Of a stretch of 64,000 bases of DNA, positions 1 through 64,000 are shown one piece after another (positions within the stretch are counted from its first letter, which is position 1; each line of letters begins with the position of its first letter). The position numbers and the translations under genes were made by a program. Under the pieces are notes generated by a model. That model saw nothing but the letters and a program-made list of their open reading frames with translations. It was not told where the DNA came from and made no database searches. The stretch is from Aurantiochytrium sp. KH105 (lineage: Eukaryota; Sar; Bigyra; Thraustochytrida; Thraustochytriidae): the NCBI GenBank assembly GCA_003116975.1, contig BGKB01000026.1, positions 496,001 to 560,000 of the forward strand, given 5' to 3'.

Positions 1-146
1 TTGTGGCGACGATTCCAGCTGACATAGGCCAGGATTAGCGATCTCAGGGAGTGATCGAATGAACTCTACGGTCATGCGAAAAAGTTGTGCACGTTTGGCT
101 TGCCAAGGAAGGTTTTTATCCCATTGTTTGATCTTGGTCAAGGAGC

Positions 147-663
147 TCACCAAATGGCAACGTTTAGCTTGCCGCCTGTGTACCCAGAAAGAGCAGCGTT
201 TGCAAAAAGTGCCGCTTTCACGAGATCCTCCTCTTCCATTGTATCCGGAACGCTCTCCGACGTTCCAGCTGGAACTTCATCAGCGTTCTGAGGAGGGTTT
301 GGTTCGCGTGATGAGCTCGCCTCTTCTGAGACATGTTCCTCTGAGCTTGCAGAGAGGGAACGTACAAGCTCCAGCAGCTCTTGCCGAGACCGCTGAATCG
401 AAACACGTTTCCCTGCGAGTTGTAGGACCTCAATGAGTTTTGTTTTTGTAATCTTGTCGTCTCGCGCAAACTCGAACGAGAAATCCTTATTGGAGTAGGA
501 AAGCGCGGACACCTGCTTCTTCAACGAATTGTTTGACCGTCTTCTGTTTCTTCGCCTTGATTGCAGCCTCACGGGACTTGTCTTGAGCCTCGATGCCTTT
601 AAGTCGCTCGAGATCGTACATGTCCTTCGACCGCCAGGAATCCATTGATACACGTTTTCTCAT
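147..663 (-). pseudogene. Frameshifted small ORF, unknown origin
   Basis: Two overlapping minus-strand frames each look protein-like only in part. The first starts at an ATG at 663 (MRKRVSMDSWRSK...) and reads about 45 charged, helix-prone residues ending near KKQKTVKQ. It then meets a stop shortly after. The second frame, open to the stop at 147, continues with LKKQVSALSYSNKDFSFEF and an acidic tail. Joining them needs one frame change near 530-550, and no good splice donor is visible there. It may be a decayed gene or part of a mobile-element protein. I do not recognise a family. The two protein-like pieces could also be chance, so confidence is low. Confidence 0.35.
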
Positions 664-1848
664 ACAAATGTATTGGCCGGCTTATTTGGCTTATTTTATG
701 GCCTATTTAAAAATACCATTGATTTGCAACATGGTCTTAGTGAGTAGTAGTTAACTCCTATACGATTTCTCGGGCGCCGATTCTGTAGCAAATCGGTGTG
801 ATGTGCTAATCGGAGGTTTTACCCTATACTCTGACTACAGGCGCCGCGCTCTGCTTGGCCGCCTTTGTGAGGGCCGGCGGGCGTGCAGACGGGCGCAAAT
901 ACAAGTTTTTTGGAAGCGCGGGTCTTTCATGGGCAGCAAGGAAGCTAAAGCAGCGATGTTGACAGTGAGGCCCTCCGCGAGCTTGCTGCGCGGCAAATTG
1001 CGGCGAGAGTAGAAGAGGAAACCTGGAGGTCGGGCACTTTCTTTTAGACCGCTCTTCGCGTTTCAACCAAGTCGCGAGGAGAGATTTGGGGTCGTGTACG
1101 TAGCGACGAGTCGCGCGTCTAACATGGGCAGGCAGCGCGAGGCGAGGCAATGTAATGCGTGAATTTTGAGAGAAGGTGGCCCCGCGCACACAAAGTAGGC
1201 CTATAGATGATGGGTTGGTTGCTCTTTGAAAAAGTAAATGTTTTGGCTCTTGGCCTCGCCTGATAATTTCCATGTCGAATGTAGCCTTTTTATGTGGATG
1301 AAGAAAAAGTCGACGGCTGCATGTAAAAGTGGTGCGCACCAAGATGAAGCAGGGATTCCTTGTCTCGTTGTTGGCCAGACCTGGTCTGGCTCTGGCTGGT
1401 CACATGGTGGCGACGTCATACACTACTTTAGAGCTGCTTCGTATACTACGTAGGTATAAACAGTCAATTCTTTCCATCTAGTACCGTATACTAGTATATA
1501 GTATAGAATTTTATGCATGCACGCCGCGGCGAGGGAGCACCACGGTTGGGCTTGCTTGCCACCACAATGAAAAAATCCACTAAAAATAAAATAAAAAAAT
1601 CATCGAGGACAAGATCGACGCAGACTCCGTCCAGGCGGCACGCGCGACCGGTCGGTGCCGGGCGCTCGCTCGCTCGTCGCCGCGGCCGGCGCTCTCCGGG
1701 CCCTCGCTCCGCGCGCGCCGTTGCCCTTTGCGCAAGATCTTTGACGCGCGGCAGTCAGGCAGACAGCCAGCCTTTCGTCCGCGCGCGAAACGGGTGACGG
1801 TGGTTGTTGGTGTGGCGCACAGGCCAAGCCAGCGACGTGACCACCACC
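664..1848. other. Intergenic region upstream of the nucleoporin gene
   Basis: No convincing gene. A 172-codon minus-strand frame (824-1342) is compositionally unlike the real genes here. The palindrome TAGGCCTA lies at 1196-1203. AT-rich sequence around 1445-1510 contains several TATA-like runs. The last 200 bases are GC-rich and end in a run of ACC triplets at the ATG. Confidence 0.6.
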
Positions 1849-4080
1849 ATGTTCGGGAGCTCGACGGCCAGCAGCAACCCTTTCGGCGGGGCGGCGAGTG
1901 GCGGCGGCGGCGGCGGCCTCTTTGGTGGCTCGTCCTCCACTCCGGCCTCGGGCGGTGGTCTTTTTGGATCGTCGACGCCGCAGCAAAACAGCGGCGGCGG
2001 CGGCGGCCTCTTTGGGTCGTCTACGCCACAACAGAATAATAGCGGCGGCGGTGGCGGTCTCTTTGGATCGTCAACACCGCAGCAGAGCGGTGGTGGTCTC
2101 TTTGGAGGGTCTTCCACGGCTCAACCCCAGCAACAAAACAGTGGCGGAGGTGGGCTCTTTGGAGGTTCGAATTCCACAACTTCGGGGTCCCTCTTTGGCG
2201 GTTCTTCATCCTCGGCGGCGCCCTCAGGCGGTGGCCTTTTCGGTGGCAGCGGCGGCAACTCTTCTTCATCAAATTCCGGTTCCCTTTTTGGTGGGACCTC
2301 GAATACTGGCGGAGGTGGTCTTTTTGGTATCACGAACAATAATAACAATAGCAGCGGCGGCGGTCTTTTCGGCAGCAGCAATAACAACAACAACAACAAC
2401 AGCGGTGGCGGCCTCTTTGGTAGTAGCAACAACAGTGGTGGCGGCGGCGGAGGAGGAGGTCTCTTCGGCAACACCAACAATAACAATAATGGCGGCGGTG
2501 GCCTCTTTGGCAACACCAACAATAACAACAACAGTGTCGGCGGCGGCCTCTTTGGCGCAAACAATAACCAGCAGCAGCAACAGCAGCAACAACAACAACA
2601 AGTCCAGCAACAACAGCAAATCCCCTTTACTGGCGCGCTGCAGCTGCTGGCGTACGCGGACGCGAGCGATCTTCAGTTCGGGTCCATTCCAGAAGGCGCT
2701 ACTGGACTCGCAGACTGCGTGCGGGTGCGCGTTGTTCCGGAACCGCTGCACACGCAGCTTCTCGAGCAGCAAGTGGAGATGAATCGGCAGGGCAAGATGC
2801 TTCGCGACATGCTCAATCAGTCAAACGCTGAGGCCTTACGTCTCCTGGAAAAGACGGCGCAGGTAGACCAGGGCGTCTTGCACTTGCGCAACTCGCTCAA
2901 GCGCCAGGAAGAAATGGTCGTCGGACTCAAGGCGGACGCGAGGTCCTTTAAAGCCGTCGACGATGCGCTGCACGAGGCAAGACGCATGGCGCACCCAGGC
3001 GGGTTCACGACAAACAAAGCCATTCCGTCTGACTTTTTCTGGCTCTTGCTGCGTTCGCTCGAGAGTCGATTGACAGAGTACGAGGCACGTACCAAGGAGC
3101 TTAGTACGCTTCTTTCGAGCCAAGAGCGTTCGCGAAACCGCTCGGCAATTCAGGTCATTGTTTCAATTCTCCGTCAGCAGCACCAGACCTTCAAGGCGAT
3201 GGCGGCTGCTGTTGCCGAGATGCACGATAAGATGGACGAGCTTCGCGAACAGTACAAGGAGTGGCATCTCATGGTACACGGCGACGTCCCCCGCGATTTT
3301 CAGCAAGAGGACAACAAAGAGCGAGAGCGCCGGCGAAAGCTTTTGCGCAAGGTCGATGAGCAAGCTGCCATGTGGACGGGGCCTGCCAATGGGGGCCAGC
3401 AGCAGCAGCAGCAGCAGCAACAACAACAACAGCAACAACAGCAACAGCAGGCTGCAGGCAGCAACGGAACCTCGACCGGGCTCTTTGGAGGGGCAGGGTC
3501 TTCTTCATCCAATACTGGAACCTCTGGAGGTGGTCTTTTTGGTGGATCAAACACCACAACAGCAACATCGTCCACGTCGAACACTGGCACGAACTCAAGC
3601 TCGGGTGGTCTCTTCGGTGGAAGCGGCAGCACCAACACCACCTCCACAACTACTAATGGCCAACAGCAAACCTCGACAACGTCTGGAAATGGTGGTGGCG
3701 GTCTCTTTGGGTCGAGCAGCTCATCCACCTCGACCAGCAATGCAGGCGGCGGTGGACTTTTCGGCTCTTCGAACACTTCGTCATCGTCCACTACCGCGAC
3801 TGCGGGAAATACCTCTGGTGGCAGTGGAGGCGGCCTCTTCGGGTCTTCGGGCGGGACGAGCACCAGTGGGGGCACATCCGGCTCTCTTTTCGGCAGCAGC
3901 AGCAGTAGCAGCACCGGTGCGACCGGGACGGCCAGCTCGGGCGCCGGTGACAATACTAGCACGTCTTTATTCTCTGGCCCATCGACGCCGCTGCAGTCTG
4001 CATCCTCGGGTCTGAACAGCAATGCAGGTACCACTGCCCCTCGCAAGAAGTCGAGCAGGCGCAACTCTCGCCGCAAGTAA
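1849..4080 (+). CDS. FG-repeat nucleoporin, Nup58/Nup49 type
   Basis: The protein has about 743 residues, starting at the ATG in ccaccaccATG; the frame is open 15 codons further up but only from a TTG. Residues 1-255 are a low-complexity FG domain rich in GGGLFG motifs separated by Ser, Asn and polyQ (polyQ near 240-255). Residues 260-500 are a helical coiled-coil segment. It contains PSDFFWLLLRSLESRL near residue 393, which resembles the Nup58/p45 signature (aromatic residues followed by a heptad helix). After a second polyQ near 516-533, a second GLFG-rich domain runs to about 735. The C-terminus is basic (PRKKSSRRNSRRK). Known role of the family: Nup58/Nup49 pairs with Nup62 and Nup54 in the central channel of the nuclear pore, where the FG domains form the permeability barrier. 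The coil flanked by FG on both sides argues against Nup98. Nup54 or Nup62 remain possible alternatives. Confidence 0.75.
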   Translation: MFGSSTASSNPFGGAASGGGGGGLFGGSSSTPASGGGLFGSSTPQQNSGGGGGLFGSSTPQQNNSGGGGGLFGSSTPQQSGGGLFGGSSTAQPQQQNSGGGGLFGGSNSTTSGSLFGGSSSSAAPSGGGLFGGSGGNSSSSNSGSLFGGTSNTGGGGLFGITNNNNNSSGGGLFGSSNNNNNNNSGGGLFGSSNNSGGGGGGGGLFGNTNNNNNGGGGLFGNTNNNNNSVGGGLFGANNNQQQQQQQQQQQVQQQQQIPFTGALQLLAYADASDLQFGSIPEGATGLADCVRVRVVPEPLHTQLLEQQVEMNRQGKMLRDMLNQSNAEALRLLEKTAQVDQGVLHLRNSLKRQEEMVVGLKADARSFKAVDDALHEARRMAHPGGFTTNKAIPSDFFWLLLRSLESRLTEYEARTKELSTLLSSQERSRNRSAIQVIVSILRQQHQTFKAMAAAVAEMHDKMDELREQYKEWHLMVHGDVPRDFQQEDNKERERRRKLLRKVDEQAAMWTGPANGGQQQQQQQQQQQQQQQQQQAAGSNGTSTGLFGGAGSSSSNTGTSGGGLFGGSNTTTATSSTSNTGTNSSSGGLFGGSGSTNTTSTTTNGQQQTSTTSGNGGGGLFGSSSSSTSTSNAGGGGLFGSSNTSSSSTTATAGNTSGGSGGGLFGSSGGTSTSGGTSGSLFGSSSSSSTGATGTASSGAGDNTSTSLFSGPSTPLQSASSGLNSNAGTTAPRKKSSRRNSRRK

Positions 4081-4756
4081 AGAAAAAGGTTCTTACCATT
4101 ATACCACTACACATTTGTTCCTTCGACTCTCACATGTTTCCATACATTTCGCTCTTATGTCAGCTTGGTTACTCGCTCATTTTCCCATCTCGCTGACGAC
4201 AGAGACGCCCACTCTTGCTGCCACGCACACTACCTGGCAGTCAGTCGGCACTGGCACGGCGAGCTTCAACTCCATCCAGCGCGGCTCCTCACCCGCACCC
4301 CACCCGAACCCCAACGCGCATGCTCTCCGAGGCCGTTCGTCGCACCATCCCCGTCAGCCAAGATCGCCCCCGCCAACCATCCGCACTTTCTGCACATTTC
4401 CGCGCGCGCTGCCGTTATCCCGCGAGTCCCAGCCGTTCGTTGTTGACGCGCAAGATACATACGTCCCCCTCCTCTGCACAAGAAGCTCACGGGCCTCGAT
4501 CTCCTCACCGCGACGAGAACTCGAGCCGCACGAGGAAGGAAAGGAGGAGCCACCCTGCCGCCAGAGGCTCTCGAGCCCGCGGCGGTTGGCGGCGGAGACT
4601 GCAGTTTCTCCCTTGCAGAGAGTAGCGCACTCGTTCATGGCGACCTGTATACGCGTGGGCGGCTACGAGCGAGCTGCGAAAGATCGGCCGGCCTTGCCAG
4701 GTCCTGGCTGATTTCCTGCTTCGAATTTCAAGTTCGCGCAGGACAGGATTCAAACC

Positions 4757-4839
<83 letters not shown>

Positions 4840-5511
4840 GCAGAGAGACGCAGAGAGAGCGCGACGGGCGAGAGGCGCGACTCCCGGCGGCAGATCGCGA
4901 TCGAGCACGAGGCGCGCGACCGCGACTCGCCGCGGCAGGAGCGCGGCAGCGGCGGCGGCGCGGCGCGGGGAGGAGGCGCGAGCGCGGCGGGCAAGGCGTC
5001 GGTCGCCTCGCCTCGGATCGCATCGCCTCGGATCGCCTCGCATCGCACCGCTCGCCCGCGGCACGTCGTCATCGAGGGGCGCGACGACGCCGTTGGCGCC
5101 GGAGGACGCGCAGACGCAAAGCGCGACGCGGCGCGCGAGCGCAGCGCAGAGCAAGGCGCAAGGCGCAGGAGAGCGGCGGCAGGGCGAGGCCCGGAGCGGC
5201 GCAGCGAGCGGCGGCGAGGCGCGGCGAGGGCCGGCACGTGCGCGGGCGCGAGGCCGGGAGAAGAAGCAGCGCGAGGCTCAAGAAGACGCGAGATCAGCGA
5301 TTCCTTACCTCTTTCCTCCTCGGGCTCGAGCGGCAGAAGCGCAGCGCGGACGCAGAGCGCAGCGCAGCGCCGCGACACGGCAGACGCGGCGGCGGGCGGG
5401 CAGACGCGCGCAAGCTCTCGGGCAGTCCCGGTCGCTCGCGAGCTCCAGGCAGGAGGGGCGTGGATCCGTGCTCCGCGAAGGAAGGAAGGAAGTAAGAAAT
5501 AAAGGACTAGC
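4081..5511. other. Intergenic region with GACA microsatellite
   Basis: This is the 3' flank of the nucleoporin gene and the promoter/5' UTR of DGAT2. Several frames are open because of high GC and absence of TA, but none has a family signature. It contains the (GACA)n tract annotated separately and a purine/CG-rich leader from about 4840 to 5500. I see no RNA gene. Confidence 0.6.
4757..4839. repeat. (GACA)n microsatellite
   Basis: About 20 uninterrupted copies of a four-base unit (GACA on this strand). It lies about 670 bases upstream of the DGAT2 start. Confidence 0.97.
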
Positions 5512-7032
5512 ATGGAGCGGCCTCAGACGCAGGCCTCGCCCGCACGGTCCGAGGCGCGGCGGAGACGCGGCGACAGGTCCAAGGGGTTCGCCGACGAGGA
5601 TGGAGAGACCAGCGTGAACACCCCGAACGGGATGCAGACGCCGTACAGCACGTCGATGGGCTCCGTCTCGAGCTACTCGTCGTCGGGCGACTACGCCATG
5701 TCCGAAGCGGAGGGCTCCGAGGTGGACCCTGCCGATGACATGGCGGGCGACTCAATCGGATCGAAACCAAGCTCCTCGTCCGTCACCGGACGCCGGCGAC
5801 TCACGCAAGAAGAGCGCGACTACTTTTTGCGTCTTGAAAAGGAATGGCGTGAGGAGGACGCATGGGCGGACCAACCCGGGTCCTGGTACTCGATGCTGGC
5901 CTGGATGCCGGTCCTCATCGGCCTGCGCGTCTTCAACGTGCTACTTTCCATCGCCTTTTGGCCCGTTTCCTTTGTGGCGCGAGTCTTCTTTGGCAAAAAA
6001 ATTCACACGGTCAGTTTCTGGGATGTTCCGCTTTCCCGCCGGAAACAAACTGCCGTGGTGCTCTTGTTCGTCATGCTCCTGCCCATGGTCGTCGTGGTGT
6101 ACTCGTGGACGCTCGTTCTGCTTCTCTTCCCGCTCACGACCTTTCCCACACTGTGCTACCTGGTGTGGATCATCTACGTGGACAAGAGTCCCGAAACAGG
6201 CTCGCGCCGACCCTTTTTGCGCTATTGGAAGATGTGGCGTCATTTCGCAAACTATTTCCCGCTTCGTCTCATTCGCACCACGCCGCTCGACAGCCGTCGC
6301 AAGTACGTCTTTTGCTACCATCCGCACGGGATCATCTCGCTCGGTGCCTTTGGCAACTTTGCGACGGACTCGACAGGATTCTCGCGCAAGTTCCCCGGTA
6401 TCGATTTGCGCGTGCTCACGCTTGCGCTCAACTTTTACTGCCCCCTTTTGCGCGAGTTTCTGCTTTACCTGGGTCTTTGCAGCGCCGCAAAGAAGTCCTG
6501 CAACCAAATTTTGCAGCGCGGGCCTGGATCCGCCATCATGCTCGTCGTTGGCGGCGCCGCCGAGTCTCTCGACTCCCAGCCGGGCACCTATCGATTGACG
6601 CTGGGCCGAAAGGGTTTCGTGCGCGTTGCCCTTGACAATGGTGCCGATCTAGTGCCGGTGCTTGCCTTTGGCGAGAATGACGTCTTTGACACCGTGTACC
6701 TCCCACCGAACTCGTGGGCACGTAACGTGCAAGAGTTTGTGCGCAAGAAGCTTGGTTTCGCTACACCAATTTTCAGTGGCCGCGGCATCTTCCAGTACAA
6801 CATGGGGCTCATGCCTCACCGCCGTCCCATTATTGTCGTTGTTGGAAAACCCATCAAAATGCCCAAAATTCCCGATGAGCTCAAGGGCCGCGCGCTTTCC
6901 ACCACGGCCGAGGGCGTTGCCCTCGTTGACAAGTACCACGAAAAGTATGTCAAGGCGCTTCGCGAGCTCTGGAACTTGTACAAGGAGCGCTGGGCCGTGC
7001 ACCGTCAAGGTTCGCTGCTCATTCAAAAGTAA
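5512..7032 (+). CDS. DGAT2: Diacylglycerol O-acyltransferase 2 (DGAT2 family)
   Basis: A 506-residue ER membrane enzyme that transfers an acyl group from acyl-CoA to diacylglycerol, making triacylglycerol. Family signatures: YHPHG at residues 269-273 followed by GIISLGAFGNFATD, then GGAAESL, and RKGFVRVALDNGADLVPVL followed by FGEND. About 110 Ser-rich, acidic, probably disordered residues form the N-terminus. Hydrophobic stretches follow near 125-160 (MLAWMPVLIGLRVF...) and 180-225 (VVLLFVMLLPMVVVVYS...), the latter matching the hairpin typical of DGAT2. It is longer than human DGAT2 (388 aa) because of the N-terminal tail and the extra hydrophobic segment. The start is the first ATG of the frame, following an AT-rich stretch. 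It is convergent with RRP9. A monoacylglycerol or wax-ester acyltransferase of the same family cannot be excluded from sequence alone. Confidence 0.93.
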   Translation: MERPQTQASPARSEARRRRGDRSKGFADEDGETSVNTPNGMQTPYSTSMGSVSSYSSSGDYAMSEAEGSEVDPADDMAGDSIGSKPSSSSVTGRRRLTQEERDYFLRLEKEWREEDAWADQPGSWYSMLAWMPVLIGLRVFNVLLSIAFWPVSFVARVFFGKKIHTVSFWDVPLSRRKQTAVVLLFVMLLPMVVVVYSWTLVLLLFPLTTFPTLCYLVWIIYVDKSPETGSRRPFLRYWKMWRHFANYFPLRLIRTTPLDSRRKYVFCYHPHGIISLGAFGNFATDSTGFSRKFPGIDLRVLTLALNFYCPLLREFLLYLGLCSAAKKSCNQILQRGPGSAIMLVVGGAAESLDSQPGTYRLTLGRKGFVRVALDNGADLVPVLAFGENDVFDTVYLPPNSWARNVQEFVRKKLGFATPIFSGRGIFQYNMGLMPHRRPIIVVVGKPIKMPKIPDELKGRALSTTAEGVALVDKYHEKYVKALRELWNLYKERWAVHRQGSLLIQK

Positions 7033-7360
7033 TAAACCTAATGAACAACCCAAGCAACTTGCTTCTTTACTTCTCTTCTCTTTTCATGTTCGGCCTTGCT
7101 GTTGGTTGTGCTGCGCAGATGTCTGCGGGAATGCAAACAAGAAAAGGTCCAGAGTTTCAAGAAAAGAAAATGAAGAAATGAATGAATGACCAAAAAGTTT
7201 TCAATAAATGCGTATGACACGAGGCTACGTGCGTGCGCAAAGTCTTATTTCTTACTACTGTTGTTGTTGTTGTTGTTTGTGGAGAGCAACTACTTTGCAA
7301 TGTCATACTGTGTCGCGGGTGTAGTGCCATCTCTGTTTCTCTGTCTCTCTGTCTGTATGT
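7033..7360. other. Convergent intergenic spacer, DGAT2/RRP9
   Basis: Only 3' flanks of two converging genes. It holds a short (TTG)n run near 7258-7275 and a TCTCTG run near 7330. No gene seen. Confidence 0.7.
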
Positions 7361-8895
7361 CTACTTGTCGTCGCCTTCTTCGTCCGAAGCGGCTTCTGCG
7401 TCCTCACGTTCAGCTTCTTCAGCAGCTTCTTTGAGCGCAGCTGCAGCGTCGAGATCATGCACATACTCTGGAAGTCTGAAAATGTGCAGCGTATTACGGC
7501 CTCCAGACTTTCGTTCCCAGCGACCCAAGCGGTGCTCCTGACCACAGCCCGCAAGGAGAACGCGACCCGAAGCGCCAAAGGCCAGCGCGTTTACATATCC
7601 GGGCACTGGGAGACTCATCAGCGAGGGAGCCTTGATCCGACGCACAGTCGTGTCCACATTCCAAAGCTTGACGTAGCCGTCCGCGGCGCCCGAGGCTGCA
7701 ATATCTGCGTTGGGCATAGCAGCCACGGAGCAAATCCATGAGTCGCCATGCGCGCGGCGAACAATGGAGCTTGGCTTCTTCTTCGCTGTGCTCCACAGCG
7801 CGAGAGTGCCTTCCTGCGAACCACTGACAAAGTGCGTCTCGTCGGCCATGGCAATCGTGTCGATTGACGACTTGTGCACACCTTGCAACACGAGCTGTGA
7901 CTCCTCGGGGAATTTCCAAAAGCGCACAGAACGGTCCATGGAGCACGTGACTGCGCGCTCCCTATACAAGCAGTCAATGCCAAGGATAGGGGCCTGGTGG
8001 CCAAAAAGCGACTCAATATAGGCCATCTCGTCCACGTTCCATGCGCGGACGCTGCGGTCAAAAGACGAAGAGTACAAGGTGTGCTTGCCCTTCAAAAAGG
8101 TAAGGCCTGAGACGGCGTCACGATGGCCGGAAAAGCTGTCGACGAGCGTGTTCGATCGCGCATCCCAAATATGAATTACCTTGTCCTTGCCGCCGCTCGC
8201 AAGATACCTGCCATCTGTGCTGACCGCGACAGCTAAGATCTCGTCGTGATGACCTTTGATGCTCGAAGCAGTGATTTGCTTGGTGGCAGGCCGCCCTGGG
8301 AACCGCGTGACCCTTTTCCCAGTTTCCACATCCCAGCGCACGATTGAACAATCCTTTGACCCAGTGTATGCTACGTCCTCCGCGCCTGTCAGTGCAATGC
8401 ACGTCACAGACAGACGGTGCGTTCGGGGACACTTATGGTAGCTAATATCTTCTTGCTTGAGAGCCGCGGCCACAGGTCGTCGCAGTCGGCCTTCGGCGCG
8501 GAGAAGATCGTGGTGAAGTTTTTGCGTTACAGGGTCTAAACCGTTGTTGAGTTTGGCCGTGTCATCATCGTTGTCCTCATCGGAACCCGAGCCGTCCTCA
8601 TCGGAGCCCGTCTCGCCTGCGCGGCGTTGCGAGGCCTGCACCTTGGCAAGGATTTCTCGTGCAACACGAAGTCGTTTTTCGGCTGGTGTCTCTGCATGTT
8701 CCTGCGCATCGGCAAGCGTATCCTCTTGCGACTTGCGATGATCATCTACATCGGAATCCTCATCGTTGCTGTCGAGATCCCAGTCGACGTTGAGTTTTGC
8801 TTCGCGGCGGGGGCGCTTCGTCCCGTTTGCCTGTTGATCGCATCAAGAGCATCAGTTAGTCAATCGCTCACTTTCTTCTCATTTTCTCCGATCAT
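7361..8895 (-). CDS. RRP9: U3 snoRNA-associated WD40 protein Rrp9/U3-55K (two exons)
   Basis: Spliced model: exon 1 8895-8872 (MIGENEKK), intron 8871-8831, exon 2 8830-7361; 497 residues, against 475 in human. The second exon has no in-frame ATG before the conserved region, and an in-frame TGA lies just upstream of it, inside the proposed intron. The intron has gtgagc at its start, an actaac branch-like site and acag at its end, and joins in phase 0. The N-terminus is basic then acidic (KRPRR, DLDSNDEDSDVDD). It is followed by the Rrp9 helix EKRLRVAREILAKVQ and by about seven WD40 repeats from residue 138 to 455, including AYTGSKDCSIVRWDVETGK, which closely matches the family. Known role: binds box C/D U3 snoRNA in the small-subunit processome for 18S rRNA maturation in the nucleolus. 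It is divergent from the PINX1-like gene, also nucleolar. Confidence 0.9.
8831..8871 (-). other. Predicted 41-nt intron of RRP9
   Basis: Reads gtgagcgattgactaac at the 5' side and ends gatcaacag on the minus strand. Removal restores an ATG-initiated frame. The branch-like actaac sits about 27 bases before the acceptor. Confidence 0.75.
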
Positions 8896-9837
8896 TCCCC
8901 AGCATCATGTAGAACACAAAGAGGGCGAATCTCGTTGAGCAATGGGCTGTTTGTTCAAAGTCATGCCTCAGTTGGCGATCAAGCCTAGGTTCGGACAGTC
9001 TCACCTTCTCCCGAGAGAGAATCGGAAACGAGGAATTCCATTATAGTGTCGATACTGCAAACATCCTCACTGGCAGACATATACATGACCCCATTGCCCA
9101 CGGACCCCCTCCTCTTCTACCCCGTTCCATCTCCTTCGACTCCACGCCACAGACCCCTTTCTGGCCTCGCGCCCTTCGCCACCTCGCTCCTCCCGGCAAA
9201 CGGGTGGCTGGGCCCAGGTCTGGTTGGTTGTGGGCAGCCTTGGACTCCATCTGCCAGCCAGCGCGCAGACTAGCCAGGCGCCTCGGATGCCAAGGGAAGA
9301 GCGATGCATTGCATCTCATCACATCGCATCGCATCGCGTCGCGTCACATCGCGTCGCGTCGCGTCGCGTCGCGTCGTGCTCGTCAACGTACTGGCGTGCG
9401 CGTCTCGCGCGAGTGCTTCATGGCGGCTAGCTCGCTGCACGAATATTGTTTTTGGTTTCTGCTTTTGCTCTCTCTCTCTCTCTCGCAATGAAAGGGCGGC
9501 AAAGGATGGAGCACCCAATTTCGCATTTTGAGGTCTCTCTCGTTGGGTGGTTCTCGCAGAGAGGGGGCGGGTCACAGAGCAAGAACCAGCCAGGCAGCGA
9601 GAGCGAGTCGAGGGCAACGCGCGACACTACGCGCGGGGCTACACGAGCACGAGCGCGAGCACGAGCACGGCCACGCATAGCAGGCCTGGGTCTCTGTCTT
9701 CTCCGCCGACGCTGCGATTTTTGCGTGCGAAAGCCTCCCTCGGTTCGAGCACGAGGTCGCGTGCGGACCACGAGACCGTCTTGGAGGACATCGACAACGA
9801 AAAAGGACGAGGAAAAGGACGTAAACAAAGCGGGACG
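8896..9837. other. Divergent promoter region RRP9/PINX1
   Basis: A head-to-head intergenic region shared by two nucleolar-protein genes. It contains pentanucleotide repeats (annotated separately) and a CT run at 9468-9484. The frame of the G-patch gene is open for 97 codons upstream of its ATG, but that part is GC-repeat driven. Confidence 0.6.
9321..9376. repeat. Pentanucleotide repeat (CATCG/CGTCG)n
   Basis: Tandem copies of ATCGC that drift to GTCGC. It lies in the shared upstream region of RRP9 and the G-patch gene. Confidence 0.9.
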
Positions 9838-10623
9838 ATGCCGGGGGTCAAGGGTATGGACACCTTGAACCAACGTTGGGCGAACGACAAGAACAAGTTC
9901 GGGTACAAGATGATGCTCAAGATGGGATGGTCCGACGGCAAGGGCACCGGCAAGAATGAAGACGGACGCGCCTCGCATGTCAAGGTAGAAAAACGCACAG
10001 AAACGCTCGGTCTTGGTACGGAGGAGGATGGCGTCGGCAACGTCGCCTTTCAGGGCCAGATTAATAACTTTAACGACGTTCTGCGGAGCCTGAACCAGGC
10101 ACATGGCCCGGACGCCAAGCAACGCAAAGAAGAGCGCCGCAAAATGCGCAAGCAACTGAAAAATGCCAAGGCTGGCGCAACGGAGCAGATCTCGAGCGAA
10201 ACGAAGGTGCTCGTGCGCACAGAGGACCTTCCCGAGGGCGGCCAAGTCCGGGACATTGGTATCGTATCCGTTGAGACCACCGAGTCGGGGGGTGTCGTCA
10301 AGGTGTCTGATGCAGCTGACTCTGACGAAGACAGCAGCGCGAGCAAGAAGGAGAAAAAGACCAAGTCGAAGAAGGAAAAGAAGAGCAAAACCAAGAAAAA
10401 GCGGTCTCGCGATGACGATAGCGACGACAACGACGAGGAGGATGAAACAGAAAAGCTTGTGTCCAAGAAGCAAAAGAAGGAAAAGTCCAAGAAGAAGAAG
10501 AAGAAACTGAGCAAGGCCGACGCCGCCGTCTCTCGCAAAGTGGCGATCCGGCTTGTTCGTGCAAAGGACGTCTCTTCCTACTCGCGGGGCGATCTCAATG
10601 CTATCTTCGGCATCGCTTCATGA
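9838..10623 (+). CDS. PINX1: PINX1/PXR1-type G-patch protein
   Basis: 261 residues from the ATG at 9838 (MPGVKGMDTLNQRW). A G-patch lies at about residues 20-66: NKFGYKMMLKMGWSDGKGTG, then HVKVEKRTETLGLG. It is followed by FNDVLRSLN, as in PinX1 (DDFNQLLAELN). The middle is a long Lys/Asp/Glu tract (residues 165-225), typical of nucleolar proteins. The end, RAKDVSSYSRGDLNAIFGI, matches the conserved C-terminal motif of PinX1/Pxr1 (KDLSSKS...DLDCIFG). Known role: G-patch cofactor of the DEAH helicase Prp43 in rRNA and snoRNA processing; in animals and yeast it also inhibits telomerase. Its divergent neighbour RRP9 acts in the same pathway. I am confident of the family; the telomerase role here is unknown. 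Confidence 0.88.
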   Translation: MPGVKGMDTLNQRWANDKNKFGYKMMLKMGWSDGKGTGKNEDGRASHVKVEKRTETLGLGTEEDGVGNVAFQGQINNFNDVLRSLNQAHGPDAKQRKEERRKMRKQLKNAKAGATEQISSETKVLVRTEDLPEGGQVRDIGIVSVETTESGGVVKVSDAADSDEDSSASKKEKKTKSKKEKKSKTKKKRSRDDDSDDNDEEDETEKLVSKKQKKEKSKKKKKKLSKADAAVSRKVAIRLVRAKDVSSYSRGDLNAIFGIAS

Positions 10624-10822
10624 CGTCTTTTTGCTTGCATAGAGAGAAATGTACATCTTGTGATTTTTGTGTTTTACGTTTTTCTACGTCGTTTTGCTTG
10701 TGTGAAGGTGGCGAATTCTCGAGAAAATACTTGGAGATTGCTTACCTGACCTGGAAAGGTACGGAAAAGGAAGAGAGTGAGCATGATAAAAGAGGTCCCT
10801 GCCGTTTGCGGGGTCTTCGTTC

Positions 10823-11968
10823 TCAAAGGTTCATGGCCCGCAAGCTCGACATGCGTGCGCGGCCGAAGCGAGACAGCACGTCACAGTAAAAGCTGAAATC
10901 GGTGGTAACGCGACGCATGGTCGCTTCGTCAAGCTGACTGCGGTCCATGCCAGAGGCGTAGAGCTCGCGAACACTGCTGTTGCCGAGCACAGGATCGAGA
11001 ATGTCTTGGCGGAAGAGCTCCGGACAATTGCAAATGCTTACAGTGTGAAGAGAAGGGCACGAAGCAAGCGCAGTAAGATCACGCAGCCCACCGCAGTGCG
11101 CTAGCCAAAGGCTGTGGAGGCGCTGCTTGCCGCGGAGCGCTTCAATGGAGGGAACGAGACTGCAGTGACTCAAGTAGACGATCTCGAGGTTTTCGCAGAG
11201 CACGAATGGTTCGATGTTGCGCAGTGCCACGCAGCGCACTAGAATGCATTTGGAGAGCTGTGCACACATGGCGAGAGCTTCTACATTCTGCAGCTGAATG
11301 GCCCCGGTGAGGTCGATCGTCTCGAGCTGGCGGCACCCACGGATACCCTCAAGATCGCGCAAATGCACCGACTGCCGCAAGACTAGATTAGTCAGCTTAG
11401 GACAGCACTTCCCGAGGGTGTCTATGTTCCACAGACTATTGGCTTCGAAGACTTGAAGACTCCGCAATTGCGTGCAATTCTCCAAAAACGCAAGCGTTCC
11501 GTGTCGAGCGGCGTTTCCCAGTTGCAAGTTTTGCAGCGAACGACACACTTTGAGTGCTGTAAGCGAGCTCTCGCGGCAGAATTCGGCCGTGAGGGCTAGT
11601 GAGGTGAGATGCCGTAGCTGGCTTGCGACCGTGGCGAGTGGGCTTTGCAGCTCCCGTTCGAAGCGATGGACCTTGGCTGGGGCCACAGGTGGAGCTGGGG
11701 CGGATACTTTCAGTCTGAGCGCCGTGAGGCGCCAGAACGAGTCGCCTCGCGGAAAGCATCGCTCTACCCAATCCACATCGTGCCAAGTACTGTCCTCCGC
11801 AGGAAATCCATGCAGTGCAGCGCGCCATGTACGACACACGAGGCTGCACGCGAGGACCTCGCGGTGCGCAAACCTGAACCATCCTTCCTCGCACACAAGT
11901 CTCAGGGCAAGTAGGTTCTTTGCACTCCCACGCGACGTCTCGCGCCTCATCTTATCGCGTCCCTGCAT
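10823..11968 (-). CDS. Leucine-rich-repeat protein with possible N-terminal F-box
   Basis: About 381 residues if translation starts at the ATG at 11968 (MQGRDKMRRE), or 375 from the ATG at 11950; a TTG-initiated extension to 12061 is unlikely. Residues 20-60 (FAHREVLACSLVCRTWRAAL) resemble an F-box helix, with the typical CSLVCRTWR stretch. From about residue 110 there are roughly ten short LRRs of cysteine-containing type, such as LRHLTSLALT, LQNLQLGNAA, LTNLVLRQSV, LETIDLTGAI and LEIVYLSHCS. F-box/LRR proteins are substrate receptors of SCF ubiquitin ligases. The F-box is only partly recognisable, so that function is inference. The gene is convergent with the G-patch gene, with a 199-base gap. 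Confidence 0.65.
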   Translation of the reverse strand: MQGRDKMRRETSRGSAKNLLALRLVCEEGWFRFAHREVLACSLVCRTWRAALHGFPAEDSTWHDVDWVERCFPRGDSFWRLTALRLKVSAPAPPVAPAKVHRFERELQSPLATVASQLRHLTSLALTAEFCRESSLTALKVCRSLQNLQLGNAARHGTLAFLENCTQLRSLQVFEANSLWNIDTLGKCCPKLTNLVLRQSVHLRDLEGIRGCRQLETIDLTGAIQLQNVEALAMCAQLSKCILVRCVALRNIEPFVLCENLEIVYLSHCSLVPSIEALRGKQRLHSLWLAHCGGLRDLTALASCPSLHTVSICNCPELFRQDILDPVLGNSSVRELYASGMDRSQLDEATMRRVTTDFSFYCDVLSRFGRARMSSLRAMNL

Positions 11969-13164
11969 GGCGTCTTGCACACGATCAGAGTGACCGCGAC
12001 AGTCGTGAGGAAATGTCTGCGTTGGCAAGCGCTCGCCCCAATGTACCAGCAACAACAACAACGATTGACGCCTCTCTGCTTTGAGCTCGAATACGTGAGC
12101 GCGTTGGCGCTAGGCCACAGTCTGCGACGGACGCTGCGCGCGAAGTGTTGCCTGCGCTCCGAGCACGCGCGTCGCAGCGCTCGCTTGGTCTCGACTCCTC
12201 TGGAGCCCCTACCCACGCACGCCGTGCGAGGCCCAGGCACACGACGTACACGCGCGATGGTACCCTTGAAGGGCGTGGACGCCAGCGTTGACGCGGACGA
12301 GGTATGTCGGGCGTCCACAGCCGCGCGCGCAGACGCCTTTGACGTCGCGTCGTCGCGAGCCGCGCGAGCCTGGCTAGCTAGCTAGCTAGCCTGGGCTGGT
12401 TCTATGCAGCCAGGCGCGAAGAGGACGAACAATGATGTGCGTTGAAAAAAAGCAAAGGGCGTACTGCTACCCGAACAAGTAGCCGTCGACTAGGACTTGC
12501 GCGGAGACATGAGCGCTCTGTCAAGGCCCAAGAACGTCCCATTCATTATCACTCCAAATGCGGCAACGACCGCAATGGACAACATGGCAATTTCTGCGAC
12601 AATGTGCAACCCAACTCTGCGACCATTCAACTCAACACTCCGCCATTTCGCAACCATTTCGCAACCACAAGTCGACAACAACGACAATAGCGCGCCAACA
12701 AGGAAGAAAAAGGGAAAAAGGAGAGAGGAAGCGGAGAAGAGAAGAAACGCGAGATCTCTTTCGAGCACACGAAGAAAAAGATTGATCAGAGCCGAGCCGA
12801 GCTGGGGGAAGAGACGGGAGAAGCGGGTTGCCAATGATCATCATGGTCAGGCACAATTGAAGAGGTGGTGGGTTGAGAGAGGCAAAAGGTAGGATGGCAG
12901 CAAGCAATGTGCAGTCCTTGATCACGCGGAGAGCCTTGAATGTTCGAGCAGAACGATACGCTTGTGTGTGAGCGATGTATGTGTATGATCTGAGTGCGAA
13001 TTCGGCTGTCTCGGAGCGTGCCGCACATGCTTGTTGGGAAAAGGGTGTCTTGTCGATCGACATTTCTTTCGAGATGAGATGTCGTGCCTGCAGACCTGCA
13101 GACCTGCCGACAGGCAGGCAGGCGAGCGGACGGGCAGGCGGACCGACAGGGTGTCTGGCTGGGT
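11969..13164. other. Intergenic region between two minus-strand genes
   Basis: This is the promoter side of the LRR gene plus the 3' flank of the membrane-protein gene. It contains a short (CTAG)n run near 12375-12390 and purine-rich stretches at 12690-12830. Open frames here on both strands have no family signature and look like shadows of GC-rich sequence. Confidence 0.6.
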
Positions 13165-13806
13165 CTAAATCTCGAGGAGACTGACGATGGGCTCGATGTC
13201 AATGAGGTCCACGAGCGAGGACTCGGTGAGGTAGAGCTTGACCGTGTCCATGTCGAGGTGGTGAAGCTGGTGAAGGTACTCGTCAATGCCGCCCTGGCTG
13301 ACGTAAATGGAAAGGATCATGGCCAGCGTGCCGCTAACGTGCCACCACACGTGGTTTTTGCGCCAGTGCTCGGAGCGCACGGGGAATTGGCGGCACTGAT
13401 TGAGGAATTTGAAGGGTGTCATGGCGCTACCGACTTGAAGCAGCAGCTTGAACCAGCTGACAATGTGTGTGGGGTCGCTGGCAATGACCCAGCGCGTGGA
13501 GAACCAGGTGAGGTAAAAGACCCCGAGCGTGGCCGTTAAGCGGTCCGTCACGTCGAGGTAATAATGTCTGTAATACACGGCGTCAGAGAGCACGGAGAAG
13601 AGCGTGACAATGACAAAGGTGTATGCCCCAAACCACGCCCCATAGCGCCACAGCACGGCGGCCACGATCAGGAAGAGCAGACACGAGGTGCCGACCTTAA
13701 AGTCGAGCAGGATGCGCGGTTCGTGCACCTCCTCCCAGGTCTCCTTGCCCTCAATGCTCGAAGGCCGCCTGAAGATGCTCAGGTGTCTGAACACGAACTG
13801 CACCAT
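13165..13806 (-). CDS. Small multi-pass membrane protein, CREST/TMEM8-like
   Basis: 213 residues from the ATG at 13806 (MVQFVFRHLSIFRRPSS). The frame stays open to 14391, but that part is GC-rich, Arg/Ala/Ser-biased and probably untranslated. About six to seven hydrophobic helices can be drawn: TSCLLFLIVAAVLWRYGAWF, AYTFVIVTLFSVLSDAVYY, LTATLGVFYLTWF, a short one near IVSWFKLLLQVG, and HVWWHVSGTLAMILSIY. The pattern SDAVYYRHYY...LDVTDRL... and a late HVWWH (HxxxH) resembles the Ser/Asp/His signature of the CREST superfamily (alkaline ceramidase, Per1, TMEM8, PAQR), which are metal-dependent membrane hydrolases. A TMEM8/DUF3522-like protein is my best guess. Function is not established. Confidence 0.5.
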   Translation of the reverse strand: MVQFVFRHLSIFRRPSSIEGKETWEEVHEPRILLDFKVGTSCLLFLIVAAVLWRYGAWFGAYTFVIVTLFSVLSDAVYYRHYYLDVTDRLTATLGVFYLTWFSTRWVIASDPTHIVSWFKLLLQVGSAMTPFKFLNQCRQFPVRSEHWRKNHVWWHVSGTLAMILSIYVSQGGIDEYLHQLHHLDMDTVKLYLTESSLVDLIDIEPIVSLLEI

Positions 13807-16160
13807 CTTCTCCACCAACAAAACGACGAAGACGAAGACGAAGAAGAAGTGCAGAAAGAGTAAAGAAAAAAAATTGTCCGGCTGGCTGGAGGCGGCCTTC
13901 CTCTCTCTCTCTCTCCCTCCCTCCCTCCCTTCCACGCGCCCTCGCTCTCTGCTCGCGGGCTGCCGTGCGGACCAGGCAGCCCTGTCTGCGCACGCGTGCG
14001 CGCGGTCTGGGCGCGTGCGCGTGCAAGGACACGCGCGTACGAGGCCACGCGAGGCGAGAAGGCGCGAAAAAGTAGAAGAAGAAGCGGGGAAGACCTCGTC
14101 GATTCGAATCGACCTCGCGGCCACGCACGCGCGCACGCTCGCGCGCTCGCTCGCTCGCGGCCTCGGGCGCGCGCGGCGGGGCGCGGGCGCGCACAGACGC
14201 CGACGGGAGCGCGAGCAGGCGGTCCGCGCGGGCGGCGAAGGAGCGCGGGCGGCGAAGCGGCGCGGGCCGGGCGGTGTGTGCGCCGGGTGCAGCGGCGCCT
14301 GCAGAGACTCCCTCGCGTTGCGGCTTTGTTTTTTTTTTGTTTTGTTCGCGAGGAAGGGCGCGCGACCGTGGCTTGGTTTTCTCTGCTGCACTCACAACGC
14401 TGGTATAGTATAGGCCTAGAAAAGGTTAGGGAAACAGCGCGTTCACGGGCCTCGCGCTTTCGTGGTAAAAGAGAGAGAGAGGAGAGAAAAGAAAGAAGCA
14501 GCGACGACTAGCGAGGAGCGTCGTCGCGCCGCCTTCTTTTCAAGGGTGGGATCGCGCACGCGCGAAGAGCGGAGAGCAGCAGCTCAAGCAGCAGCACAAA
14601 CAGCAGCACAAACAGCAGCGGAGGGCGCGTTCTTGGAGCCGAGGAGTGGACGGATGAGTTCGCAGGCGAGCGAGGCGAGGACGTGTATACAATACGTATA
14701 TTGACGATGATGGAGGACGAGCTGCTCACGCTGGCTGAGCTGGCTGCAGATGCCAGCCGGCTGCGAAGAGGTATTTTTGAGCAGCGAAAAGCAAGCCCTC
14801 CCTGCGAGCGTGAACAGTCGCATTCGTTGGCAGGGGACGGAAACGGGCACAAGGTGCTGGTGCTGGTCTTGCTGCTGGTCTTGCACTGCTGGAGGTCAGG
14901 CTGTCATCAGCCTGCTGCCACTGCAGGGGGGCGGTATACGTGCAATGGGACCGACACCGACAGCGACAACGAAGGCGACCTGCAGGCGGTGGGTGGTTGG
15001 GCCAGGAAACGAGGAGGTCGGACGGCGGCCAGGTTGTTCTTGGTCGCGACTGAGGCTTGGCGTGCTTCGGTGTGGCTCGGCTTGACCTGGCCGACTGGCG
15101 ATGGCAACTGGCTGGCGCGTGGATGACGGTGCACGAGGAGTCGAAGACGTCATGCGGCGGGAACAAAGAGAATAGCCCCTTGCGCCGCGCACTTTCTTTC
15201 GGCCAGGCCATTGGCCGCGCGCGAGATGCAGCGAAACAGAACAAGACACGACAGGGCAAGGCAAGGCAAGGCAAGACGAGCACTGTCGTTAATTTGTTTT
15301 GGCTTGCTTTGATTTGCTTCTTGGCGTCTTCGTCACAGAGAACTCGTGGCAGACACGCGTGCAGGACTTCGCACGAGTTGTGTTTGATGATGACAGCGGT
15401 GTTGGTTGCGGCCGTGCGCGCCTAGGCTACTTTAAGTCTCTCGCTTCCCTCTCGGCCACAACTCATTGGCAGTGGTCTCTGCCACCACTGATCTTCCTTT
15501 CTCCCAGTGGAGCGCTTCTCTATCTTTCACTACGACTTTCGTGGCCCGTGAATTTCTTTTCCCACTGTACAAATACAGGCTGTCTCTACTGACGCTGTTT
15601 ACCGACACAAGAACCTGACCGCCCGTCTCTACGCATCATACACAAGTCCTTTTTAATTTTAATTTTAATTTTAAAAATCAAATTTAATTTTTTTTGAAAA
15701 TACCGGAAATCCGGGAAATGTCGCCTCGAACCTACGTAACTATCGAAATTTCGGGAGATCCCTTCTCCTCCTATTTTTCCGCGCGACAGCGAGCGAGTGT
15801 TGGAGATTTTTTTCTTGCTTGCATTCGCTGTCAGACCTGAGCAGCAGCAGCGGCAGCAGCAGCAGCAGCAGCAGGGCAGCAACAAGAGCGCGGCGGCGCG
15901 GAGAAAAGGGAGAGCGGACGCGACCCGAAGTGGCGGACCCGGATAGAAAGACACATACATCGCAGCCGTCGGTTTGCTCTGGCAGCAAAGAGCAGCAACG
16001 ACGAATACACCACAACGAACCGAGCGCTGCCGGTTCGTCGCGGCCTCGCACGAACCTGATTGTGCGCAACGCCAAAGCGATTTGACAAGATCGCCCAACA
16101 CGTGTCATCGCTATCCTTATTCTGCTGCCTATCTTGGACGTCGCATCGCATCAGACACAG
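13807..16160. other. Divergent intergenic region, 2.35 kb
   Basis: It separates the minus-strand membrane-protein gene and the plus-strand DENN gene. Contents: CT/CCCT simple repeats (13900-13930), a GC-rich block (14100-14290), the palindrome TAGGCCTA at 14411-14418, (AGC)n tracts (14576-14620 and 15840-15872), a (CAAGG)n run near 15255-15278 and an AT-rich block (15650-15700). A short frame starting at 14706 (MMEDELLTLAELAADASR) looks protein-like for about 20 residues but leads nowhere clear. I see no RNA gene. Confidence 0.55.
15650..15700. repeat. AT-rich (TTTTAA)n block
   Basis: Repeats of TTTTAA followed by A- and T-runs. It is a sharp compositional contrast with the surrounding GC-rich DNA, about 460 bases upstream of the DENN gene. 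Confidence 0.8.
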
Positions 16161-19100
16161 ATGAAATCTCCGTCTCCAAACGAGACGCCCTCTCCAGCAG
16201 AGAGTAATGCGACCTTGCAAAGCCCCGGCTTCGCGGGCTCGCGACACGGCACAGAAGACGAGGGCGAAGACTCGGACGATTTCCAGGTAAAAACGGAAGC
16301 TAGCTCTCCCAATAACAGTCTTTTCCGAAAACCTCAACGTGCAGCCAAACCTCTTTTCCGTGATGAAGTCGCAGAACAGGTGCACGGCCTCGAAGATGTA
16401 AAAACGTCCACGACAGCAGTGAGGCACGTTGGAGGCGCCATGGTACTTGGAGATCCTGTAGCCGTCTCGTTCGAGGAAGTCGTCCGGCTAGGAGCGCAGC
16501 GTCCATGCATTCCCGTGCAGGAAGAGGACTTTGATCCTCTCGCCGCTTCATCGACGGATAACGCCAAGGGCGATGTTGCTGCAAACCCGGGCCAGCTCGG
16601 GAAACCCTCCAGCGCCGAAGGAAACGTTATTGGCATTCCGATCGAGCGAGAAAAATGGTGCCGTCCCGCCGGCAGCGCGTATCGCTTGCCGCTTGTTCAA
16701 GGAAACCAAAGGCGACACATCCTCTACGACGTTTACTTTTCGGGAAGGTCAATCGGTCTGACGCTCTCAAACAAAGATCATACCTTTGTTCAAGCTCTCA
16801 CGGGTGTCGCTGCCTTCAAGCTTGGCATTATAGCCAAGGGAGACATCATCCTCAGCGCATCCTGCGAAGATCGCTGGATGCGCTGCAACGAGTCACTCAA
16901 TGAACTCACGGACTTTATTCGGGACAGCAAGCGTCCCATCGTACTTCGCTTTTGGCGAAGACCCGAACCTCTGCAGCTTGGATCAGTTCTCATTTCCAAC
17001 GGCCCACTCGAGGTCTTTTTCAACTTCGTCAATCGGTACCTCGACTCACCAAACTACAGAGAGGTCTCGCGCAACGAGCGCGCCCTCGAGCAAGAGCTTC
17101 GTGAGGAGGTCCATGCATCTCAAGCACGCGGCGAGTTCAACGCTCTCGTAGGGAGCGTCCATGCCGACGACCTCGGTCGTGTCGGCGGCACCATGAGCGA
17201 CAATGACGACGACGAGGTCGCGACGCTCTCGGGTAACGATGACGATGCCGACAGCCTTGACGGCGCCAACGCTCGCCATCATGGTGCAAGAGCTGCACAT
17301 GCCTCACATGCCGCCGGTCGCGAGTCCTCACGCAAGTACATCAACACCGCAGTGGCGCAAATCATGTTTCTTGTCGAGGTCGTCAAGATTCGTCAGCGCA
17401 TTAAAACTGGGACGCATCGGTACAATCAGGCCACGGTCGAAAGCTCCATTCGAAAAGGCGTTGCTGCCAAATACCTTATGCCAGGCAAGCAGTCGGATTT
17501 CTCAATCAGGGACTTTCTTCGTAAGGACCGTGCCGCCGCGAGCGCACGCAAAGAAGTACTGCGCTCGGGATCGATTGAAGCGCTCGAACTTCTCTTTGAT
17601 CACGTCCAAGACCTTGTCCGCAACGACACGTTTGCCTTATTTCTCCATGAAAAAGACGTCGAAATCGCCCTGGACAAGCTTGGCGAAAAGAATGGCTGGA
17701 AGCTCCGCGTGTTCTCGCGACTTGTTCGCCAGATTGTACCTTTAGAACTCATACTCGAAAGACGGAAGGCCTGTGCCGCCTTCTTGCTTTATCTGCTTGG
17801 CCTCGAGCCTTCGAAAGCAAGCACGCAGGCCGCCACTTCACTTTCGATTTGGAGCACTGCTCGTTTCTGCCCATCGCTCTTTCATGAAAGCTTTGTACCT
17901 GTGGCACGACGCGAACGGGCCTTTAACGAAGCCTCGCAGTCCGTCGACTTTTCTGTGCTGCATGATCGCCTTTTGGTACTTTGCAAGGATCTTCACCGTC
18001 AATTCGTGCATCACAAGCTAGGCAGGCTTGTCTGGGATGCTTTCAATGCAGCTGCCAAGACGGACGGCAATGAAGCCTTACTTGACAATCACATGCCGCG
18101 TCTTTCCGCAATTTTGCAGGAAGCCAACTTACCAGACTACCTCAATACGCATCGAGCCGTCGCGCCTCTTCCTTTGGCGAGCTCGTCGTCATCCTCACTG
18201 GACGATCCTTCGAAGGGAGACTTCCTCCGCAATATTCTTCTCTTCGATGCTCCCGTGGACAAAGCCGACCCAATCGTCTTCTCGGCAGTGCCGGGTGAGT
18301 CCGCGCCACCACAGATTGAGCGTTTCTTCCTGCCTCATCGTCTTGGAGGAATCCATCATGATGGCGTTGGCGACGACGACCCGAATCAGTACCCGCTCTT
18401 ATTCAACTTTGTCATGGGCTCGGGGCTCGTGGGCAGTAGTCTATCCTTTAGACACGTGAACGGCCGCTACACTGGTGTCTGCATTACGAGCGAGCGCCGA
18501 GACTTTATTCTGCATCGGAGACTTCTGCAACGCGTCGCTGCTGATCATCGTCCTGCTATGGAAAGTGAGCTCACAGAGGGTACTGACGGTGGCGGCATGA
18601 GCGCACTCGGCCCAAAGGTGCGCGCCACACTCAATGACGCTCTTTCACAAGAGCACGCCGCTGCCATTCAAGCCCATGACCAGATGCCGAGCTTGAGTGA
18701 TTCCCTCGACTTTGGTCTTCTCTTTGAAATCTTCTCGTACGAAGACATTATCAGACTCTTTGAGTGCTGCCTGCTCGAGCGTAAGATGCTCTTTGTGGCC
18801 AAACGATACACGGCGCTGACAAACGTTGCCGAAGTCTTGCGCGAGCTCCTACAGCCTCTTCAATGGAGCCATGTCTATGCGCCCGTGCTTCCGCGCAAGA
18901 TGCTCGATCATCTGCAGTGCCCCACGCCCTTTATGATTGGAATCCACACCGACTATGCCTTCAAAAAGGACTTTCCTTTTGTTCTAGATGCCGTCGTGGT
19001 CAACCTGGACCATGGGACCATTCAAATGCCGTCCATGACGGCGCGAGGCGGTGGCGACGCTCTCGCTGCATACGATGACGACGAGACATTGGGACGCCAC

Positions 19101-19463
19101 TTGCAACTCCCACAGGAGCTGCGGGCCCACCTTCTACAGGACCTGCGGAGGCTTACACAACCTCGCTATGAAGCTTGCGACAGCTTGGCTGAGCCCTCGT
19201 CTTCACCTGCGAGCAAGCAAATCATCCCAGCCGCCAAGGTCCGCGAGTCTTTTGGAGTAGTTGTCGCCAAGCTTCTTGAACAGGTTGTACCCCACTGCGT
19301 TCCGCTCAGTTTCAGCAAATCTGATTCCCTCATCATCTTCAATGAAATGCGCTTTCTCGATGCCGTCAACCCGGCGCACCGGACCTTTTACGCTGCGCTT
19401 TTGCGAACGCAGGCTTTTTCTACTTATGCTTCGTCTTTTCTGAATCATTTGCAGCACGAGTGA
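16161..19463 (+). CDS. PDZ-RGS-DENN multidomain protein
   Basis: 1100 residues from the ATG at 16161; the frame is open slightly further up only from a TTG. The Ser/acidic N-terminus looks disordered. Residues 186-273 form a PDZ-like fold (DVYFSGRSIGLTLSNKDHTF, KGDIILSASCEDRW, PIVLRFWRR). Residues 392-497 match an RGS domain (IMFLVEVVKIRQRI, VAAKYLMPG, ALELLFDHVQDLV, TFALFLHEKD). Residues 715-1095 are a DENN module: ERFFLPHRLGG, VCITSERRDF, the cDENN core near 841-960 (DFGLLFEIFSYEDIIRLFEC, LLERKMLFVAKRY, HVYAPVLPRKMLDHL, PFMIGIHTDYA) and VVVNLD. Known roles: RGS domains speed GTP hydrolysis by G-alpha; DENN domains act as Rab GEFs. The combination would link heterotrimeric G-protein signalling to membrane traffic, which is inference. 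The DENN call is firm, RGS good, PDZ fair. Confidence 0.8.
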   Translation: MKSPSPNETPSPAESNATLQSPGFAGSRHGTEDEGEDSDDFQVKTEASSPNNSLFRKPQRAAKPLFRDEVAEQVHGLEDVKTSTTAVRHVGGAMVLGDPVAVSFEEVVRLGAQRPCIPVQEEDFDPLAASSTDNAKGDVAANPGQLGKPSSAEGNVIGIPIEREKWCRPAGSAYRLPLVQGNQRRHILYDVYFSGRSIGLTLSNKDHTFVQALTGVAAFKLGIIAKGDIILSASCEDRWMRCNESLNELTDFIRDSKRPIVLRFWRRPEPLQLGSVLISNGPLEVFFNFVNRYLDSPNYREVSRNERALEQELREEVHASQARGEFNALVGSVHADDLGRVGGTMSDNDDDEVATLSGNDDDADSLDGANARHHGARAAHASHAAGRESSRKYINTAVAQIMFLVEVVKIRQRIKTGTHRYNQATVESSIRKGVAAKYLMPGKQSDFSIRDFLRKDRAAASARKEVLRSGSIEALELLFDHVQDLVRNDTFALFLHEKDVEIALDKLGEKNGWKLRVFSRLVRQIVPLELILERRKACAAFLLYLLGLEPSKASTQAATSLSIWSTARFCPSLFHESFVPVARRERAFNEASQSVDFSVLHDRLLVLCKDLHRQFVHHKLGRLVWDAFNAAAKTDGNEALLDNHMPRLSAILQEANLPDYLNTHRAVAPLPLASSSSSSLDDPSKGDFLRNILLFDAPVDKADPIVFSAVPGESAPPQIERFFLPHRLGGIHHDGVGDDDPNQYPLLFNFVMGSGLVGSSLSFRHVNGRYTGVCITSERRDFILHRRLLQRVAADHRPAMESELTEGTDGGGMSALGPKVRATLNDALSQEHAAAIQAHDQMPSLSDSLDFGLLFEIFSYEDIIRLFECCLLERKMLFVAKRYTALTNVAEVLRELLQPLQWSHVYAPVLPRKMLDHLQCPTPFMIGIHTDYAFKKDFPFVLDAVVVNLDHGTIQMPSMTARGGGDALAAYDDDETLGRHLQLPQELRAHLLQDLRRLTQPRYEACDSLAEPSSSPASKQIIPAAKVRESFGVVVAKLLEQVVPHCVPLSFSKSDSLIIFNEMRFLDAVNPAHRTFYAALLRTQAFSTYASSFLNHLQHE

Positions 19464-19630
19464 ATCACTGGCAGAAGATAAAGAGAAGAAGTGGAAGAAC
19501 AATAATGCATGCATCTACAGAGAAATGGCAAGTGTCAATCGAGCAAAGGAACAGAACAACACAAGTGGATGTGAGAGGGATCAGATATTATATTTTAATG
19601 TGCCTTCTACCAGGCGTTACTTTGCAACGT

Positions 19631-22141
19631 TCAATTGTCCTCTTCCTCCACTGCTTCCTTTTCCAAGAGGTCTTGCGTCTCTTCTGAAGGCATCCACTTG
19701 TGAAAAGCGCCCAGTGCCGCCAAGGCTTCGCTGCCGAGGCTGCCAGCTTGCTCGCGTGTCAAGCGCTCGCAGAGGAGGTGCCCAGGACCACCGAATGAGT
19801 TTGTCACCGGAACGAGCGCGTCAAGCAATGCTTCGACCTCGCGCGCAAGGCTCTCGTCCACGTCGCCAATGACCAAGAGTCGCGCAGCGCTCACCAGCAA
19901 GTCTCCTGCTTCATGACGTAGCGAATTGAGCCGACCTGTCGCGAGAAAGTGTGCATCCGCTGCAGCTCTCCCGTTACTTGTGAAAAGAAGCATCACGGGA
20001 TGACGCATGACGCGCACAAGGCGTCGGCAGAGCGAAGGCTGCTGGGAGGCTGCGCGAACGAGCTGCTGCTCACTAAGAGCCCGCACAAGTGTCGAAAAAT
20101 GTGGCACCACACAGGTCGGAAGCGATCCATCGAGAAGCGCTTCCAAAACCACGAGACCACGGCCCGTCGCGGTCCAGCGAGCGTCCGTCGCGAGGCTTCG
20201 GGATCCGTCTGCCCCTTCGATGTGAGGCAGAATAAGCGTCAAATATGCATCCGGATCAACATAGCGCCCCGTGAGTTCTGCGCACTCGGCGATGCGCTCC
20301 TGAATCTCCGCATCCATGGCGAATCGATAATACGTGTCAATGATCCCGTTCAGCTCCATGGTCACGTGCTCCTCCATGTAGACAAGCATCGTACGCAAGA
20401 GACCTACTGCGTGCCCGCGTGTCGTTGCTTTCCAGTCCTGCAACTCCCGGAGGACGGTGTGCAGGAAGCGACGGCAGTGCTGACGCACGTACATGCGCGT
20501 GCCAAGTCTCGGCCGTGACTTCCACGGCGATGGCAATGGTTTGTTGTAATTGGCGCGACCTTGCGCGCCGTCAACGCCGTACTGCCGTTTTTCTATAATT
20601 TCATCGTGATGTTCCTCCTCGTACTGTCTGCCCAGTTCCTCGAGGGTCTCCAGAGCCGCGTTTTGGGCAGGTTCGAAGCTATCAGATAGGGCACTCAATA
20701 GAAATGGTAAGAGGCGTACTGCATGGTCCCAGCGATCCAAAAGGCCAGTGAGCCAGTTACCGAGCACCTTGTACAGCTCGAGACGAACCGATGCGTTTTC
20801 GTCGGTGACAAGATGGCCAAGGTAGTTAAGGCGGGTTTCACCTTGATAAAATGCGCAGATCGGAATCACATTGTCCTCGCGGAACCCCATGAGATCCACG
20901 ATGGCGTCCGTCCCGCCTCCTTTGCATTTATTCCGGTATGGGCAAGCCACAAGCGCCCCAATGCAGCGAATAGCCGCAGTCTTTACGGCCGAGCGACGGT
21001 GGCGCAAAGCCGGCATCAGCGAACGCACGAGTGCCGTGCAATAGTGGTGCATCGTGTTTTCGAACGCGCGCTCCTGCGCGATTTCTTGCAGCATTCGCAT
21101 GCCCTCAATACGAAGCGCAGGGAAAGGATCCACTGCGCATGCATGAAAGAACATGACCGTGTCATGAAAATATGGACCCAGCATAGAGTGCAGTCCGCGT
21201 CTCGTAAAGGAGCGTACCAGCGTAGCAAGCATAGTACAGAGGAGCAAGCGCACCTCTTCGGACGGTTCACGGACGGTGTGCCGAAGGGTGGTTCCTCCGT
21301 CCGGGAGCGGAATCGCCTTGCCGCGCTGCTTCGCCTCGTGCGCCTCGACGTCTCTCACCATCTCATTGTTCTGCAGGTCAAAGACAAAGGTGTCCGAGTT
21401 TCGATCCATCACTGCAGGATACAGATAAGGAAGCACGGGTCCAAGATCTTCGCATTTGGCAATGAACTTGGTGAGCATGATGGCAGAAAGTTCTCTGCAC
21501 TTTTCAGCTGTGTCTCCGAGTCTCCGCAGGAGGGGCTTTTGCAGTTCTGAAAAGACTTCTGACAGAACGTCATTGTCGAGCTCAGCGGGTTTTCCAGCGT
21601 CAGTCTTGTTCTCGGGGAAAAGTACGCTCATAAGCCGCTGCGCGGCATCGATACGTGCGCGAGGTGCATCTGCGTCGCTCAGCAGATTGATATCTCGCTG
21701 CAAAACTCGGAGAACAAGATTCGGGTTCGCCAGTACATCAGTGGGTAAGACTGGGCTTTTCTTTTGGTTTTCTTCGATGCGCCCATCGTGTTCTTCTGCC
21801 TCTACTTCTTCTTCTTTTCCAGCTTTTTCTTCATACTTTAGCTGCTGCTGCTGCTCTTTTGACGCGTCTACTGGTGCTTCCAGCAACGATTGGTGCTGTT
21901 TGCCCCGCTCATCTTCGTTGTTGCCCTTGTTGACACAGGTCGGCTTGCTCGTTGACTTCTTGGTTTTTTTGGTCTTCTTCTTTGGCTTGTCGGGTTTCAT
22001 GAGCGCACGAAGCGTCTTGTCCTGCGCGAACTTTTGCTGCACCGACGACGACCTTGAGCTATTTTCCTTGTGCTGCTGCAGCTCCCGAGCATCGCTCGCG
22101 AGCAGCTCGGCCCAAGCGTCAGCTGCCTTGGACGAGGTCAT
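19631..22141 (-). CDS. DNAAF5: Dynein axonemal assembly factor 5 (HEATR2)
   Basis: 836 residues from the ATG at 22141 (MTSSKAADAWAELL); human DNAAF5 has 855. The frame is open to 22507 but the extra part is unlike the family. The first 130 residues are charged and Lys-rich (KPKKKTKKTKKSTSK). The rest is HEAT repeats, with strong family matches: DAIVDLMGFREDNVIPICAF, RLNYLGHLVTDENASVR, KSRPRLGTRMYVRQHCRRFL, VLRELQDWKATTR and the GRYVDP...LPHIEG stretch. Known role: cytoplasmic chaperone cofactor needed to preassemble outer and inner dynein arms before transport into cilia. The gene lies 431 bases downstream of KAP3 on the same strand. Together they imply the organism builds a motile flagellum. 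Confidence 0.88.
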   Translation of the reverse strand: MTSSKAADAWAELLASDARELQQHKENSSRSSSVQQKFAQDKTLRALMKPDKPKKKTKKTKKSTSKPTCVNKGNNEDERGKQHQSLLEAPVDASKEQQQQLKYEEKAGKEEEVEAEEHDGRIEENQKKSPVLPTDVLANPNLVLRVLQRDINLLSDADAPRARIDAAQRLMSVLFPENKTDAGKPAELDNDVLSEVFSELQKPLLRRLGDTAEKCRELSAIMLTKFIAKCEDLGPVLPYLYPAVMDRNSDTFVFDLQNNEMVRDVEAHEAKQRGKAIPLPDGGTTLRHTVREPSEEVRLLLCTMLATLVRSFTRRGLHSMLGPYFHDTVMFFHACAVDPFPALRIEGMRMLQEIAQERAFENTMHHYCTALVRSLMPALRHRRSAVKTAAIRCIGALVACPYRNKCKGGGTDAIVDLMGFREDNVIPICAFYQGETRLNYLGHLVTDENASVRLELYKVLGNWLTGLLDRWDHAVRLLPFLLSALSDSFEPAQNAALETLEELGRQYEEEHHDEIIEKRQYGVDGAQGRANYNKPLPSPWKSRPRLGTRMYVRQHCRRFLHTVLRELQDWKATTRGHAVGLLRTMLVYMEEHVTMELNGIIDTYYRFAMDAEIQERIAECAELTGRYVDPDAYLTLILPHIEGADGSRSLATDARWTATGRGLVVLEALLDGSLPTCVVPHFSTLVRALSEQQLVRAASQQPSLCRRLVRVMRHPVMLLFTSNGRAAADAHFLATGRLNSLRHEAGDLLVSAARLLVIGDVDESLAREVEALLDALVPVTNSFGGPGHLLCERLTREQAGSLGSEALAALGAFHKWMPSEETQDLLEKEAVEEEDN

Positions 22142-22572
22142 CCTGTTCTCTCTGCCTTCTGCTTTTTTGCTTTTGCTCGTAGAAACGGCACCGGAAAGTC
22201 GCACAGACAGATAAGAAGGAAGACTGTCGCGCTGCAGCGTCTTGCGTGCTCCGGCGTACGAGCGTCGTCGTTCCGCAGTCTCCCCTCGCGGCTCGCCCGA
22301 GACAAGTCGGAGAGAGAGAAATATGATGCGCCCGAGTCTGCTCCTGTCCCAGAAGGCCTGGCGCGGCTGATTCGAGCTCAACGTCTTTGCATTCGAGCGA
22401 CTCATCAAGGCGCACTCGAGTGTCAGATGAAAAAACTGGTAAAAGTCGTCGGACCAAATGACGACGAAAACAGGAACAGTGGAGAGAAGAATATCGGGGT
22501 CCCTCAACCAAAAGGAATGGAAATGCGTGCAACATAAGTTTGGGTTTGTCTATCTTCCTTTCTTTCTGTTTG
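22142..22572. other. Spacer between KAP3 3' end and DNAAF5 start
   Basis: 431 bases between two co-oriented minus-strand genes. It holds the 3' UTR of KAP3 and the presumed promoter of DNAAF5. No other feature seen. Confidence 0.6.
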
Positions 22573-25416
22573 CTAATATTCTTCGCCAAGAAAAGAGTCC
22601 GGCGAGAGCGGACTCGCAGGACCATAGGCAGACACATGATGATGATGATGCCGGTACACTGAGGACTGGTGACGGAGGTTATCGTCCTCGTCGTCATCGT
22701 CGTCATCGTCATCGTCGTCGTCGTCACCGTTTGCGCCATGTCTGTGATGCGAACGATAGCGCGAGCGGTGCTGAAGCTCGCTATCGTCGTCGTCGTCATC
22801 ATCATCATGGTCCTCAAGATCGTCGAGCTCCTCTTGCATGACCATGTCAACCCATTCCTTGTTATGGATCGTGAAACGCTTGGCGCGAATCATTTTGCTC
22901 AGCGTTCCCTTCAGCTCGGAATAGCAGTTCTGGTCAGGCTCGGGGCTTACCACCTCCTCTTCTCCTTCTTCGGCGTCGAGGTCCGCAAAGTGACGACCTT
23001 TGCTCTTTTCCTCGTCCCCGCGTGTTCCAGAGATCGCTTTGCGCGCGATGCGTCGGTTAATGTCCATTGACGTCTCATTGGCCTCATCATGATCCACTAT
23101 CAAATCCAACAAGTTGTCGGCCATGCACCGAACAACGGGGTTTCGATGCTCCAAGAGGTCGCACACGTCGCGGGGCATCTGCGTCTCGTACAATAGAGCA
23201 TGGCCCGTGCCAGGATGGCGTAAAAGCCTATGGAAAGTGTACAGCGTCTGCAGCACAATCTCACTATCCTCTTGCTTTTCGTGGAGAACGTCGTAGATAA
23301 GCTTGATGAGCGCCGAACTGCAAATGAGGTGCGCAGCATCTGCGTCCAGGCACAATTGGCCAATCATGATCACTACCTCCAAAAGAACGTCATCTTCAGA
23401 GAAGCCTGGGAGAAGGTGCTTGTGCAGAAATTCGACGAGGTCGTGCTCTAGCACAAGGTGGCCAAAGGTGTCCGACTTTGACAAATCTGCTGGGGTGAGG
23501 CAGGCAAGAATGCCAAGCGTCTCAACAAGAACGCTCTGATTGTCTGTAAGTTTGAGCAAGAGAACAAGATCCTTCACATAGGGACTCCACATGCGCTTGC
23601 ATTTGTACCCAGATCCGCGCGAGGTCGCCGAACGCTTTCGCGTTGCAACCGCGAGGGTTTCGTCCTCTCCGCTGCTGCCTCCGCCACGTTTGCCACTGTT
23701 GCTGCTACTGCTTTCCAGAACTGCTTTGATACGCTTCTCCTCCTCTGCAGCCGAGACAGTCTTGGGGACCGGGTCGGGCAGGTCCTCCTGCAACTTGAGG
23801 GTCCATCGTGCGATGTTGCGAGCGACCTTGAGAAGAAGCGGGTCTTGACGCTTGATGGCGCGCTCAATAAGGCCTTTGAAGTTGTTACCTTGGCACATAA
23901 AGCTGCAGTTTCGCTCATTGAGACTGAGGTTGATGGCAAGCGCCGCGAGCTCCTTTCCGACATGTTGAGACGGGAAATCGATGATCATTCGCATCATGTA
24001 CGGAATAATCTCCGTATAGGTAAACATCGACTTGCAGGAATCGTCAATGGACAAATGGTACATAAGCCGCAAGGCAGCCGCGCGAAACTGTTTCTCTTGC
24101 AATAAATCGACGAGCTTGGGGATGATGCTGCACTTGACCATTTGCTCGCGGATCGCGGCGTCGAAAGAGAGATTGAACAGTGCCGATAGTGCCGCCTTCA
24201 TAAGACGGTCATTGGAGCACGGGATGAGCTTGATGAGATGCTCAACGACCTCAAAGTCGCGGAACTCGTCCTTATTTTCCCGTGTCACCGAGAGCTTCTG
24301 AATAAAGGTGCACGCCAAGACCAAAAGGTCTGCGTTTGTCGAGTTGCGTGTCGCAAGAATGCGCACAAGGTCCTGCGCCAGATCTCGCTTCGCCATCTTG
24401 CGCTCTACACGGTCGTCTTCGGCGAGATTGATGAGTACCTGAAGGCTGGCGCACAGAAGCTTGTCCTGCTTGCGCTCCATTCCTTTTGTTTTGGCTCGTT
24501 CCACCTTCATGTCAATGGGCTCATGGCGCTTTTTCTCCTTTCGAGGATCCACTTCAGGCGTCTCGCCTCGCTTCTGCGCCTCTGCGACGCGTTCTAAAAG
24601 CCCCATTTCCTCGACTCGCGCGGCGTGACGATCCAGCTCCCATTTGATAGCCCGCATCGTGTTGTTGCCGACCTGATGGTTGTGCAGGTACTGATGGAAC
24701 TGCGAAAAGGTGGAAAACGCGCAAAAGATGTTCATGATGTGCAGCGAAAGCTCCATCTTGCGACGCGCGTCTTCGCGAAGCGTGCGAGAAAGAGCGCCCA
24801 AAAGAGCCTCGTTTTCGGACAAGTCTTCAAGATTGCCCGCGTTTCGTGCCAACTGCAAAATCATGCTCGTGCCGTGTACCTTGGCTGACATGTCGTCATC
24901 GTAGAGCTTTTCGAGGTAGTCGGAAAGGTCGTCCATGTTTGCACTGTCGAGTTCCTCATTGGCCTTTTCCTCCTCACGACGCCGCTTTTCTTCGAGCTTT
25001 TGCTTTCTGCGCTCTTCCTTGCGCTTGCGTTCCGTGTCACGCTTGATCTTGCTGACGGAGTCTGCGCGGTAGCGTTCTTCTAGGGTCATTTCCTTGAGCT
25101 CCTGCAGCAGGTTTTCCACGTGTTGCACCTTGTTGTTGGGGATCAGATCGCTCTGCGCGACGAGTTGCCGCGCGTAGAGCCGCACGTCCGTGTGTGCATC
25201 TAATTTCACCTTCATGGGCATTCGATGCGTTTTGCGCTCGGTCTGCATGGCTTTGCCGGTATCGCCCACGACCGTGGCTTCGACCTCGTACGTGAGGATA
25301 AGGTCACGGTTGTCATAGTCAGCCGTCACATGGCCCGACTTCACCTTGCGTTTCAAGTATTTGGGGCTTTCACGGTAGTCGCCGTCGAAACTTGTGGCGG
25401 GATGCATGTTGCTCAT
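22573..25416 (-). CDS. KIFAP3: Kinesin-associated protein 3 (KAP3), kinesin-II subunit
   Basis: 947 residues from the ATG at 25416 (MSNMHPATSF); the upstream frame begins only at a TTG. The N-terminal part has YLKRKVKSGHVTADYDNRDL and LLQELKEMTLEERYR, then a Lys/Arg/Glu coil (KRKEERRKQKLEEKRRREEE). The KAP signature follows: MDDLSDYLEKLYDDDMSAKV, GTSMILQLARNAGNLEDL, ALLGALSRTLREDARR and FSTFSQFHQYLHNHQVG. About ten armadillo repeats run to residue 760. The C-terminus is unusual: two runs of Asp (about 868 and 895) and a His-rich stretch, making it longer than human KIFAP3 (792). Known role: non-motor subunit that links the heterotrimeric kinesin-2 motor to intraflagellar-transport cargo. It is divergent from the giant armadillo gene and upstream of DNAAF5. 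Confidence 0.9.
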   Translation of the reverse strand: MSNMHPATSFDGDYRESPKYLKRKVKSGHVTADYDNRDLILTYEVEATVVGDTGKAMQTERKTHRMPMKVKLDAHTDVRLYARQLVAQSDLIPNNKVQHVENLLQELKEMTLEERYRADSVSKIKRDTERKRKEERRKQKLEEKRRREEEKANEELDSANMDDLSDYLEKLYDDDMSAKVHGTSMILQLARNAGNLEDLSENEALLGALSRTLREDARRKMELSLHIMNIFCAFSTFSQFHQYLHNHQVGNNTMRAIKWELDRHAARVEEMGLLERVAEAQKRGETPEVDPRKEKKRHEPIDMKVERAKTKGMERKQDKLLCASLQVLINLAEDDRVERKMAKRDLAQDLVRILATRNSTNADLLVLACTFIQKLSVTRENKDEFRDFEVVEHLIKLIPCSNDRLMKAALSALFNLSFDAAIREQMVKCSIIPKLVDLLQEKQFRAAALRLMYHLSIDDSCKSMFTYTEIIPYMMRMIIDFPSQHVGKELAALAINLSLNERNCSFMCQGNNFKGLIERAIKRQDPLLLKVARNIARWTLKLQEDLPDPVPKTVSAAEEEKRIKAVLESSSSNSGKRGGGSSGEDETLAVATRKRSATSRGSGYKCKRMWSPYVKDLVLLLKLTDNQSVLVETLGILACLTPADLSKSDTFGHLVLEHDLVEFLHKHLLPGFSEDDVLLEVVIMIGQLCLDADAAHLICSSALIKLIYDVLHEKQEDSEIVLQTLYTFHRLLRHPGTGHALLYETQMPRDVCDLLEHRNPVVRCMADNLLDLIVDHDEANETSMDINRRIARKAISGTRGDEEKSKGRHFADLDAEEGEEEVVSPEPDQNCYSELKGTLSKMIRAKRFTIHNKEWVDMVMQEELDDLEDHDDDDDDDDSELQHRSRYRSHHRHGANGDDDDDDDDDDDDEDDNLRHQSSVYRHHHHHVSAYGPASPLSPDSFLGEEY
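22683..22735. repeat. GTC/ATC trinucleotide run inside KAP3
   Basis: A coding trinucleotide tract that encodes one of the two poly-Asp runs at the C-terminus of KAP3 on the minus strand. Its length may vary between strains. Confidence 0.85.
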
Positions 25417-26527
25417 GTCTTTTGCTGGTTGGTCGTACGAAGAGTCGTCGCACAAGCGCAGGTGCTAAGCGTTTACTTGCTCTTGCGAGCAAACTGTCTG
25501 TGAGAAGAGCAGAGAAACCTGCTGCGTTACCCTTCCTTTATGGCACGCACACGCCTACGCGCTCGCACTCGCACTCGCACTCGTACTCACTCTCGTACGC
25601 GCGCGCGTGAGCGCTGGCAATAGGCCTACAGACGGCTCTCTTGGTCCGCGCAGGGTAGCGAGCTTGCTTCGATCGCTCTCGGGTTCTGGCTTTCCTTTTA
25701 CCTAAAACCTCAAATCCTCCTCACGTTCCTTTCCTTTATCCCCTCTCTCTCTCCTCAAGAGATAATTTTGAGCATAAGCACAAAATCGGGCCGGACAATG
25801 ACCAACGCTCACTTGTTCACACGCCCCTTCCCCCCTTCCTCATTGCGCGCGCGCGCGCGTTAAAAGTTGCAAGAAAGGCACGCGCGAGAGTCTTATTTTT
25901 CTTGCGCTCTCAGCCGCAAGACAACCCAAGGCATGTCCGTTGCGCAACCCATTTTCGTATCTGTTTTGTTGCAAGTTGCGTTGATGCGATGTGGCACTCA
26001 CAATAAGCAGTCAAGCGACAGGCGTCGTAGTTTGTGGCCTTTCCTTTCTGTGCGGTACTAGCGTTCCCGCCTGCCCTCGTCTTCTTTTCGCAAGGCAGAA
26101 GAAGACGGATAGGGCCGGGCCGACAGTGAGGGCGCCAACGTTCTGATTTACCCTCTTTTTTTTTTAGTAGTCAACTTGCTACGAGTTGAAAGGCAGCGAG
26201 ACAAGAAAGCTCAACATTCTACTTATTACCCGAGCTTGACGAAAGCTCTTCAGACTTGAGGACCCGCCCATTCGCCACCCGAGAGGGGAAAGGGTGGCGA
26301 GGCGGAGTTCGAGGACGACGGACGAGAACGAGGAGCCAGGGCACCTCGCAAAAAGAGAAGGTATCGCTCGCTCGGCCGGCTGGCTGGCTGACGACGTTGT
26401 AAAGCTTTATTGAGGGCGAGAACAGCTAGTTGCTGGCTAGCTGCGTCGAGAAAACACAAGAGTATAGACACACAAACATCCATAATCTCCTCGACGAGCC
26501 GCTGTCGCGAAGAAGTACACTTGCATC
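25417..26527. other. Divergent promoter region KAP3 / giant armadillo gene
   Basis: 1.1 kb between two divergently transcribed genes. It has a (CGCACT)n-like run at 25560-25590, TAGGCCTA at 25621-25628, a (GC)n run near 25847-25860 and a T-run at 26157-26165. No ORF with a family signature. Confidence 0.6.
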
Positions 26528-29500
26528 ATGGCAAAGGTTCTCGAGACGCTAATTGCCCGCGGGCGTCGCGTGCGGAGGCCACGTGAGCAGCGCGAGGTCG
26601 CCTTTGGTCTTGCTGATCTCTCCACGCATCCAGACATTCACACACGCATGGTGCAAAAGGGAGCATGCACCTCGCTCATCCAACTTCTCGAACGTTCCGG
26701 TGACCTCGAGACGCAGCGCTTCTCCGCACTTGCCCTGGGAAACATGGCCTCGACCGCGGAGAATCGCGTCAAAATGGTACATGCTGGATGCTGCCGCCCG
26801 CTTATTACGTATATAGGTAGCGAAGCCGGAGACACAATAGGCAGGCAGTACGCAGCTCTTGCGCTCGGAAACCTAGCTGCAAACACTGCAAATCACGAGG
26901 AAATCGTGCATCTCAACGCAATTGAAGCACTCATCATGCTTTTGCGAGCTGAAGACGTTCAATGTGGTAGATACGCGGCCTTTGCAATCAGCAACTTGGC
27001 ATCCAATGAACAACACCGTGCTCAGATTGTCGAAGAAGGAGCCATTGCTCCGTTGGTGGAGCTTGCGTGCTCGGATGACTCGAATGTGCAGCGTCAAGCG
27101 CTTGCCGCTCTCCGCGGTTTGGCCATTTCACCGGAGAATCGCTCACTCATCGTCAAAGAGGGCGTTCTTGATCCGCTCGTTCTCATGGCGCGCTCCGAAG
27201 ATGTGGCGATCCAGCGAGAAGTGGGCGCAGCTCTAAACTCCCTGTCGTCGCTCGACGAGAACAAGTCCGAGATTGCAGATCGCGCGATTTCCACAATCAT
27301 TTCTCTCGCACTTTCCGGTGACGCAGAGGTCGAGAAACAGGCCGTGTGTACAATGGCCAATCTGCTCGAAATGGTCGAGCTCCACGACAAAGTGCTCGAC
27401 GAATCAGGTCTCCCGCCTCTCATTGCTCTTGCTGTCTCTGACGACGTTGCCACCAAGGGCGAAGCGTGCCGCGCCATCGCAAACCTTGCTGCAAATCGTG
27501 ACATTCAGCAGCAAGTGATGCGTGAAGGTGGCATGCGACCTCTCATCGACGCGCTTTCGGTCAAAGACATTAGCTCGCAGCGTTTTGGTGCTCTTGGTCT
27601 CGCCAATCTTGCCACCAATGTTGCCTACCAGGTCAAAATTGTGCAGGAAGGCGCCGTGGCGCCGCTCATTGAGCTTGCTGCCGACCCCGAGCGCGAGATC
27701 GAGGCGAGACGCTATGCAGTTCTTTGCATTGCTAATCTTGCGGCCACCATTGGTAATCACCCGGCCTTGCTCCAGGAAGGCGTCCTCGCGGCACTGTACT
27801 CGCTGTCGAATGCTGCTGACGTCATGAGTCAATACTATGTCGCCTATGCGCTGGCAAACCTTTCGTCGAACGCTCGCAATCACGAAGTTATCGTGGAAAT
27901 GGGCGGCCTCCAGCCGCTCATCACTCTCAGCTACTCGCGCGACCCTGACGTACATCATCAAGCCGCCGCGGCAATTCGGGGACTGTCTGTGAATGACACG
28001 AACAAGATGAAAATTGTTCAGGAAGGAGGTCTCGAGCCCCTTGTGCTCCTCATGAAGTCCCGCGATGTTGAGGTGTTGCGTGAGGTCGTGGCAGCCTTGT
28101 GCAACTTGAGCATCTCCGACGAGACCAAATTTGAGATGGCCAAAAGTGGAGCGCTACCGCCTCTCATTATGCTGGCGCTCAACGAGGACATGGAGGTTTC
28201 ACGACAATCGTGTGCGGCGCTCGCCAACGTAGCAGAAATTCCGGAGAACCAGGTCAAGCTTGGTCACGAGCAAGCCATTGAAAAGCTCATTCAAGCTCTT
28301 CGCTCCCCCTTTGTAGAAGTGCAACGCGAGGCAGGTCGTGCCATTGCAAATTTAGCCGCCAACTCCGACAATCAGGACCGCATCATCGAAGGAGGAGGTC
28401 ACCAGGTTCTTATTTCGTACTTGCTTTCCCCAGACACGGCATCTCAGCGTGTTGGCGCCATGGGTATTGGCAACCTCTCCACCAGCACAAAGCACCGCGT
28501 GGCCTTGATGCAATCTGGCGCCTTGGAACCTCTTATGTCTCTCGCTCGGTCCGAAGATCTCGAGCTTGAGATTCAGCGCTTTGCGGTCCTTGCGACTGCG
28601 AATTTGGCGTCCTCTGTGGATAATCACGTCCAGCTCGTGGAGGAAGGTGCGTTGCCTCTCCTCATTTCGCTCTCAAGCTCTCCGGACCCCGAGGTTCGCC
28701 AGTATGCAGCTTTCGCTCTCGTTCGCATGGCTCACAATGCCGAGATCCGAAAGAAAATTACGGACGAGGGTGGGTTAGAGCCTGTTCTCTTTCTTGCACG
28801 AACCAACGACGCAGAGATTCACTGCGAGGTTCTTCCTGCACTCTGCACGCTTTCTTTCGCGGATGCCAACAAGGTCGAAATCTGTCGCCACGGAGGTCTG
28901 GAACCGCTCGTGGAGCTCTGCGAAGTAACAGAGGACCCGATCATGGCGCAGCAAGCCTGCTGCGCGCTTGCCAACCTTGCAGAAGAGGTTGAAAACCAGG
29001 CACTCATCGTGCAGAAGGGGGTCATCGCGCCACTCATCCGTGCTTTGCAAACGGATTTTCCCGACGCAAATCGCGAGGCGGCGCGTTGTCTCGGCAATCT
29101 TGCCGCAAATTGCGAGTACGGCGAGGAAATGTTCCGCTGTGGCGTCGTAGAGTGCCTTGTGCTCATGTTGCGTCATGACAATATTGGTTGTCAACGCATG
29201 GCGTCGATGGCGCTCGCAAACCTTGCAACGAACATCAAACTGCAGACCAAACTCGTGCACATGGAGGTTGTAGAGCCCATGATCACCATGGCTTCTAAAG
29301 GCTTGGATACGAATACAACATCAGACGCAGAAACAGAACGGTACGCGTTGCTGTGTCTTGCAAATCTTGCTGTGTCTCCCGAGAACCACGAGTACTTGAT
29401 CAATTCTGGTACGTTGGATCTCGTTGTTGGTTTCAGCAAGTCGCGAGATGTGGTGTGTCGGCAGCACGCCATCTATGCGCTCGGAAACTTCGCTTCAAGC

Positions 29501-32500
29501 CCAGAGAATCTCGACACCATCGTCAAGGGCGGCTGTCTCAAACCCATTATTTCCTTTGCTTTTCCTGGCGATGAAAACGTTCAGTTTCAGGCTGTTGCGA
29601 CGTTGCGAGGCCTTGCAGTCAATGCCGATGTGCGCCTCGCTATTGTGCGCAACGGAGGCGTGGAGCCCTTGATTTTGGCAGCACAAGCAGACAGTATCGA
29701 GACACAGCGCGAAGCGGCCGCAGCGCTGTGCAATCTCACGCTCAATGAGGAGAACAAGATTGCGGTCGGACGGTCAGGCTGCCTCCCAGCGCTCATTCAG
29801 CTTGTTCAGTCCTGTGACCGCGAGCGAGAGCGGTACGCGCTTATTGCGATCGGAAACATTGCCGAGATGGTGGAGGGTCGTACACAGCGAACCATGATTG
29901 ATGAAGGTGTTTTGGCGGCTCTCATGAAGGTTGCCGGCTCTGAAGTTGCGGAGATTCGTCGCGAGGTGGCGCGCTGTCTGGCCCTCTTTGCATCGAGTCC
30001 AGACTCTCAGCGCGACGTCATTGCATGCGGAGGATTGGTGCAGATCATGGCTTTCATTCGCTCCAAGGATCTCAAGTGCCAACGATATGGTGCCCTCGGT
30101 CTCTCGAACTTGGCGCTCGAGCACTCGAACCATGTCGATCTCATCGAAAACGGCGCGCTTCCAGCGCTCGTGACTGTCGCAGGCTCCGAGGATCTGGAGA
30201 CGAGACGCTGCGTGGCGTTTGCGCTCGAATGCTTGTGCGCAAACGAGGCCTCGCACGCCATCGGTGAGCGTGTGGGTCTCGTCAAGCCTCTTGTGAATCT
30301 GGCCATGTGCGATGACCCAGACACCCATCTGCACGCCGTCATTGCCATGCGCCATCTCGCTCTTAATGCAGCAAATCGAATCAAGCTTGTTGAGCTCGGC
30401 GCGCTGGTGCCTCTGCTCAAGCTTGGAGCGACTTCAAATGTCGAAGTTCTGCGCGAGGTGGCAGCAGCACTACGTAACCTCTCACTCTCGGAAGAGAACA
30501 AGCTCAGCATCGTCAAAGCTGGAGTACTCTCGGTACTGGTTACCTTTGGACATTCAGGCGATATGGAAGTAGCACACCAAGCGTGTGGTGTGCTGGCCAA
30601 TCTTGCAGAGGTCACTGAAAACCAAGGACGCATGGTCGAAGCAGGCGCATTGCAGCATCTCAAGTTCGTTCTGCGGTCGAAGTCAATCGCAGTCCAGCGA
30701 GAAGCATCTCGCGCAATCGCCAATCTGTCAGCAGAGTATGCGCACACCTCTGAGATTGCCTCGGGCGGCGCGCTGCCGCCACTCACGGCGGCGCTGTCCT
30801 CACCTGACGTAATGAGCCAGCGCTACGCAGCCATGGGCATTTCCAACCTTGCTACGCACATTGCCAATCAGCCCCGCATTTTGCAAGAGGGTGGTCTCAA
30901 CTCACTCGTGCATCTCGCAGGCTTTGGTAATGGGGACCTCGAGTGCCAACGGTACGCTGTCTTTGGACTCTGCAATCTTTCGTGCACACGAAGCAATCAC
31001 CCACCTTTGATTCAGCGCGGCGTTCTACCAATGTTGACCGAGCTCATTGAGCACGACGACGTCGAGATCCGCAACGCTGCGACCTTTGCAATTGCTAACT
31101 TTGCTGCTGTGGCAGAAAATCACCAGCTTCTTATGGAAGAGACCGTCATCGAACCACTCGTGTATCTTTTGCGCATTGATGACGCTGAGGCCCAGCTTCG
31201 GGCTACGGCTGCGCTGCGGGGACTTGCATGTGATCCCATTCTGCGCAACACCATCATTGAAGAAGGCGCTTTAGATCCGCTCCTGGAGCTGGCCAAGTCT
31301 GAGAACGTTGCTGTGCAACATGAGGTTCTTGCTTGCCTTTGCAATCTCTCTCTCTCTGGATGCATTGGAGATCAGCACGCAACGGTGGCGCGTGCCATCA
31401 ATGTTCCGGGTCTCGTATCTTTCCTGTGTTCTGCGGATACAACGTATCGACTTTTTGGCGCGGTGGCCCTCGGAAACATTGCCAGTGCGGAGGAGCATCA
31501 TGATGCTATGATGCAGGGCGGCGCGCTTGCACCTTTGATCACAGTGTCGAATTCCGCAGATCTCGAGACGCAGCGCGCCATTGGGTACGCGCTCTGCAAC
31601 CTTGCTTCAAGGGAGGAGAACCGTGAGGCGGTCGTCGCGCAAGGCGGGTTGCCCCCACTCATTGCCCTTGCGTGTTCAGAAGACATTGACGACATGAGGG
31701 CCGCGATCGCAACACTTCGAGGCATCGCAGCTTCTCCCCACACGCGAGAGCGTATTGTCCAGGAAGGTGGCCTCGAAGCGCTCATGATGGGTGCCAGGAC
31801 GCGCGACGTGATCATTTGGAGAGAACTCGCAGCATGCGCGTTTAACTTGGCCATGAACGAGAACACCAAGCTCGATATTGCGCAGAGCGAGGCTCTGCCG
31901 GAACTCATTCGGCTCTGCAAAAGTGGTGAGGAGGATGTCGTGCGCTACTGCTGCGGGTGCATCGCGAACATGGCTGAGAATAATACGACGCACGAGCTCA
32001 TCGTTTCCATCGAAGGTGTCGGATTTCTGTGCGCGCTCACCTCTTCACGAAGCATAAAGATGTCGGGTGTTCATCGCGAGGCGACACGAGCTCTTGCCAA
32101 TCTTGGCGCCGACTTCCAAATGCAAGAGCAGCTAATCAAAGATGGTGCTCATTTCGCCTTTGTTCGCGCCATGTGCCACCAATCTGACGTGGTGACCCAA
32201 CGTCTTGGGGCGCTGGGCATTATGAACCTTACTACGCGCCCCAAGTATCACGACCATGTCGTCGAGCGCGAGGTTGGAGAACCCGGCAGCCCCGAGTATG
32301 AGGGCGCCATCCAAGCTCTCACGGCGCTCGTCCAGCTGCGTGTCGACGAGCTTGGCCGTGTCGACGTGAAGCGCGATGATATGGAGGCTCGGCGGTACGC
32401 AACGCTGGCATTGGGCAACCTTGCCGCAAATCCCATCAATCACGAGCAACTTATGAGCTGTGAATCGCTACCGCCCTTGGTGGTCGCCCTTGGTCGTCCG

Positions 32501-35500
32501 GGCATTGTTGACGATGCGGAGACGCACTTTAACGCGGCTTTTGCAATTGGCAAGCTGGCCAAGAACCCAGCGCTGCTCGAAACAATTGGCCGTGCTGGGG
32601 CCATGGCTCCGCTCATCACGGTGGCGCAAAAGGCGCCGGCGCCTCAGGCCAAGTGTCAGGCCATTTCTGCTTTGCGTCGCATTCTCAATGACGACAGAAA
32701 TCGTGATGAAGCTCTGGAGCTGCGCGGTAGACTTTTGCCTGCCTTGGCAGAGGCTGGCAAGACAGGCGACATTGAGATGCAGCGTGAAGTAGCCGCAGCG
32801 CTGTGCAATCTCAGCGTCTCGGACGAGGCCAAACTCGCTCTCTCTGGCTGCGGATCCAAGCGTCCCAATCTCGAATGCCTCCGCGTGCTCATCACACTTG
32901 CACAAAGTACCGATGTGGAAGTCTCCCGGCAGGCTTGCGCAGCGCTGGCAAACATAGCAGAGGACCCCGAGACGCATCCTGTTTTAACAGAGGAACAGGG
33001 CATTCATTTTCTGTCCGTGCTCATGCGGTCTCGAAAGGTGGAGGTGTACCGCGAGGCATCTCGTGCCATCAGCAACCTGTTGGGTTCCATGCATGTGACT
33101 CACAAGACTTTTCTCGACGAGGACGGGCTGCCATCCGTCTTTCGCGTCGCTAAATCCGAGGACTTGCAGTGCCAGTTGCACGCAGCTCTTTGCTACCGTA
33201 AACTCTCTCCCAACGTGCGCACTCATATCGAGATCTGCGCCTCACCGGGACTCAAACCACTCTTCAACCTCGTTCTTAATGCCGAGGAGCCTGTTATCAA
33301 AATGCACGCCATGTCGGCACTGCGCGACGTGGCGTCGAACCCGGATCTCAAGTGGACCTTGTACCGCGAGGGCGCATTGAGAGTCATGGTGGATCTCCTT
33401 GTGCAGCAGAATGCGGTCATTGTGCAAATGCGCGCAGACGCCGAGGCGCACGCGAAAAAGAGCCGGAAACCCAACGAAGAGCTTCCTCGTGAGGCAAATG
33501 AGGCTGGTGTTTCCAAAAATCTCTTTGCTGTTGAGCTTTCGTGTCTCGCTGCTGCTGCGCTTCGCCACATGTCTCTGAATGACCGCATCAAGAGACAGAT
33601 CACGGAAATGGGCGGGCTTGTAGCCCTTGTGGAGTCCGCGCGTCTGGCCTCGAGCACTGATCTCATGACGCAAATTGGCGAGACGATGGCCAACATGTCA
33701 GAGAACCCGGACAATCAGCTGAGCATCGTGGAGGAGGATGGCTTGCTTGCCCTTTTGCACATGAGCAGGTCGCAGAGCGAGGCTGTGCGCGAGGGTGTGG
33801 CGCGTGCACACGCAAGTCTCACAGCCAATGTTCACAACCAGGCTGACGTCTACATTAGAGACGACATCAAGAGCCTCCTGCAGCTGTGCTGGTCAGCATC
33901 GGAACATACTGCCAGGTACGCTTCAATGGCAGTGGGTAATCTGGCTATCAATTACCAGAATCAAGCTACGATTGCTCGGTGTGGCGGCATCCCGCCTCTT
34001 GTGCACCTATGCTCAAACGTAAACGCCGACTGCAGACACTATGCAGCACGAGCACTCTACCGACTTGCCGCCGCGACAGAGAATCAGAGCCGCATCACAG
34101 AAAACAATGGTGTCCCTGCGCTCGTGAGCCTCTTAGGACCCGAGCAGCTTGACGAATGTCGTACCGCCACATGCATGGCCCTTTGCAACTTGGCCAGCGA
34201 TCTTCGGAATCAAGCTGTAATCGTCAAAGCCAATGCTCTCGGTCCTCTTGTGAATGTGCTGCGCGATAGCTCTTCGCAGTGTAAGCGATACGCGGCCATG
34301 ACGCTGTGTAACCTGGCGGAGAACCCAGATAACCAAGGTGTTATCGCTGAGGTTGGAGCGCTGGGTCCCCTCATCGAAGGAACGCGAAGCACGGCAACTT
34401 CGGATCTCGAAACGCAGCGGTATTGTGGAATGTGTCTTTGCAATCTGAGCGTGCATCCCGCGAACCGTCGTCGGATCGTGGAGGCTGGAGGTTTGCCTCC
34501 GCTCGTGCAACTGGCGAACTCCTCGAGACTCGAGTGCCAGCGAAGCTCTGCCCTGGCCCTATACAACATGTCCTGTGTTCAAGCGAATCATGAAGCCCTC
34601 ATTAAGGGTCGCGGCACGGTTCCTTTGGTCCAGCTCGCACAAAGTCAGGACGTCGACTGCAGGCGCTATGCTGCCATGACGTTGTGTAATCTGGCTGCCA
34701 ACGCGGCTACGCGAGCCGCCGCTACCAAGGGAGGCGGCTTGCAGGCCATGGTTTTAGTCGCCAAGGATGGCGATATGGATTGTAAGCGATACGGTCTCAT
34801 CGGACTTTGCAATCTTGCTTGCGACCGTGGCACCCAGGTGCAAGTGATCGTACATGGTGGTCTTGGGCCCATTTTACGGGGCACCGAAGGCGGTCTTTCC
34901 AAGAATGAAAGGAAAAAGCTCGCCACCAAGGCAGGAGTAAGTGGTACTGCCGCAGAGATTGACCTGGAAGAGGATGAAGAGGACAAGGATGCGGACGATG
35001 ATGCGGTGGGCGAGATTGTTGATGTGGACATCTTGCGCTACGCGGCAATGGCCTTGAGCAATCTGAGCGCCAATGAAGAAAATCACAGCATCCTCATCAG
35101 TAAGGGTACGCTCGAGCGACTTGTGGCGCTCACCAAGTGCGGTGACGATGATGTGGTCCAGTACGCTGCTTTTGCTCTTGCGAACATGTCATCAAACGCA
35201 GAAGTTCACGACAAGCTGGGCAAGTGTGGCGCCATCCCGCCTCTCATCGCTCTCGCTCACTCGGAGGATGAAAACGTACGGTGTCTCGCACTCGCGGCAT
35301 TGCGGCGGTTGGCAACGAATGCCGGAAACCGCGGCCTGCTTGTTCGCAATCGCGTCCTCGGCCCGCTCGCTGCAGCGGTAAATGCCAAGGGAGACGAATG
35401 CCCGATTGAGATCCAGCGCGAGGTTGCGGCAACGCTCAGCAACCTCTCTCTTTCCGACGAGAACAAGCCTGCAATCGCCGCAAGCGAGGTGCTCCCTGTG

Positions 35501-38023
35501 ATGATCAAGTTGGCACAGTCTCCCGATGAAGAAATTGCGCGCCAAGCCTGCGGAGCTATTGCAAATATTGCCGAGGACACCGACACGCACAATCACATTG
35601 CCAACCGCGGGGGCGGGGAATTTATGATTGGTCTCATGCATCATACAAGTCTAAGCGTGCACCGCGAGGCCTCGCGCGCCATTGCAAATCTGCTCACCTC
35701 GTTTGACAATCACGCAGGCATCATCAAGAATGGCATCGTTGGCCTGGTGCATCTTGCGCTTTCACAAGACGCTGAGTGTCTGTACAACGCAGCGCTTGCA
35801 TTTCGCAAGCTGGCGCCAAATATTGATTCGCACGAAAATATCATCAACAAGGGCGGTTTGCAGTCACTCTTTTATCTTACTCAGGTGCAGGACATTAAGA
35901 TTCAGAGGCAGGCGGCGACAGCGATGCGCGATTTGGCCGCAAACCCGGACCACCGACAAAAGTATGCAGAAGAGGGCGGCGTGCATGCCCTCATTAAACT
36001 TGCGCGCGACGACTCGCTGGACCTGCGCACGCTTGCCGTGGCCTCGCTGCGGCACCTTTCGCAGCACAAGCTCATCAAAAAGATGATCATTCAGGAAGGC
36101 GGTCTCCCGCCTGTGTTGCGTTGCTGCGGGTCGCTGAATCTGAATTTGCGGCTTCAGTGCGCAGGTCTCTTGGCCAATTTGAGTGAGGACCTGGAAAACC
36201 AGGTAATCATGGTCGAAGACGGCGCCGTTCCTCATCTCGTGGAGCTTTCGCATGTGAACAACGACGAGATCCAGCAGGATGTGTCGCGGTGCTTTGCCAA
36301 CCTAACAAGCAACGAGGAGAACAACATCAAGGCGTACAAGCAGGGCGCCTTGCGCGCGCTGGTGAAGCTGACCAACTCCTCTGACACTGTCTGCCAGCGA
36401 TATGCAGCGATGGGACTTCGGTTCCTATCAACAAATGCCGAGATCCGCATCTTCATTGTCAAGGAGGGTTTGCTCAAGCCCTTTTTGGCCTTGGCGCAGT
36501 CCCCGTTGCTCGACTACCAGCGCACAGCGTCCGCAGCGCTTGCAAGCTTTTCTCTTAACGAGGAAAACAAGACCAAGCTCGTGCGCGAAGGCGGTCTCGG
36601 CCAGATTCTGGCGTGCATGCAGTTCAAAGATCTCGAGGTCCAGCGCGACTGCTCTTTTGCGATGGCCAATATTGCCGATTCTCCGGAATACCACGTTGAC
36701 ATCGCGCGTGAGGGCGGTATCGAGGTCTTGTCGGAAGTTGGTCTTGGTGAGGACGCGCGAGTGCAGCGAGATTGCGCGCGAGCGCTCTCGTGCATCTCGG
36801 TACCCGGCGAGCTGAAGCCCTTGCTCATCAAGAAAGGCGCGCTTCCGACCCTCTTTGCGATGGCGCGATCGCTCGACATTGCGACGCAACGCTACGCCAC
36901 GCTGGCGCTATGCAATCTCGCAGCAGGCGACGACAAGGTCGAAATTGTCGAGCAGGGAGCTGCTCGGCCGTTGCTGTTTTTGGCACGGTTCCCAGACGCA
37001 GAAATCCAGCGATACGCAGCTCTGGCCGTGGCGGGTTTGGCACTTGGCGACCACGGGGACAACAAGATTCGACTCGTGGAAGAGGGTGCTGTGAGTCCCA
37101 TGGTGGACTTGGTCCGCTTCCCGGACATTCAAGTGCAGCGCTCCGCGATTCTGGGTCTCACGGCCTTGGCGCTGGGCAAGCACGCGGTGACGAAAATGTC
37201 GATCGCGCAGGAGAAGGGAATTATGCCTGTGCTTTCCATTGTGGCGAATTCAAGAGACCTCATGTGCGTGCGCACGGCCTTGTACTGCATCGGATGTTGC
37301 TGCGAAACCGAAGAAGTCAAAGCGCGTATCATGGAGCAGGGTGGCCTGGTCACGGTGCTTTCGCAGGCGGCAAATGGCGACATGGAGGTGAAACGCAACT
37401 GTGGCTATGTACTGGCTCTCTTGGCCGAAAGTATGGTGTACCACGACGACTTGGTGCGCGATGGCGCGCTGGATGTCATCATTGAGTACGCTGCGATCGA
37501 AGATGTGGAGTGCCAGGAGTATGCTGCGTTCTCGCTGGCGCATCTGGCGTCGAACCGCGATCTTCAGACCAAGATGGTCGCTGCTGGCGCGCTGCGGCCG
37601 CTGGTCGCCATGATGTCCACGCAAGCCGAACCACGTCACTATGCAGGTCTTGCGCTTCTCAAGCTCGCGGACAATTACGAGAATCACATCAAGATCGCCA
37701 GCGAGGGCGGTATCCAAGCGTTGTTGCGCTTGGCGCGTGCGCGATCAACCGACGAAGAGCTCCAATACAAGGCTGCTCTTACAGTTGGCCATCTGGCTTC
37801 GAACGCAGTCAAATTTCTCCCCAAGGAGGATCTCGACGATTATTCGCGCTTCACTGCATCGCAGACAGACGCCAAGGGGGGCGCTGCGGACACGAGCGGC
37901 CCCGGAGACGGCGCAGGCGGCGCGAATGACATGACTTCCAATCCTGTCGGCCAACTCTCTCGAATGATGGCGCAGAGTAAAACCAAGGAATTCCTCGACA
38001 AGTCGATCAAGAAAACTCTCTAG
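26528..38023 (+). CDS. Giant armadillo-repeat protein, 3831 residues
   Basis: A single uninterrupted ORF from the ATG at 26528. Nearly the whole protein is armadillo repeats of about 41 residues, roughly 85-90 units, each ending in a helix such as QRYAALALGNLAAN, QRQALAALRGLAIS, REVAAALCNLSLS, RQACAALANIAED or QREASRAIANLAAN. The order of these five unit types recurs along the chain, showing growth by duplication of blocks. Two departures are seen: an acidic/Lys insert at about residues 2786-2834 (LEEDEEDKDADDDA) and a 70-residue C-terminal tail without repeats (Gly/Asp-rich, then LSRMMAQSKTKEFLDKSIKKTL). The repeats resemble Vac8-type armadillo units. Such solenoids are binding scaffolds; the partner is unknown. 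Long ARM proteins are frequent in flagella, and the divergent neighbour is KAP3, but a flagellar role is only inference. No catalytic domain is seen. Confidence 0.92.
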   Translation: MAKVLETLIARGRRVRRPREQREVAFGLADLSTHPDIHTRMVQKGACTSLIQLLERSGDLETQRFSALALGNMASTAENRVKMVHAGCCRPLITYIGSEAGDTIGRQYAALALGNLAANTANHEEIVHLNAIEALIMLLRAEDVQCGRYAAFAISNLASNEQHRAQIVEEGAIAPLVELACSDDSNVQRQALAALRGLAISPENRSLIVKEGVLDPLVLMARSEDVAIQREVGAALNSLSSLDENKSEIADRAISTIISLALSGDAEVEKQAVCTMANLLEMVELHDKVLDESGLPPLIALAVSDDVATKGEACRAIANLAANRDIQQQVMREGGMRPLIDALSVKDISSQRFGALGLANLATNVAYQVKIVQEGAVAPLIELAADPEREIEARRYAVLCIANLAATIGNHPALLQEGVLAALYSLSNAADVMSQYYVAYALANLSSNARNHEVIVEMGGLQPLITLSYSRDPDVHHQAAAAIRGLSVNDTNKMKIVQEGGLEPLVLLMKSRDVEVLREVVAALCNLSISDETKFEMAKSGALPPLIMLALNEDMEVSRQSCAALANVAEIPENQVKLGHEQAIEKLIQALRSPFVEVQREAGRAIANLAANSDNQDRIIEGGGHQVLISYLLSPDTASQRVGAMGIGNLSTSTKHRVALMQSGALEPLMSLARSEDLELEIQRFAVLATANLASSVDNHVQLVEEGALPLLISLSSSPDPEVRQYAAFALVRMAHNAEIRKKITDEGGLEPVLFLARTNDAEIHCEVLPALCTLSFADANKVEICRHGGLEPLVELCEVTEDPIMAQQACCALANLAEEVENQALIVQKGVIAPLIRALQTDFPDANREAARCLGNLAANCEYGEEMFRCGVVECLVLMLRHDNIGCQRMASMALANLATNIKLQTKLVHMEVVEPMITMASKGLDTNTTSDAETERYALLCLANLAVSPENHEYLINSGTLDLVVGFSKSRDVVCRQHAIYALGNFASSPENLDTIVKGGCLKPIISFAFPGDENVQFQAVATLRGLAVNADVRLAIVRNGGVEPLILAAQADSIETQREAAAALCNLTLNEENKIAVGRSGCLPALIQLVQSCDRERERYALIAIGNIAEMVEGRTQRTMIDEGVLAALMKVAGSEVAEIRREVARCLALFASSPDSQRDVIACGGLVQIMAFIRSKDLKCQRYGALGLSNLALEHSNHVDLIENGALPALVTVAGSEDLETRRCVAFALECLCANEASHAIGERVGLVKPLVNLAMCDDPDTHLHAVIAMRHLALNAANRIKLVELGALVPLLKLGATSNVEVLREVAAALRNLSLSEENKLSIVKAGVLSVLVTFGHSGDMEVAHQACGVLANLAEVTENQGRMVEAGALQHLKFVLRSKSIAVQREASRAIANLSAEYAHTSEIASGGALPPLTAALSSPDVMSQRYAAMGISNLATHIANQPRILQEGGLNSLVHLAGFGNGDLECQRYAVFGLCNLSCTRSNHPPLIQRGVLPMLTELIEHDDVEIRNAATFAIANFAAVAENHQLLMEETVIEPLVYLLRIDDAEAQLRATAALRGLACDPILRNTIIEEGALDPLLELAKSENVAVQHEVLACLCNLSLSGCIGDQHATVARAINVPGLVSFLCSADTTYRLFGAVALGNIASAEEHHDAMMQGGALAPLITVSNSADLETQRAIGYALCNLASREENREAVVAQGGLPPLIALACSEDIDDMRAAIATLRGIAASPHTRERIVQEGGLEALMMGARTRDVIIWRELAACAFNLAMNENTKLDIAQSEALPELIRLCKSGEEDVVRYCCGCIANMAENNTTHELIVSIEGVGFLCALTSSRSIKMSGVHREATRALANLGADFQMQEQLIKDGAHFAFVRAMCHQSDVVTQRLGALGIMNLTTRPKYHDHVVEREVGEPGSPEYEGAIQALTALVQLRVDELGRVDVKRDDMEARRYATLALGNLAANPINHEQLMSCESLPPLVVALGRPGIVDDAETHFNAAFAIGKLAKNPALLETIGRAGAMAPLITVAQKAPAPQAKCQAISALRRILNDDRNRDEALELRGRLLPALAEAGKTGDIEMQREVAAALCNLSVSDEAKLALSGCGSKRPNLECLRVLITLAQSTDVEVSRQACAALANIAEDPETHPVLTEEQGIHFLSVLMRSRKVEVYREASRAISNLLGSMHVTHKTFLDEDGLPSVFRVAKSEDLQCQLHAALCYRKLSPNVRTHIEICASPGLKPLFNLVLNAEEPVIKMHAMSALRDVASNPDLKWTLYREGALRVMVDLLVQQNAVIVQMRADAEAHAKKSRKPNEELPREANEAGVSKNLFAVELSCLAAAALRHMSLNDRIKRQITEMGGLVALVESARLASSTDLMTQIGETMANMSENPDNQLSIVEEDGLLALLHMSRSQSEAVREGVARAHASLTANVHNQADVYIRDDIKSLLQLCWSASEHTARYASMAVGNLAINYQNQATIARCGGIPPLVHLCSNVNADCRHYAARALYRLAAATENQSRITENNGVPALVSLLGPEQLDECRTATCMALCNLASDLRNQAVIVKANALGPLVNVLRDSSSQCKRYAAMTLCNLAENPDNQGVIAEVGALGPLIEGTRSTATSDLETQRYCGMCLCNLSVHPANRRRIVEAGGLPPLVQLANSSRLECQRSSALALYNMSCVQANHEALIKGRGTVPLVQLAQSQDVDCRRYAAMTLCNLAANAATRAAATKGGGLQAMVLVAKDGDMDCKRYGLIGLCNLACDRGTQVQVIVHGGLGPILRGTEGGLSKNERKKLATKAGVSGTAAEIDLEEDEEDKDADDDAVGEIVDVDILRYAAMALSNLSANEENHSILISKGTLERLVALTKCGDDDVVQYAAFALANMSSNAEVHDKLGKCGAIPPLIALAHSEDENVRCLALAALRRLATNAGNRGLLVRNRVLGPLAAAVNAKGDECPIEIQREVAATLSNLSLSDENKPAIAASEVLPVMIKLAQSPDEEIARQACGAIANIAEDTDTHNHIANRGGGEFMIGLMHHTSLSVHREASRAIANLLTSFDNHAGIIKNGIVGLVHLALSQDAECLYNAALAFRKLAPNIDSHENIINKGGLQSLFYLTQVQDIKIQRQAATAMRDLAANPDHRQKYAEEGGVHALIKLARDDSLDLRTLAVASLRHLSQHKLIKKMIIQEGGLPPVLRCCGSLNLNLRLQCAGLLANLSEDLENQVIMVEDGAVPHLVELSHVNNDEIQQDVSRCFANLTSNEENNIKAYKQGALRALVKLTNSSDTVCQRYAAMGLRFLSTNAEIRIFIVKEGLLKPFLALAQSPLLDYQRTASAALASFSLNEENKTKLVREGGLGQILACMQFKDLEVQRDCSFAMANIADSPEYHVDIAREGGIEVLSEVGLGEDARVQRDCARALSCISVPGELKPLLIKKGALPTLFAMARSLDIATQRYATLALCNLAAGDDKVEIVEQGAARPLLFLARFPDAEIQRYAALAVAGLALGDHGDNKIRLVEEGAVSPMVDLVRFPDIQVQRSAILGLTALALGKHAVTKMSIAQEKGIMPVLSIVANSRDLMCVRTALYCIGCCCETEEVKARIMEQGGLVTVLSQAANGDMEVKRNCGYVLALLAESMVYHDDLVRDGALDVIIEYAAIEDVECQEYAAFSLAHLASNRDLQTKMVAAGALRPLVAMMSTQAEPRHYAGLALLKLADNYENHIKIASEGGIQALLRLARARSTDEELQYKAALTVGHLASNAVKFLPKEDLDDYSRFTASQTDAKGGAADTSGPGDGAGGANDMTSNPVGQLSRMMAQSKTKEFLDKSIKKTL

Positions 38024-38552
38024 AAGAAATGGCTAGGTTAGCAAGGATGTAGGGACTCGAAACCAAGAATGGACTTCTACAATTGCGATGTTCGATTTTT
38101 TTGGATGAACTGCAATCGTCTGCAAGCAAGAGTGGGTGGGATACGTGAAGAAATCATGATTTCTTTTTCCTCCGTGAGCGAAAATAAGACCAAGTGGCGT
38201 TCAAGTGTTTGGCAACAATTTTAGACACAAGCCCACAAAATAGAAAGAAAAATATCACCCCCTGTGTTTGTTTGAAAAAAAAAACGTTGTAATTCCTTTT
38301 GTCCGAGTCAATAGAATTTCTGGACTTGGAAGTGCGCGCGAACCGAGCTTGAAGAATCGACACATGCCGTTTGAGTATCTCAGCCAGGGTGCTCAGAGAA
38401 ATCGTCGAGAAAGTGGAATCGAGAAAGAGAGAAAGGGAGGCCGAGGGTGGATGAAAGAGAACGATGCGTGTCCATCGAATGCGTGACACTCCATCATCCA
38501 TTGCGTAGTTAGCAGGAAAAGGAGGACTTTTGCTGCAGAGCACCTTGCGTTC
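38024..38552. other. Convergent spacer, armadillo gene / RAD6-like gene
   Basis: 529 bases of 3' flanks, AT-richer than the genes, with an A-run at 38273-38283. No gene seen. Confidence 0.65.
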
Positions 38553-39545
38553 TTAGCCCTCCAAGGACTTGGCGGCAATCCTCCTGACGCGCTTCTTGTA
38601 CTCCTTTGGTTCGCTCACAAAGAGCTTGGCAGCTTCCGGGTTTGCAGGTGAATTCGGGTTTGGGTCCGTGAGAAGAGACTGGATCGAAGTCAGAATCGTG
38701 CTCGTTGTGTAAATTGGAGACCACTGATCCTGAATAATGTCCAGGCAAAGCGTCCCGTCCGAGTAGACGTTCGGGTGAAATAACTGTGAATTTTCGAAAG
38801 TGATTGAGCAGTCAACAGAGAGACCCGACATTAGTCTATCCTTTCCGTACAACGATCTCTCCCAAATCCGGGGAGGGTTTGAAAAAAAAGGAACAACAGA
38901 AAAAGAAGAAAAGAAAAGAAACGAAAAGAGAAGAGAAGAAGGAGACAGACGTCACCACCAAGAGATGTGTAGGCTCGCTCCCTCTCCTCCGTAGGATTAT
39001 CCGTGAGGATAAAATGCAGGAAAACTTACCTCGCAGGTGAAGCGCACCTTTGGTGGCTTGCTCGGGTATTGCTCTGGGAAATGTAGCCTGAGGCCGTAAA
39101 TGCCGCCCTCCCAGGGGCTTTCATCCGGGCCGATGATGGATGCGTTCCACACGTACAGGTTGCTCTCGTTGGCCGGAGCAGCGCTGCATCCCTCGGGAGG
39201 CTCGTTGTGCATTTCGCGCAGATCTGACATGAGTCGCTGCGTAGAAGCCGTCAGCGACGCTGCGCTCGACGGCTTCGGGGCGCTAGAGGACGCAGCTGCT
39301 GGCAGCGCAGGCGCGGGCGCAGGCGCAGGCGGCGTGCTAGCCGCCGCAGTGGCGCCGGCAGCCCCCGCCGCCGTCGTCGTCGTCGAAGAAGATGAAGAAG
39401 CCGTAGTTGCGGCGCCGTTGTTCGCAGCAGCATCGCCGGCAGACGTCTCGCCGGGAGCAGCCGCCGGGGCAGCTGCCTCGGCGGGCGTCGTCGCCTGCGC
39501 GTTCTGCGTCTCCGCGGCGCCCGCGTCTCCCGCAGCGGCGTCCAT
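38553..39545 (-). CDS. RAD6/UBE2A-like ubiquitin-conjugating enzyme (two exons)
   Basis: Exon 1 39545-39030, intron 39029-38784, exon 2 38783-38553; 248 residues. The join in phase 0 gives [16 protein letters not shown], equal to the RAD6 stretch KFLSEMFHPNVYANG. The UBC fold runs from about residue 98: [52 protein letters not shown]. The catalytic Cys is C185 in [14 protein letters not shown]. Then come [19 protein letters not shown] and the closing helix [12 protein letters not shown]. The first 95 residues are an Ala/Thr/Ser/Pro-rich extension absent from canonical RAD6 (about 150-172 aa). Known role of RAD6: histone H2B monoubiquitination, PCNA ubiquitination and N-degron turnover. The frame upstream of the ATG stays open to 40475 but looks untranslated. 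Confidence 0.87.
38784..39029 (-). other. Intron of the RAD6-like gene, 246 nt
   Basis: On the minus strand it begins gtaagttttcc after the codon GAG and ends aaaattcacag before TTATTTCACCC. Removal restores the conserved E2 core exactly. Confidence 0.92.
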
Positions 39546-40170
39546 GGTCGCTCGCGCTGCCGGGCTCGCCGGGCTCAACGATTTGCGAGCTCGCGGGGCC
39601 CCTCCGGGACCGCCCCGCGCTGCAGACCTCGGCGCGGCGCGGCGCGGGTCGGACCCCTCGGGGATGCACGCACGCCGCACGCAGCGCACCGCAGGGCAGC
39701 CGGCAGCGCAGCGTCGCTCAGGCTCCCCGCCGCGCGAGCCCAGCCGCGGCGACTCGTCGCTCCGTGTTGGCCTTCTGCCGAGTCCGAGCCGGCGGCCGCT
39801 GGAGGGCCGGTATCCTAGGTTATCCTCCCTGACGCGGTATATCCTAGCATTCAGTAACGGCAGCGGCCGGATCTTCGAGGGAGCATGTTCTGCCTGATGG
39901 CACTGTGAACTAGAAGCGGCCAGACCAGCCTGAGGTAGGGCCTTTCGGGGAGGTAGGTTTCCCGAGCCCGAGGATGGGGATGGAAATTCTTCGAGGCTTC
40001 CTGTGCAGCGACGTGCGAGAGAAACTTGAAGAAAGGAAGAAGGGAAGAAGAGTCCGCCTCTTTTGGGAGGTGAGGATGGAGCAGGCGCGGCAGGGACTGT
40101 GAAGTGAGCAGAAAGTGTAGTATGGTCAGGCTCGATGACAGAAACTTCTTCATGTTTAGGCCTACCTAGT
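39546..40170. other. Upstream region of the RAD6-like gene
   Basis: GC-rich sequence with a long minus-strand open frame that shows no family signature. It contains TAGGCCTA at 40157-40164, just past the stop codon of the next gene. Confidence 0.5.
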
Positions 40171-40931
40171 TTATTTCCTTCCAGGCCGGGCGGCGTCGAA
40201 ATAACGATTTCGCGAAGGCCTAACAGTAAGTATGGTTGACGTTGACAGTATTCTTGAAGTGTCGGTCGTTCTGGGACCGTTGAAGAGAGGCTCCGCGCCC
40301 TCGGCGTGCGAGCAGTTGGTCGCTTCGTCTCGATCGGATTGTGAAGCACCGTACCATTTATCATCGCTTCTTGCCGCAACTGCACCGTCGACTTCAAAGT
40401 AATTTTCGCCTTCAGAGACCTCGCTATCGTCGCTGTTGTCGTCGTCTGCGTCGTCACGAGCAAGATCGCCATCATCGAGGAAATCTAATTTCCTGCAATA
40501 GTCGAAGTCTCGATGTCGTCCTCAATCTGAATTCGCACTATCCGTGTTGGACGGCGACTCGAAGGGTGAGAAGCAGGGGAGAACAGGCATGACTGCGTGT
40601 CACTTTCAGATAAGCGGTCAGCGGACTTGAAGATGAAAGTGTTTTGGAAGGCGTCCTCCAACTCTAATGGAAGCATGGAGACGAAGCAATGGTTGCGTGT
40701 TCGCTTGGCGTCACCATAATCGCGAAAAGCGTAGGCATGAGCATTGACCTTTGACTGACAAGAGCCACGCGTCGGACTCTCCTTTGCAGCAAATATCTCG
40801 CTACCAAGTTCGGGGCCATCGTCGACAAGAGATTCTGGATGGATGTTGAGGTTGGACATGGCCAACCCACGAAATGCGCATTTGATTCGGATATTTTGGT
40901 GAGCAGCATGCGATAGAAAAGGGAGCCGCAT
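40171..40931 (-). CDS. Unrecognised spliced gene, about 225 residues
   Basis: Working model: exon 40931-40604, intron 40603-40521 (83 nt, starting gtgacacgcag, ending cagattgag), exon 40520-40171. It splices phase 1 and keeps the frame to a TAA at 40173-40171. The first part reads MRLPFLSHAAHQNIRIKCAF, then LNIHPESLVDDGPELGSEIF and FVSMLPLELEDAFQNTFIF, which look like a folded domain. The second part is an acidic tail (LDFLDDGDLARDDADDDNSD, then SEVSEGENYFEVDG). The frame continues upstream of the ATG to a possible acceptor (gaaag|GAC at 40976), so 5' exons may exist between 40977 and 41390, where several short protein-like stretches occur in different frames. I do not recognise the family. 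A frameshifted pseudogene is the alternative. Confidence 0.42.
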
Positions 40932-41395
40932 GTCTACGGACGCGTCTTGGATTGCGGCTCTTTGGGCCTCAAAGTCCTTTCAATTTGTCCAAGCAAAAGA
41001 CGTGAATGGACACGAGACACTAGAAAGCAGCAGAATCAGAACATACTCATGCCCCTGGGCAATTGTTAATCTTCGTTCGCAGTGAGACAATATTTCCAAG
41101 TGCTTTCCAAAGTGTATTGTAATCCCTCGCAAAAAATATCGAGAGGCTGGCCGCGATCAAACCCTTTCTTGTCGAAAGAGAACTTGGGAAGATGACCGCG
41201 AACTCATCGCATCGCAACGCAATCTCATGGTAAATACTTTGCAACCAAAGTTGGCTTGTCGAAGGAAAACTCGAGATACTATGCGTCGCATCTCATGAAT
41301 CGTGCATGCCAAAGGCTCGCAAAGAATAGAAGAGAAACATCAACGATAGGAAGGGGGTGTCTGTCATCATCCTAAAATTACTTTTCCAGAAGTCT
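40932..41395. other. Region with possible 5' exons of the unrecognised gene
   Basis: On the minus strand it holds disconnected protein-like stretches, for example YLEFSFDKPTLVAKY near 41240-41275 and STRKGLIAASLSIFFARDYN near 41140. Each is cut by stops and borders splice-like sites (gtattt, gtatgt). I could not build a consistent model. Confidence 0.3.
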
Positions 41396-44300
41396 TTACA
41401 GCCGCTCGTCACGAACAAGATAGGGCTCGAGAGAAGCCAACGTGACGCGAAGGTCCTCAAGAATACGCTCAATGCGAGCCCGCTTGGTCGACTCCATGTC
41501 ATTCGGAACGTGAAAGCTGTCAAAAATCTCAAAGGCAGACTGCGGCTGGAGCGCGTTATACTTTTGCCGGAGGTTCTCGCGACAATCTTTGTGGTGCTCA
41601 GCCTCGGCAAGGGCTTCAGCAAGCGCCTCGGCATGTTTGATGCGCTGTCGCTCGCATGTTAGCTCGAGAAGCTGCAGCTGCTCTTGCATTGCGTTCCTTT
41701 CATGCGCGTCAGATGATACTATCTCTGATGTGGCCGGACGCAAAGCGCGCAACCGCTCGCTGATCGTGCACATTTTCTGCACGACCTCGCGCACCTCTTC
41801 CGAGTCAGCGTGCAAAACCTTATTTGCGAGATCGTCGGCTCTGGCCTGCAAAGCATCGATTTCTCCTTGCAGGGTAAGTTTGGTTTCCTGCAATTCTCGT
41901 TCGAGGTGGTGAACGCGCACCAGCAAGTTTCGCCTTTCTGACGCAAAGGAGCGCTCGATGGCTACTCGACTGGCATGCAAGCCAGCGGCGACGCGTCGCA
42001 TCGAGGTAACCTCGCGAGCATGGCCGTGCTTCGACTTGTCCACCAACCCGTGGTAGACACGAATTTGCGCTCGTTGCGTTCGAAAGGCCTCCTCAAGACG
42101 CTCAATGTGCTCGAGAGCTGGGCCCAAAATCATGCTGGACGATGTCGACCTGGCGGAACCCAGCTGTCCTGCGGAATCGACACACGCCGTAATTGCAGAC
42201 ATGGAGGACGATCGAGAAATGCCCAGCTCGCCGCGTCGTCCTGCGGACACGACTCCATCTGCTGCCAAGGGGCTATTTTCCGTCTCAAAGTACTGCCGGG
42301 GCTCGGGGTGCCGTGGAGGCGCCCCTGAGACCGACGACAAGGAATGCGTCCGACTCAGAGGGGGTCGACGATCCACGGTGACGACACGAAGATCAGGCCG
42401 CCGGCGAGGCGATACGCTTTGAGATGTCGACAACGAAGATCGAGATCGAGGCGACGCAGGCGACGCAGGCGACGCAGGCGACGCCGAGACGGGGCTCACG
42501 TATCCCGAGAGACTTCTCGATGAGAAGCTGCGAGGTGAACTTGACAGCTTTCTGATCACGCTGCTGCTGGCATCTGTATCTTCATTGTCACTATACTGAA
42601 AATTATCCTCCTCCTCCTCCTCCTCCTCGTCGTCGTCGTCATCATCAGCATCATTGTCCCTTGCGCTGGCATTCTTGCCCATTAAAGTCGATCTCGGCGC
42701 CGTGTGCTCCATGTGCTCCATTTGTGAGCGAATGCACGCTTCAGCATCCTCAAGGAGCGACTTTGTCGCCGTATGAGCCTTGCGTTCTTCCTCAAGCTTC
42801 GCTTCAGCTTGACGTTTCTCGGCCAAGGCCACGTCCGACTGTCCAAGTGCAGCTTGTGTAGCTCTGCGCTCACTGTCGATGACGGCCACTTGTGAGGCAA
42901 TCTGACAGCGTAAACCTGCAATGACAGTGTTCCTGCTCCCCATCGCACTGGCCTCCATGACCTCAGCCTCTTCCGTCTTTTTCGCGGTCCTCAGGGCCTT
43001 CATGATGCACTGCTGTTGACAAGCTGTAGCGAGCGCACGCGATGCTACTTTGCCCAGTAGCTCAATGTGCAAATCCTGTTTCGGCAAACTGCTCACAGAA
43101 CGCTGCATGCGGATTTGAGAAGCGTAGGCTTGCAGAAGCTGATCTTTCGCCTGCAAAATGGTGTCCTTTTCATCGAGCGTGCAGCGTTGTTCGCAAAGCC
43201 GAGAGCGACACGCTTCGAGCTGGTCCTCCAGCTCCGAAGATTGCTTGATAGCAATCTCCAGCTCGTTCTCGAGTTCTGCTGTTCGCTTTGCGGCAATTTC
43301 CAGCTCGCTTTGAAAGTCCGATTCAGTCTCCGACCCTTCTCCTTGCAGGGTCTGGGAGACTTCTGTCGCTTCGCGCCGCAGCTGGGCCTCGAGAAGGGCC
43401 TTCTTCATCACGTCTTGCAAGCTCTTGATCTGCTGACGATGATTGTTGTCCATTGTCACGAGCGTCATACGGTGCTCGCGCTGAACGCGAGCAAGTTCCT
43501 CTTGATGAGCGCGGTCCATTGCCTCCGCTTCGAATGAACAGGGACTCAAGCATGCGTCATCCTGCAGCTTTATAGACCTCTGGCTGGTTGGCGAGAGTGG
43601 CAATGAAGACTCCGGCCTGCGTTCATTCATTAGAAGCGTTGATGAAGGATGGCCGACACGCGAGGCGCCAAGCGCTAAAACGGCGCTCGAATAAGTGGAA
43701 GCCGTGGCCTGGGGAACAGACACTGAGAGACTGCCACTGTCGGATGCCTCAGAGTTACCAGCTGACTGTGCGAGGAGTTGAGCCTGAAGTGTCGCGATGC
43801 GTCGTTCCTGCTCAAGAATGACTCCTTTCTGATGCTGGCTTGTCCGCTGGAAGAGTCGCACCTGGCTCTGGAGGCACTCAAGCTGAGGTTCAAGCGCTTC
43901 TTCGCAACGGGGCGATCCTGGAGTTGCTGATGATCCAACGTGAAGGCGTTCCTTCGACCCAAGTGTGCGTGGGGTCGATTCTTCCTCGCTCGTCTTGCGC
44001 TCCTCCATAAACGAGTCGTGGTCTTCGACATCATTGTTGCTTTTCTTGGAATGGCCAGTGTCCGAAACTACGCGCTCTGTATTGATTGCGTCCGGACGCC
44101 CCGAGGTTTCATCATCACTGTAAGCGGTCTCTGCAGCGCCACAATGAACTTCAGCCGCAGGGCTGTCGAGCAACGAGGGTGCCACAATTTGTGGATCTTG
44201 TGCCCAAGAAGGGAGCGACGCTTGTTTGACGCAAAACGGCGAATTTGGCGATTTAAGACAAGCCTTGGCTGCAAGACCTGCCAACGCGTCTTCGAGTGCA

Positions 44301-46537
44301 ATACGTGGTGTCACGGGGCTTTTAAAGTCGCCTCGCGTATTTTTTCTCATGGTGATAGTATTGTCTTCTCGACCCTCGCTCGCGTCTTCGTCATCGTCAG
44401 AAACGATCTCTGGCTCAACCTCTTGCTGCTTCGTTTCAATTCGCATTGGAATTTTGGCATGCTTCGTTCGCATCTTCGAGAGCTTCTCCATAGTTTGAGC
44501 GAGCTCTTTTTGCGCGGCTTGCCGTTGCGTCTGCGCCGCACTTAGCAGCTCTTGTGTAGCTCGAAGTTTGTCTGCTGCCTCGCGCTCCTTTTCTTCAGAA
44601 ACCAGATTTCTAGTTTTGAGAGCGCGAAGTTGCCCTTGCACATGACCAAGCTGGGCCTTTGTAGTCCGAAGTTCATTGTTGTACTTGTCACATTCGCTTC
44701 TCGATGTCAAATAGAGCAACTGCGCTTCAGCGAGAGTGTCAGCCTGATCTTGGGCTTTGTTTCTCAAAGCGTCGCATTCCAAAAGCGTCTCTGCTAGGCA
44801 GTCCTTTGTTTTGCCCAATTCCACTTGCAATGATCCAATTTCCTCTTTTGATAGCTTGAGAGTGGCCTGCATCGTTTTGCGGTCGTTCTCTACCGCACCC
44901 ATCGAAGTATGAAGGCTCGCCAGATTTTTTTGTAGGTCCTCCATGGCGAGCGCTTTCTCACGCGCAGCACGGTTTGCTTCAAGTGCGTTTTCCCTTGCCC
45001 TTTCCAGCTCATCGCGCATTCCACGCAGCTCATCGATAGCAGCATCGCGTTGAACCCGAAGTGCGCTATTGACTTGCTGCAGATCTCTGACCATCTCCCC
45101 TGATGCGGCCAAGCGCGCTGTTGCGTCCTGCGATATTTCGGACCAAATATTTCGCATAGCGTGTTCTCGGAATCGTGCGCACACGCGGTCCACACCCTGC
45201 GACACAAAGGCGTGAACAAGCGTTGAGGCTACAACAGGACCCAGCGTTGTCTCTATCTTGTCCTCATCTACTGCGCAAAGTGCAACTTGCGCCTCTGCCT
45301 TTGCACCTTGAGACTTCTCCTGGTCTGCATCGCAGACGTCAACGTCTGATGGCGCGCGGTCTCCCTCGTGCAGTATGTCAAGTGCAGCAAAGTACAGATG
45401 TTCGTGAGCAGCAACAACCTGCGCGCCATGGAAAGCCCGCAAGGCTTCCCCCAAAGTCTTGGATCCCAGCACCGACTCTCGAGCAAGTAAGAGTTCAACT
45501 TCGGGCGGCATCTTCGAGTGAAGCGCGGTTGCTAAACTTCCCTCTGGGATCTCCAAAATAAGAGCGTGATTCATGACGGTGTTTGGCGCCGTGTCATTGC
45601 CTTGGCGTTGGCGCTTGGCTCGGAGAACGAAGAAATCAATTCCGTTTTCTTGGTCGCATGAGCATTTCCGTGGCTCAGTCTCAATATCAAATTGCGAAAA
45701 GTGCTGCACGAGCCTTGACGAGAATGCATCTCCTCCTAAATAAGTGTTGGCAGTTGTCGTCTGCGCCTCGGAGAAAGAAATACTTGACAAAGAAGAAGAA
45801 AAGGACGCCAGAGGCGCATTTTTAATATCAGGAAAGAGCACTCGTCTCTCCCCCTTTGCGCTTAGAATCACAGTCGCGACGTTCTCGCCCTCGAGCAGAC
45901 CTGCAATCATGCGCGGTGCAACGAGATCAACAATTTCTTTGGTTCTCGCCTGTGTATCATTTGCATCGCATGTTTGCTTTGGAGCAAGCAAGGCCCGTCC
46001 TCGCTTCCATCCGTGAGGTACAATCATGCGCTGTTGTTTCTCAAAGTGCACCTTGTCACGCATATCTTTCGCACACAATCTCTCCATGGCGGTGAAAGAG
46101 CAATCATCTGATCCGATTTGTGATGGGATCATTCTCTCAACGTCTTGGGATGCATCGGCGGTGCCTAAAGAGTAAAATTTAGTACTCTGCCGATCGGCCA
46201 AAGAGTGGCTTGACGCCAGAATATTGTTGATGTCTGTGCTTATTCCGCCATAAACGGGATGATTGACGTTTGGTTCTGAGGTAGGCCTCGGCCTTGACGC
46301 GTCCAGCTCGAGGCGATCGGCAGAAATTGCAGGTAACGCCAGCTGATTTCTACTTTCCGACAAAGCATTATCGAGCCTCTCGCCATTCTCAGAAGGACCA
46401 GACGCACTTTTCGCAGGCTCGCTCGCTTCATTGCCATCGTCATCATCATCACGGCGCAAACGTGCAGACAGCTCAGCAAGTTTGACCTCGAGTTCCTCCA
46501 CGGTCAGATCAGGACGCTGCGCGTGCCTTGACGTCAT
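41396..46537 (-). CDS. Large coiled-coil protein, 1713 residues, unknown function
   Basis: The start is the ATG at 46537 (MTSRHAQRPDLTVEELE). Residues 1-180 are polar and partly disordered with an acidic run (RRDDDDDGNE). Residues 200-460 may be a globular domain (VDLVAPRMIAGLLEGENVAT, NHALILEIPEGSLATAL, TLGPVVASTLVHAFVSQGVD). A long heptad coil follows, about 490-700 (VRDLQQVNSALRVQRDAAID, and LRNKAQDQADTLAEAQL). After a Ser/acidic linker there are further coils (about 900-960, 1050-1300 and 1520-1650). A second acidic run, DNDADDDDDDEEEEEEED, and a Ser/Pro-rich stretch with SPASPASPASPRS lie around 1310-1380. The overall design recalls centrosomal or cytoskeletal scaffolds, but I see no diagnostic motif. 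Single exon. Confidence 0.85.
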   Translation of the reverse strand: MTSRHAQRPDLTVEELEVKLAELSARLRRDDDDDGNEASEPAKSASGPSENGERLDNALSESRNQLALPAISADRLELDASRPRPTSEPNVNHPVYGGISTDINNILASSHSLADRQSTKFYSLGTADASQDVERMIPSQIGSDDCSFTAMERLCAKDMRDKVHFEKQQRMIVPHGWKRGRALLAPKQTCDANDTQARTKEIVDLVAPRMIAGLLEGENVATVILSAKGERRVLFPDIKNAPLASFSSSLSSISFSEAQTTTANTYLGGDAFSSRLVQHFSQFDIETEPRKCSCDQENGIDFFVLRAKRQRQGNDTAPNTVMNHALILEIPEGSLATALHSKMPPEVELLLARESVLGSKTLGEALRAFHGAQVVAAHEHLYFAALDILHEGDRAPSDVDVCDADQEKSQGAKAEAQVALCAVDEDKIETTLGPVVASTLVHAFVSQGVDRVCARFREHAMRNIWSEISQDATARLAASGEMVRDLQQVNSALRVQRDAAIDELRGMRDELERARENALEANRAAREKALAMEDLQKNLASLHTSMGAVENDRKTMQATLKLSKEEIGSLQVELGKTKDCLAETLLECDALRNKAQDQADTLAEAQLLYLTSRSECDKYNNELRTTKAQLGHVQGQLRALKTRNLVSEEKEREAADKLRATQELLSAAQTQRQAAQKELAQTMEKLSKMRTKHAKIPMRIETKQQEVEPEIVSDDDEDASEGREDNTITMRKNTRGDFKSPVTPRIALEDALAGLAAKACLKSPNSPFCVKQASLPSWAQDPQIVAPSLLDSPAAEVHCGAAETAYSDDETSGRPDAINTERVVSDTGHSKKSNNDVEDHDSFMEERKTSEEESTPRTLGSKERLHVGSSATPGSPRCEEALEPQLECLQSQVRLFQRTSQHQKGVILEQERRIATLQAQLLAQSAGNSEASDSGSLSVSVPQATASTYSSAVLALGASRVGHPSSTLLMNERRPESSLPLSPTSQRSIKLQDDACLSPCSFEAEAMDRAHQEELARVQREHRMTLVTMDNNHRQQIKSLQDVMKKALLEAQLRREATEVSQTLQGEGSETESDFQSELEIAAKRTAELENELEIAIKQSSELEDQLEACRSRLCEQRCTLDEKDTILQAKDQLLQAYASQIRMQRSVSSLPKQDLHIELLGKVASRALATACQQQCIMKALRTAKKTEEAEVMEASAMGSRNTVIAGLRCQIASQVAVIDSERRATQAALGQSDVALAEKRQAEAKLEEERKAHTATKSLLEDAEACIRSQMEHMEHTAPRSTLMGKNASARDNDADDDDDDEEEEEEEDNFQYSDNEDTDASSSVIRKLSSSPRSFSSRSLSGYVSPVSASPASPASPASPRSRSSLSTSQSVSPRRRPDLRVVTVDRRPPLSRTHSLSSVSGAPPRHPEPRQYFETENSPLAADGVVSAGRRGELGISRSSSMSAITACVDSAGQLGSARSTSSSMILGPALEHIERLEEAFRTQRAQIRVYHGLVDKSKHGHAREVTSMRRVAAGLHASRVAIERSFASERRNLLVRVHHLERELQETKLTLQGEIDALQARADDLANKVLHADSEEVREVVQKMCTISERLRALRPATSEIVSSDAHERNAMQEQLQLLELTCERQRIKHAEALAEALAEAEHHKDCRENLRQKYNALQPQSAFEIFDSFHVPNDMESTKRARIERILEDLRVTLASLEPYLVRDERL

Positions 46538-46923
46538 GGTGACCTCGCTGGTAGGCCTCGTGAGCGTGGCAAAGCTACTCTGCTTTGCTCACCTCGCACG
46601 CCCCACCCGCCTCGCCCGCAGACGCGCGCGCGGCGCGCTACCTGAGTTCTGGCGGTCTCCCCTGCAGCCAACGGGGCCACTGACGCATCGGTTGGTGTCC
46701 GTTGCCCTCGAGAGAACCTTTACGGCTCGCTCGAGTGCACCTTTACGGCTCGCTCGAGTGCAAACGGACAATAAGCACAAGCATTGCCGCCTGAGATGTC
46801 TTTCTTTGTCGTTTATCCGTGGGAGACTGTGCTTACCTAACGCCAATCAAGCCAAAGCCTAGAGAGATGTTTTGTCCCGATTTTTGCAAAGGTTGTTATT
46901 TGGATTGTCGAATAGCCCTGGCT
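46538..46923. other. Promoter region of the coiled-coil gene
   Basis: 386 bases between the coiled-coil start and the mobile-element relic, with a perfect tandem duplication (annotated separately). No gene. Confidence 0.6.
46717..46762. repeat. Perfect 23-bp tandem duplication
   Basis: Two adjacent identical 23-base copies beginning CCTTTACGGCTCGC. They lie about 180 bases upstream of the coiled-coil gene start. Confidence 0.95.
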
Positions 46924-46954
46924 AAATTTCGTTCGGTCTAACCGAACGAAATTT
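46924..46954. repeat. Palindrome with 14-bp arms and 3-base loop
   Basis: AAATTTCGTTCGGT, CTA, then ACCGAACGAAATTT. It shares the core ACCGAACGAAAT with the inverted repeats of the adjacent element. Confidence 0.95.
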
Positions 46955-46993
46955 TCGGCGAAATAGTTTCCCCGATCCGGCGGCAGGCTGGGT

Positions 46994-47012
46994 CAGTGAG
47001 ACCGAACGAAAT
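46994..47012 (+). repeat. Left 19-bp inverted repeat
   Basis: CAGTGAGACCGAACGAAAT, the exact reverse complement of 49227-49245. Confidence 0.9.
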
Positions 47013-47072
47013 CTCTGGCAAACACGCGAGGCATTGCATTAAATACTTCTATTCAATTTTAAATCTTGCCGA

Positions 47073-49031
47073 TTGGCCAGATCGTTCCCACGATGCCCCC
47101 GCACCCCTCTGCAAGTTTGCAGGCAAATTCTCCCGGTGGAAGGGTTGTTGTTCTTCTGCAAAGTTGGGTACCGTGAGGGCGAACTTAACCATGACCTAAC
47201 GACCGCGCTTCATCAAGCGCTACAGCGGCTACAGCGAGCAGAAAAGCTTGGCAGCGTCGCGAGTCACGCTCTGCGATCGTACCCCTGGCATGATCGCGTC
47301 CAATTTGTTTGCATAGCGGCCCGTTGCGCGAGTTTGAAGCTGGCAACTGCCTCGAGCGATGGCGAGGCCCATGTCGAGAGCTGGTCGAGACGCTGCAGCT
47401 CAACGTCAGCCCAAGCACGGAGGAGGAGGAGGAGGAGCGTGCACATGAGCTCGATGAGGGCGCTCGAGATGATATTGACTGGGATCATGCCGATCTGCAA
47501 GACGAGCAAGATGATTCTTTTGGAGAATCGATCAAGCTGACAGGACGCGGTTCCTGGAGCTTTGAGTCCTTTTCACGGCGTAACGCCGCGTATCACGGTG
47601 ACCTCGCGGGGGCACTACGCCCTCTTGACTCGGTTGATTTGAAATTTAATCCGTACGGAAGTTTGGCTCTCGAGAAGCTCAAACGGGAGGCAGATGTGGT
47701 CGTGAAGCGTCTCCGCGAGCAAGCGAACAAAAGTGATGACGATGAGGGCATGCAACCCGCCGAGATCTTTCACATGATCATGCCGCCAAACTTTATTAAC
47801 ATCTTCGAAACATGGCTCAATGAATGTGCAACGATTTATAACGAAAGGCTCGCTCGAGGAAAGCGATGCGGACAGTCTCGAAGAAACCATGCCGGAGTGC
47901 AACCAGTTGGAGAAATATGTGTTCGCTCTGAAAATTAAGACCGCGACAGTGCGGTCTTCGGAGACGGCTCTCGATGAGCGGGTTTCTCGACAAGGTCTGT
48001 TTCGAGAATGCGACGCGGGTGCACAGGACTTCAAAGATCTTGTGCCAAATGCATCCTATTGTGCACAATGTGCACACCATGCAGCTGTTTTGGATGCACC
48101 ATGCACATTTCTAGTGTACGCAGATACGGTCGATATCCGACAAATTGTGATCGTCAGATTTTCATCGTCACAGCGCCAGGCCTGGAGGCTCTACTTCTCA
48201 TCCCTCGCCAAAGAGTACCTTGGCTTCATTTACTCTGATGCTCAGGAGCCCGTTCCAGACATTGCCGAGGACTACAGCGAGCACCTCGGTTTTGCACAAG
48301 ACCATCACACCGTAGAGATATACCTGCAGCTCTGGCGCAAGTACAGTATCGACATCATTTCCAGTGGGACTCCACCGCCGGCCCGGAAACTTATCCCTAT
48401 CACAGGTTCTTTCTGGAACCACATGATGGGAGGAGTGGACACTGTGCGAAAGACGTTATCAGGTCGCGCGCGGCGGACTGCGCGTTTGACTCCAAATGCG
48501 ATCATGTTCTCAACATGGTTTGAATATGCGCTCTACAATTGCTTTCGTGCCTACCAGCTGACAGAAAATAGGGACTTTATACGCACGTGCAACTCTTGGG
48601 AGTCATGGATGCCGCGCAAGAAAGGTATCTCGTTTGAGAAATTCCTGGAGAAGCTACGCATCAGCTTAAACGAGCTGAAACCGGCGCTAAATGTGATGTT
48701 TAAAGGAACCAGAGCGGATGCGAACGAGCTCGAAGATCCGCCTGAAGAGGTTATGAATCCGAGAGCACCTGGATATCGAGCCAGGCGTCTCCCTGAGATT
48801 TTGTCAAACCGAGCACAGGACAAGCACATGCAATTGCTGCAAGATAAAGCTCGTGCGTGCACTATATGCTGCACTAAGTGCGAAAAGGGTCAAAGCCCTG
48901 ACGAGCACGCTAGACAAGCTCGTAGGACGCAAAAATGGTGCTTGGCATGTGACACCGCCATCTGCAAGCGCTGTTGGGCGCGCTTCCACGCCTCGGATGG
49001 TGCTGTCCAGGTAGCTCATGCGAATCTATGA
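47073..49031 (+). pseudogene. piggyBac-like transposase relic, frameshifted
   Basis: Three plus-strand frames carry successive pieces. From 47073 to about 47310 it reads LTTALHQALQRLQRAEKLGS. From about 47310 to 47870 there is an acidic segment with FHMIMPPNFINIFETWLNEC. From 47820 to 49031 the third piece carries ITGSFWNHMMGGVDTVRKTL, which resembles the piggyBac motif around the last catalytic Asp (YNKYMGGVD). It is followed by the helical NAIMFSTWFEYALYNCFRAY and a C-terminal Cys-rich region (CTICCTKCEKGQS, CLACDTAICKRCWARFH), as in the piggyBac cysteine-rich domain. At least two frame changes are needed. The stretch between the second piece and GGVD is shorter than the usual catalytic core, so an internal deletion is likely. 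Short inverted repeats flank the copy. Confidence 0.6.
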
Positions 49032-49226
49032 AGCTCCTATACCTTTTCGACTATCTTGGCTCGATATGTCACTCAGCAGCACCTCCTGGCATGCTCATTC
49101 GCTCATTTAAGCAATTGTGCTCTCATTTGGAGCCCGGCAAATCTTGATCACCCGAGCGCAACGCAATTTAAAATTTGGCTAGGCGAAACTCACCTAACAC
49201 AGTCTTAGTCATATTACTCCTAATTA

Positions 49227-49245
49227 ATTTCGTTCGGTCTCACTG
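49227..49245 (-). repeat. Right 19-bp inverted repeat
   Basis: ATTTCGTTCGGTCTCACTG, the exact reverse complement of 46994-47012. A TTAA overlaps its inner edge (49224-49227). Confidence 0.9.
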
Positions 49246-49506
49246 TATCGGTCTATTCTGGCCAAATAGGCCGCTTCTCCGCCGCCTTCCCCCAAATCTA
49301 GTTTTCCCTACCCCTTGACCAAAACTGGTTCCCAAGCCTTTAAAATTTGGCACAGCAATCTACGGGCAGAGATCCTTCCCTGTGCTTAATTTCAAGGCGC
49401 GCGAGTTAATTTTGAGCGCGCTGGAAGAGATCAGGCAAATGAAATTTCGTTCGGTTTTTCGTTCGGTTTCATGTGGCTAGCCAGGGATAGTATTCATGGC
49501 TAGTTT

Positions 49507-51957
49507 TTATTGAACCTCGATAAAGTCGAGGACAAAGGTGAGCGAGGCTTCTTGGGCCAAAAGATCACCCAGCGCCTTTACAGGAGGACACAGACGTAGA
49601 GAGCCGAGCATGAGCTGAACGACACGCTCATACTGAGTCGCTCTGACCTGTCTGAGTCTTGTCAACTTGCGATTCTTGGCGTCGAGGAAACGCTGCATAT
49701 GCTGCTCTCTCAAAGTTGCGTGGTACGTTTCGCCCGTACATAGGTCGGTGCCGGAGACTAGATAGTTAAATCCCGCTCGCAAGATTTGCAAAACAACCTG
49801 CGTGGAGCCTCGTTCGTGAAGATCTTGTCCTCGACTGACGACAGGCACCGTATGCGCACCACGGAACACTTCAGTGACGAGAACGCCCATTCGCTGGCGG
49901 CGCTCGATCTCCGCGAAGCGGACTCGCCCGAGTCGACCGCGCACAACGCGTTGAATCTCAACGATGCGCTCATTTTTAATGCGCAAGTCAATTCGCACAG
50001 CGCACCCTCGTGCAAAGGCCTGCATCCGCGAGGCAGCTCGTGATCGGCGCTGTCGCTCACGGAGCATATCCAAGCGCTTAAGAACAAGGCTTTCACCTTG
50101 CCGCTCCAGAACACTTTGCTTCATGTACTCGTGACGCCATCGAGAGCGGCCAAAGGCGCCTCGAACGATTCGCTGCGCATGTATAGCTGCCCGCTCTTTC
50201 GACGCGTTCCGAATTTCGATGTCACGCTGCCGTTCGAGTGCAGGTACGATAAGTCTGGGCTCCGACTGAGCTCGGACCGCCACCACACGAATCATTTTGA
50301 GAAACGCAAGGCATGACCAGGCGTCGATACTTTCTTCCTCTTGCTGCTGTGTTTCTTGTTGTTGTTTTTCTGCATTGTCTGTGCATGGTTCGCGAGATAC
50401 TTGCGTCTCATGCGTGACGTCAATCTTGCTCGCTCGACGCAAAGTGGCCCGAACTTGCAATACTGGAGCGATCAGAGGTCGAGCTCCAGCTCGCTTTACG
50501 ATAAGGGCCTTGCCTCGTATCGAAAGCGAATACTCGTCGAGGGGCGGCCTCGTCTTGCAACGCAACGTCTTTGGCTTCACGCCCCAGAAGTCACGGTGCG
50601 AAACCTCCAATTTGCGAACCCAGGCTTGATGATGGGACAGCAGGTCCCCTCGAAAGCGTGTGTTTTCTTTGAGAGCCTCAAGGGCCCGCGCATAATAGAG
50701 AAGAGCTCGTTGCGGAGGCTCCTCACCTGCAAGGCAACCAAGAGCCACGGCAAAGTACATTTGAGCGCAAAATCCGCGATACTCTTTGCGCCGACCCCGT
50801 GCGCAAATATAAAAGAACTCAACGGCGTTCGAGATATTCCACGCGGCTTCTTGCGCGCCAGGAATACCCAGAATGTCCGCATTCCTTGCCTTGAAGAGAA
50901 GATTGGCTGCCTGCTCTGCAAAGTAGAACGCGTGCTGATACTTGTGCCTCGGGAGACCACCCCATACCAGCAAGACGACAGCTTTGGCTTCGTATGCAAG
51001 ACGACAGCGCGGATTGGCTCGTATTAATCGATCAAATATGTGCATCGGGCCTTCGAGCTCGTCCTTGTAAGCAAAGAGAAGCAAAGCGTCGCGCAGGGTC
51101 GTGGCATACAGCTTCCAGTCGTCTTGGAGCTCGCGGTCCGAGATGCCGTTGAGTTTGGCGCGAAGTCCAATCGGCCCTTGCGCGGCGAGCGTCTGCCAAG
51201 TCAGATGGCGCATCTTTCGCTCAGCGTCTTGGGCTCGTCTTCGCGCAAGCTCCATCTCAGCGAGCATGCGTCTTGCCCACATTTGAAGTCGGTTTGCACA
51301 TCGTGCCTCGAGCTCTGCCCGCAATGAGCGCGCACGCCGGCGACCCCAGCAGCCTCGCATGACGCGTTGGATGTCCGTCGCAGCTTTGCGATTTCGCGCT
51401 GCAATCAGCGCTTCGTACTTGCGCCGGGCTTTGAACATGCGCCAGTGACATTGCAATCGGCACGCTGCACGATTATCGCGTGCAATTCGAATTCGCTTCG
51501 CACGTTCGAGTCCGCGATGTCCTCTGTAGACGCGCTGGATGTTGCGTGCAGCAGCACATTCCCAGATGCCTCCGCTGCCCCAAACGAGCTCTCGTATTGC
51601 CTCCCCACGTGCCCACGCCTGCAGCCTTGTTGCTGCATGCTCGTGTTCTACGCGGTATCTTTTTTTGACAGTTTCAATACGCAAATCGATGCCAATATCG
51701 TGGTTTTCACGAGAGTGCGTCCACGCATTTTGATCTCGTCGACTTGGAAAGACTTGTACGCCTGGAAGCAGCAGCGCCTCTTCGGCTCCCTTGTCTTTTG
51801 TTTGCTCATGATTGCGTCGATCTTGGCGGTGACGTGGCGTGCGCTGAAGCGGTCGCAGCCTTCCGTCTTGTGGCACGCGTCGTCGCGTCACAAGTCTGCG
51901 CGGACTCACCTCCGCTTTCCATGAAGAAGATTGCCCTTTTCCCCGATAGCTGCCCAT
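49507..51957 (-). CDS. IQ-motif and TPR-like protein
   Basis: Up to 816 residues from the ATG at 51957; the first 90 residues are low-confidence. Five IQ-like motifs lie near residues 105-235: AATRLQAWARGEAIRE, AARNIQRVYRGHRGLERAK, AACRLQCHWRMFKARRKYE, AATDIQRVMRGCWGRRRAR and CANRLQMWARRML. A helical TPR-like region follows (about 290-440: GPMHIFDRLIRANPRCRLAY, ALLYYARALEALKENTRF). Three more IQ motifs lie near 600-700 (AIHAQRIVRGAFGRSRWR, AASRMQAFARGCAVRI, IVEIQRVVRGRLGRVRF). IQ motifs bind calmodulin or related EF-hand proteins. Multi-IQ proteins are common in myosins, cytoskeletal and flagellar proteins; no motor domain is present. The sequence GGAG|gtgagt at 51909 looks like a splice donor inside the start region, so the true N-terminus may be spliced, with MESG as an alternative start. 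Confidence 0.75.
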   Translation of the reverse strand: MGSYRGKGQSSSWKAEVSPRRLVTRRRVPQDGRLRPLQRTPRHRQDRRNHEQTKDKGAEEALLLPGVQVFPSRRDQNAWTHSRENHDIGIDLRIETVKKRYRVEHEHAATRLQAWARGEAIRELVWGSGGIWECAAARNIQRVYRGHRGLERAKRIRIARDNRAACRLQCHWRMFKARRKYEALIAARNRKAATDIQRVMRGCWGRRRARSLRAELEARCANRLQMWARRMLAEMELARRRAQDAERKMRHLTWQTLAAQGPIGLRAKLNGISDRELQDDWKLYATTLRDALLLFAYKDELEGPMHIFDRLIRANPRCRLAYEAKAVVLLVWGGLPRHKYQHAFYFAEQAANLLFKARNADILGIPGAQEAAWNISNAVEFFYICARGRRKEYRGFCAQMYFAVALGCLAGEEPPQRALLYYARALEALKENTRFRGDLLSHHQAWVRKLEVSHRDFWGVKPKTLRCKTRPPLDEYSLSIRGKALIVKRAGARPLIAPVLQVRATLRRASKIDVTHETQVSREPCTDNAEKQQQETQQQEEESIDAWSCLAFLKMIRVVAVRAQSEPRLIVPALERQRDIEIRNASKERAAIHAQRIVRGAFGRSRWRHEYMKQSVLERQGESLVLKRLDMLRERQRRSRAASRMQAFARGCAVRIDLRIKNERIVEIQRVVRGRLGRVRFAEIERRQRMGVLVTEVFRGAHTVPVVSRGQDLHERGSTQVVLQILRAGFNYLVSGTDLCTGETYHATLREQHMQRFLDAKNRKLTRLRQVRATQYERVVQLMLGSLRLCPPVKALGDLLAQEASLTFVLDFIEVQ

Positions 51958-52735
51958 GACGCTTGCGCTGGACGTCCGTCAATTTATATAAACAAGTCCA
52001 CCCAAAGTTCGTCCTTTCGCCTCCGAATCACTCCATGCTCTTCAGCGCGTCGCTCGTATCTCGTCAAGCAAGGTCAGCAGGCTTTGGATTGGACCCAGCT
52101 AGACCTAGCTTCCTGCCAGCGTGACACCAAGCCACGTCTGCAAGCTCGGTCGCTCCAAGCTGGCGAGCAGCTGCAGTCGTACGGCAGCGCCCGACAGGAG
52201 ATTCTTCCTTGCCTTGGCCAGCGGGAGCGCCGGCCTCTGTCTCTACTGCCTGCCTGCCAGCCTCTGCCTGGCCATGGGCTTGGGCCTCGCCGCTTCGGTT
52301 CTCTTGATGCTCTCCTAGGCAGGCAGGCGGGCACGATCAGTGTCCGCAACGGATATATACCGGGAACGCAGGGAAGCGCGCCAGCGTGGAATTCTGGGCT
52401 CGGCGAGGAGGGAGGAGGGACTCTCGACGCAGACCCCGATCGCGATTGGCCCGAGCTGCGAGAAGGCTAGCGGCCGCGAGGCGCGGGGAAGCCCGGCAGC
52501 ACTGCTCCCTCGCGACAGCCGCTCGACTCGCGCGCGGGTCCTCGGAAGCCCGGCCGCGGAGGAGCCCCGGCGGCGCTTGCTTGCCGTTGTGGCTCGCGAG
52601 AGGACCTGCTCGACTCGTCCCACGCACGCACGCACGCACGCACGATAGAGAAGCGCTTGCTGCACGCCGAGAGCACCGTCCCATCCGTCATTGAAGAGCT
52701 TCAAGCAGGCATTAAGCCGACCAGCAGCGAGCACG
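51958..52735. other. Divergent promoter region, IQ gene / ERO1 fusion
   Basis: 778 bases of head-to-head intergenic DNA. It has a (CACG)n run at 52621-52644 close to the fusion gene and GC-rich sequence at 52450-52580. No gene seen. Confidence 0.6.
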
Positions 52736-55700
52736 ATGATCCGAAGAAGGCGTCAGACTCCGGCTGCGAGCCCGGCGTGGCGAACGAGGGCCCTCGGGGC
52801 GCTGGTGGCGCTGGCGCTCGCTGTCTGCAGCCTCTCCGTCGTCTCGACGACTGCGTCTGCAGGCAAGCACGAGTCACGCCCGCTCCGTGCCAAGGTTCTC
52901 TTTGAAGACGAGGTCGTGTGCAATTCCGAGGCGATTAGAACTGCCAATTCGGACTATCTTCTTCGACTTCTCGAAGAGCTCACCAACACAACATACTTTA
53001 GACTTTTTCGTGTCCAGCTCGACGGGGAGTGCCCACTTGATGCTGACCAAGCACAGGGGGACGAAGCGAAAAAACCCGAGGAACCAAGCTGCGGCTTTGG
53101 GGACGACGAGGATGATGACCATGGAGCAGGGGAAGAGGCCCCAGAGCCCCTTTGCAACTTGAAGCCTAGCGACGAAAGCCTCTCCAATCCATTCTTTGGC
53201 GGCGGAGGTGGCGGCGGATTTGGTGCCCCTGGATTTGGAAACCCCGTGGATAAGACTCTCTCAAAGCATGAAGACAGCGTCGTGAGTCAGGCCGAAGAGG
53301 ATTGCGACGACGAGTCGCTGCCAGCGTTTTGGACCAATCTCTGCGCCGAACTTCCCTTTAACGATTCTACCATGGAGTACGTGAACCTCCAGCTCAATCC
53401 AGAACAGTTCACAGGGTACAATGGAAGCAAGGTCTGGGACGCCATTTACGGTGAAAACTGCTTTGAAATCGAAGAGATTGACATGTGCTACGAGGAACGA
53501 TTCTTGTACAGGATGCTGTCAGGTTTACACTCGAGCATTAATCTGCACATTTCCGAGCACTACAAGCCGCCCGTGCCCGGTAAGCGAGATCGATGGGAAC
53601 GAGACCTCGTGCGTTTTCACCGCCAATTTGAGGGTCACCCCGAACGATTCAAAAACCTTGAATTCGCCTTTGTTGTCCTTTTGCGCGCCGTGCGGCGCGC
53701 AACGCCGACCTTGCGTGAGTTTAACTTTGCAACGGGGGAATCACGGGAAGATCAGCGCACGAACAAGCTCGTGTCTCTTTTTCTCGACTCGTTCGTCCTG
53801 CGTTCCTGCCAGACAGTCTTTGAAGCCTTTGACGAGAGCCTCCTCTTTGTGAACGAGAATGGTCCCCAGGTGTCTACCATGGCCAATCTGAAGCGACGCT
53901 TCAAAGACATCTTTCACAACATTAGCAACATATTTAATTGCATTCGATGCCAGCGATGCAGACTTCACGGCAAGCTGCAGCTCTTGGGCATTGGCACGGC
54001 AATGAAGATGCTTTTGCTACCGGAGCATCTCATCAAAGAGAACCTTTCGCGCGAGGAGGTAGTCGCTCTTTTCAACACGATGGCCAAGTTCTCGGAAGCC
54101 ATTGAGATTCACCAAAACATGAAGGACGCCATGCTCGCCAGCAAGGCGAGCGACGCGACGTCTGCGCCTGCGATTGCTCCTTCAATGGGCGCGGGACCAA
54201 TTTCAATGTCCATCTCCAATAAAGAGAGCCTGCAGCTGCTTCAGGATCGGGCCCTTGCCATTGTGTCGGGGGCTGTTCGCGAGGGCGAGCTCGACGAGGA
54301 CATGGAGGACGCACTTGTCGATGCCTTGCTGGATGGCGACGAGGAGCTCATGATCCTTGCCAAACACTTTGCCCTCGAGAACCACGAGACGTCGTTTATT
54401 CGCCACGCCGTTCGACGGCTCGGCCAAGTTGACGTGCAAGGGCCTACGAAACCTGATGCAGTCGTCATTGGCGCAGGACTTTCTGGGCTGACTGCGGCGC
54501 TTTCCATTTTGGATCGCGGTGGCTCGGTCGTTCTCATCGACAAAGAGGGCGGCCCGGGTGGAAACTCGGCCAAGGCATCGAGCGGCATCAATGGCATCGA
54601 CGAGACGAGTCTGACCAAGCTGAACGACTCGATCGCGCAGTTCAAGGAGGATATGGTGATTGGTAGTGGCCGGCCATCCTTTGCGACCAATCCTCTTGTC
54701 GATGTGCTGACAAAGGGCAGTGCTGACGCTCTCGCTTGGCTTCGCTCCCGCGTGGGCCTCGCCTTGGATGAGGTCGGCCAACTTGGCGGACACTCGCGAC
54801 CGCGAACGTGGCGGCCATCCACTGGTCTTGCCGGCTCTGAGCTCATCGTTGCTGTTAATCGTGCAGTGAAGTCGTACGAGGAGTCTGGCAAGTTGGAATT
54901 TCGTCGTAAGACGCAGGTGACTGAAATTCTCGTCAATGATGCCGAGGACGACGTTGCGCTGCGAGGTGTGCGCTGTAAGAACCTCGAGAGCGGGGACACT
55001 TTTGATCTGGACGCAAGCGCTGTGATCATCGCCACTGGCGGTTATGGCTTTCATCGTGGCTCTGAAGACTCGTTTTTGCTGCGACATCGACCTGACCTTG
55101 CAAGGTTCGGTACGACGAACGGCAAGTTCGCTACCGGCGATGGCATCTTGCTTGCGCAGGCCGTTGGCGCCGACACAGTTGATATCGATCAGGTGCAAGT
55201 TCACCCAACGGCCTTTGTTGACCCGAAGGACCGATCGAGTCCGGTGAAGACTCTCGCGGCGGAGCTCTTGCGTGGCGTTGGTGCTGTCATGCTCGACGCC
55301 TCGGGGCGGCGGTTCGTGAACGAGCTTGGAACGCGCAAATATGTCTCGGAGCACATGATTGCGCACGATCCGAGCGCCGATGGCCAACCTGAGTTCCTCA
55401 TGGTCCTCAGCGCGTCAGTTGCTGATCGTGCACCCAAGCATATTCCCATGTACATGCGCAAGGGGCTCATGTGGAAGGTCGACTCTGTCGAGGCTCTTGC
55501 AGAGACGCTTGGAGCAGAGGTGGCCACTGTGCGGCAGACCCTTGAGGATTTTGACCGCACTTGCACCGATATGAATGCCTATCCGGATCCCTTTAACCGG
55601 ACCGTGTGTCCAGACACGCCCTTGGCCACGGACGCACCCTTTTATGTGGGTTACATTACACCAGCTGTGCACTACTCCATGGGAGGCTTGCGTATTGACT

Positions 55701-56176
55701 CGCAAGGCCGTACCGTCAATAACGTAGGCGTGCCCACGGCGGGCGGAAGGCTTTATGCGGTTGGTGAAGTTGTCGGGGGTATCCATGGCAAGAATCGTCT
55801 TGGTGGAAACGCTCTTACCGAGTGCGCCGTCTTTGGCCTGCACGTTGGAGCGCACGTTCCTATTCAGGAGCGCACTAAGCCGCAAGTGACGAGTGGACGC
55901 CGTGACGAGACCAGATCGATTTCTTCATCCTCAAAAACGTCTCTCAAGTCTATCCCCATGGATGAACTCAAGCAGCACAACACGCCAGAGGACTGTTGGG
56001 TCGCCATCGACGGCAAAGTATACGACCTCACGCTCTATGCGGAGGACCATCCTGGCGGCAGAGAGGCGATTACAAGCCTCGCAGGCACCGATGGTACCAA
56101 GACCTTTATGGATGTACATACACCGTCGCTTCTGGAGGACTTGGATCCGATTGGCGTCTTTGCAAGTGAGTCATAG
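52736..56176 (+). CDS. ERO1-fumarate reductase-cytochrome b5 fusion flavoprotein
   Basis: 1146 residues in one open frame from the ATG at 52736. Residues 1-42 form a signal peptide (RRRR, then ALGALVALALAVCSLSVVS). Residues 60-465 are ERO1, the FAD sulfhydryl oxidase that reoxidises PDI: EYVNLQLNPEQFTGYNG, ENCF (C242), FLYRMLSGLHSSINLHIS and the active-site C402-x2-C405-x2-C408 in NCIRCQRCRLHGKLQ. After a helical linker (466-570) comes a soluble fumarate reductase of Osm1/Frd1 type (571-1045): FAD motif VVIGAGLSGLTAAL, GGNSAKASSGING, H686, VQVHPTA (H823), ELLRGVGA (R846) and KNRLGGNALTEC (R1021). All residues expected for hydride and proton transfer are present. Residues 1070-1142 are cytochrome b5 with haem ligands in HPGG (H1105) and DVHTPSLLEDL (H1128). 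No transmembrane helix follows the signal peptide and no KDEL-like end is seen. In yeast, Osm1 passes Ero1 electrons to fumarate; the fusion implies the same coupling. Its start is the first ATG; the upstream TTG is unlikely. Confidence 0.93.
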   Translation: MIRRRRQTPAASPAWRTRALGALVALALAVCSLSVVSTTASAGKHESRPLRAKVLFEDEVVCNSEAIRTANSDYLLRLLEELTNTTYFRLFRVQLDGECPLDADQAQGDEAKKPEEPSCGFGDDEDDDHGAGEEAPEPLCNLKPSDESLSNPFFGGGGGGGFGAPGFGNPVDKTLSKHEDSVVSQAEEDCDDESLPAFWTNLCAELPFNDSTMEYVNLQLNPEQFTGYNGSKVWDAIYGENCFEIEEIDMCYEERFLYRMLSGLHSSINLHISEHYKPPVPGKRDRWERDLVRFHRQFEGHPERFKNLEFAFVVLLRAVRRATPTLREFNFATGESREDQRTNKLVSLFLDSFVLRSCQTVFEAFDESLLFVNENGPQVSTMANLKRRFKDIFHNISNIFNCIRCQRCRLHGKLQLLGIGTAMKMLLLPEHLIKENLSREEVVALFNTMAKFSEAIEIHQNMKDAMLASKASDATSAPAIAPSMGAGPISMSISNKESLQLLQDRALAIVSGAVREGELDEDMEDALVDALLDGDEELMILAKHFALENHETSFIRHAVRRLGQVDVQGPTKPDAVVIGAGLSGLTAALSILDRGGSVVLIDKEGGPGGNSAKASSGINGIDETSLTKLNDSIAQFKEDMVIGSGRPSFATNPLVDVLTKGSADALAWLRSRVGLALDEVGQLGGHSRPRTWRPSTGLAGSELIVAVNRAVKSYEESGKLEFRRKTQVTEILVNDAEDDVALRGVRCKNLESGDTFDLDASAVIIATGGYGFHRGSEDSFLLRHRPDLARFGTTNGKFATGDGILLAQAVGADTVDIDQVQVHPTAFVDPKDRSSPVKTLAAELLRGVGAVMLDASGRRFVNELGTRKYVSEHMIAHDPSADGQPEFLMVLSASVADRAPKHIPMYMRKGLMWKVDSVEALAETLGAEVATVRQTLEDFDRTCTDMNAYPDPFNRTVCPDTPLATDAPFYVGYITPAVHYSMGGLRIDSQGRTVNNVGVPTAGGRLYAVGEVVGGIHGKNRLGGNALTECAVFGLHVGAHVPIQERTKPQVTSGRRDETRSISSSSKTSLKSIPMDELKQHNTPEDCWVAIDGKVYDLTLYAEDHPGGREAITSLAGTDGTKTFMDVHTPSLLEDLDPIGVFASES

Positions 56177-56507
56177 AAAGTAGAGAAGGACTAGAGAAAG
56201 GCACGAACAATTTTGCCAAGCTTGCTCGGAATCAATATGAACGCTTTGGCGCTCGGTTGCTAGCGCATTTTGCTCACTGGTTGCGATTCGCAAAAGAGAG
56301 ATTCTCCATGCTTGCGAAATTCAATGCTCATTGTCAACATCATCAATTTGGTTAAGGTGCAAATTTCCATGTGGAGGCGAGAGAGCCTAGAAGAAGTGTT
56401 CAATGTTTTTTTTTTTCGGTTCTGCTTTCTTCCTCGTCTTCTTTCTCTTCGTCTCTCTCGTCCCTTTTCTCTGTGTGCATGTTGTTGCTTTGTTGCTTAC
56501 GTTTGGG
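56177..56507. other. Convergent spacer, ERO1 fusion / sirtuin
   Basis: 331 bases of 3' flanks with a T-run at 56406-56416. No gene seen. Confidence 0.65.
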
Positions 56508-59500
56508 CTAAAGTGTGTCACTAAATGAGCCACCTACTCGGGGGCGCTTGGGACTCCCTTCGAGATCCGTCTTGGATGGACGTTTATCTCCCAGAGTTTT
56601 TTCACTATGCCCAGAGCCAAGATCGCGCCGCGGGGCGCTTTCCTTGTTGGCCCTTGGGGAAGACGAAGATGAGTCGTCGTCGCTGTCGTTTTCATTTTCG
56701 CCATTATCCTCATCCTCGGAAGAGTCAGAGTCAGAGTCAGAATCGTCGCCAAATTCAGAATCGCAGTCCTCGTTTGCGCCCCGGAAGAGGAAACGATACG
56801 AGTAATCGTCGCTTTGCCGATAATGGCAGCCCTTGAGCTCAGGAGCCTTGTTGCTCTTATCTTCAGGCTCTTCGCCATCACTGGTCTTGGCTTCGCGGTC
56901 AGCCTCATCATCATCACCGTTGTCGTCGTCGTCATCATCACCGTCGTTTTCCGGGACGCCGGGAATGTCCCAATGGAGTTCTTTGGCAAGAGCCGTAACA
57001 ACTGCATCACAGTTGCCCAACAGCTCTGCATCAAATTCGTGGGGCTGCGCAACGACCTCACGGTTGATGAGAATCTGTGGAATATCCTCATCGACCATTT
57101 CGATGATGCGAGAGACGGGTGCGACCTTGAGACTCGTCCCGAGAACGAGGACAAGATCACAGAGACGCACGTCCTCCTCGATACAATCAAAAAATTCCGA
57201 TGGCAGGGACTCGCCAAAAAACACAATGTCGGGCTTCATAATACCCTTGTCGAACATCTCATCCACAAAGGGAAGTTCGTCGAGGAAGGCGTCGTCCGCA
57301 TCATCGTGCCGAGTTGCGGTCTCTTTAGATCCATCAGCAGGCGCCTTTTCTTCCTGCTGCGGTGGACCATCAGTGTGCTGCGTCTCCTCCTCGTGGGCGT
57401 CCGTACTCGCGTGCGCACTTAGCGGGAGAGGCTCCGACGTCGCAAACGACGAGCTGGACGAGGTTGAGGCAAAGGAACCGTACGTCCCAGGTCCAGATGC
57501 GCCTTCAACGGGTCCATCGCCGCGCGGGCGCACCATGTTCGTTGTCGTAGTGCCTGCACCAGTGGTAGCCGTGTCAAGGCCCGGCGCGGCGTGAAGCGGC
57601 ATGGGATCGAGACCCGTTCCCTTTGGGTCCTCGTCCTGCGCGCCATGCGCTGCGTATAGGGCTTGTACGTCTGAGGGAAGAAGACCGCTCGTCGTGTTGT
57701 TGGAGGAGTCCCCTGAAGTGGCGGCATCGCCAGCGTTGCTGGGCTGTGCTGACGATGCAGCGTCTGCAAACACACTACGGTGCGATGCAGCGTTGTGAGC
57801 ACGAGGCGTAGTCATGGAGCTGAGACTGTTGGACCGGCTCAGTTGTGAGAGCGTGGGGCTCGGGGGGACCATGGGGTCGCTATCGGATGCGAGGCTATTC
57901 GTCCGCACTCCGGGACGTTTGTGCATGGAAGACTTGTTATTGTTGTTGTTGTTGCTGTTGCTGCTGCTATTGCTGCCGAACATTTTTTTGGTCGATGAGG
58001 CAAATGGCGAATCAGGCTCGATATTATGCGCAGCATGAGCTGGAGAAAGGTTCGAACGGGGCTGAGGAGACCGAGCAACGGCGTTCGCACCTTGCTTGGC
58101 AACAACTCCACCGTCAGCAGCCAAATCGAGCGCAGAAGTAGTCTTTGCCTGCGGCGTCCCGAGCGCAGTTTGAGACATTTTGCTACCCGCAGCAGCATTC
58201 GTTGTCGCCATCGTCGTATGAGTAGTAGATGAAGATAACGAGGACGAGGACGAGGACGACGAAGAAGAAGCACCTGCCGTGGAAACGGGAGCGACATGAG
58301 CTCCGCGCGCGTCTGCGAGCTGACTGTTCTTGTCAGTGTCCTGCTGCTGAGAGGAGACCGCCGAGGTAGGCCCGGCCAACGAAACGGTGTTACTAGTACC
58401 GAGTCCAGCGGAAGCAGCCAGAGGGGGCGTTGTGCGCGAAAGGGGTCCGCCCATGAGCGTTGTGCGCGCCGCAGCAATGGCGGGAGACCCACGGAGCGGC
58501 GTGCTTGTCGCGCCTGCATCAGAGTCGAGATCGCTCTCGCTCGAGATGGAATTTGAGCGAGTGCCGGCAAATCGAAATGCGCTCATGCTGGGATCACGCA
58601 TCACAACTTCCTCCATGAGCGAAGAGGGAGGATTTTCCGCGCAGCGAGGGCAAACTGGCGCGCGGCGGTTCATGATGTCATCCTTGATCCGGTCACCCTC
58701 GCATCGGAATTTGCAGCGGGTGCACGTGGCTGTGGCAAAGGAACCATGACACTGAAGCACGCGCTCGATGCCAGCGACGCATTCGAGCGTGTCGATGTTC
58801 TGCGTGTAGTTACGGTGAAGATGGCCGTGGGCCTCGAGACGTTTGATAAAGTGGTGCGTCGGCGCGGGCTCGTGCGTGCCCGGCCAGAGTTTGCGAGCGA
58901 AATCGTAAAAGGGCTTTGTGTTTCGGCGAAAGTAATGAATGGAAAACAGATCTTGTGGGTCCTTGAGTTTGTATCCGTCCAGCATGGAGTACACGCCGTG
59001 GCTGGAGCGAAAGTCTGGGATGCCGCAGCTCGTGGAGATGCCTGCGCCCGTGAGGACGAGAATGCGGCGCGCACCCTTGATCAGGGACGCCACTTGTGCC
59101 AGGCTCTGGATCTTCACGCGCCTCTTCCTGAACTGCTGCGCGCGGGACTGCACCACCATGACGAGCTTGGCGAAGGCCTGGGGCGTCATGTCCTCGACGA
59201 GTCTGCGCTTCCGTGGGCTCTCCTCCAGTTTCTGCACGAGCGGGATCCCCGGAAACAGCCGCAGCAGCAGCGGCACGCGCGCGTGCACGGGGACGGCTGC
59301 CGGCGAGATCTCCTCCACGTAGCTGTCCCCGTCGCTGTCCTCCTCCTCCTCCTCCTGCTGCTGCTGCTGCTGCTGCTGCCCAGCCGCTCGCGGGGCCTCC
59401 TGCTGCTGCCCGTCATGCTGCTGCTGCTGCTGCTGCTGCTCGCCGGCGGCGCCTTGGCCGCTGCTATTCCCAGCGTGGGCGTCACTGGCGCCGTCGTCGA

Positions 59501-59720
59501 TGGCGCCGTCGTTGGCGCCGTCGTTGGCCGCCATGAGCGGCGCCTCCATGGCGTGCGTCGAGGACTCCTCGCGCGGCGCGGGCGCGGGCTGCGCGGGGCC
59601 GGCGGCGGGCGCGTGCGCGGGCGCGTGCGCGGGCGCGTGCGCGGACGCGGCGCGCGGCGGCGTCGGGGCGGCCGGCGTGGGCGTGGGCGTCGGATGCGCG
59701 GCGGGCGCCTGCGCCTCCAT
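56508..59720 (-). CDS. SIRT1-class sirtuin deacetylase with large insertion
   Basis: 1070 residues from the ATG at 59720 (MEAQAPAAHPTPTP); the frame is open to 60173 but that part is GC-biased. The N-terminus is Ala/Pro-rich with two polyQ runs (about 95-101 and 115-122). The catalytic core starts near 215: ARRILVLTGAGISTSCGIPD (NAD binding), NYTQNIDTLECVAGI, catalytic H325 in QCHGSF, and zinc cysteines C333, C336, C357 and C360. The core resumes at about residue 829 with KPDIVFFGESLPSEFF, VLVLGTSLKVAPVSRI and IPQILINREVVAQPHEFDAEL followed by LGNCD, very close to SIRT1/Sir2. Between C360 and KPDIVFF there are about 470 residues, where SIRT1 has about 25: an in-frame Ser/Thr/Asn-rich low-complexity insertion of roughly 440. 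The C-terminus is strongly acidic. Known role: NAD-dependent protein deacetylase, usually nuclear. An unspliced intron is an alternative for the insertion, but it has no stop codon over 1.3 kb. Confidence 0.88.
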   Translation of the reverse strand: MEAQAPAAHPTPTPTPAAPTPPRAASAHAPAHAPAHAPAAGPAQPAPAPREESSTHAMEAPLMAANDGANDGAIDDGASDAHAGNSSGQGAAGEQQQQQQQHDGQQQEAPRAAGQQQQQQQQEEEEEDSDGDSYVEEISPAAVPVHARVPLLLRLFPGIPLVQKLEESPRKRRLVEDMTPQAFAKLVMVVQSRAQQFRKRRVKIQSLAQVASLIKGARRILVLTGAGISTSCGIPDFRSSHGVYSMLDGYKLKDPQDLFSIHYFRRNTKPFYDFARKLWPGTHEPAPTHHFIKRLEAHGHLHRNYTQNIDTLECVAGIERVLQCHGSFATATCTRCKFRCEGDRIKDDIMNRRAPVCPRCAENPPSSLMEEVVMRDPSMSAFRFAGTRSNSISSESDLDSDAGATSTPLRGSPAIAAARTTLMGGPLSRTTPPLAASAGLGTSNTVSLAGPTSAVSSQQQDTDKNSQLADARGAHVAPVSTAGASSSSSSSSSSLSSSTTHTTMATTNAAAGSKMSQTALGTPQAKTTSALDLAADGGVVAKQGANAVARSPQPRSNLSPAHAAHNIEPDSPFASSTKKMFGSNSSSNSNNNNNNKSSMHKRPGVRTNSLASDSDPMVPPSPTLSQLSRSNSLSSMTTPRAHNAASHRSVFADAASSAQPSNAGDAATSGDSSNNTTSGLLPSDVQALYAAHGAQDEDPKGTGLDPMPLHAAPGLDTATTGAGTTTTNMVRPRGDGPVEGASGPGTYGSFASTSSSSSFATSEPLPLSAHASTDAHEEETQHTDGPPQQEEKAPADGSKETATRHDDADDAFLDELPFVDEMFDKGIMKPDIVFFGESLPSEFFDCIEEDVRLCDLVLVLGTSLKVAPVSRIIEMVDEDIPQILINREVVAQPHEFDAELLGNCDAVVTALAKELHWDIPGVPENDGDDDDDDNGDDDEADREAKTSDGEEPEDKSNKAPELKGCHYRQSDDYSYRFLFRGANEDCDSEFGDDSDSDSDSSEDEDNGENENDSDDDSSSSSPRANKESAPRRDLGSGHSEKTLGDKRPSKTDLEGSPKRPRVGGSFSDTL

Positions 59721-60218
59721 GCGCGGCGGCCCTCGCGCGGCGGCGCGGGGCGCGGCGCGGCGGCGGCGCCGCGGGGAGCGCGCCGCGCGGGCGGCCCTCC
59801 TCGACCTGGCGCGCGCGCGGCGCGGAGCGGGGCGGCGGCGCGAGGGAGGGGAGGGAAAAATCACAGAATGAGCAGAGCCGCCGGGAGAGTGAGGAAGGGA
59901 GGAAGCAAGGGCTCTCCGCCAACGGAGACCGGTTAGGTTTGGGTCGGGTTTGGAGACCTCGGCCGGGCCCTCGAACTGCAAATTGGGGGCCCGCAGCTTT
60001 GGGCTGTGGAGCAAGCAAGGGGAGAAAAGGGGGGGTGGGTGATGGCGGCGCGAGGACGACGGATTGATTGTCTGGATGATCGATCGTCCACGAGGGAGGC
60101 AGGTCAGGCTGAGTCGGCCGAGTGGAGATTGTGCTGCGTGACTTTTTGTCTCTCTCTCTCGTCTCTCTCTCAAGCGCGCGCGCGCGCAATCGGTCTGCCA
60201 TGAGGCAAAGTGAATTTG
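59721..60218. other. Upstream region of the sirtuin, 3' flank of METTL9
   Basis: 498 bases between two minus-strand genes. GC-rich near the sirtuin start, then a CT/GC dinucleotide stretch at 60150-60185. No gene. Confidence 0.6.
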
Positions 60219-61175
60219 TCATGGGTCTTTGCGGAGAACCACGGCAATGTCGTCGTACTCGATGAGCGGCTCCGCGAGGTCGCCCCCTGAAAGATACGGA
60301 AGCCGCGTAAAGGTGTCGAGACGGAGACCCGGGGCGTGCTGGGGGAGAAAGTCGAACATGAACGCATATGCGTAAGCGTCCCAGTTGTCATTGTCGGTAG
60401 CGGATGAATAGGTGGCGAGCTCTGGAGATCTTGGATCCGGCATGGGGAGAGTCTCATCAGGCTGCCGCTTGAGCGAGCCATCAAAGCAAATTTGGCGCAT
60501 GGGAAGCGGAGAAGCAATGACACAGGCGCCTCCTGGTGCGAGTAGATCCGAGGCAGTGCGCAAGAGCGAGAGCGGGCGGGCTGTGCGATCGAGAACGTTG
60601 AAGATGCAGACGAGATCAAAGTCGGAGCTGAGCTCGCGACCTGCATCCGGCGCGGAAACGTCGACTTCCTTGCAGTCGATGCCACGCTTGCGCGCAAGGG
60701 CGGCCATGCGCGACGCAGTCTCTGTAGCGTGCACCTCATCGGCGAGCGGGAGCAGGAGCTCCTGCGCCATGCTGCCGTCCCCGGCGCCAATGTCGAGCAC
60801 GCGCGAAAACCGCTTTGAGACGTTTTCCGCAGACCCAGTCGGCAAAAGGTCTGCCTCGCGCATGAGCTGCGTCCACTGCGGCTGCGAGAAGAGGTGCAGC
60901 GGGTAGATTCCCAGCGCCGCGTTGGCGTCGTAGTAGCTCATGAAAAGGGACAGCACGCGGTGAGCGAGCGCCTGCGAGGGAGGCGCCACGGGCGCCGTGT
61001 CTACGAACCGCCGCGTCGCATCGTCCGCGTGTAGCTCGCAGAATCGCACGCCGCGTGAGCGCGCTGCGTCTTGCAGGGCCTGCCCGGCGCCGTAGCGCAG
61101 CTTTGCGGCCGCTGTTCGTGGTGCTGCCATGGTTTTCGGGGTCTGCCCCCTGTCGTCGTGGCCAGTGCCCACCAT
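60219..61175 (-). CDS. METTL9: METTL9/DREV methyltransferase
   Basis: 318 residues from the ATG at 61175 (MVGTGHDDRG); an internal ATG at 61130 is possible. Human METTL9 is also about 318. The SAM-binding motif is RVLDIGAGDGSMAQELLLPL near residue 125, followed by DEVHATETASRMAALARKRG. The family-specific FDLVCIFNVLDRTARPLSLL matches the DREV stretch [20 protein letters not shown]. The end has LDTFTRLPYLSGGDL, as in METTL9 (EAFTRLPYLCEGD), and a closing DDIAVVLRK. Known role in animals: N1-methylation of histidine in His-x-His motifs of target proteins. Substrates here are unknown. Confidence 0.9.
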   Translation of the reverse strand: MVGTGHDDRGQTPKTMAAPRTAAAKLRYGAGQALQDAARSRGVRFCELHADDATRRFVDTAPVAPPSQALAHRVLSLFMSYYDANAALGIYPLHLFSQPQWTQLMREADLLPTGSAENVSKRFSRVLDIGAGDGSMAQELLLPLADEVHATETASRMAALARKRGIDCKEVDVSAPDAGRELSSDFDLVCIFNVLDRTARPLSLLRTASDLLAPGGACVIASPLPMRQICFDGSLKRQPDETLPMPDPRSPELATYSSATDNDNWDAYAYAFMFDFLPQHAPGLRLDTFTRLPYLSGGDLAEPLIEYDDIAVVLRKDP

Positions 61176-61774
61176 ACTACTCCTAGTCCTTGGCTAAGCT
61201 TTCTTGGCTTGGCCTTCTTGGCCTTCTTGGCTTGGCTTGGCTTGGCTTGCTCTGGAGACGACAAGGCGCCGTGACTCGCCTCGCAGACAAGGCACGCACG
61301 CATGGAGCCTGGACGGCTAGACGCTGTGAACGCAGACTTGGAGCCGCTTCGGTGGACTCACTCAACTCAGGCTAGCTAGCTTGCTAGCCTCGAGGGAATG
61401 TGATGTTTCACTTCAACCAGGGTTTTGGCTCATCTTCACACAACCAGTCCGAGTCTGCGGCGCGACAAGGTTGTCGTTGATCATCAGCGTGCGCGATGTA
61501 GGGTACGCTGCGATGATAGATATTGCCCGACTCGCTGCATTGGTCGCGGCAGCGGTGGCGGCTAGCCCCGGGTCTCGGATAATAGTCCTGGCGGCTGGCA
61601 ACTTTAGCCTCCACTAGGCCTACTAGGTTTGCGTCTGCGAATTTTTGTTAACTTTGATGTATACTTCATCGATAACTTTAACGTAGACTTGACCGATCGT
61701 AAAGGACAATCTCCCTCTTCCCCCCCTCTTTGCGACTCGCATCGATTGACTGCGAGGTCATAAATCGCCCTGTG

Positions 61775-61825
<51 letters not shown>

Positions 61826-63297
61826 ACCAGCCTCACTTGCCATGACCTTTCCCTGCACTCCGTTGTAGTCATTCATCCATCTAGTATATACCATGGCCAT
61901 CGATCGATCCATCCACCATCCGCCCAGTCCTCGACTCCCTTCGTGCGAGTCAAGAGAGTCCCTCCCCTTTTTTACTCCGGGCTCCATTCCCACTCGGGCC
62001 CGGCCAAACCTCGACTGCCCGGAACCCTTGGGTCGCGGAGTTCTAGTCTACGATTTCGCAGTCGCCACGCCGGGTTTTAGCGCGGGCCTCCTTGTTGCCA
62101 ACCAGCAGCAGCAGCAGCTTCTTCCGCGTGGTCACTCCTCCGCTGCGCACACTTCGCCACCGGAAACGGCGCAGGCCATACCTCCTCCCGCTCCGCTCCT
62201 CCGGCTCCGCGAACCTCCTCCGCTCCACGCCGCAGCGCCTCGCGAGCTCGCCCTCGCGCGCGTGCAAGCCGCGCAGCTGCCGCAGCAGCGACCGAGCTCT
62301 TCGCATTTCATCTGGCTGGCTGCAGCTGCGCGCGTGCACCCTGGTCCAAGCCCCGCGAGCGCCCGCGCGAAAAGGAAAGGGGAGGAGAGGATAGGCAAGA
62401 AGAGATTGCCAACCCCTTTCCCGCCTCGCGGTCAGCCAGCCCCCTTGGCTGGCCAATCAGACCTCCCTCTCGCAAGTTCAAGTTGGCGACAGCGGCCCGT
62501 GAGCCGCGTGCCGCTTAGCCGGGCCGTGCCGCGGCTGTTTGCGCTCGTTGCAACTGCACGTTTCGCAGGCTGGCAAGCTGCCGCATCTGCGTTGCTTGGG
62601 TCCTTTCCGGTGTGAAGACGAGCAAACGGTAGTAGCCAGCCTCTCGGAAAGAAGGAAGCCGTGCAGCCAGCGGCGGTAGGTAAGCTAGCGCAGCGTAGCG
62701 ACGCTGTAGCAACCACCTACAGGCCGCTGCGAGCTCGACTGGCCCACGCTGCGCAAGGTGCAGCTACCATGGCTAGCTAGCTGCACGTGGTCCTCCTGCC
62801 GGCGTGTCCGGTCTTGCTTCTTCCTTCCTCTTCCGCGTATTCATCCATTCTGTCATTTCCTGCCTCGAAGAAAGGAGGCAGAACCGCGAGCTCGCCCTGC
62901 GGCAAAACCGCGCCTCGCCGAGCGGCTCGAAGCGGACGCAGGGCGCGGAGGAGGCGCGGCGGAGAGAGCGGCCATCGCGCGCAGCAGAGCCGCTTGCACG
63001 CCCGCACGCCCGCCCGCCCGCGCGAGTTGAGTCGAGTCGAGCCGAGCCGAGCCGAGCCGAGGCTGCGCCGCCTCTCCCGAGCGACGGACGCGAAGTCGAG
63101 GCGCAAGGAAGACGGGACGACGCGAGCAATACAGGGACCCGGGGCTGTGCCAGATATTCGTTCGTTCAGGCCCAGGCAAGACCAGCAGGCAGGCCGGGGC
63201 AGCCCCGGCCAGGAGGAGGCCGAGCAGAACCGCTTGAGGAGACGCCAGACGGGGCGGGAGAACAAGCAGCCAGGCCGGCAGCAGTCGCGCACTCACC
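61176..63297. other. 2.1-kb intergenic region with CCTG microsatellite
   Basis: A divergent region between METTL9 (-) and the terminal gene (+). It contains (CTTGG)n-like runs at 61195-61250, TAGGCCTA at 61615-61622 and the CCTG tract. GC-rich sequence near 62900-63080 includes a (GAGCC)n run at 63035-63060. Open frames across 61890-63460 are GC-driven and carry no family signature. Confidence 0.55.
61774..61825. repeat. (GCCT)n microsatellite
   Basis: About 13 perfect copies of a four-base unit. Confidence 0.97.
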
Positions 63298-64000
63298 ATG
63301 GCGATCATGGGCATGGTGCGACACCAGCCGAGCAACGCCGCGTCCCAGAGGCTCGGACCGTCGGCGACCGCGACGGCAGCGGCGGAGCGCCGCACCGCGG
63401 TCGTCAACTCCGTCACCAACGGCCACGCAACCCTGCTGCAGACGACGCTCGCCTTGACCAAGATGCGCGCAGATTATGACGATAACCTGCTTGCGCGCGT
63501 TGCGAGCCTGTCCGGACAGGCACCCATCTTGACATTTTTGCTCAAGAGCATTCGAGCCCCCAAAGGCCCCTGCTCGCGGAGTCAGACCCAGCGCCTGGCC
63601 AAAGAGTGCCTGCACATGGTGCTCACCGTAGAACAGCAACACGACGCAGACAGCGACAAATTGTCCATCGTGTGGAACCACAAGGCCGTGACGCGTCGCG
63701 TCCGAGCTCAACTCCTTCGGGAAGATCCAGACCTGAAAGGCGCTTGCGTCGAGCGCTATCTCGACGTCGTGGCCATCCTTGTTGCTGAAGCTGGGCGCTT
63801 TTGGCACGAGGGGAAGCCCAGCTGGGTCGTGATCGACCGTGCCATGCGCATCATTCGCGATAAAACGCCCCACAATGCGGACCTAACGCTCCTTCTCCAG
63901 GGCGTTGCCAAGCTGCGCGACGTTAGCACGGAGTCCAACGTCACCGTAGCTCTGCTCACCCAGGTCGTCTGCGAGGCTGCAGGGGACCGCGTCGATATTG
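63298..64000 (+). CDS. Unrecognised gene, 5' part, open at window end
   Basis: The frame starts at ATG 63298 (MAIMGMVRHQPSNAASQR) and runs without a stop through the last base, giving 234 codons so far. Met codons at positions 1, 4 and 6 are all possible starts. The sequence after residue 40 is helical and balanced in charge (LLQTTLALTKMRADYDDNLL, VERYLDVVAILVAEAGRFW, WVVIDRAMRIIRDKTPHNAD). It looks like a real folded alpha-helical protein. I do not recognise a family. Confidence 0.65.
   Translation, partial: MAIMGMVRHQPSNAASQRLGPSATATAAAERRTAVVNSVTNGHATLLQTTLALTKMRADYDDNLLARVASLSGQAPILTFLLKSIRAPKGPCSRSQTQRLAKECLHMVLTVEQQHDADSDKLSIVWNHKAVTRRVRAQLLREDPDLKGACVERYLDVVAILVAEAGRFWHEGKPSWVVIDRAMRIIRDKTPHNADLTLLLQGVAKLRDVSTESNVTVALLTQVVCEAAGDRVDI

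Follow-up and report, generated by a model that had tools for sequence, protein, structure and literature searches.

The closest described system is found in yeast, where Ero1, Osm1 and fumarate together oxidised thiols in an anaerobic-like test reported by Kim et al. (2018, PMC6242907), a result that supports the link to this chemistry drawn in an earlier note on the DNA studied here. The same report gives weak binding between yeast Ero1 and Osm1 (Kd about 150-200 uM) and calls the direct FAD-to-FAD step controversial, its docking model separating the flavins by >20 A. Tethering is not strictly needed, since an Osm1 chimera unable to bind Ero1 still mediated anaerobic thiol oxidation in yeast (PMC6242907 section 11). 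According to a review, yeast Ero1p reduces cytochrome b5 in vitro without oxygen (PMC2672033).

The window analysed here, the whole stretch of 64,000 nucleotides from Aurantiochytrium sp. KH105, encodes members of the same two enzyme families, which are likewise proposed to move electrons from thiols to fumarate, in one predicted chain that also carries a cytochrome b5, whereas yeast uses two weakly binding proteins, and Osm1 as described in PMC6242907 has no haem domain. The same genome encodes a reductase-b5 paralogue (643 aa, contigs C216/C129), in which FAD_binding_2 is followed by Cyt-b5 as in the fusion. The two proteins share the six catalytic residues and the haem histidines and are 35-36% identical, but the paralogue lacks ERO1, and inspection by eye shows no signal peptide in it. 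It also encodes an ApbE-fumarate reductase-NADH oxidoreductase in a 1226-residue open frame (contigs C191/C239), which is, like the fusion, a multi-domain soluble eukaryotic fumarate reductase with a putative electron donor module attached. Its donor looks NADH-dependent, however, ApbE is present, and there is no ERO1 or Cyt-b5 match. TTA behaves as a mitochondrial stop in this organism, as fits a thraustochytrid.

QSOX, a thioredoxin-Erv fusion of which this genome holds an example, is like the present protein a natural one-chain shortening of a disulfide relay, but it belongs to a different oxidase family and fuses the thiol-accepting side instead of the terminal electron acceptor. The periplasmic flavocytochrome c3 of Shewanella has N-terminal c-type haems. 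It joins a haem domain and the same reductase fold in one chain (1qo8, 1qjd; PMC6242907), and unlike the fusion it has no ERO1. Trypanosomatids have also been described to carry an ApbE-fumarate reductase fusion (PMC12052999). Judged by titles and abstract openings, our literature searches, some of them directed at the reductase family or at thraustochytrids, gave no natural ERO1-reductase fusion, which agrees, as far as the literature goes, with the earlier note. Viral contigs were also scanned for relatives of the fusion, and none was confirmed.

Domain layout and the second copy

Positions 52736-56176 of the window, on the plus strand, form a single open frame running from ATG to TAG and encoding 1146 aa. 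Its features are as follows.

52736..56176, + strand: ERO1-fumarate reductase-cytochrome b5 fusion, full coding frame (1146 aa plus stop)
52736..52864, + strand: N-terminal signal peptide or signal anchor, residues 1-43 (hydropathy peak; boundary by eye)
52964..54106, + strand: ERO1 domain, residues 77-457 (Pfam PF04137, E 6e-83)
53030..53155, + strand: C99/C119/C140 region of the ERO1 part (alignment and cysteine list; putative role of C119/C140)
53939..53959, + strand: CxxCxxC active site, C402-C405-C408 (aligned to human C391/C394/C397)
54131..54448, + strand: ERO1-reductase linker, residues 466-571, 106 aa (translated; purifying selection, dN/dS 0.079)
54455..55816, + strand: fumarate reductase domain, Osm1/flavocytochrome c type, residues 574-1027 (H823, E843, R846, R867, H979, R1021)
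55958..56128, + strand: cytochrome b5 domain, residues 1075-1131 (haem ligands H1105, H1128)

The earlier note had read all three domains in one frame behind a signal peptide. A profile search of the ORF bears this out, with Pfam matches far above the cut-offs for ERO1 (279 bits versus 27, profile positions 4-352 of 354), FAD_binding_2 at residues 574-1027 (244 bits versus 20.4, E 5e-72) and Cyt-b5 at residues 1075-1131 (74 bits versus 23.7, E 1e-20). The flavocytochrome c model TIGR01813 of NCBIfam is matched as well (335 bits versus a cut-off of 285). The signal peptide is supported by the hydropathy profile, in which the top 19-residue windows begin at residues 17-25, and by an RRRR n-region and an AxA-like cleavage site seen by eye. 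The individual residues named in that note, i.e. the CxxCxxC cysteines, the reductase catalytic H823, R846 and R1021 and both haem histidines, are also placed correctly.

Another contig, C154, carries the same 1146-aa fusion with 15 amino acid differences and a dN/dS of 0.054, and is probably the other haplotype. None of the amino acid changes between the copies falls in residues 1-43, the ERO1 part has a dN/dS of 0.05, and 90 of the 103 differences sit at third positions of the plus frame. Within the linker we counted three nonsynonymous and 11 synonymous differences (dN/dS 0.079), third codon positions holding 12 of the 14, so by this measure the linker evolves as protein, under purifying selection. 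The flanks are gapped (75 of 800 columns on the 5' side, four of 330 on the 3' side), while the coding frames are of equal length. The domain E-values and this coding-type divergence indicate that the feature is not due to chance. The second copy and the selection on the linker also contradict the assembly join of two genes against which the earlier note had warned, and make a false join very unlikely. Minus-strand frames of up to 394 aa were considered as the true feature and rejected, as the differences track the plus-frame codon positions.

Residues of the reductase and ERO1 parts

All six catalytic residues of Osm1 (H281, E301, R304, R326, H435 and R477) are kept, as H823, E843, R846, R867, H979 and R1021. 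The top match among solved structures, with 39% identity over 448 residues, is 5glg, which is labelled 'Fumarate reductase 2' and carries residue numbers that fit Osm1. In a tree the reductase part clusters with the 5glg chain and two other soluble reductases of the same genome (100/100), apart from 41 bacterial sequences; the tree includes 41 of the best 80 prokaryote loci, and long branches meet at the grouping of these reductases with Osm1. There is thus no support for the reductase part having come recently from bacteria. In the cytochrome b5 domain the haem ligand H1105 lies in an HPGG motif. We did not find the ApbE-type covalent flavin motif D-x-x-[S/T]-G-A-[S/T], as given in PMC12052999, in the fusion.

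Osm1 has a second pocket for free flavin, which comprises nine residues (PMC6242907 section 8) and which we regard as a trait of Osm1, not as one defining the family. Only four of the nine are kept in the fusion; the substituted positions are V837, T839, H902 and M905, and P162 aligns with a gap. Such poor conservation is expected if electrons arrive from within the chain. The stand-alone reductase-b5 of the same genome also lacks much of this pocket, however, so the loss may track the presence of cytochrome b5 and not that of ERO1.

Over 223 aligned residues the ERO1 part shares 40% identity with human ERO1-alpha; for yeast Ero1 the figure is 36% over 242. Its C402, C405 and C408 align with human C391, C394 and C397. 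We take the FAD contacts of human ERO1 to be R187, T189, W200, S252, H255, R287 and R300. Five of these seven are kept, as T226, W234, S262, H265 and R304, and the arginines R187 and R287 (R187 and R260 in yeast) are replaced by Q224 and Q297, which suggests that FAD binding or potential may differ from that of the known ERO1s. The cysteines of the N-terminal part are at residues 31, 62, 99, 119, 140, 190, 203, 242 and 251, and neither a CX4C nor a CX5C outer shuttle pair can be formed from this list; the latter spacing is used by some plant ERO1s. C203 aligns with a yeast cysteine, and C99 with human C85 in a weak stretch of the alignment. C119 and C140 are spaced as CX20C with an acidic loop between them, and we infer that they are the likeliest shuttle pair replacing CX4C.

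A family search of the genome for ERO1 scored four candidates and gave two matches, both of them the fused copies, so that no ERO1 was found there outside the fusion. The same genome encodes QSOX-like, ALR-like and VKOR genes, and hence the fusion need not be the sole source of disulfides.

A proposed haem-relayed route to fumarate and its alternatives

Our analysis suggests, with a probability of roughly 0.6, that one protein of the secretory pathway makes disulfides and discharges the electrons onto fumarate, a haem relay being the likeliest route. Working presumably in the ER lumen, the ERO1 part would receive electrons from reduced PDI-type partners at its N-terminal cysteines, probably C119/C140, and would pass them through C405-C408 to its FAD. 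The tethered cytochrome b5 haem would then most likely carry them singly to the reductase FAD, and fumarate, supplied in the ER, would be reduced to succinate independently of oxygen, although O2 may still act as an acceptor when present. The earlier note had led the electrons from one FAD to the other without haem, and such a direct transfer is the alternative to the relay. We place the haem in the path because only four of the nine pocket residues are kept, a b5 haem is present, and yeast Ero1p is stated to reduce cytochrome b5 (PMC2672033). That thraustochytrids are normally cultured aerobically speaks against the fumarate route.

We also entertain, as a doubtful extension, a self-contained fumarate-respiring disulfide generator as the sole ERO1 of thraustochytrids. 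The b5 haem would serve as a built-in wire between the two flavins, the changes in the FAD site and shuttle loop of ERO1 would tune it for intramolecular transfer over O2, and folding would be oxygen-independent and peroxide-free in cells whose abundant polyunsaturated lipids oxidise readily.

Among the rival explanations, an ordinary O2-using ERO1 could simply bring the reductase-b5 to the ER lumen, where the latter would oxidise free flavin or another luminal donor with no direct electron transfer between the parts. The stand-alone reductase-b5 has no visible signal peptide, so the fusion could be a means of directing a copy there; PMC9516139 describes a strict dependence of ERO activity on O2, and the yeast chimera experiment needed no physical contact. 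But a signal peptide by itself would be enough for targeting, the linker sequence has been conserved, yeast is known to pair the two activities and the free-flavin pocket is poorly kept, and we consider this co-targeting unlikely. Separate ERO1 and reductase-b5 products, released from a single transcription unit by a protease or an internal transcript, are less probable still: the linker starts with an Ala/Ser/Pro-rich stretch that could be exposed, but it is under purifying selection over its whole length, where more drift would be expected of an excised spacer.

It is quite improbable that the ERO1 part has lost canonical activity and serves instead to sense thiols or to dock a fumarate reductase in the lumen. 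The two glutamines at FAD-contact arginine sites and the missing CX4C pair would fit such a role, but the CxxCxxC motif and the other five contacts are kept, the dN/dS of this part is low, and no further ERO1 was found in the genome. An artefact, in which mis-assembly or a missed frame boundary merged two genes, has a negligible chance even though both fused copies derive from one assembly, given that the other contig bears the same fusion in an equal-length frame despite its gapped 5' flank and that the linker differences are mainly at third positions.

Possible implications for oxygen-independent disulfide formation

Disulfide formation without oxygen in eukaryotes is a long-standing question, and the answer given for yeast in PMC6242907 depends on two weakly binding proteins and on docking that leaves the flavins far apart. 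In the fusion the chain itself would fix the stoichiometry, and the path of the electrons could be measured directly; production hosts might use it as a part for secreting disulfide-bonded proteins anaerobically. A frame that naturally combines ERO1, the reductase and a haem domain is independent evolutionary evidence that the two enzymes cooperate. Being the sole ERO1 that our search of the genome recovered, the fusion may allow protein oxidation in the ER with little oxygen and less hydrogen peroxide.

The fusion gene and its second copy

We found that the single open frame claimed for the ERO1-fumarate reductase-cytochrome b5 fusion is real, running uninterrupted from ATG to TAG over 1146 residues (window 52736-56176, +). 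A Pfam search of the translated frame recovered all three domains named in the earlier note, well above their respective curated cut-offs:

Residues 77-457, + strand, ERO1 domain (Pfam, E 6e-83)
Residues 574-1027, + strand, FAD_binding_2 domain (Pfam, E 5e-72)
Residues 1075-1131, + strand, Cyt-b5 domain (Pfam, E 1e-20)

A search of solved structures matched the ERO1 part to the human and yeast enzymes. The middle part is a flavocytochrome c (NCBIfam TIGR01813, score above cut-off), and the solved structure that it matches best is 'Fumarate reductase 2' (5glg, E 5.5e-80), whose residues agree with the numbering of Osm1, the yeast soluble fumarate reductase, in Kim et al. 2018 (PMC6242907).

Family-search matches in the genome assembly (76 Mb, 367 contigs) are mostly paired, with exceptions, which suggests that two haplotypes are represented. 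The counterpart of the fusion locus on contig C154 is 94.4% identical across 12.6 kb, both neighbouring genes included, and encodes the same fusion, also of 1146 residues (C154:164392-167832). The two copies, taken from one and the same assembly, are equal in length and differ at 15 amino acids and 103 of 3441 bases, 90 of the 103 at third codon positions; gap columns number 75 in 800 aligned for the 5' flank and 4 in 330 for the 3' flank. dN/dS between the copies is 0.054 for the whole frame, 0.050 for the ERO1 part, 0.029 for the reductase part and 0.196 for the b5 end, and residues 98-190 are less constrained (0.257). The linker between the ERO1 and reductase parts (residues 466-571) has a low dN/dS of 0.079, with 12 of its 14 differences at third codon positions, so translation of the linker, in the frame shared by the two flanking parts, is very probable. 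An assembly error joining two genes, the case raised against the fusion in the earlier note, is very unlikely, as C154 carries the fusion at the same length and the linker differences are of coding type.

Relative to the second copy, about 2.57 kb is extra at window 46915-49487. Inverted ends CCCTGGCTA/TAGCCAGGG bound this stretch with ATAG on each side, and for these reasons it looks like a DNA transposon insertion; the 403-aa frame inside it (47820-49031) has no Pfam match at E 0.01. The neighbouring gene at 56508-60173 (-) is a sirtuin, whose SIR2 match is split in two stretches separated, by eye, by long Ser/Asn-rich low-complexity sequence.

Catalytic and cofactor residues

The reductase part is 39% identical to the Osm1 chain over 448 aligned residues and keeps all six Osm1 residues shown to matter (H823, E843, R846, R867, H979 and R1021), three of which, H823, R846 and R1021, had been singled out before. 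Both b5 haem histidines are likewise present (H1105 and H1128), and the ERO1 part retains CxxCxxC, as proposed, together with T226, W234, S262, H265 and R304. Human ERO1 R187 and R287, which are Arg in yeast too and which we take to be among the FAD contacts, are replaced by Q224 and Q297. The ERO1 shuttle pair is normally CX4C, and no such pair occurs among the N-terminal cysteines of the fusion. In a weak part of the alignment, C99 corresponds to human C85; it is followed by C119, C140, C190 and C203, the last aligned to a yeast ERO1 cysteine; our own choice for the putative shuttle pair is C119/C140 (CX20C). Judged from these residues, Q224/Q297 and the missing CX4C are the main points against reading the fusion as an ordinary ERO1.

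The second flavin pocket of Osm1 is kept at 4 of 9 positions. Since the organism's own reductase-b5 paralogue departs from this pocket as well, its loss may be linked to the presence of a haem domain.

Related genes in the genome

At least three soluble reductase forms are encoded, each in two copies (15 of 112 candidates scored). Besides the fusion, these are a reductase-b5 protein (643 aa from the first ATG, in which inspection by eye shows no signal peptide) and a 1226-residue open frame that includes an ApbE fusion of a kind known from trypanosomatids (PMC12052999):

L022:1248-4925, - strand, ApbE-fumarate reductase-NADH oxidoreductase (Pfam, this copy only)
L025:1766-5443, - strand, the other copy

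A loose flavinylation motif is absent from the reductase stretch of the L022 copy (residues 455-965). Against 41 bacterial sequences, the reductase part of the fusion clusters with the Osm1 chain and the paralogues (100/100), in a tree whose long branches meet at this group, as the tool warned, and whose order inside the group is provisional.

The exon-by-exon ERO1 search, which genes in very short exons may escape, gave four candidates, all scored; the two matches are the fusion copies, and no other ERO1 was found. None of the 14 prokaryote control genomes matches. Other possible disulfide makers are a thioredoxin-Erv (QSOX-like) protein, an ALR-like protein, a third Erv-like gene and VKOR. 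The 684-residue open frame at L027:1277-3328 (+) has an Erv-like match at residues 438-487 only and no thioredoxin match in the domain search; the predicted protein is an unusual sulfhydryl-oxidase relative.

Over 20 kb of the mitochondrial contig (C366; L033, L034) we listed 22 frames of at least 150 codons and left out six, mostly N. In all 16 others TTA is confined to positions ahead of the first Met or towards the end of the frame; in one of them, of 184 codons, this means the last third. This distribution matches the expectation if TTA is a stop, as it is in the Thraustochytrium mitochondrial code (NCBI table 23). Contigs C72 and C155 carry PUFA-synthase-like genes in head-to-head arrangement; their TIGR02813 matches are all below the family cut-off, 11 of 14 control genomes match too, and the genes would be a weak pointer to a thraustochytrid. 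We read the organism as probably a thraustochytrid (Labyrinthulomycetes, stramenopiles).

Proposed electron path and novelty

The most likely path would lead from thiol through the ERO1 cysteines to the ERO1 FAD, from there to the b5 haem, and then through the reductase FAD to fumarate. We place the haem in this path because the second pocket of Osm1 is kept at only 4 of 9 positions and because, according to a review (PMC2672033), cytochrome b5 can be reduced by yeast Ero1p in vitro in the absence of oxygen. Kim et al. (PMC6242907) show that Ero1, Osm1 and fumarate together oxidise thiols. They report that an Osm1 chimera without Ero1 binding still mediated thiol oxidation, and contact between Ero1 and Osm1 is therefore helpful and not required. 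Four elements of our reading of the fusion are inferred: how the carriers are ordered, location in the ER, a supply of fumarate in that compartment and independence of oxygen.

In line with the earlier note, literature searches brought up no natural ERO1-reductase fusion. The fusion may already be in databases, unremarked, and the same gene may well occur in other thraustochytrids. Each part belongs to a known family; what is new is the architecture, and that this protein is the only ERO1 found in the genome.
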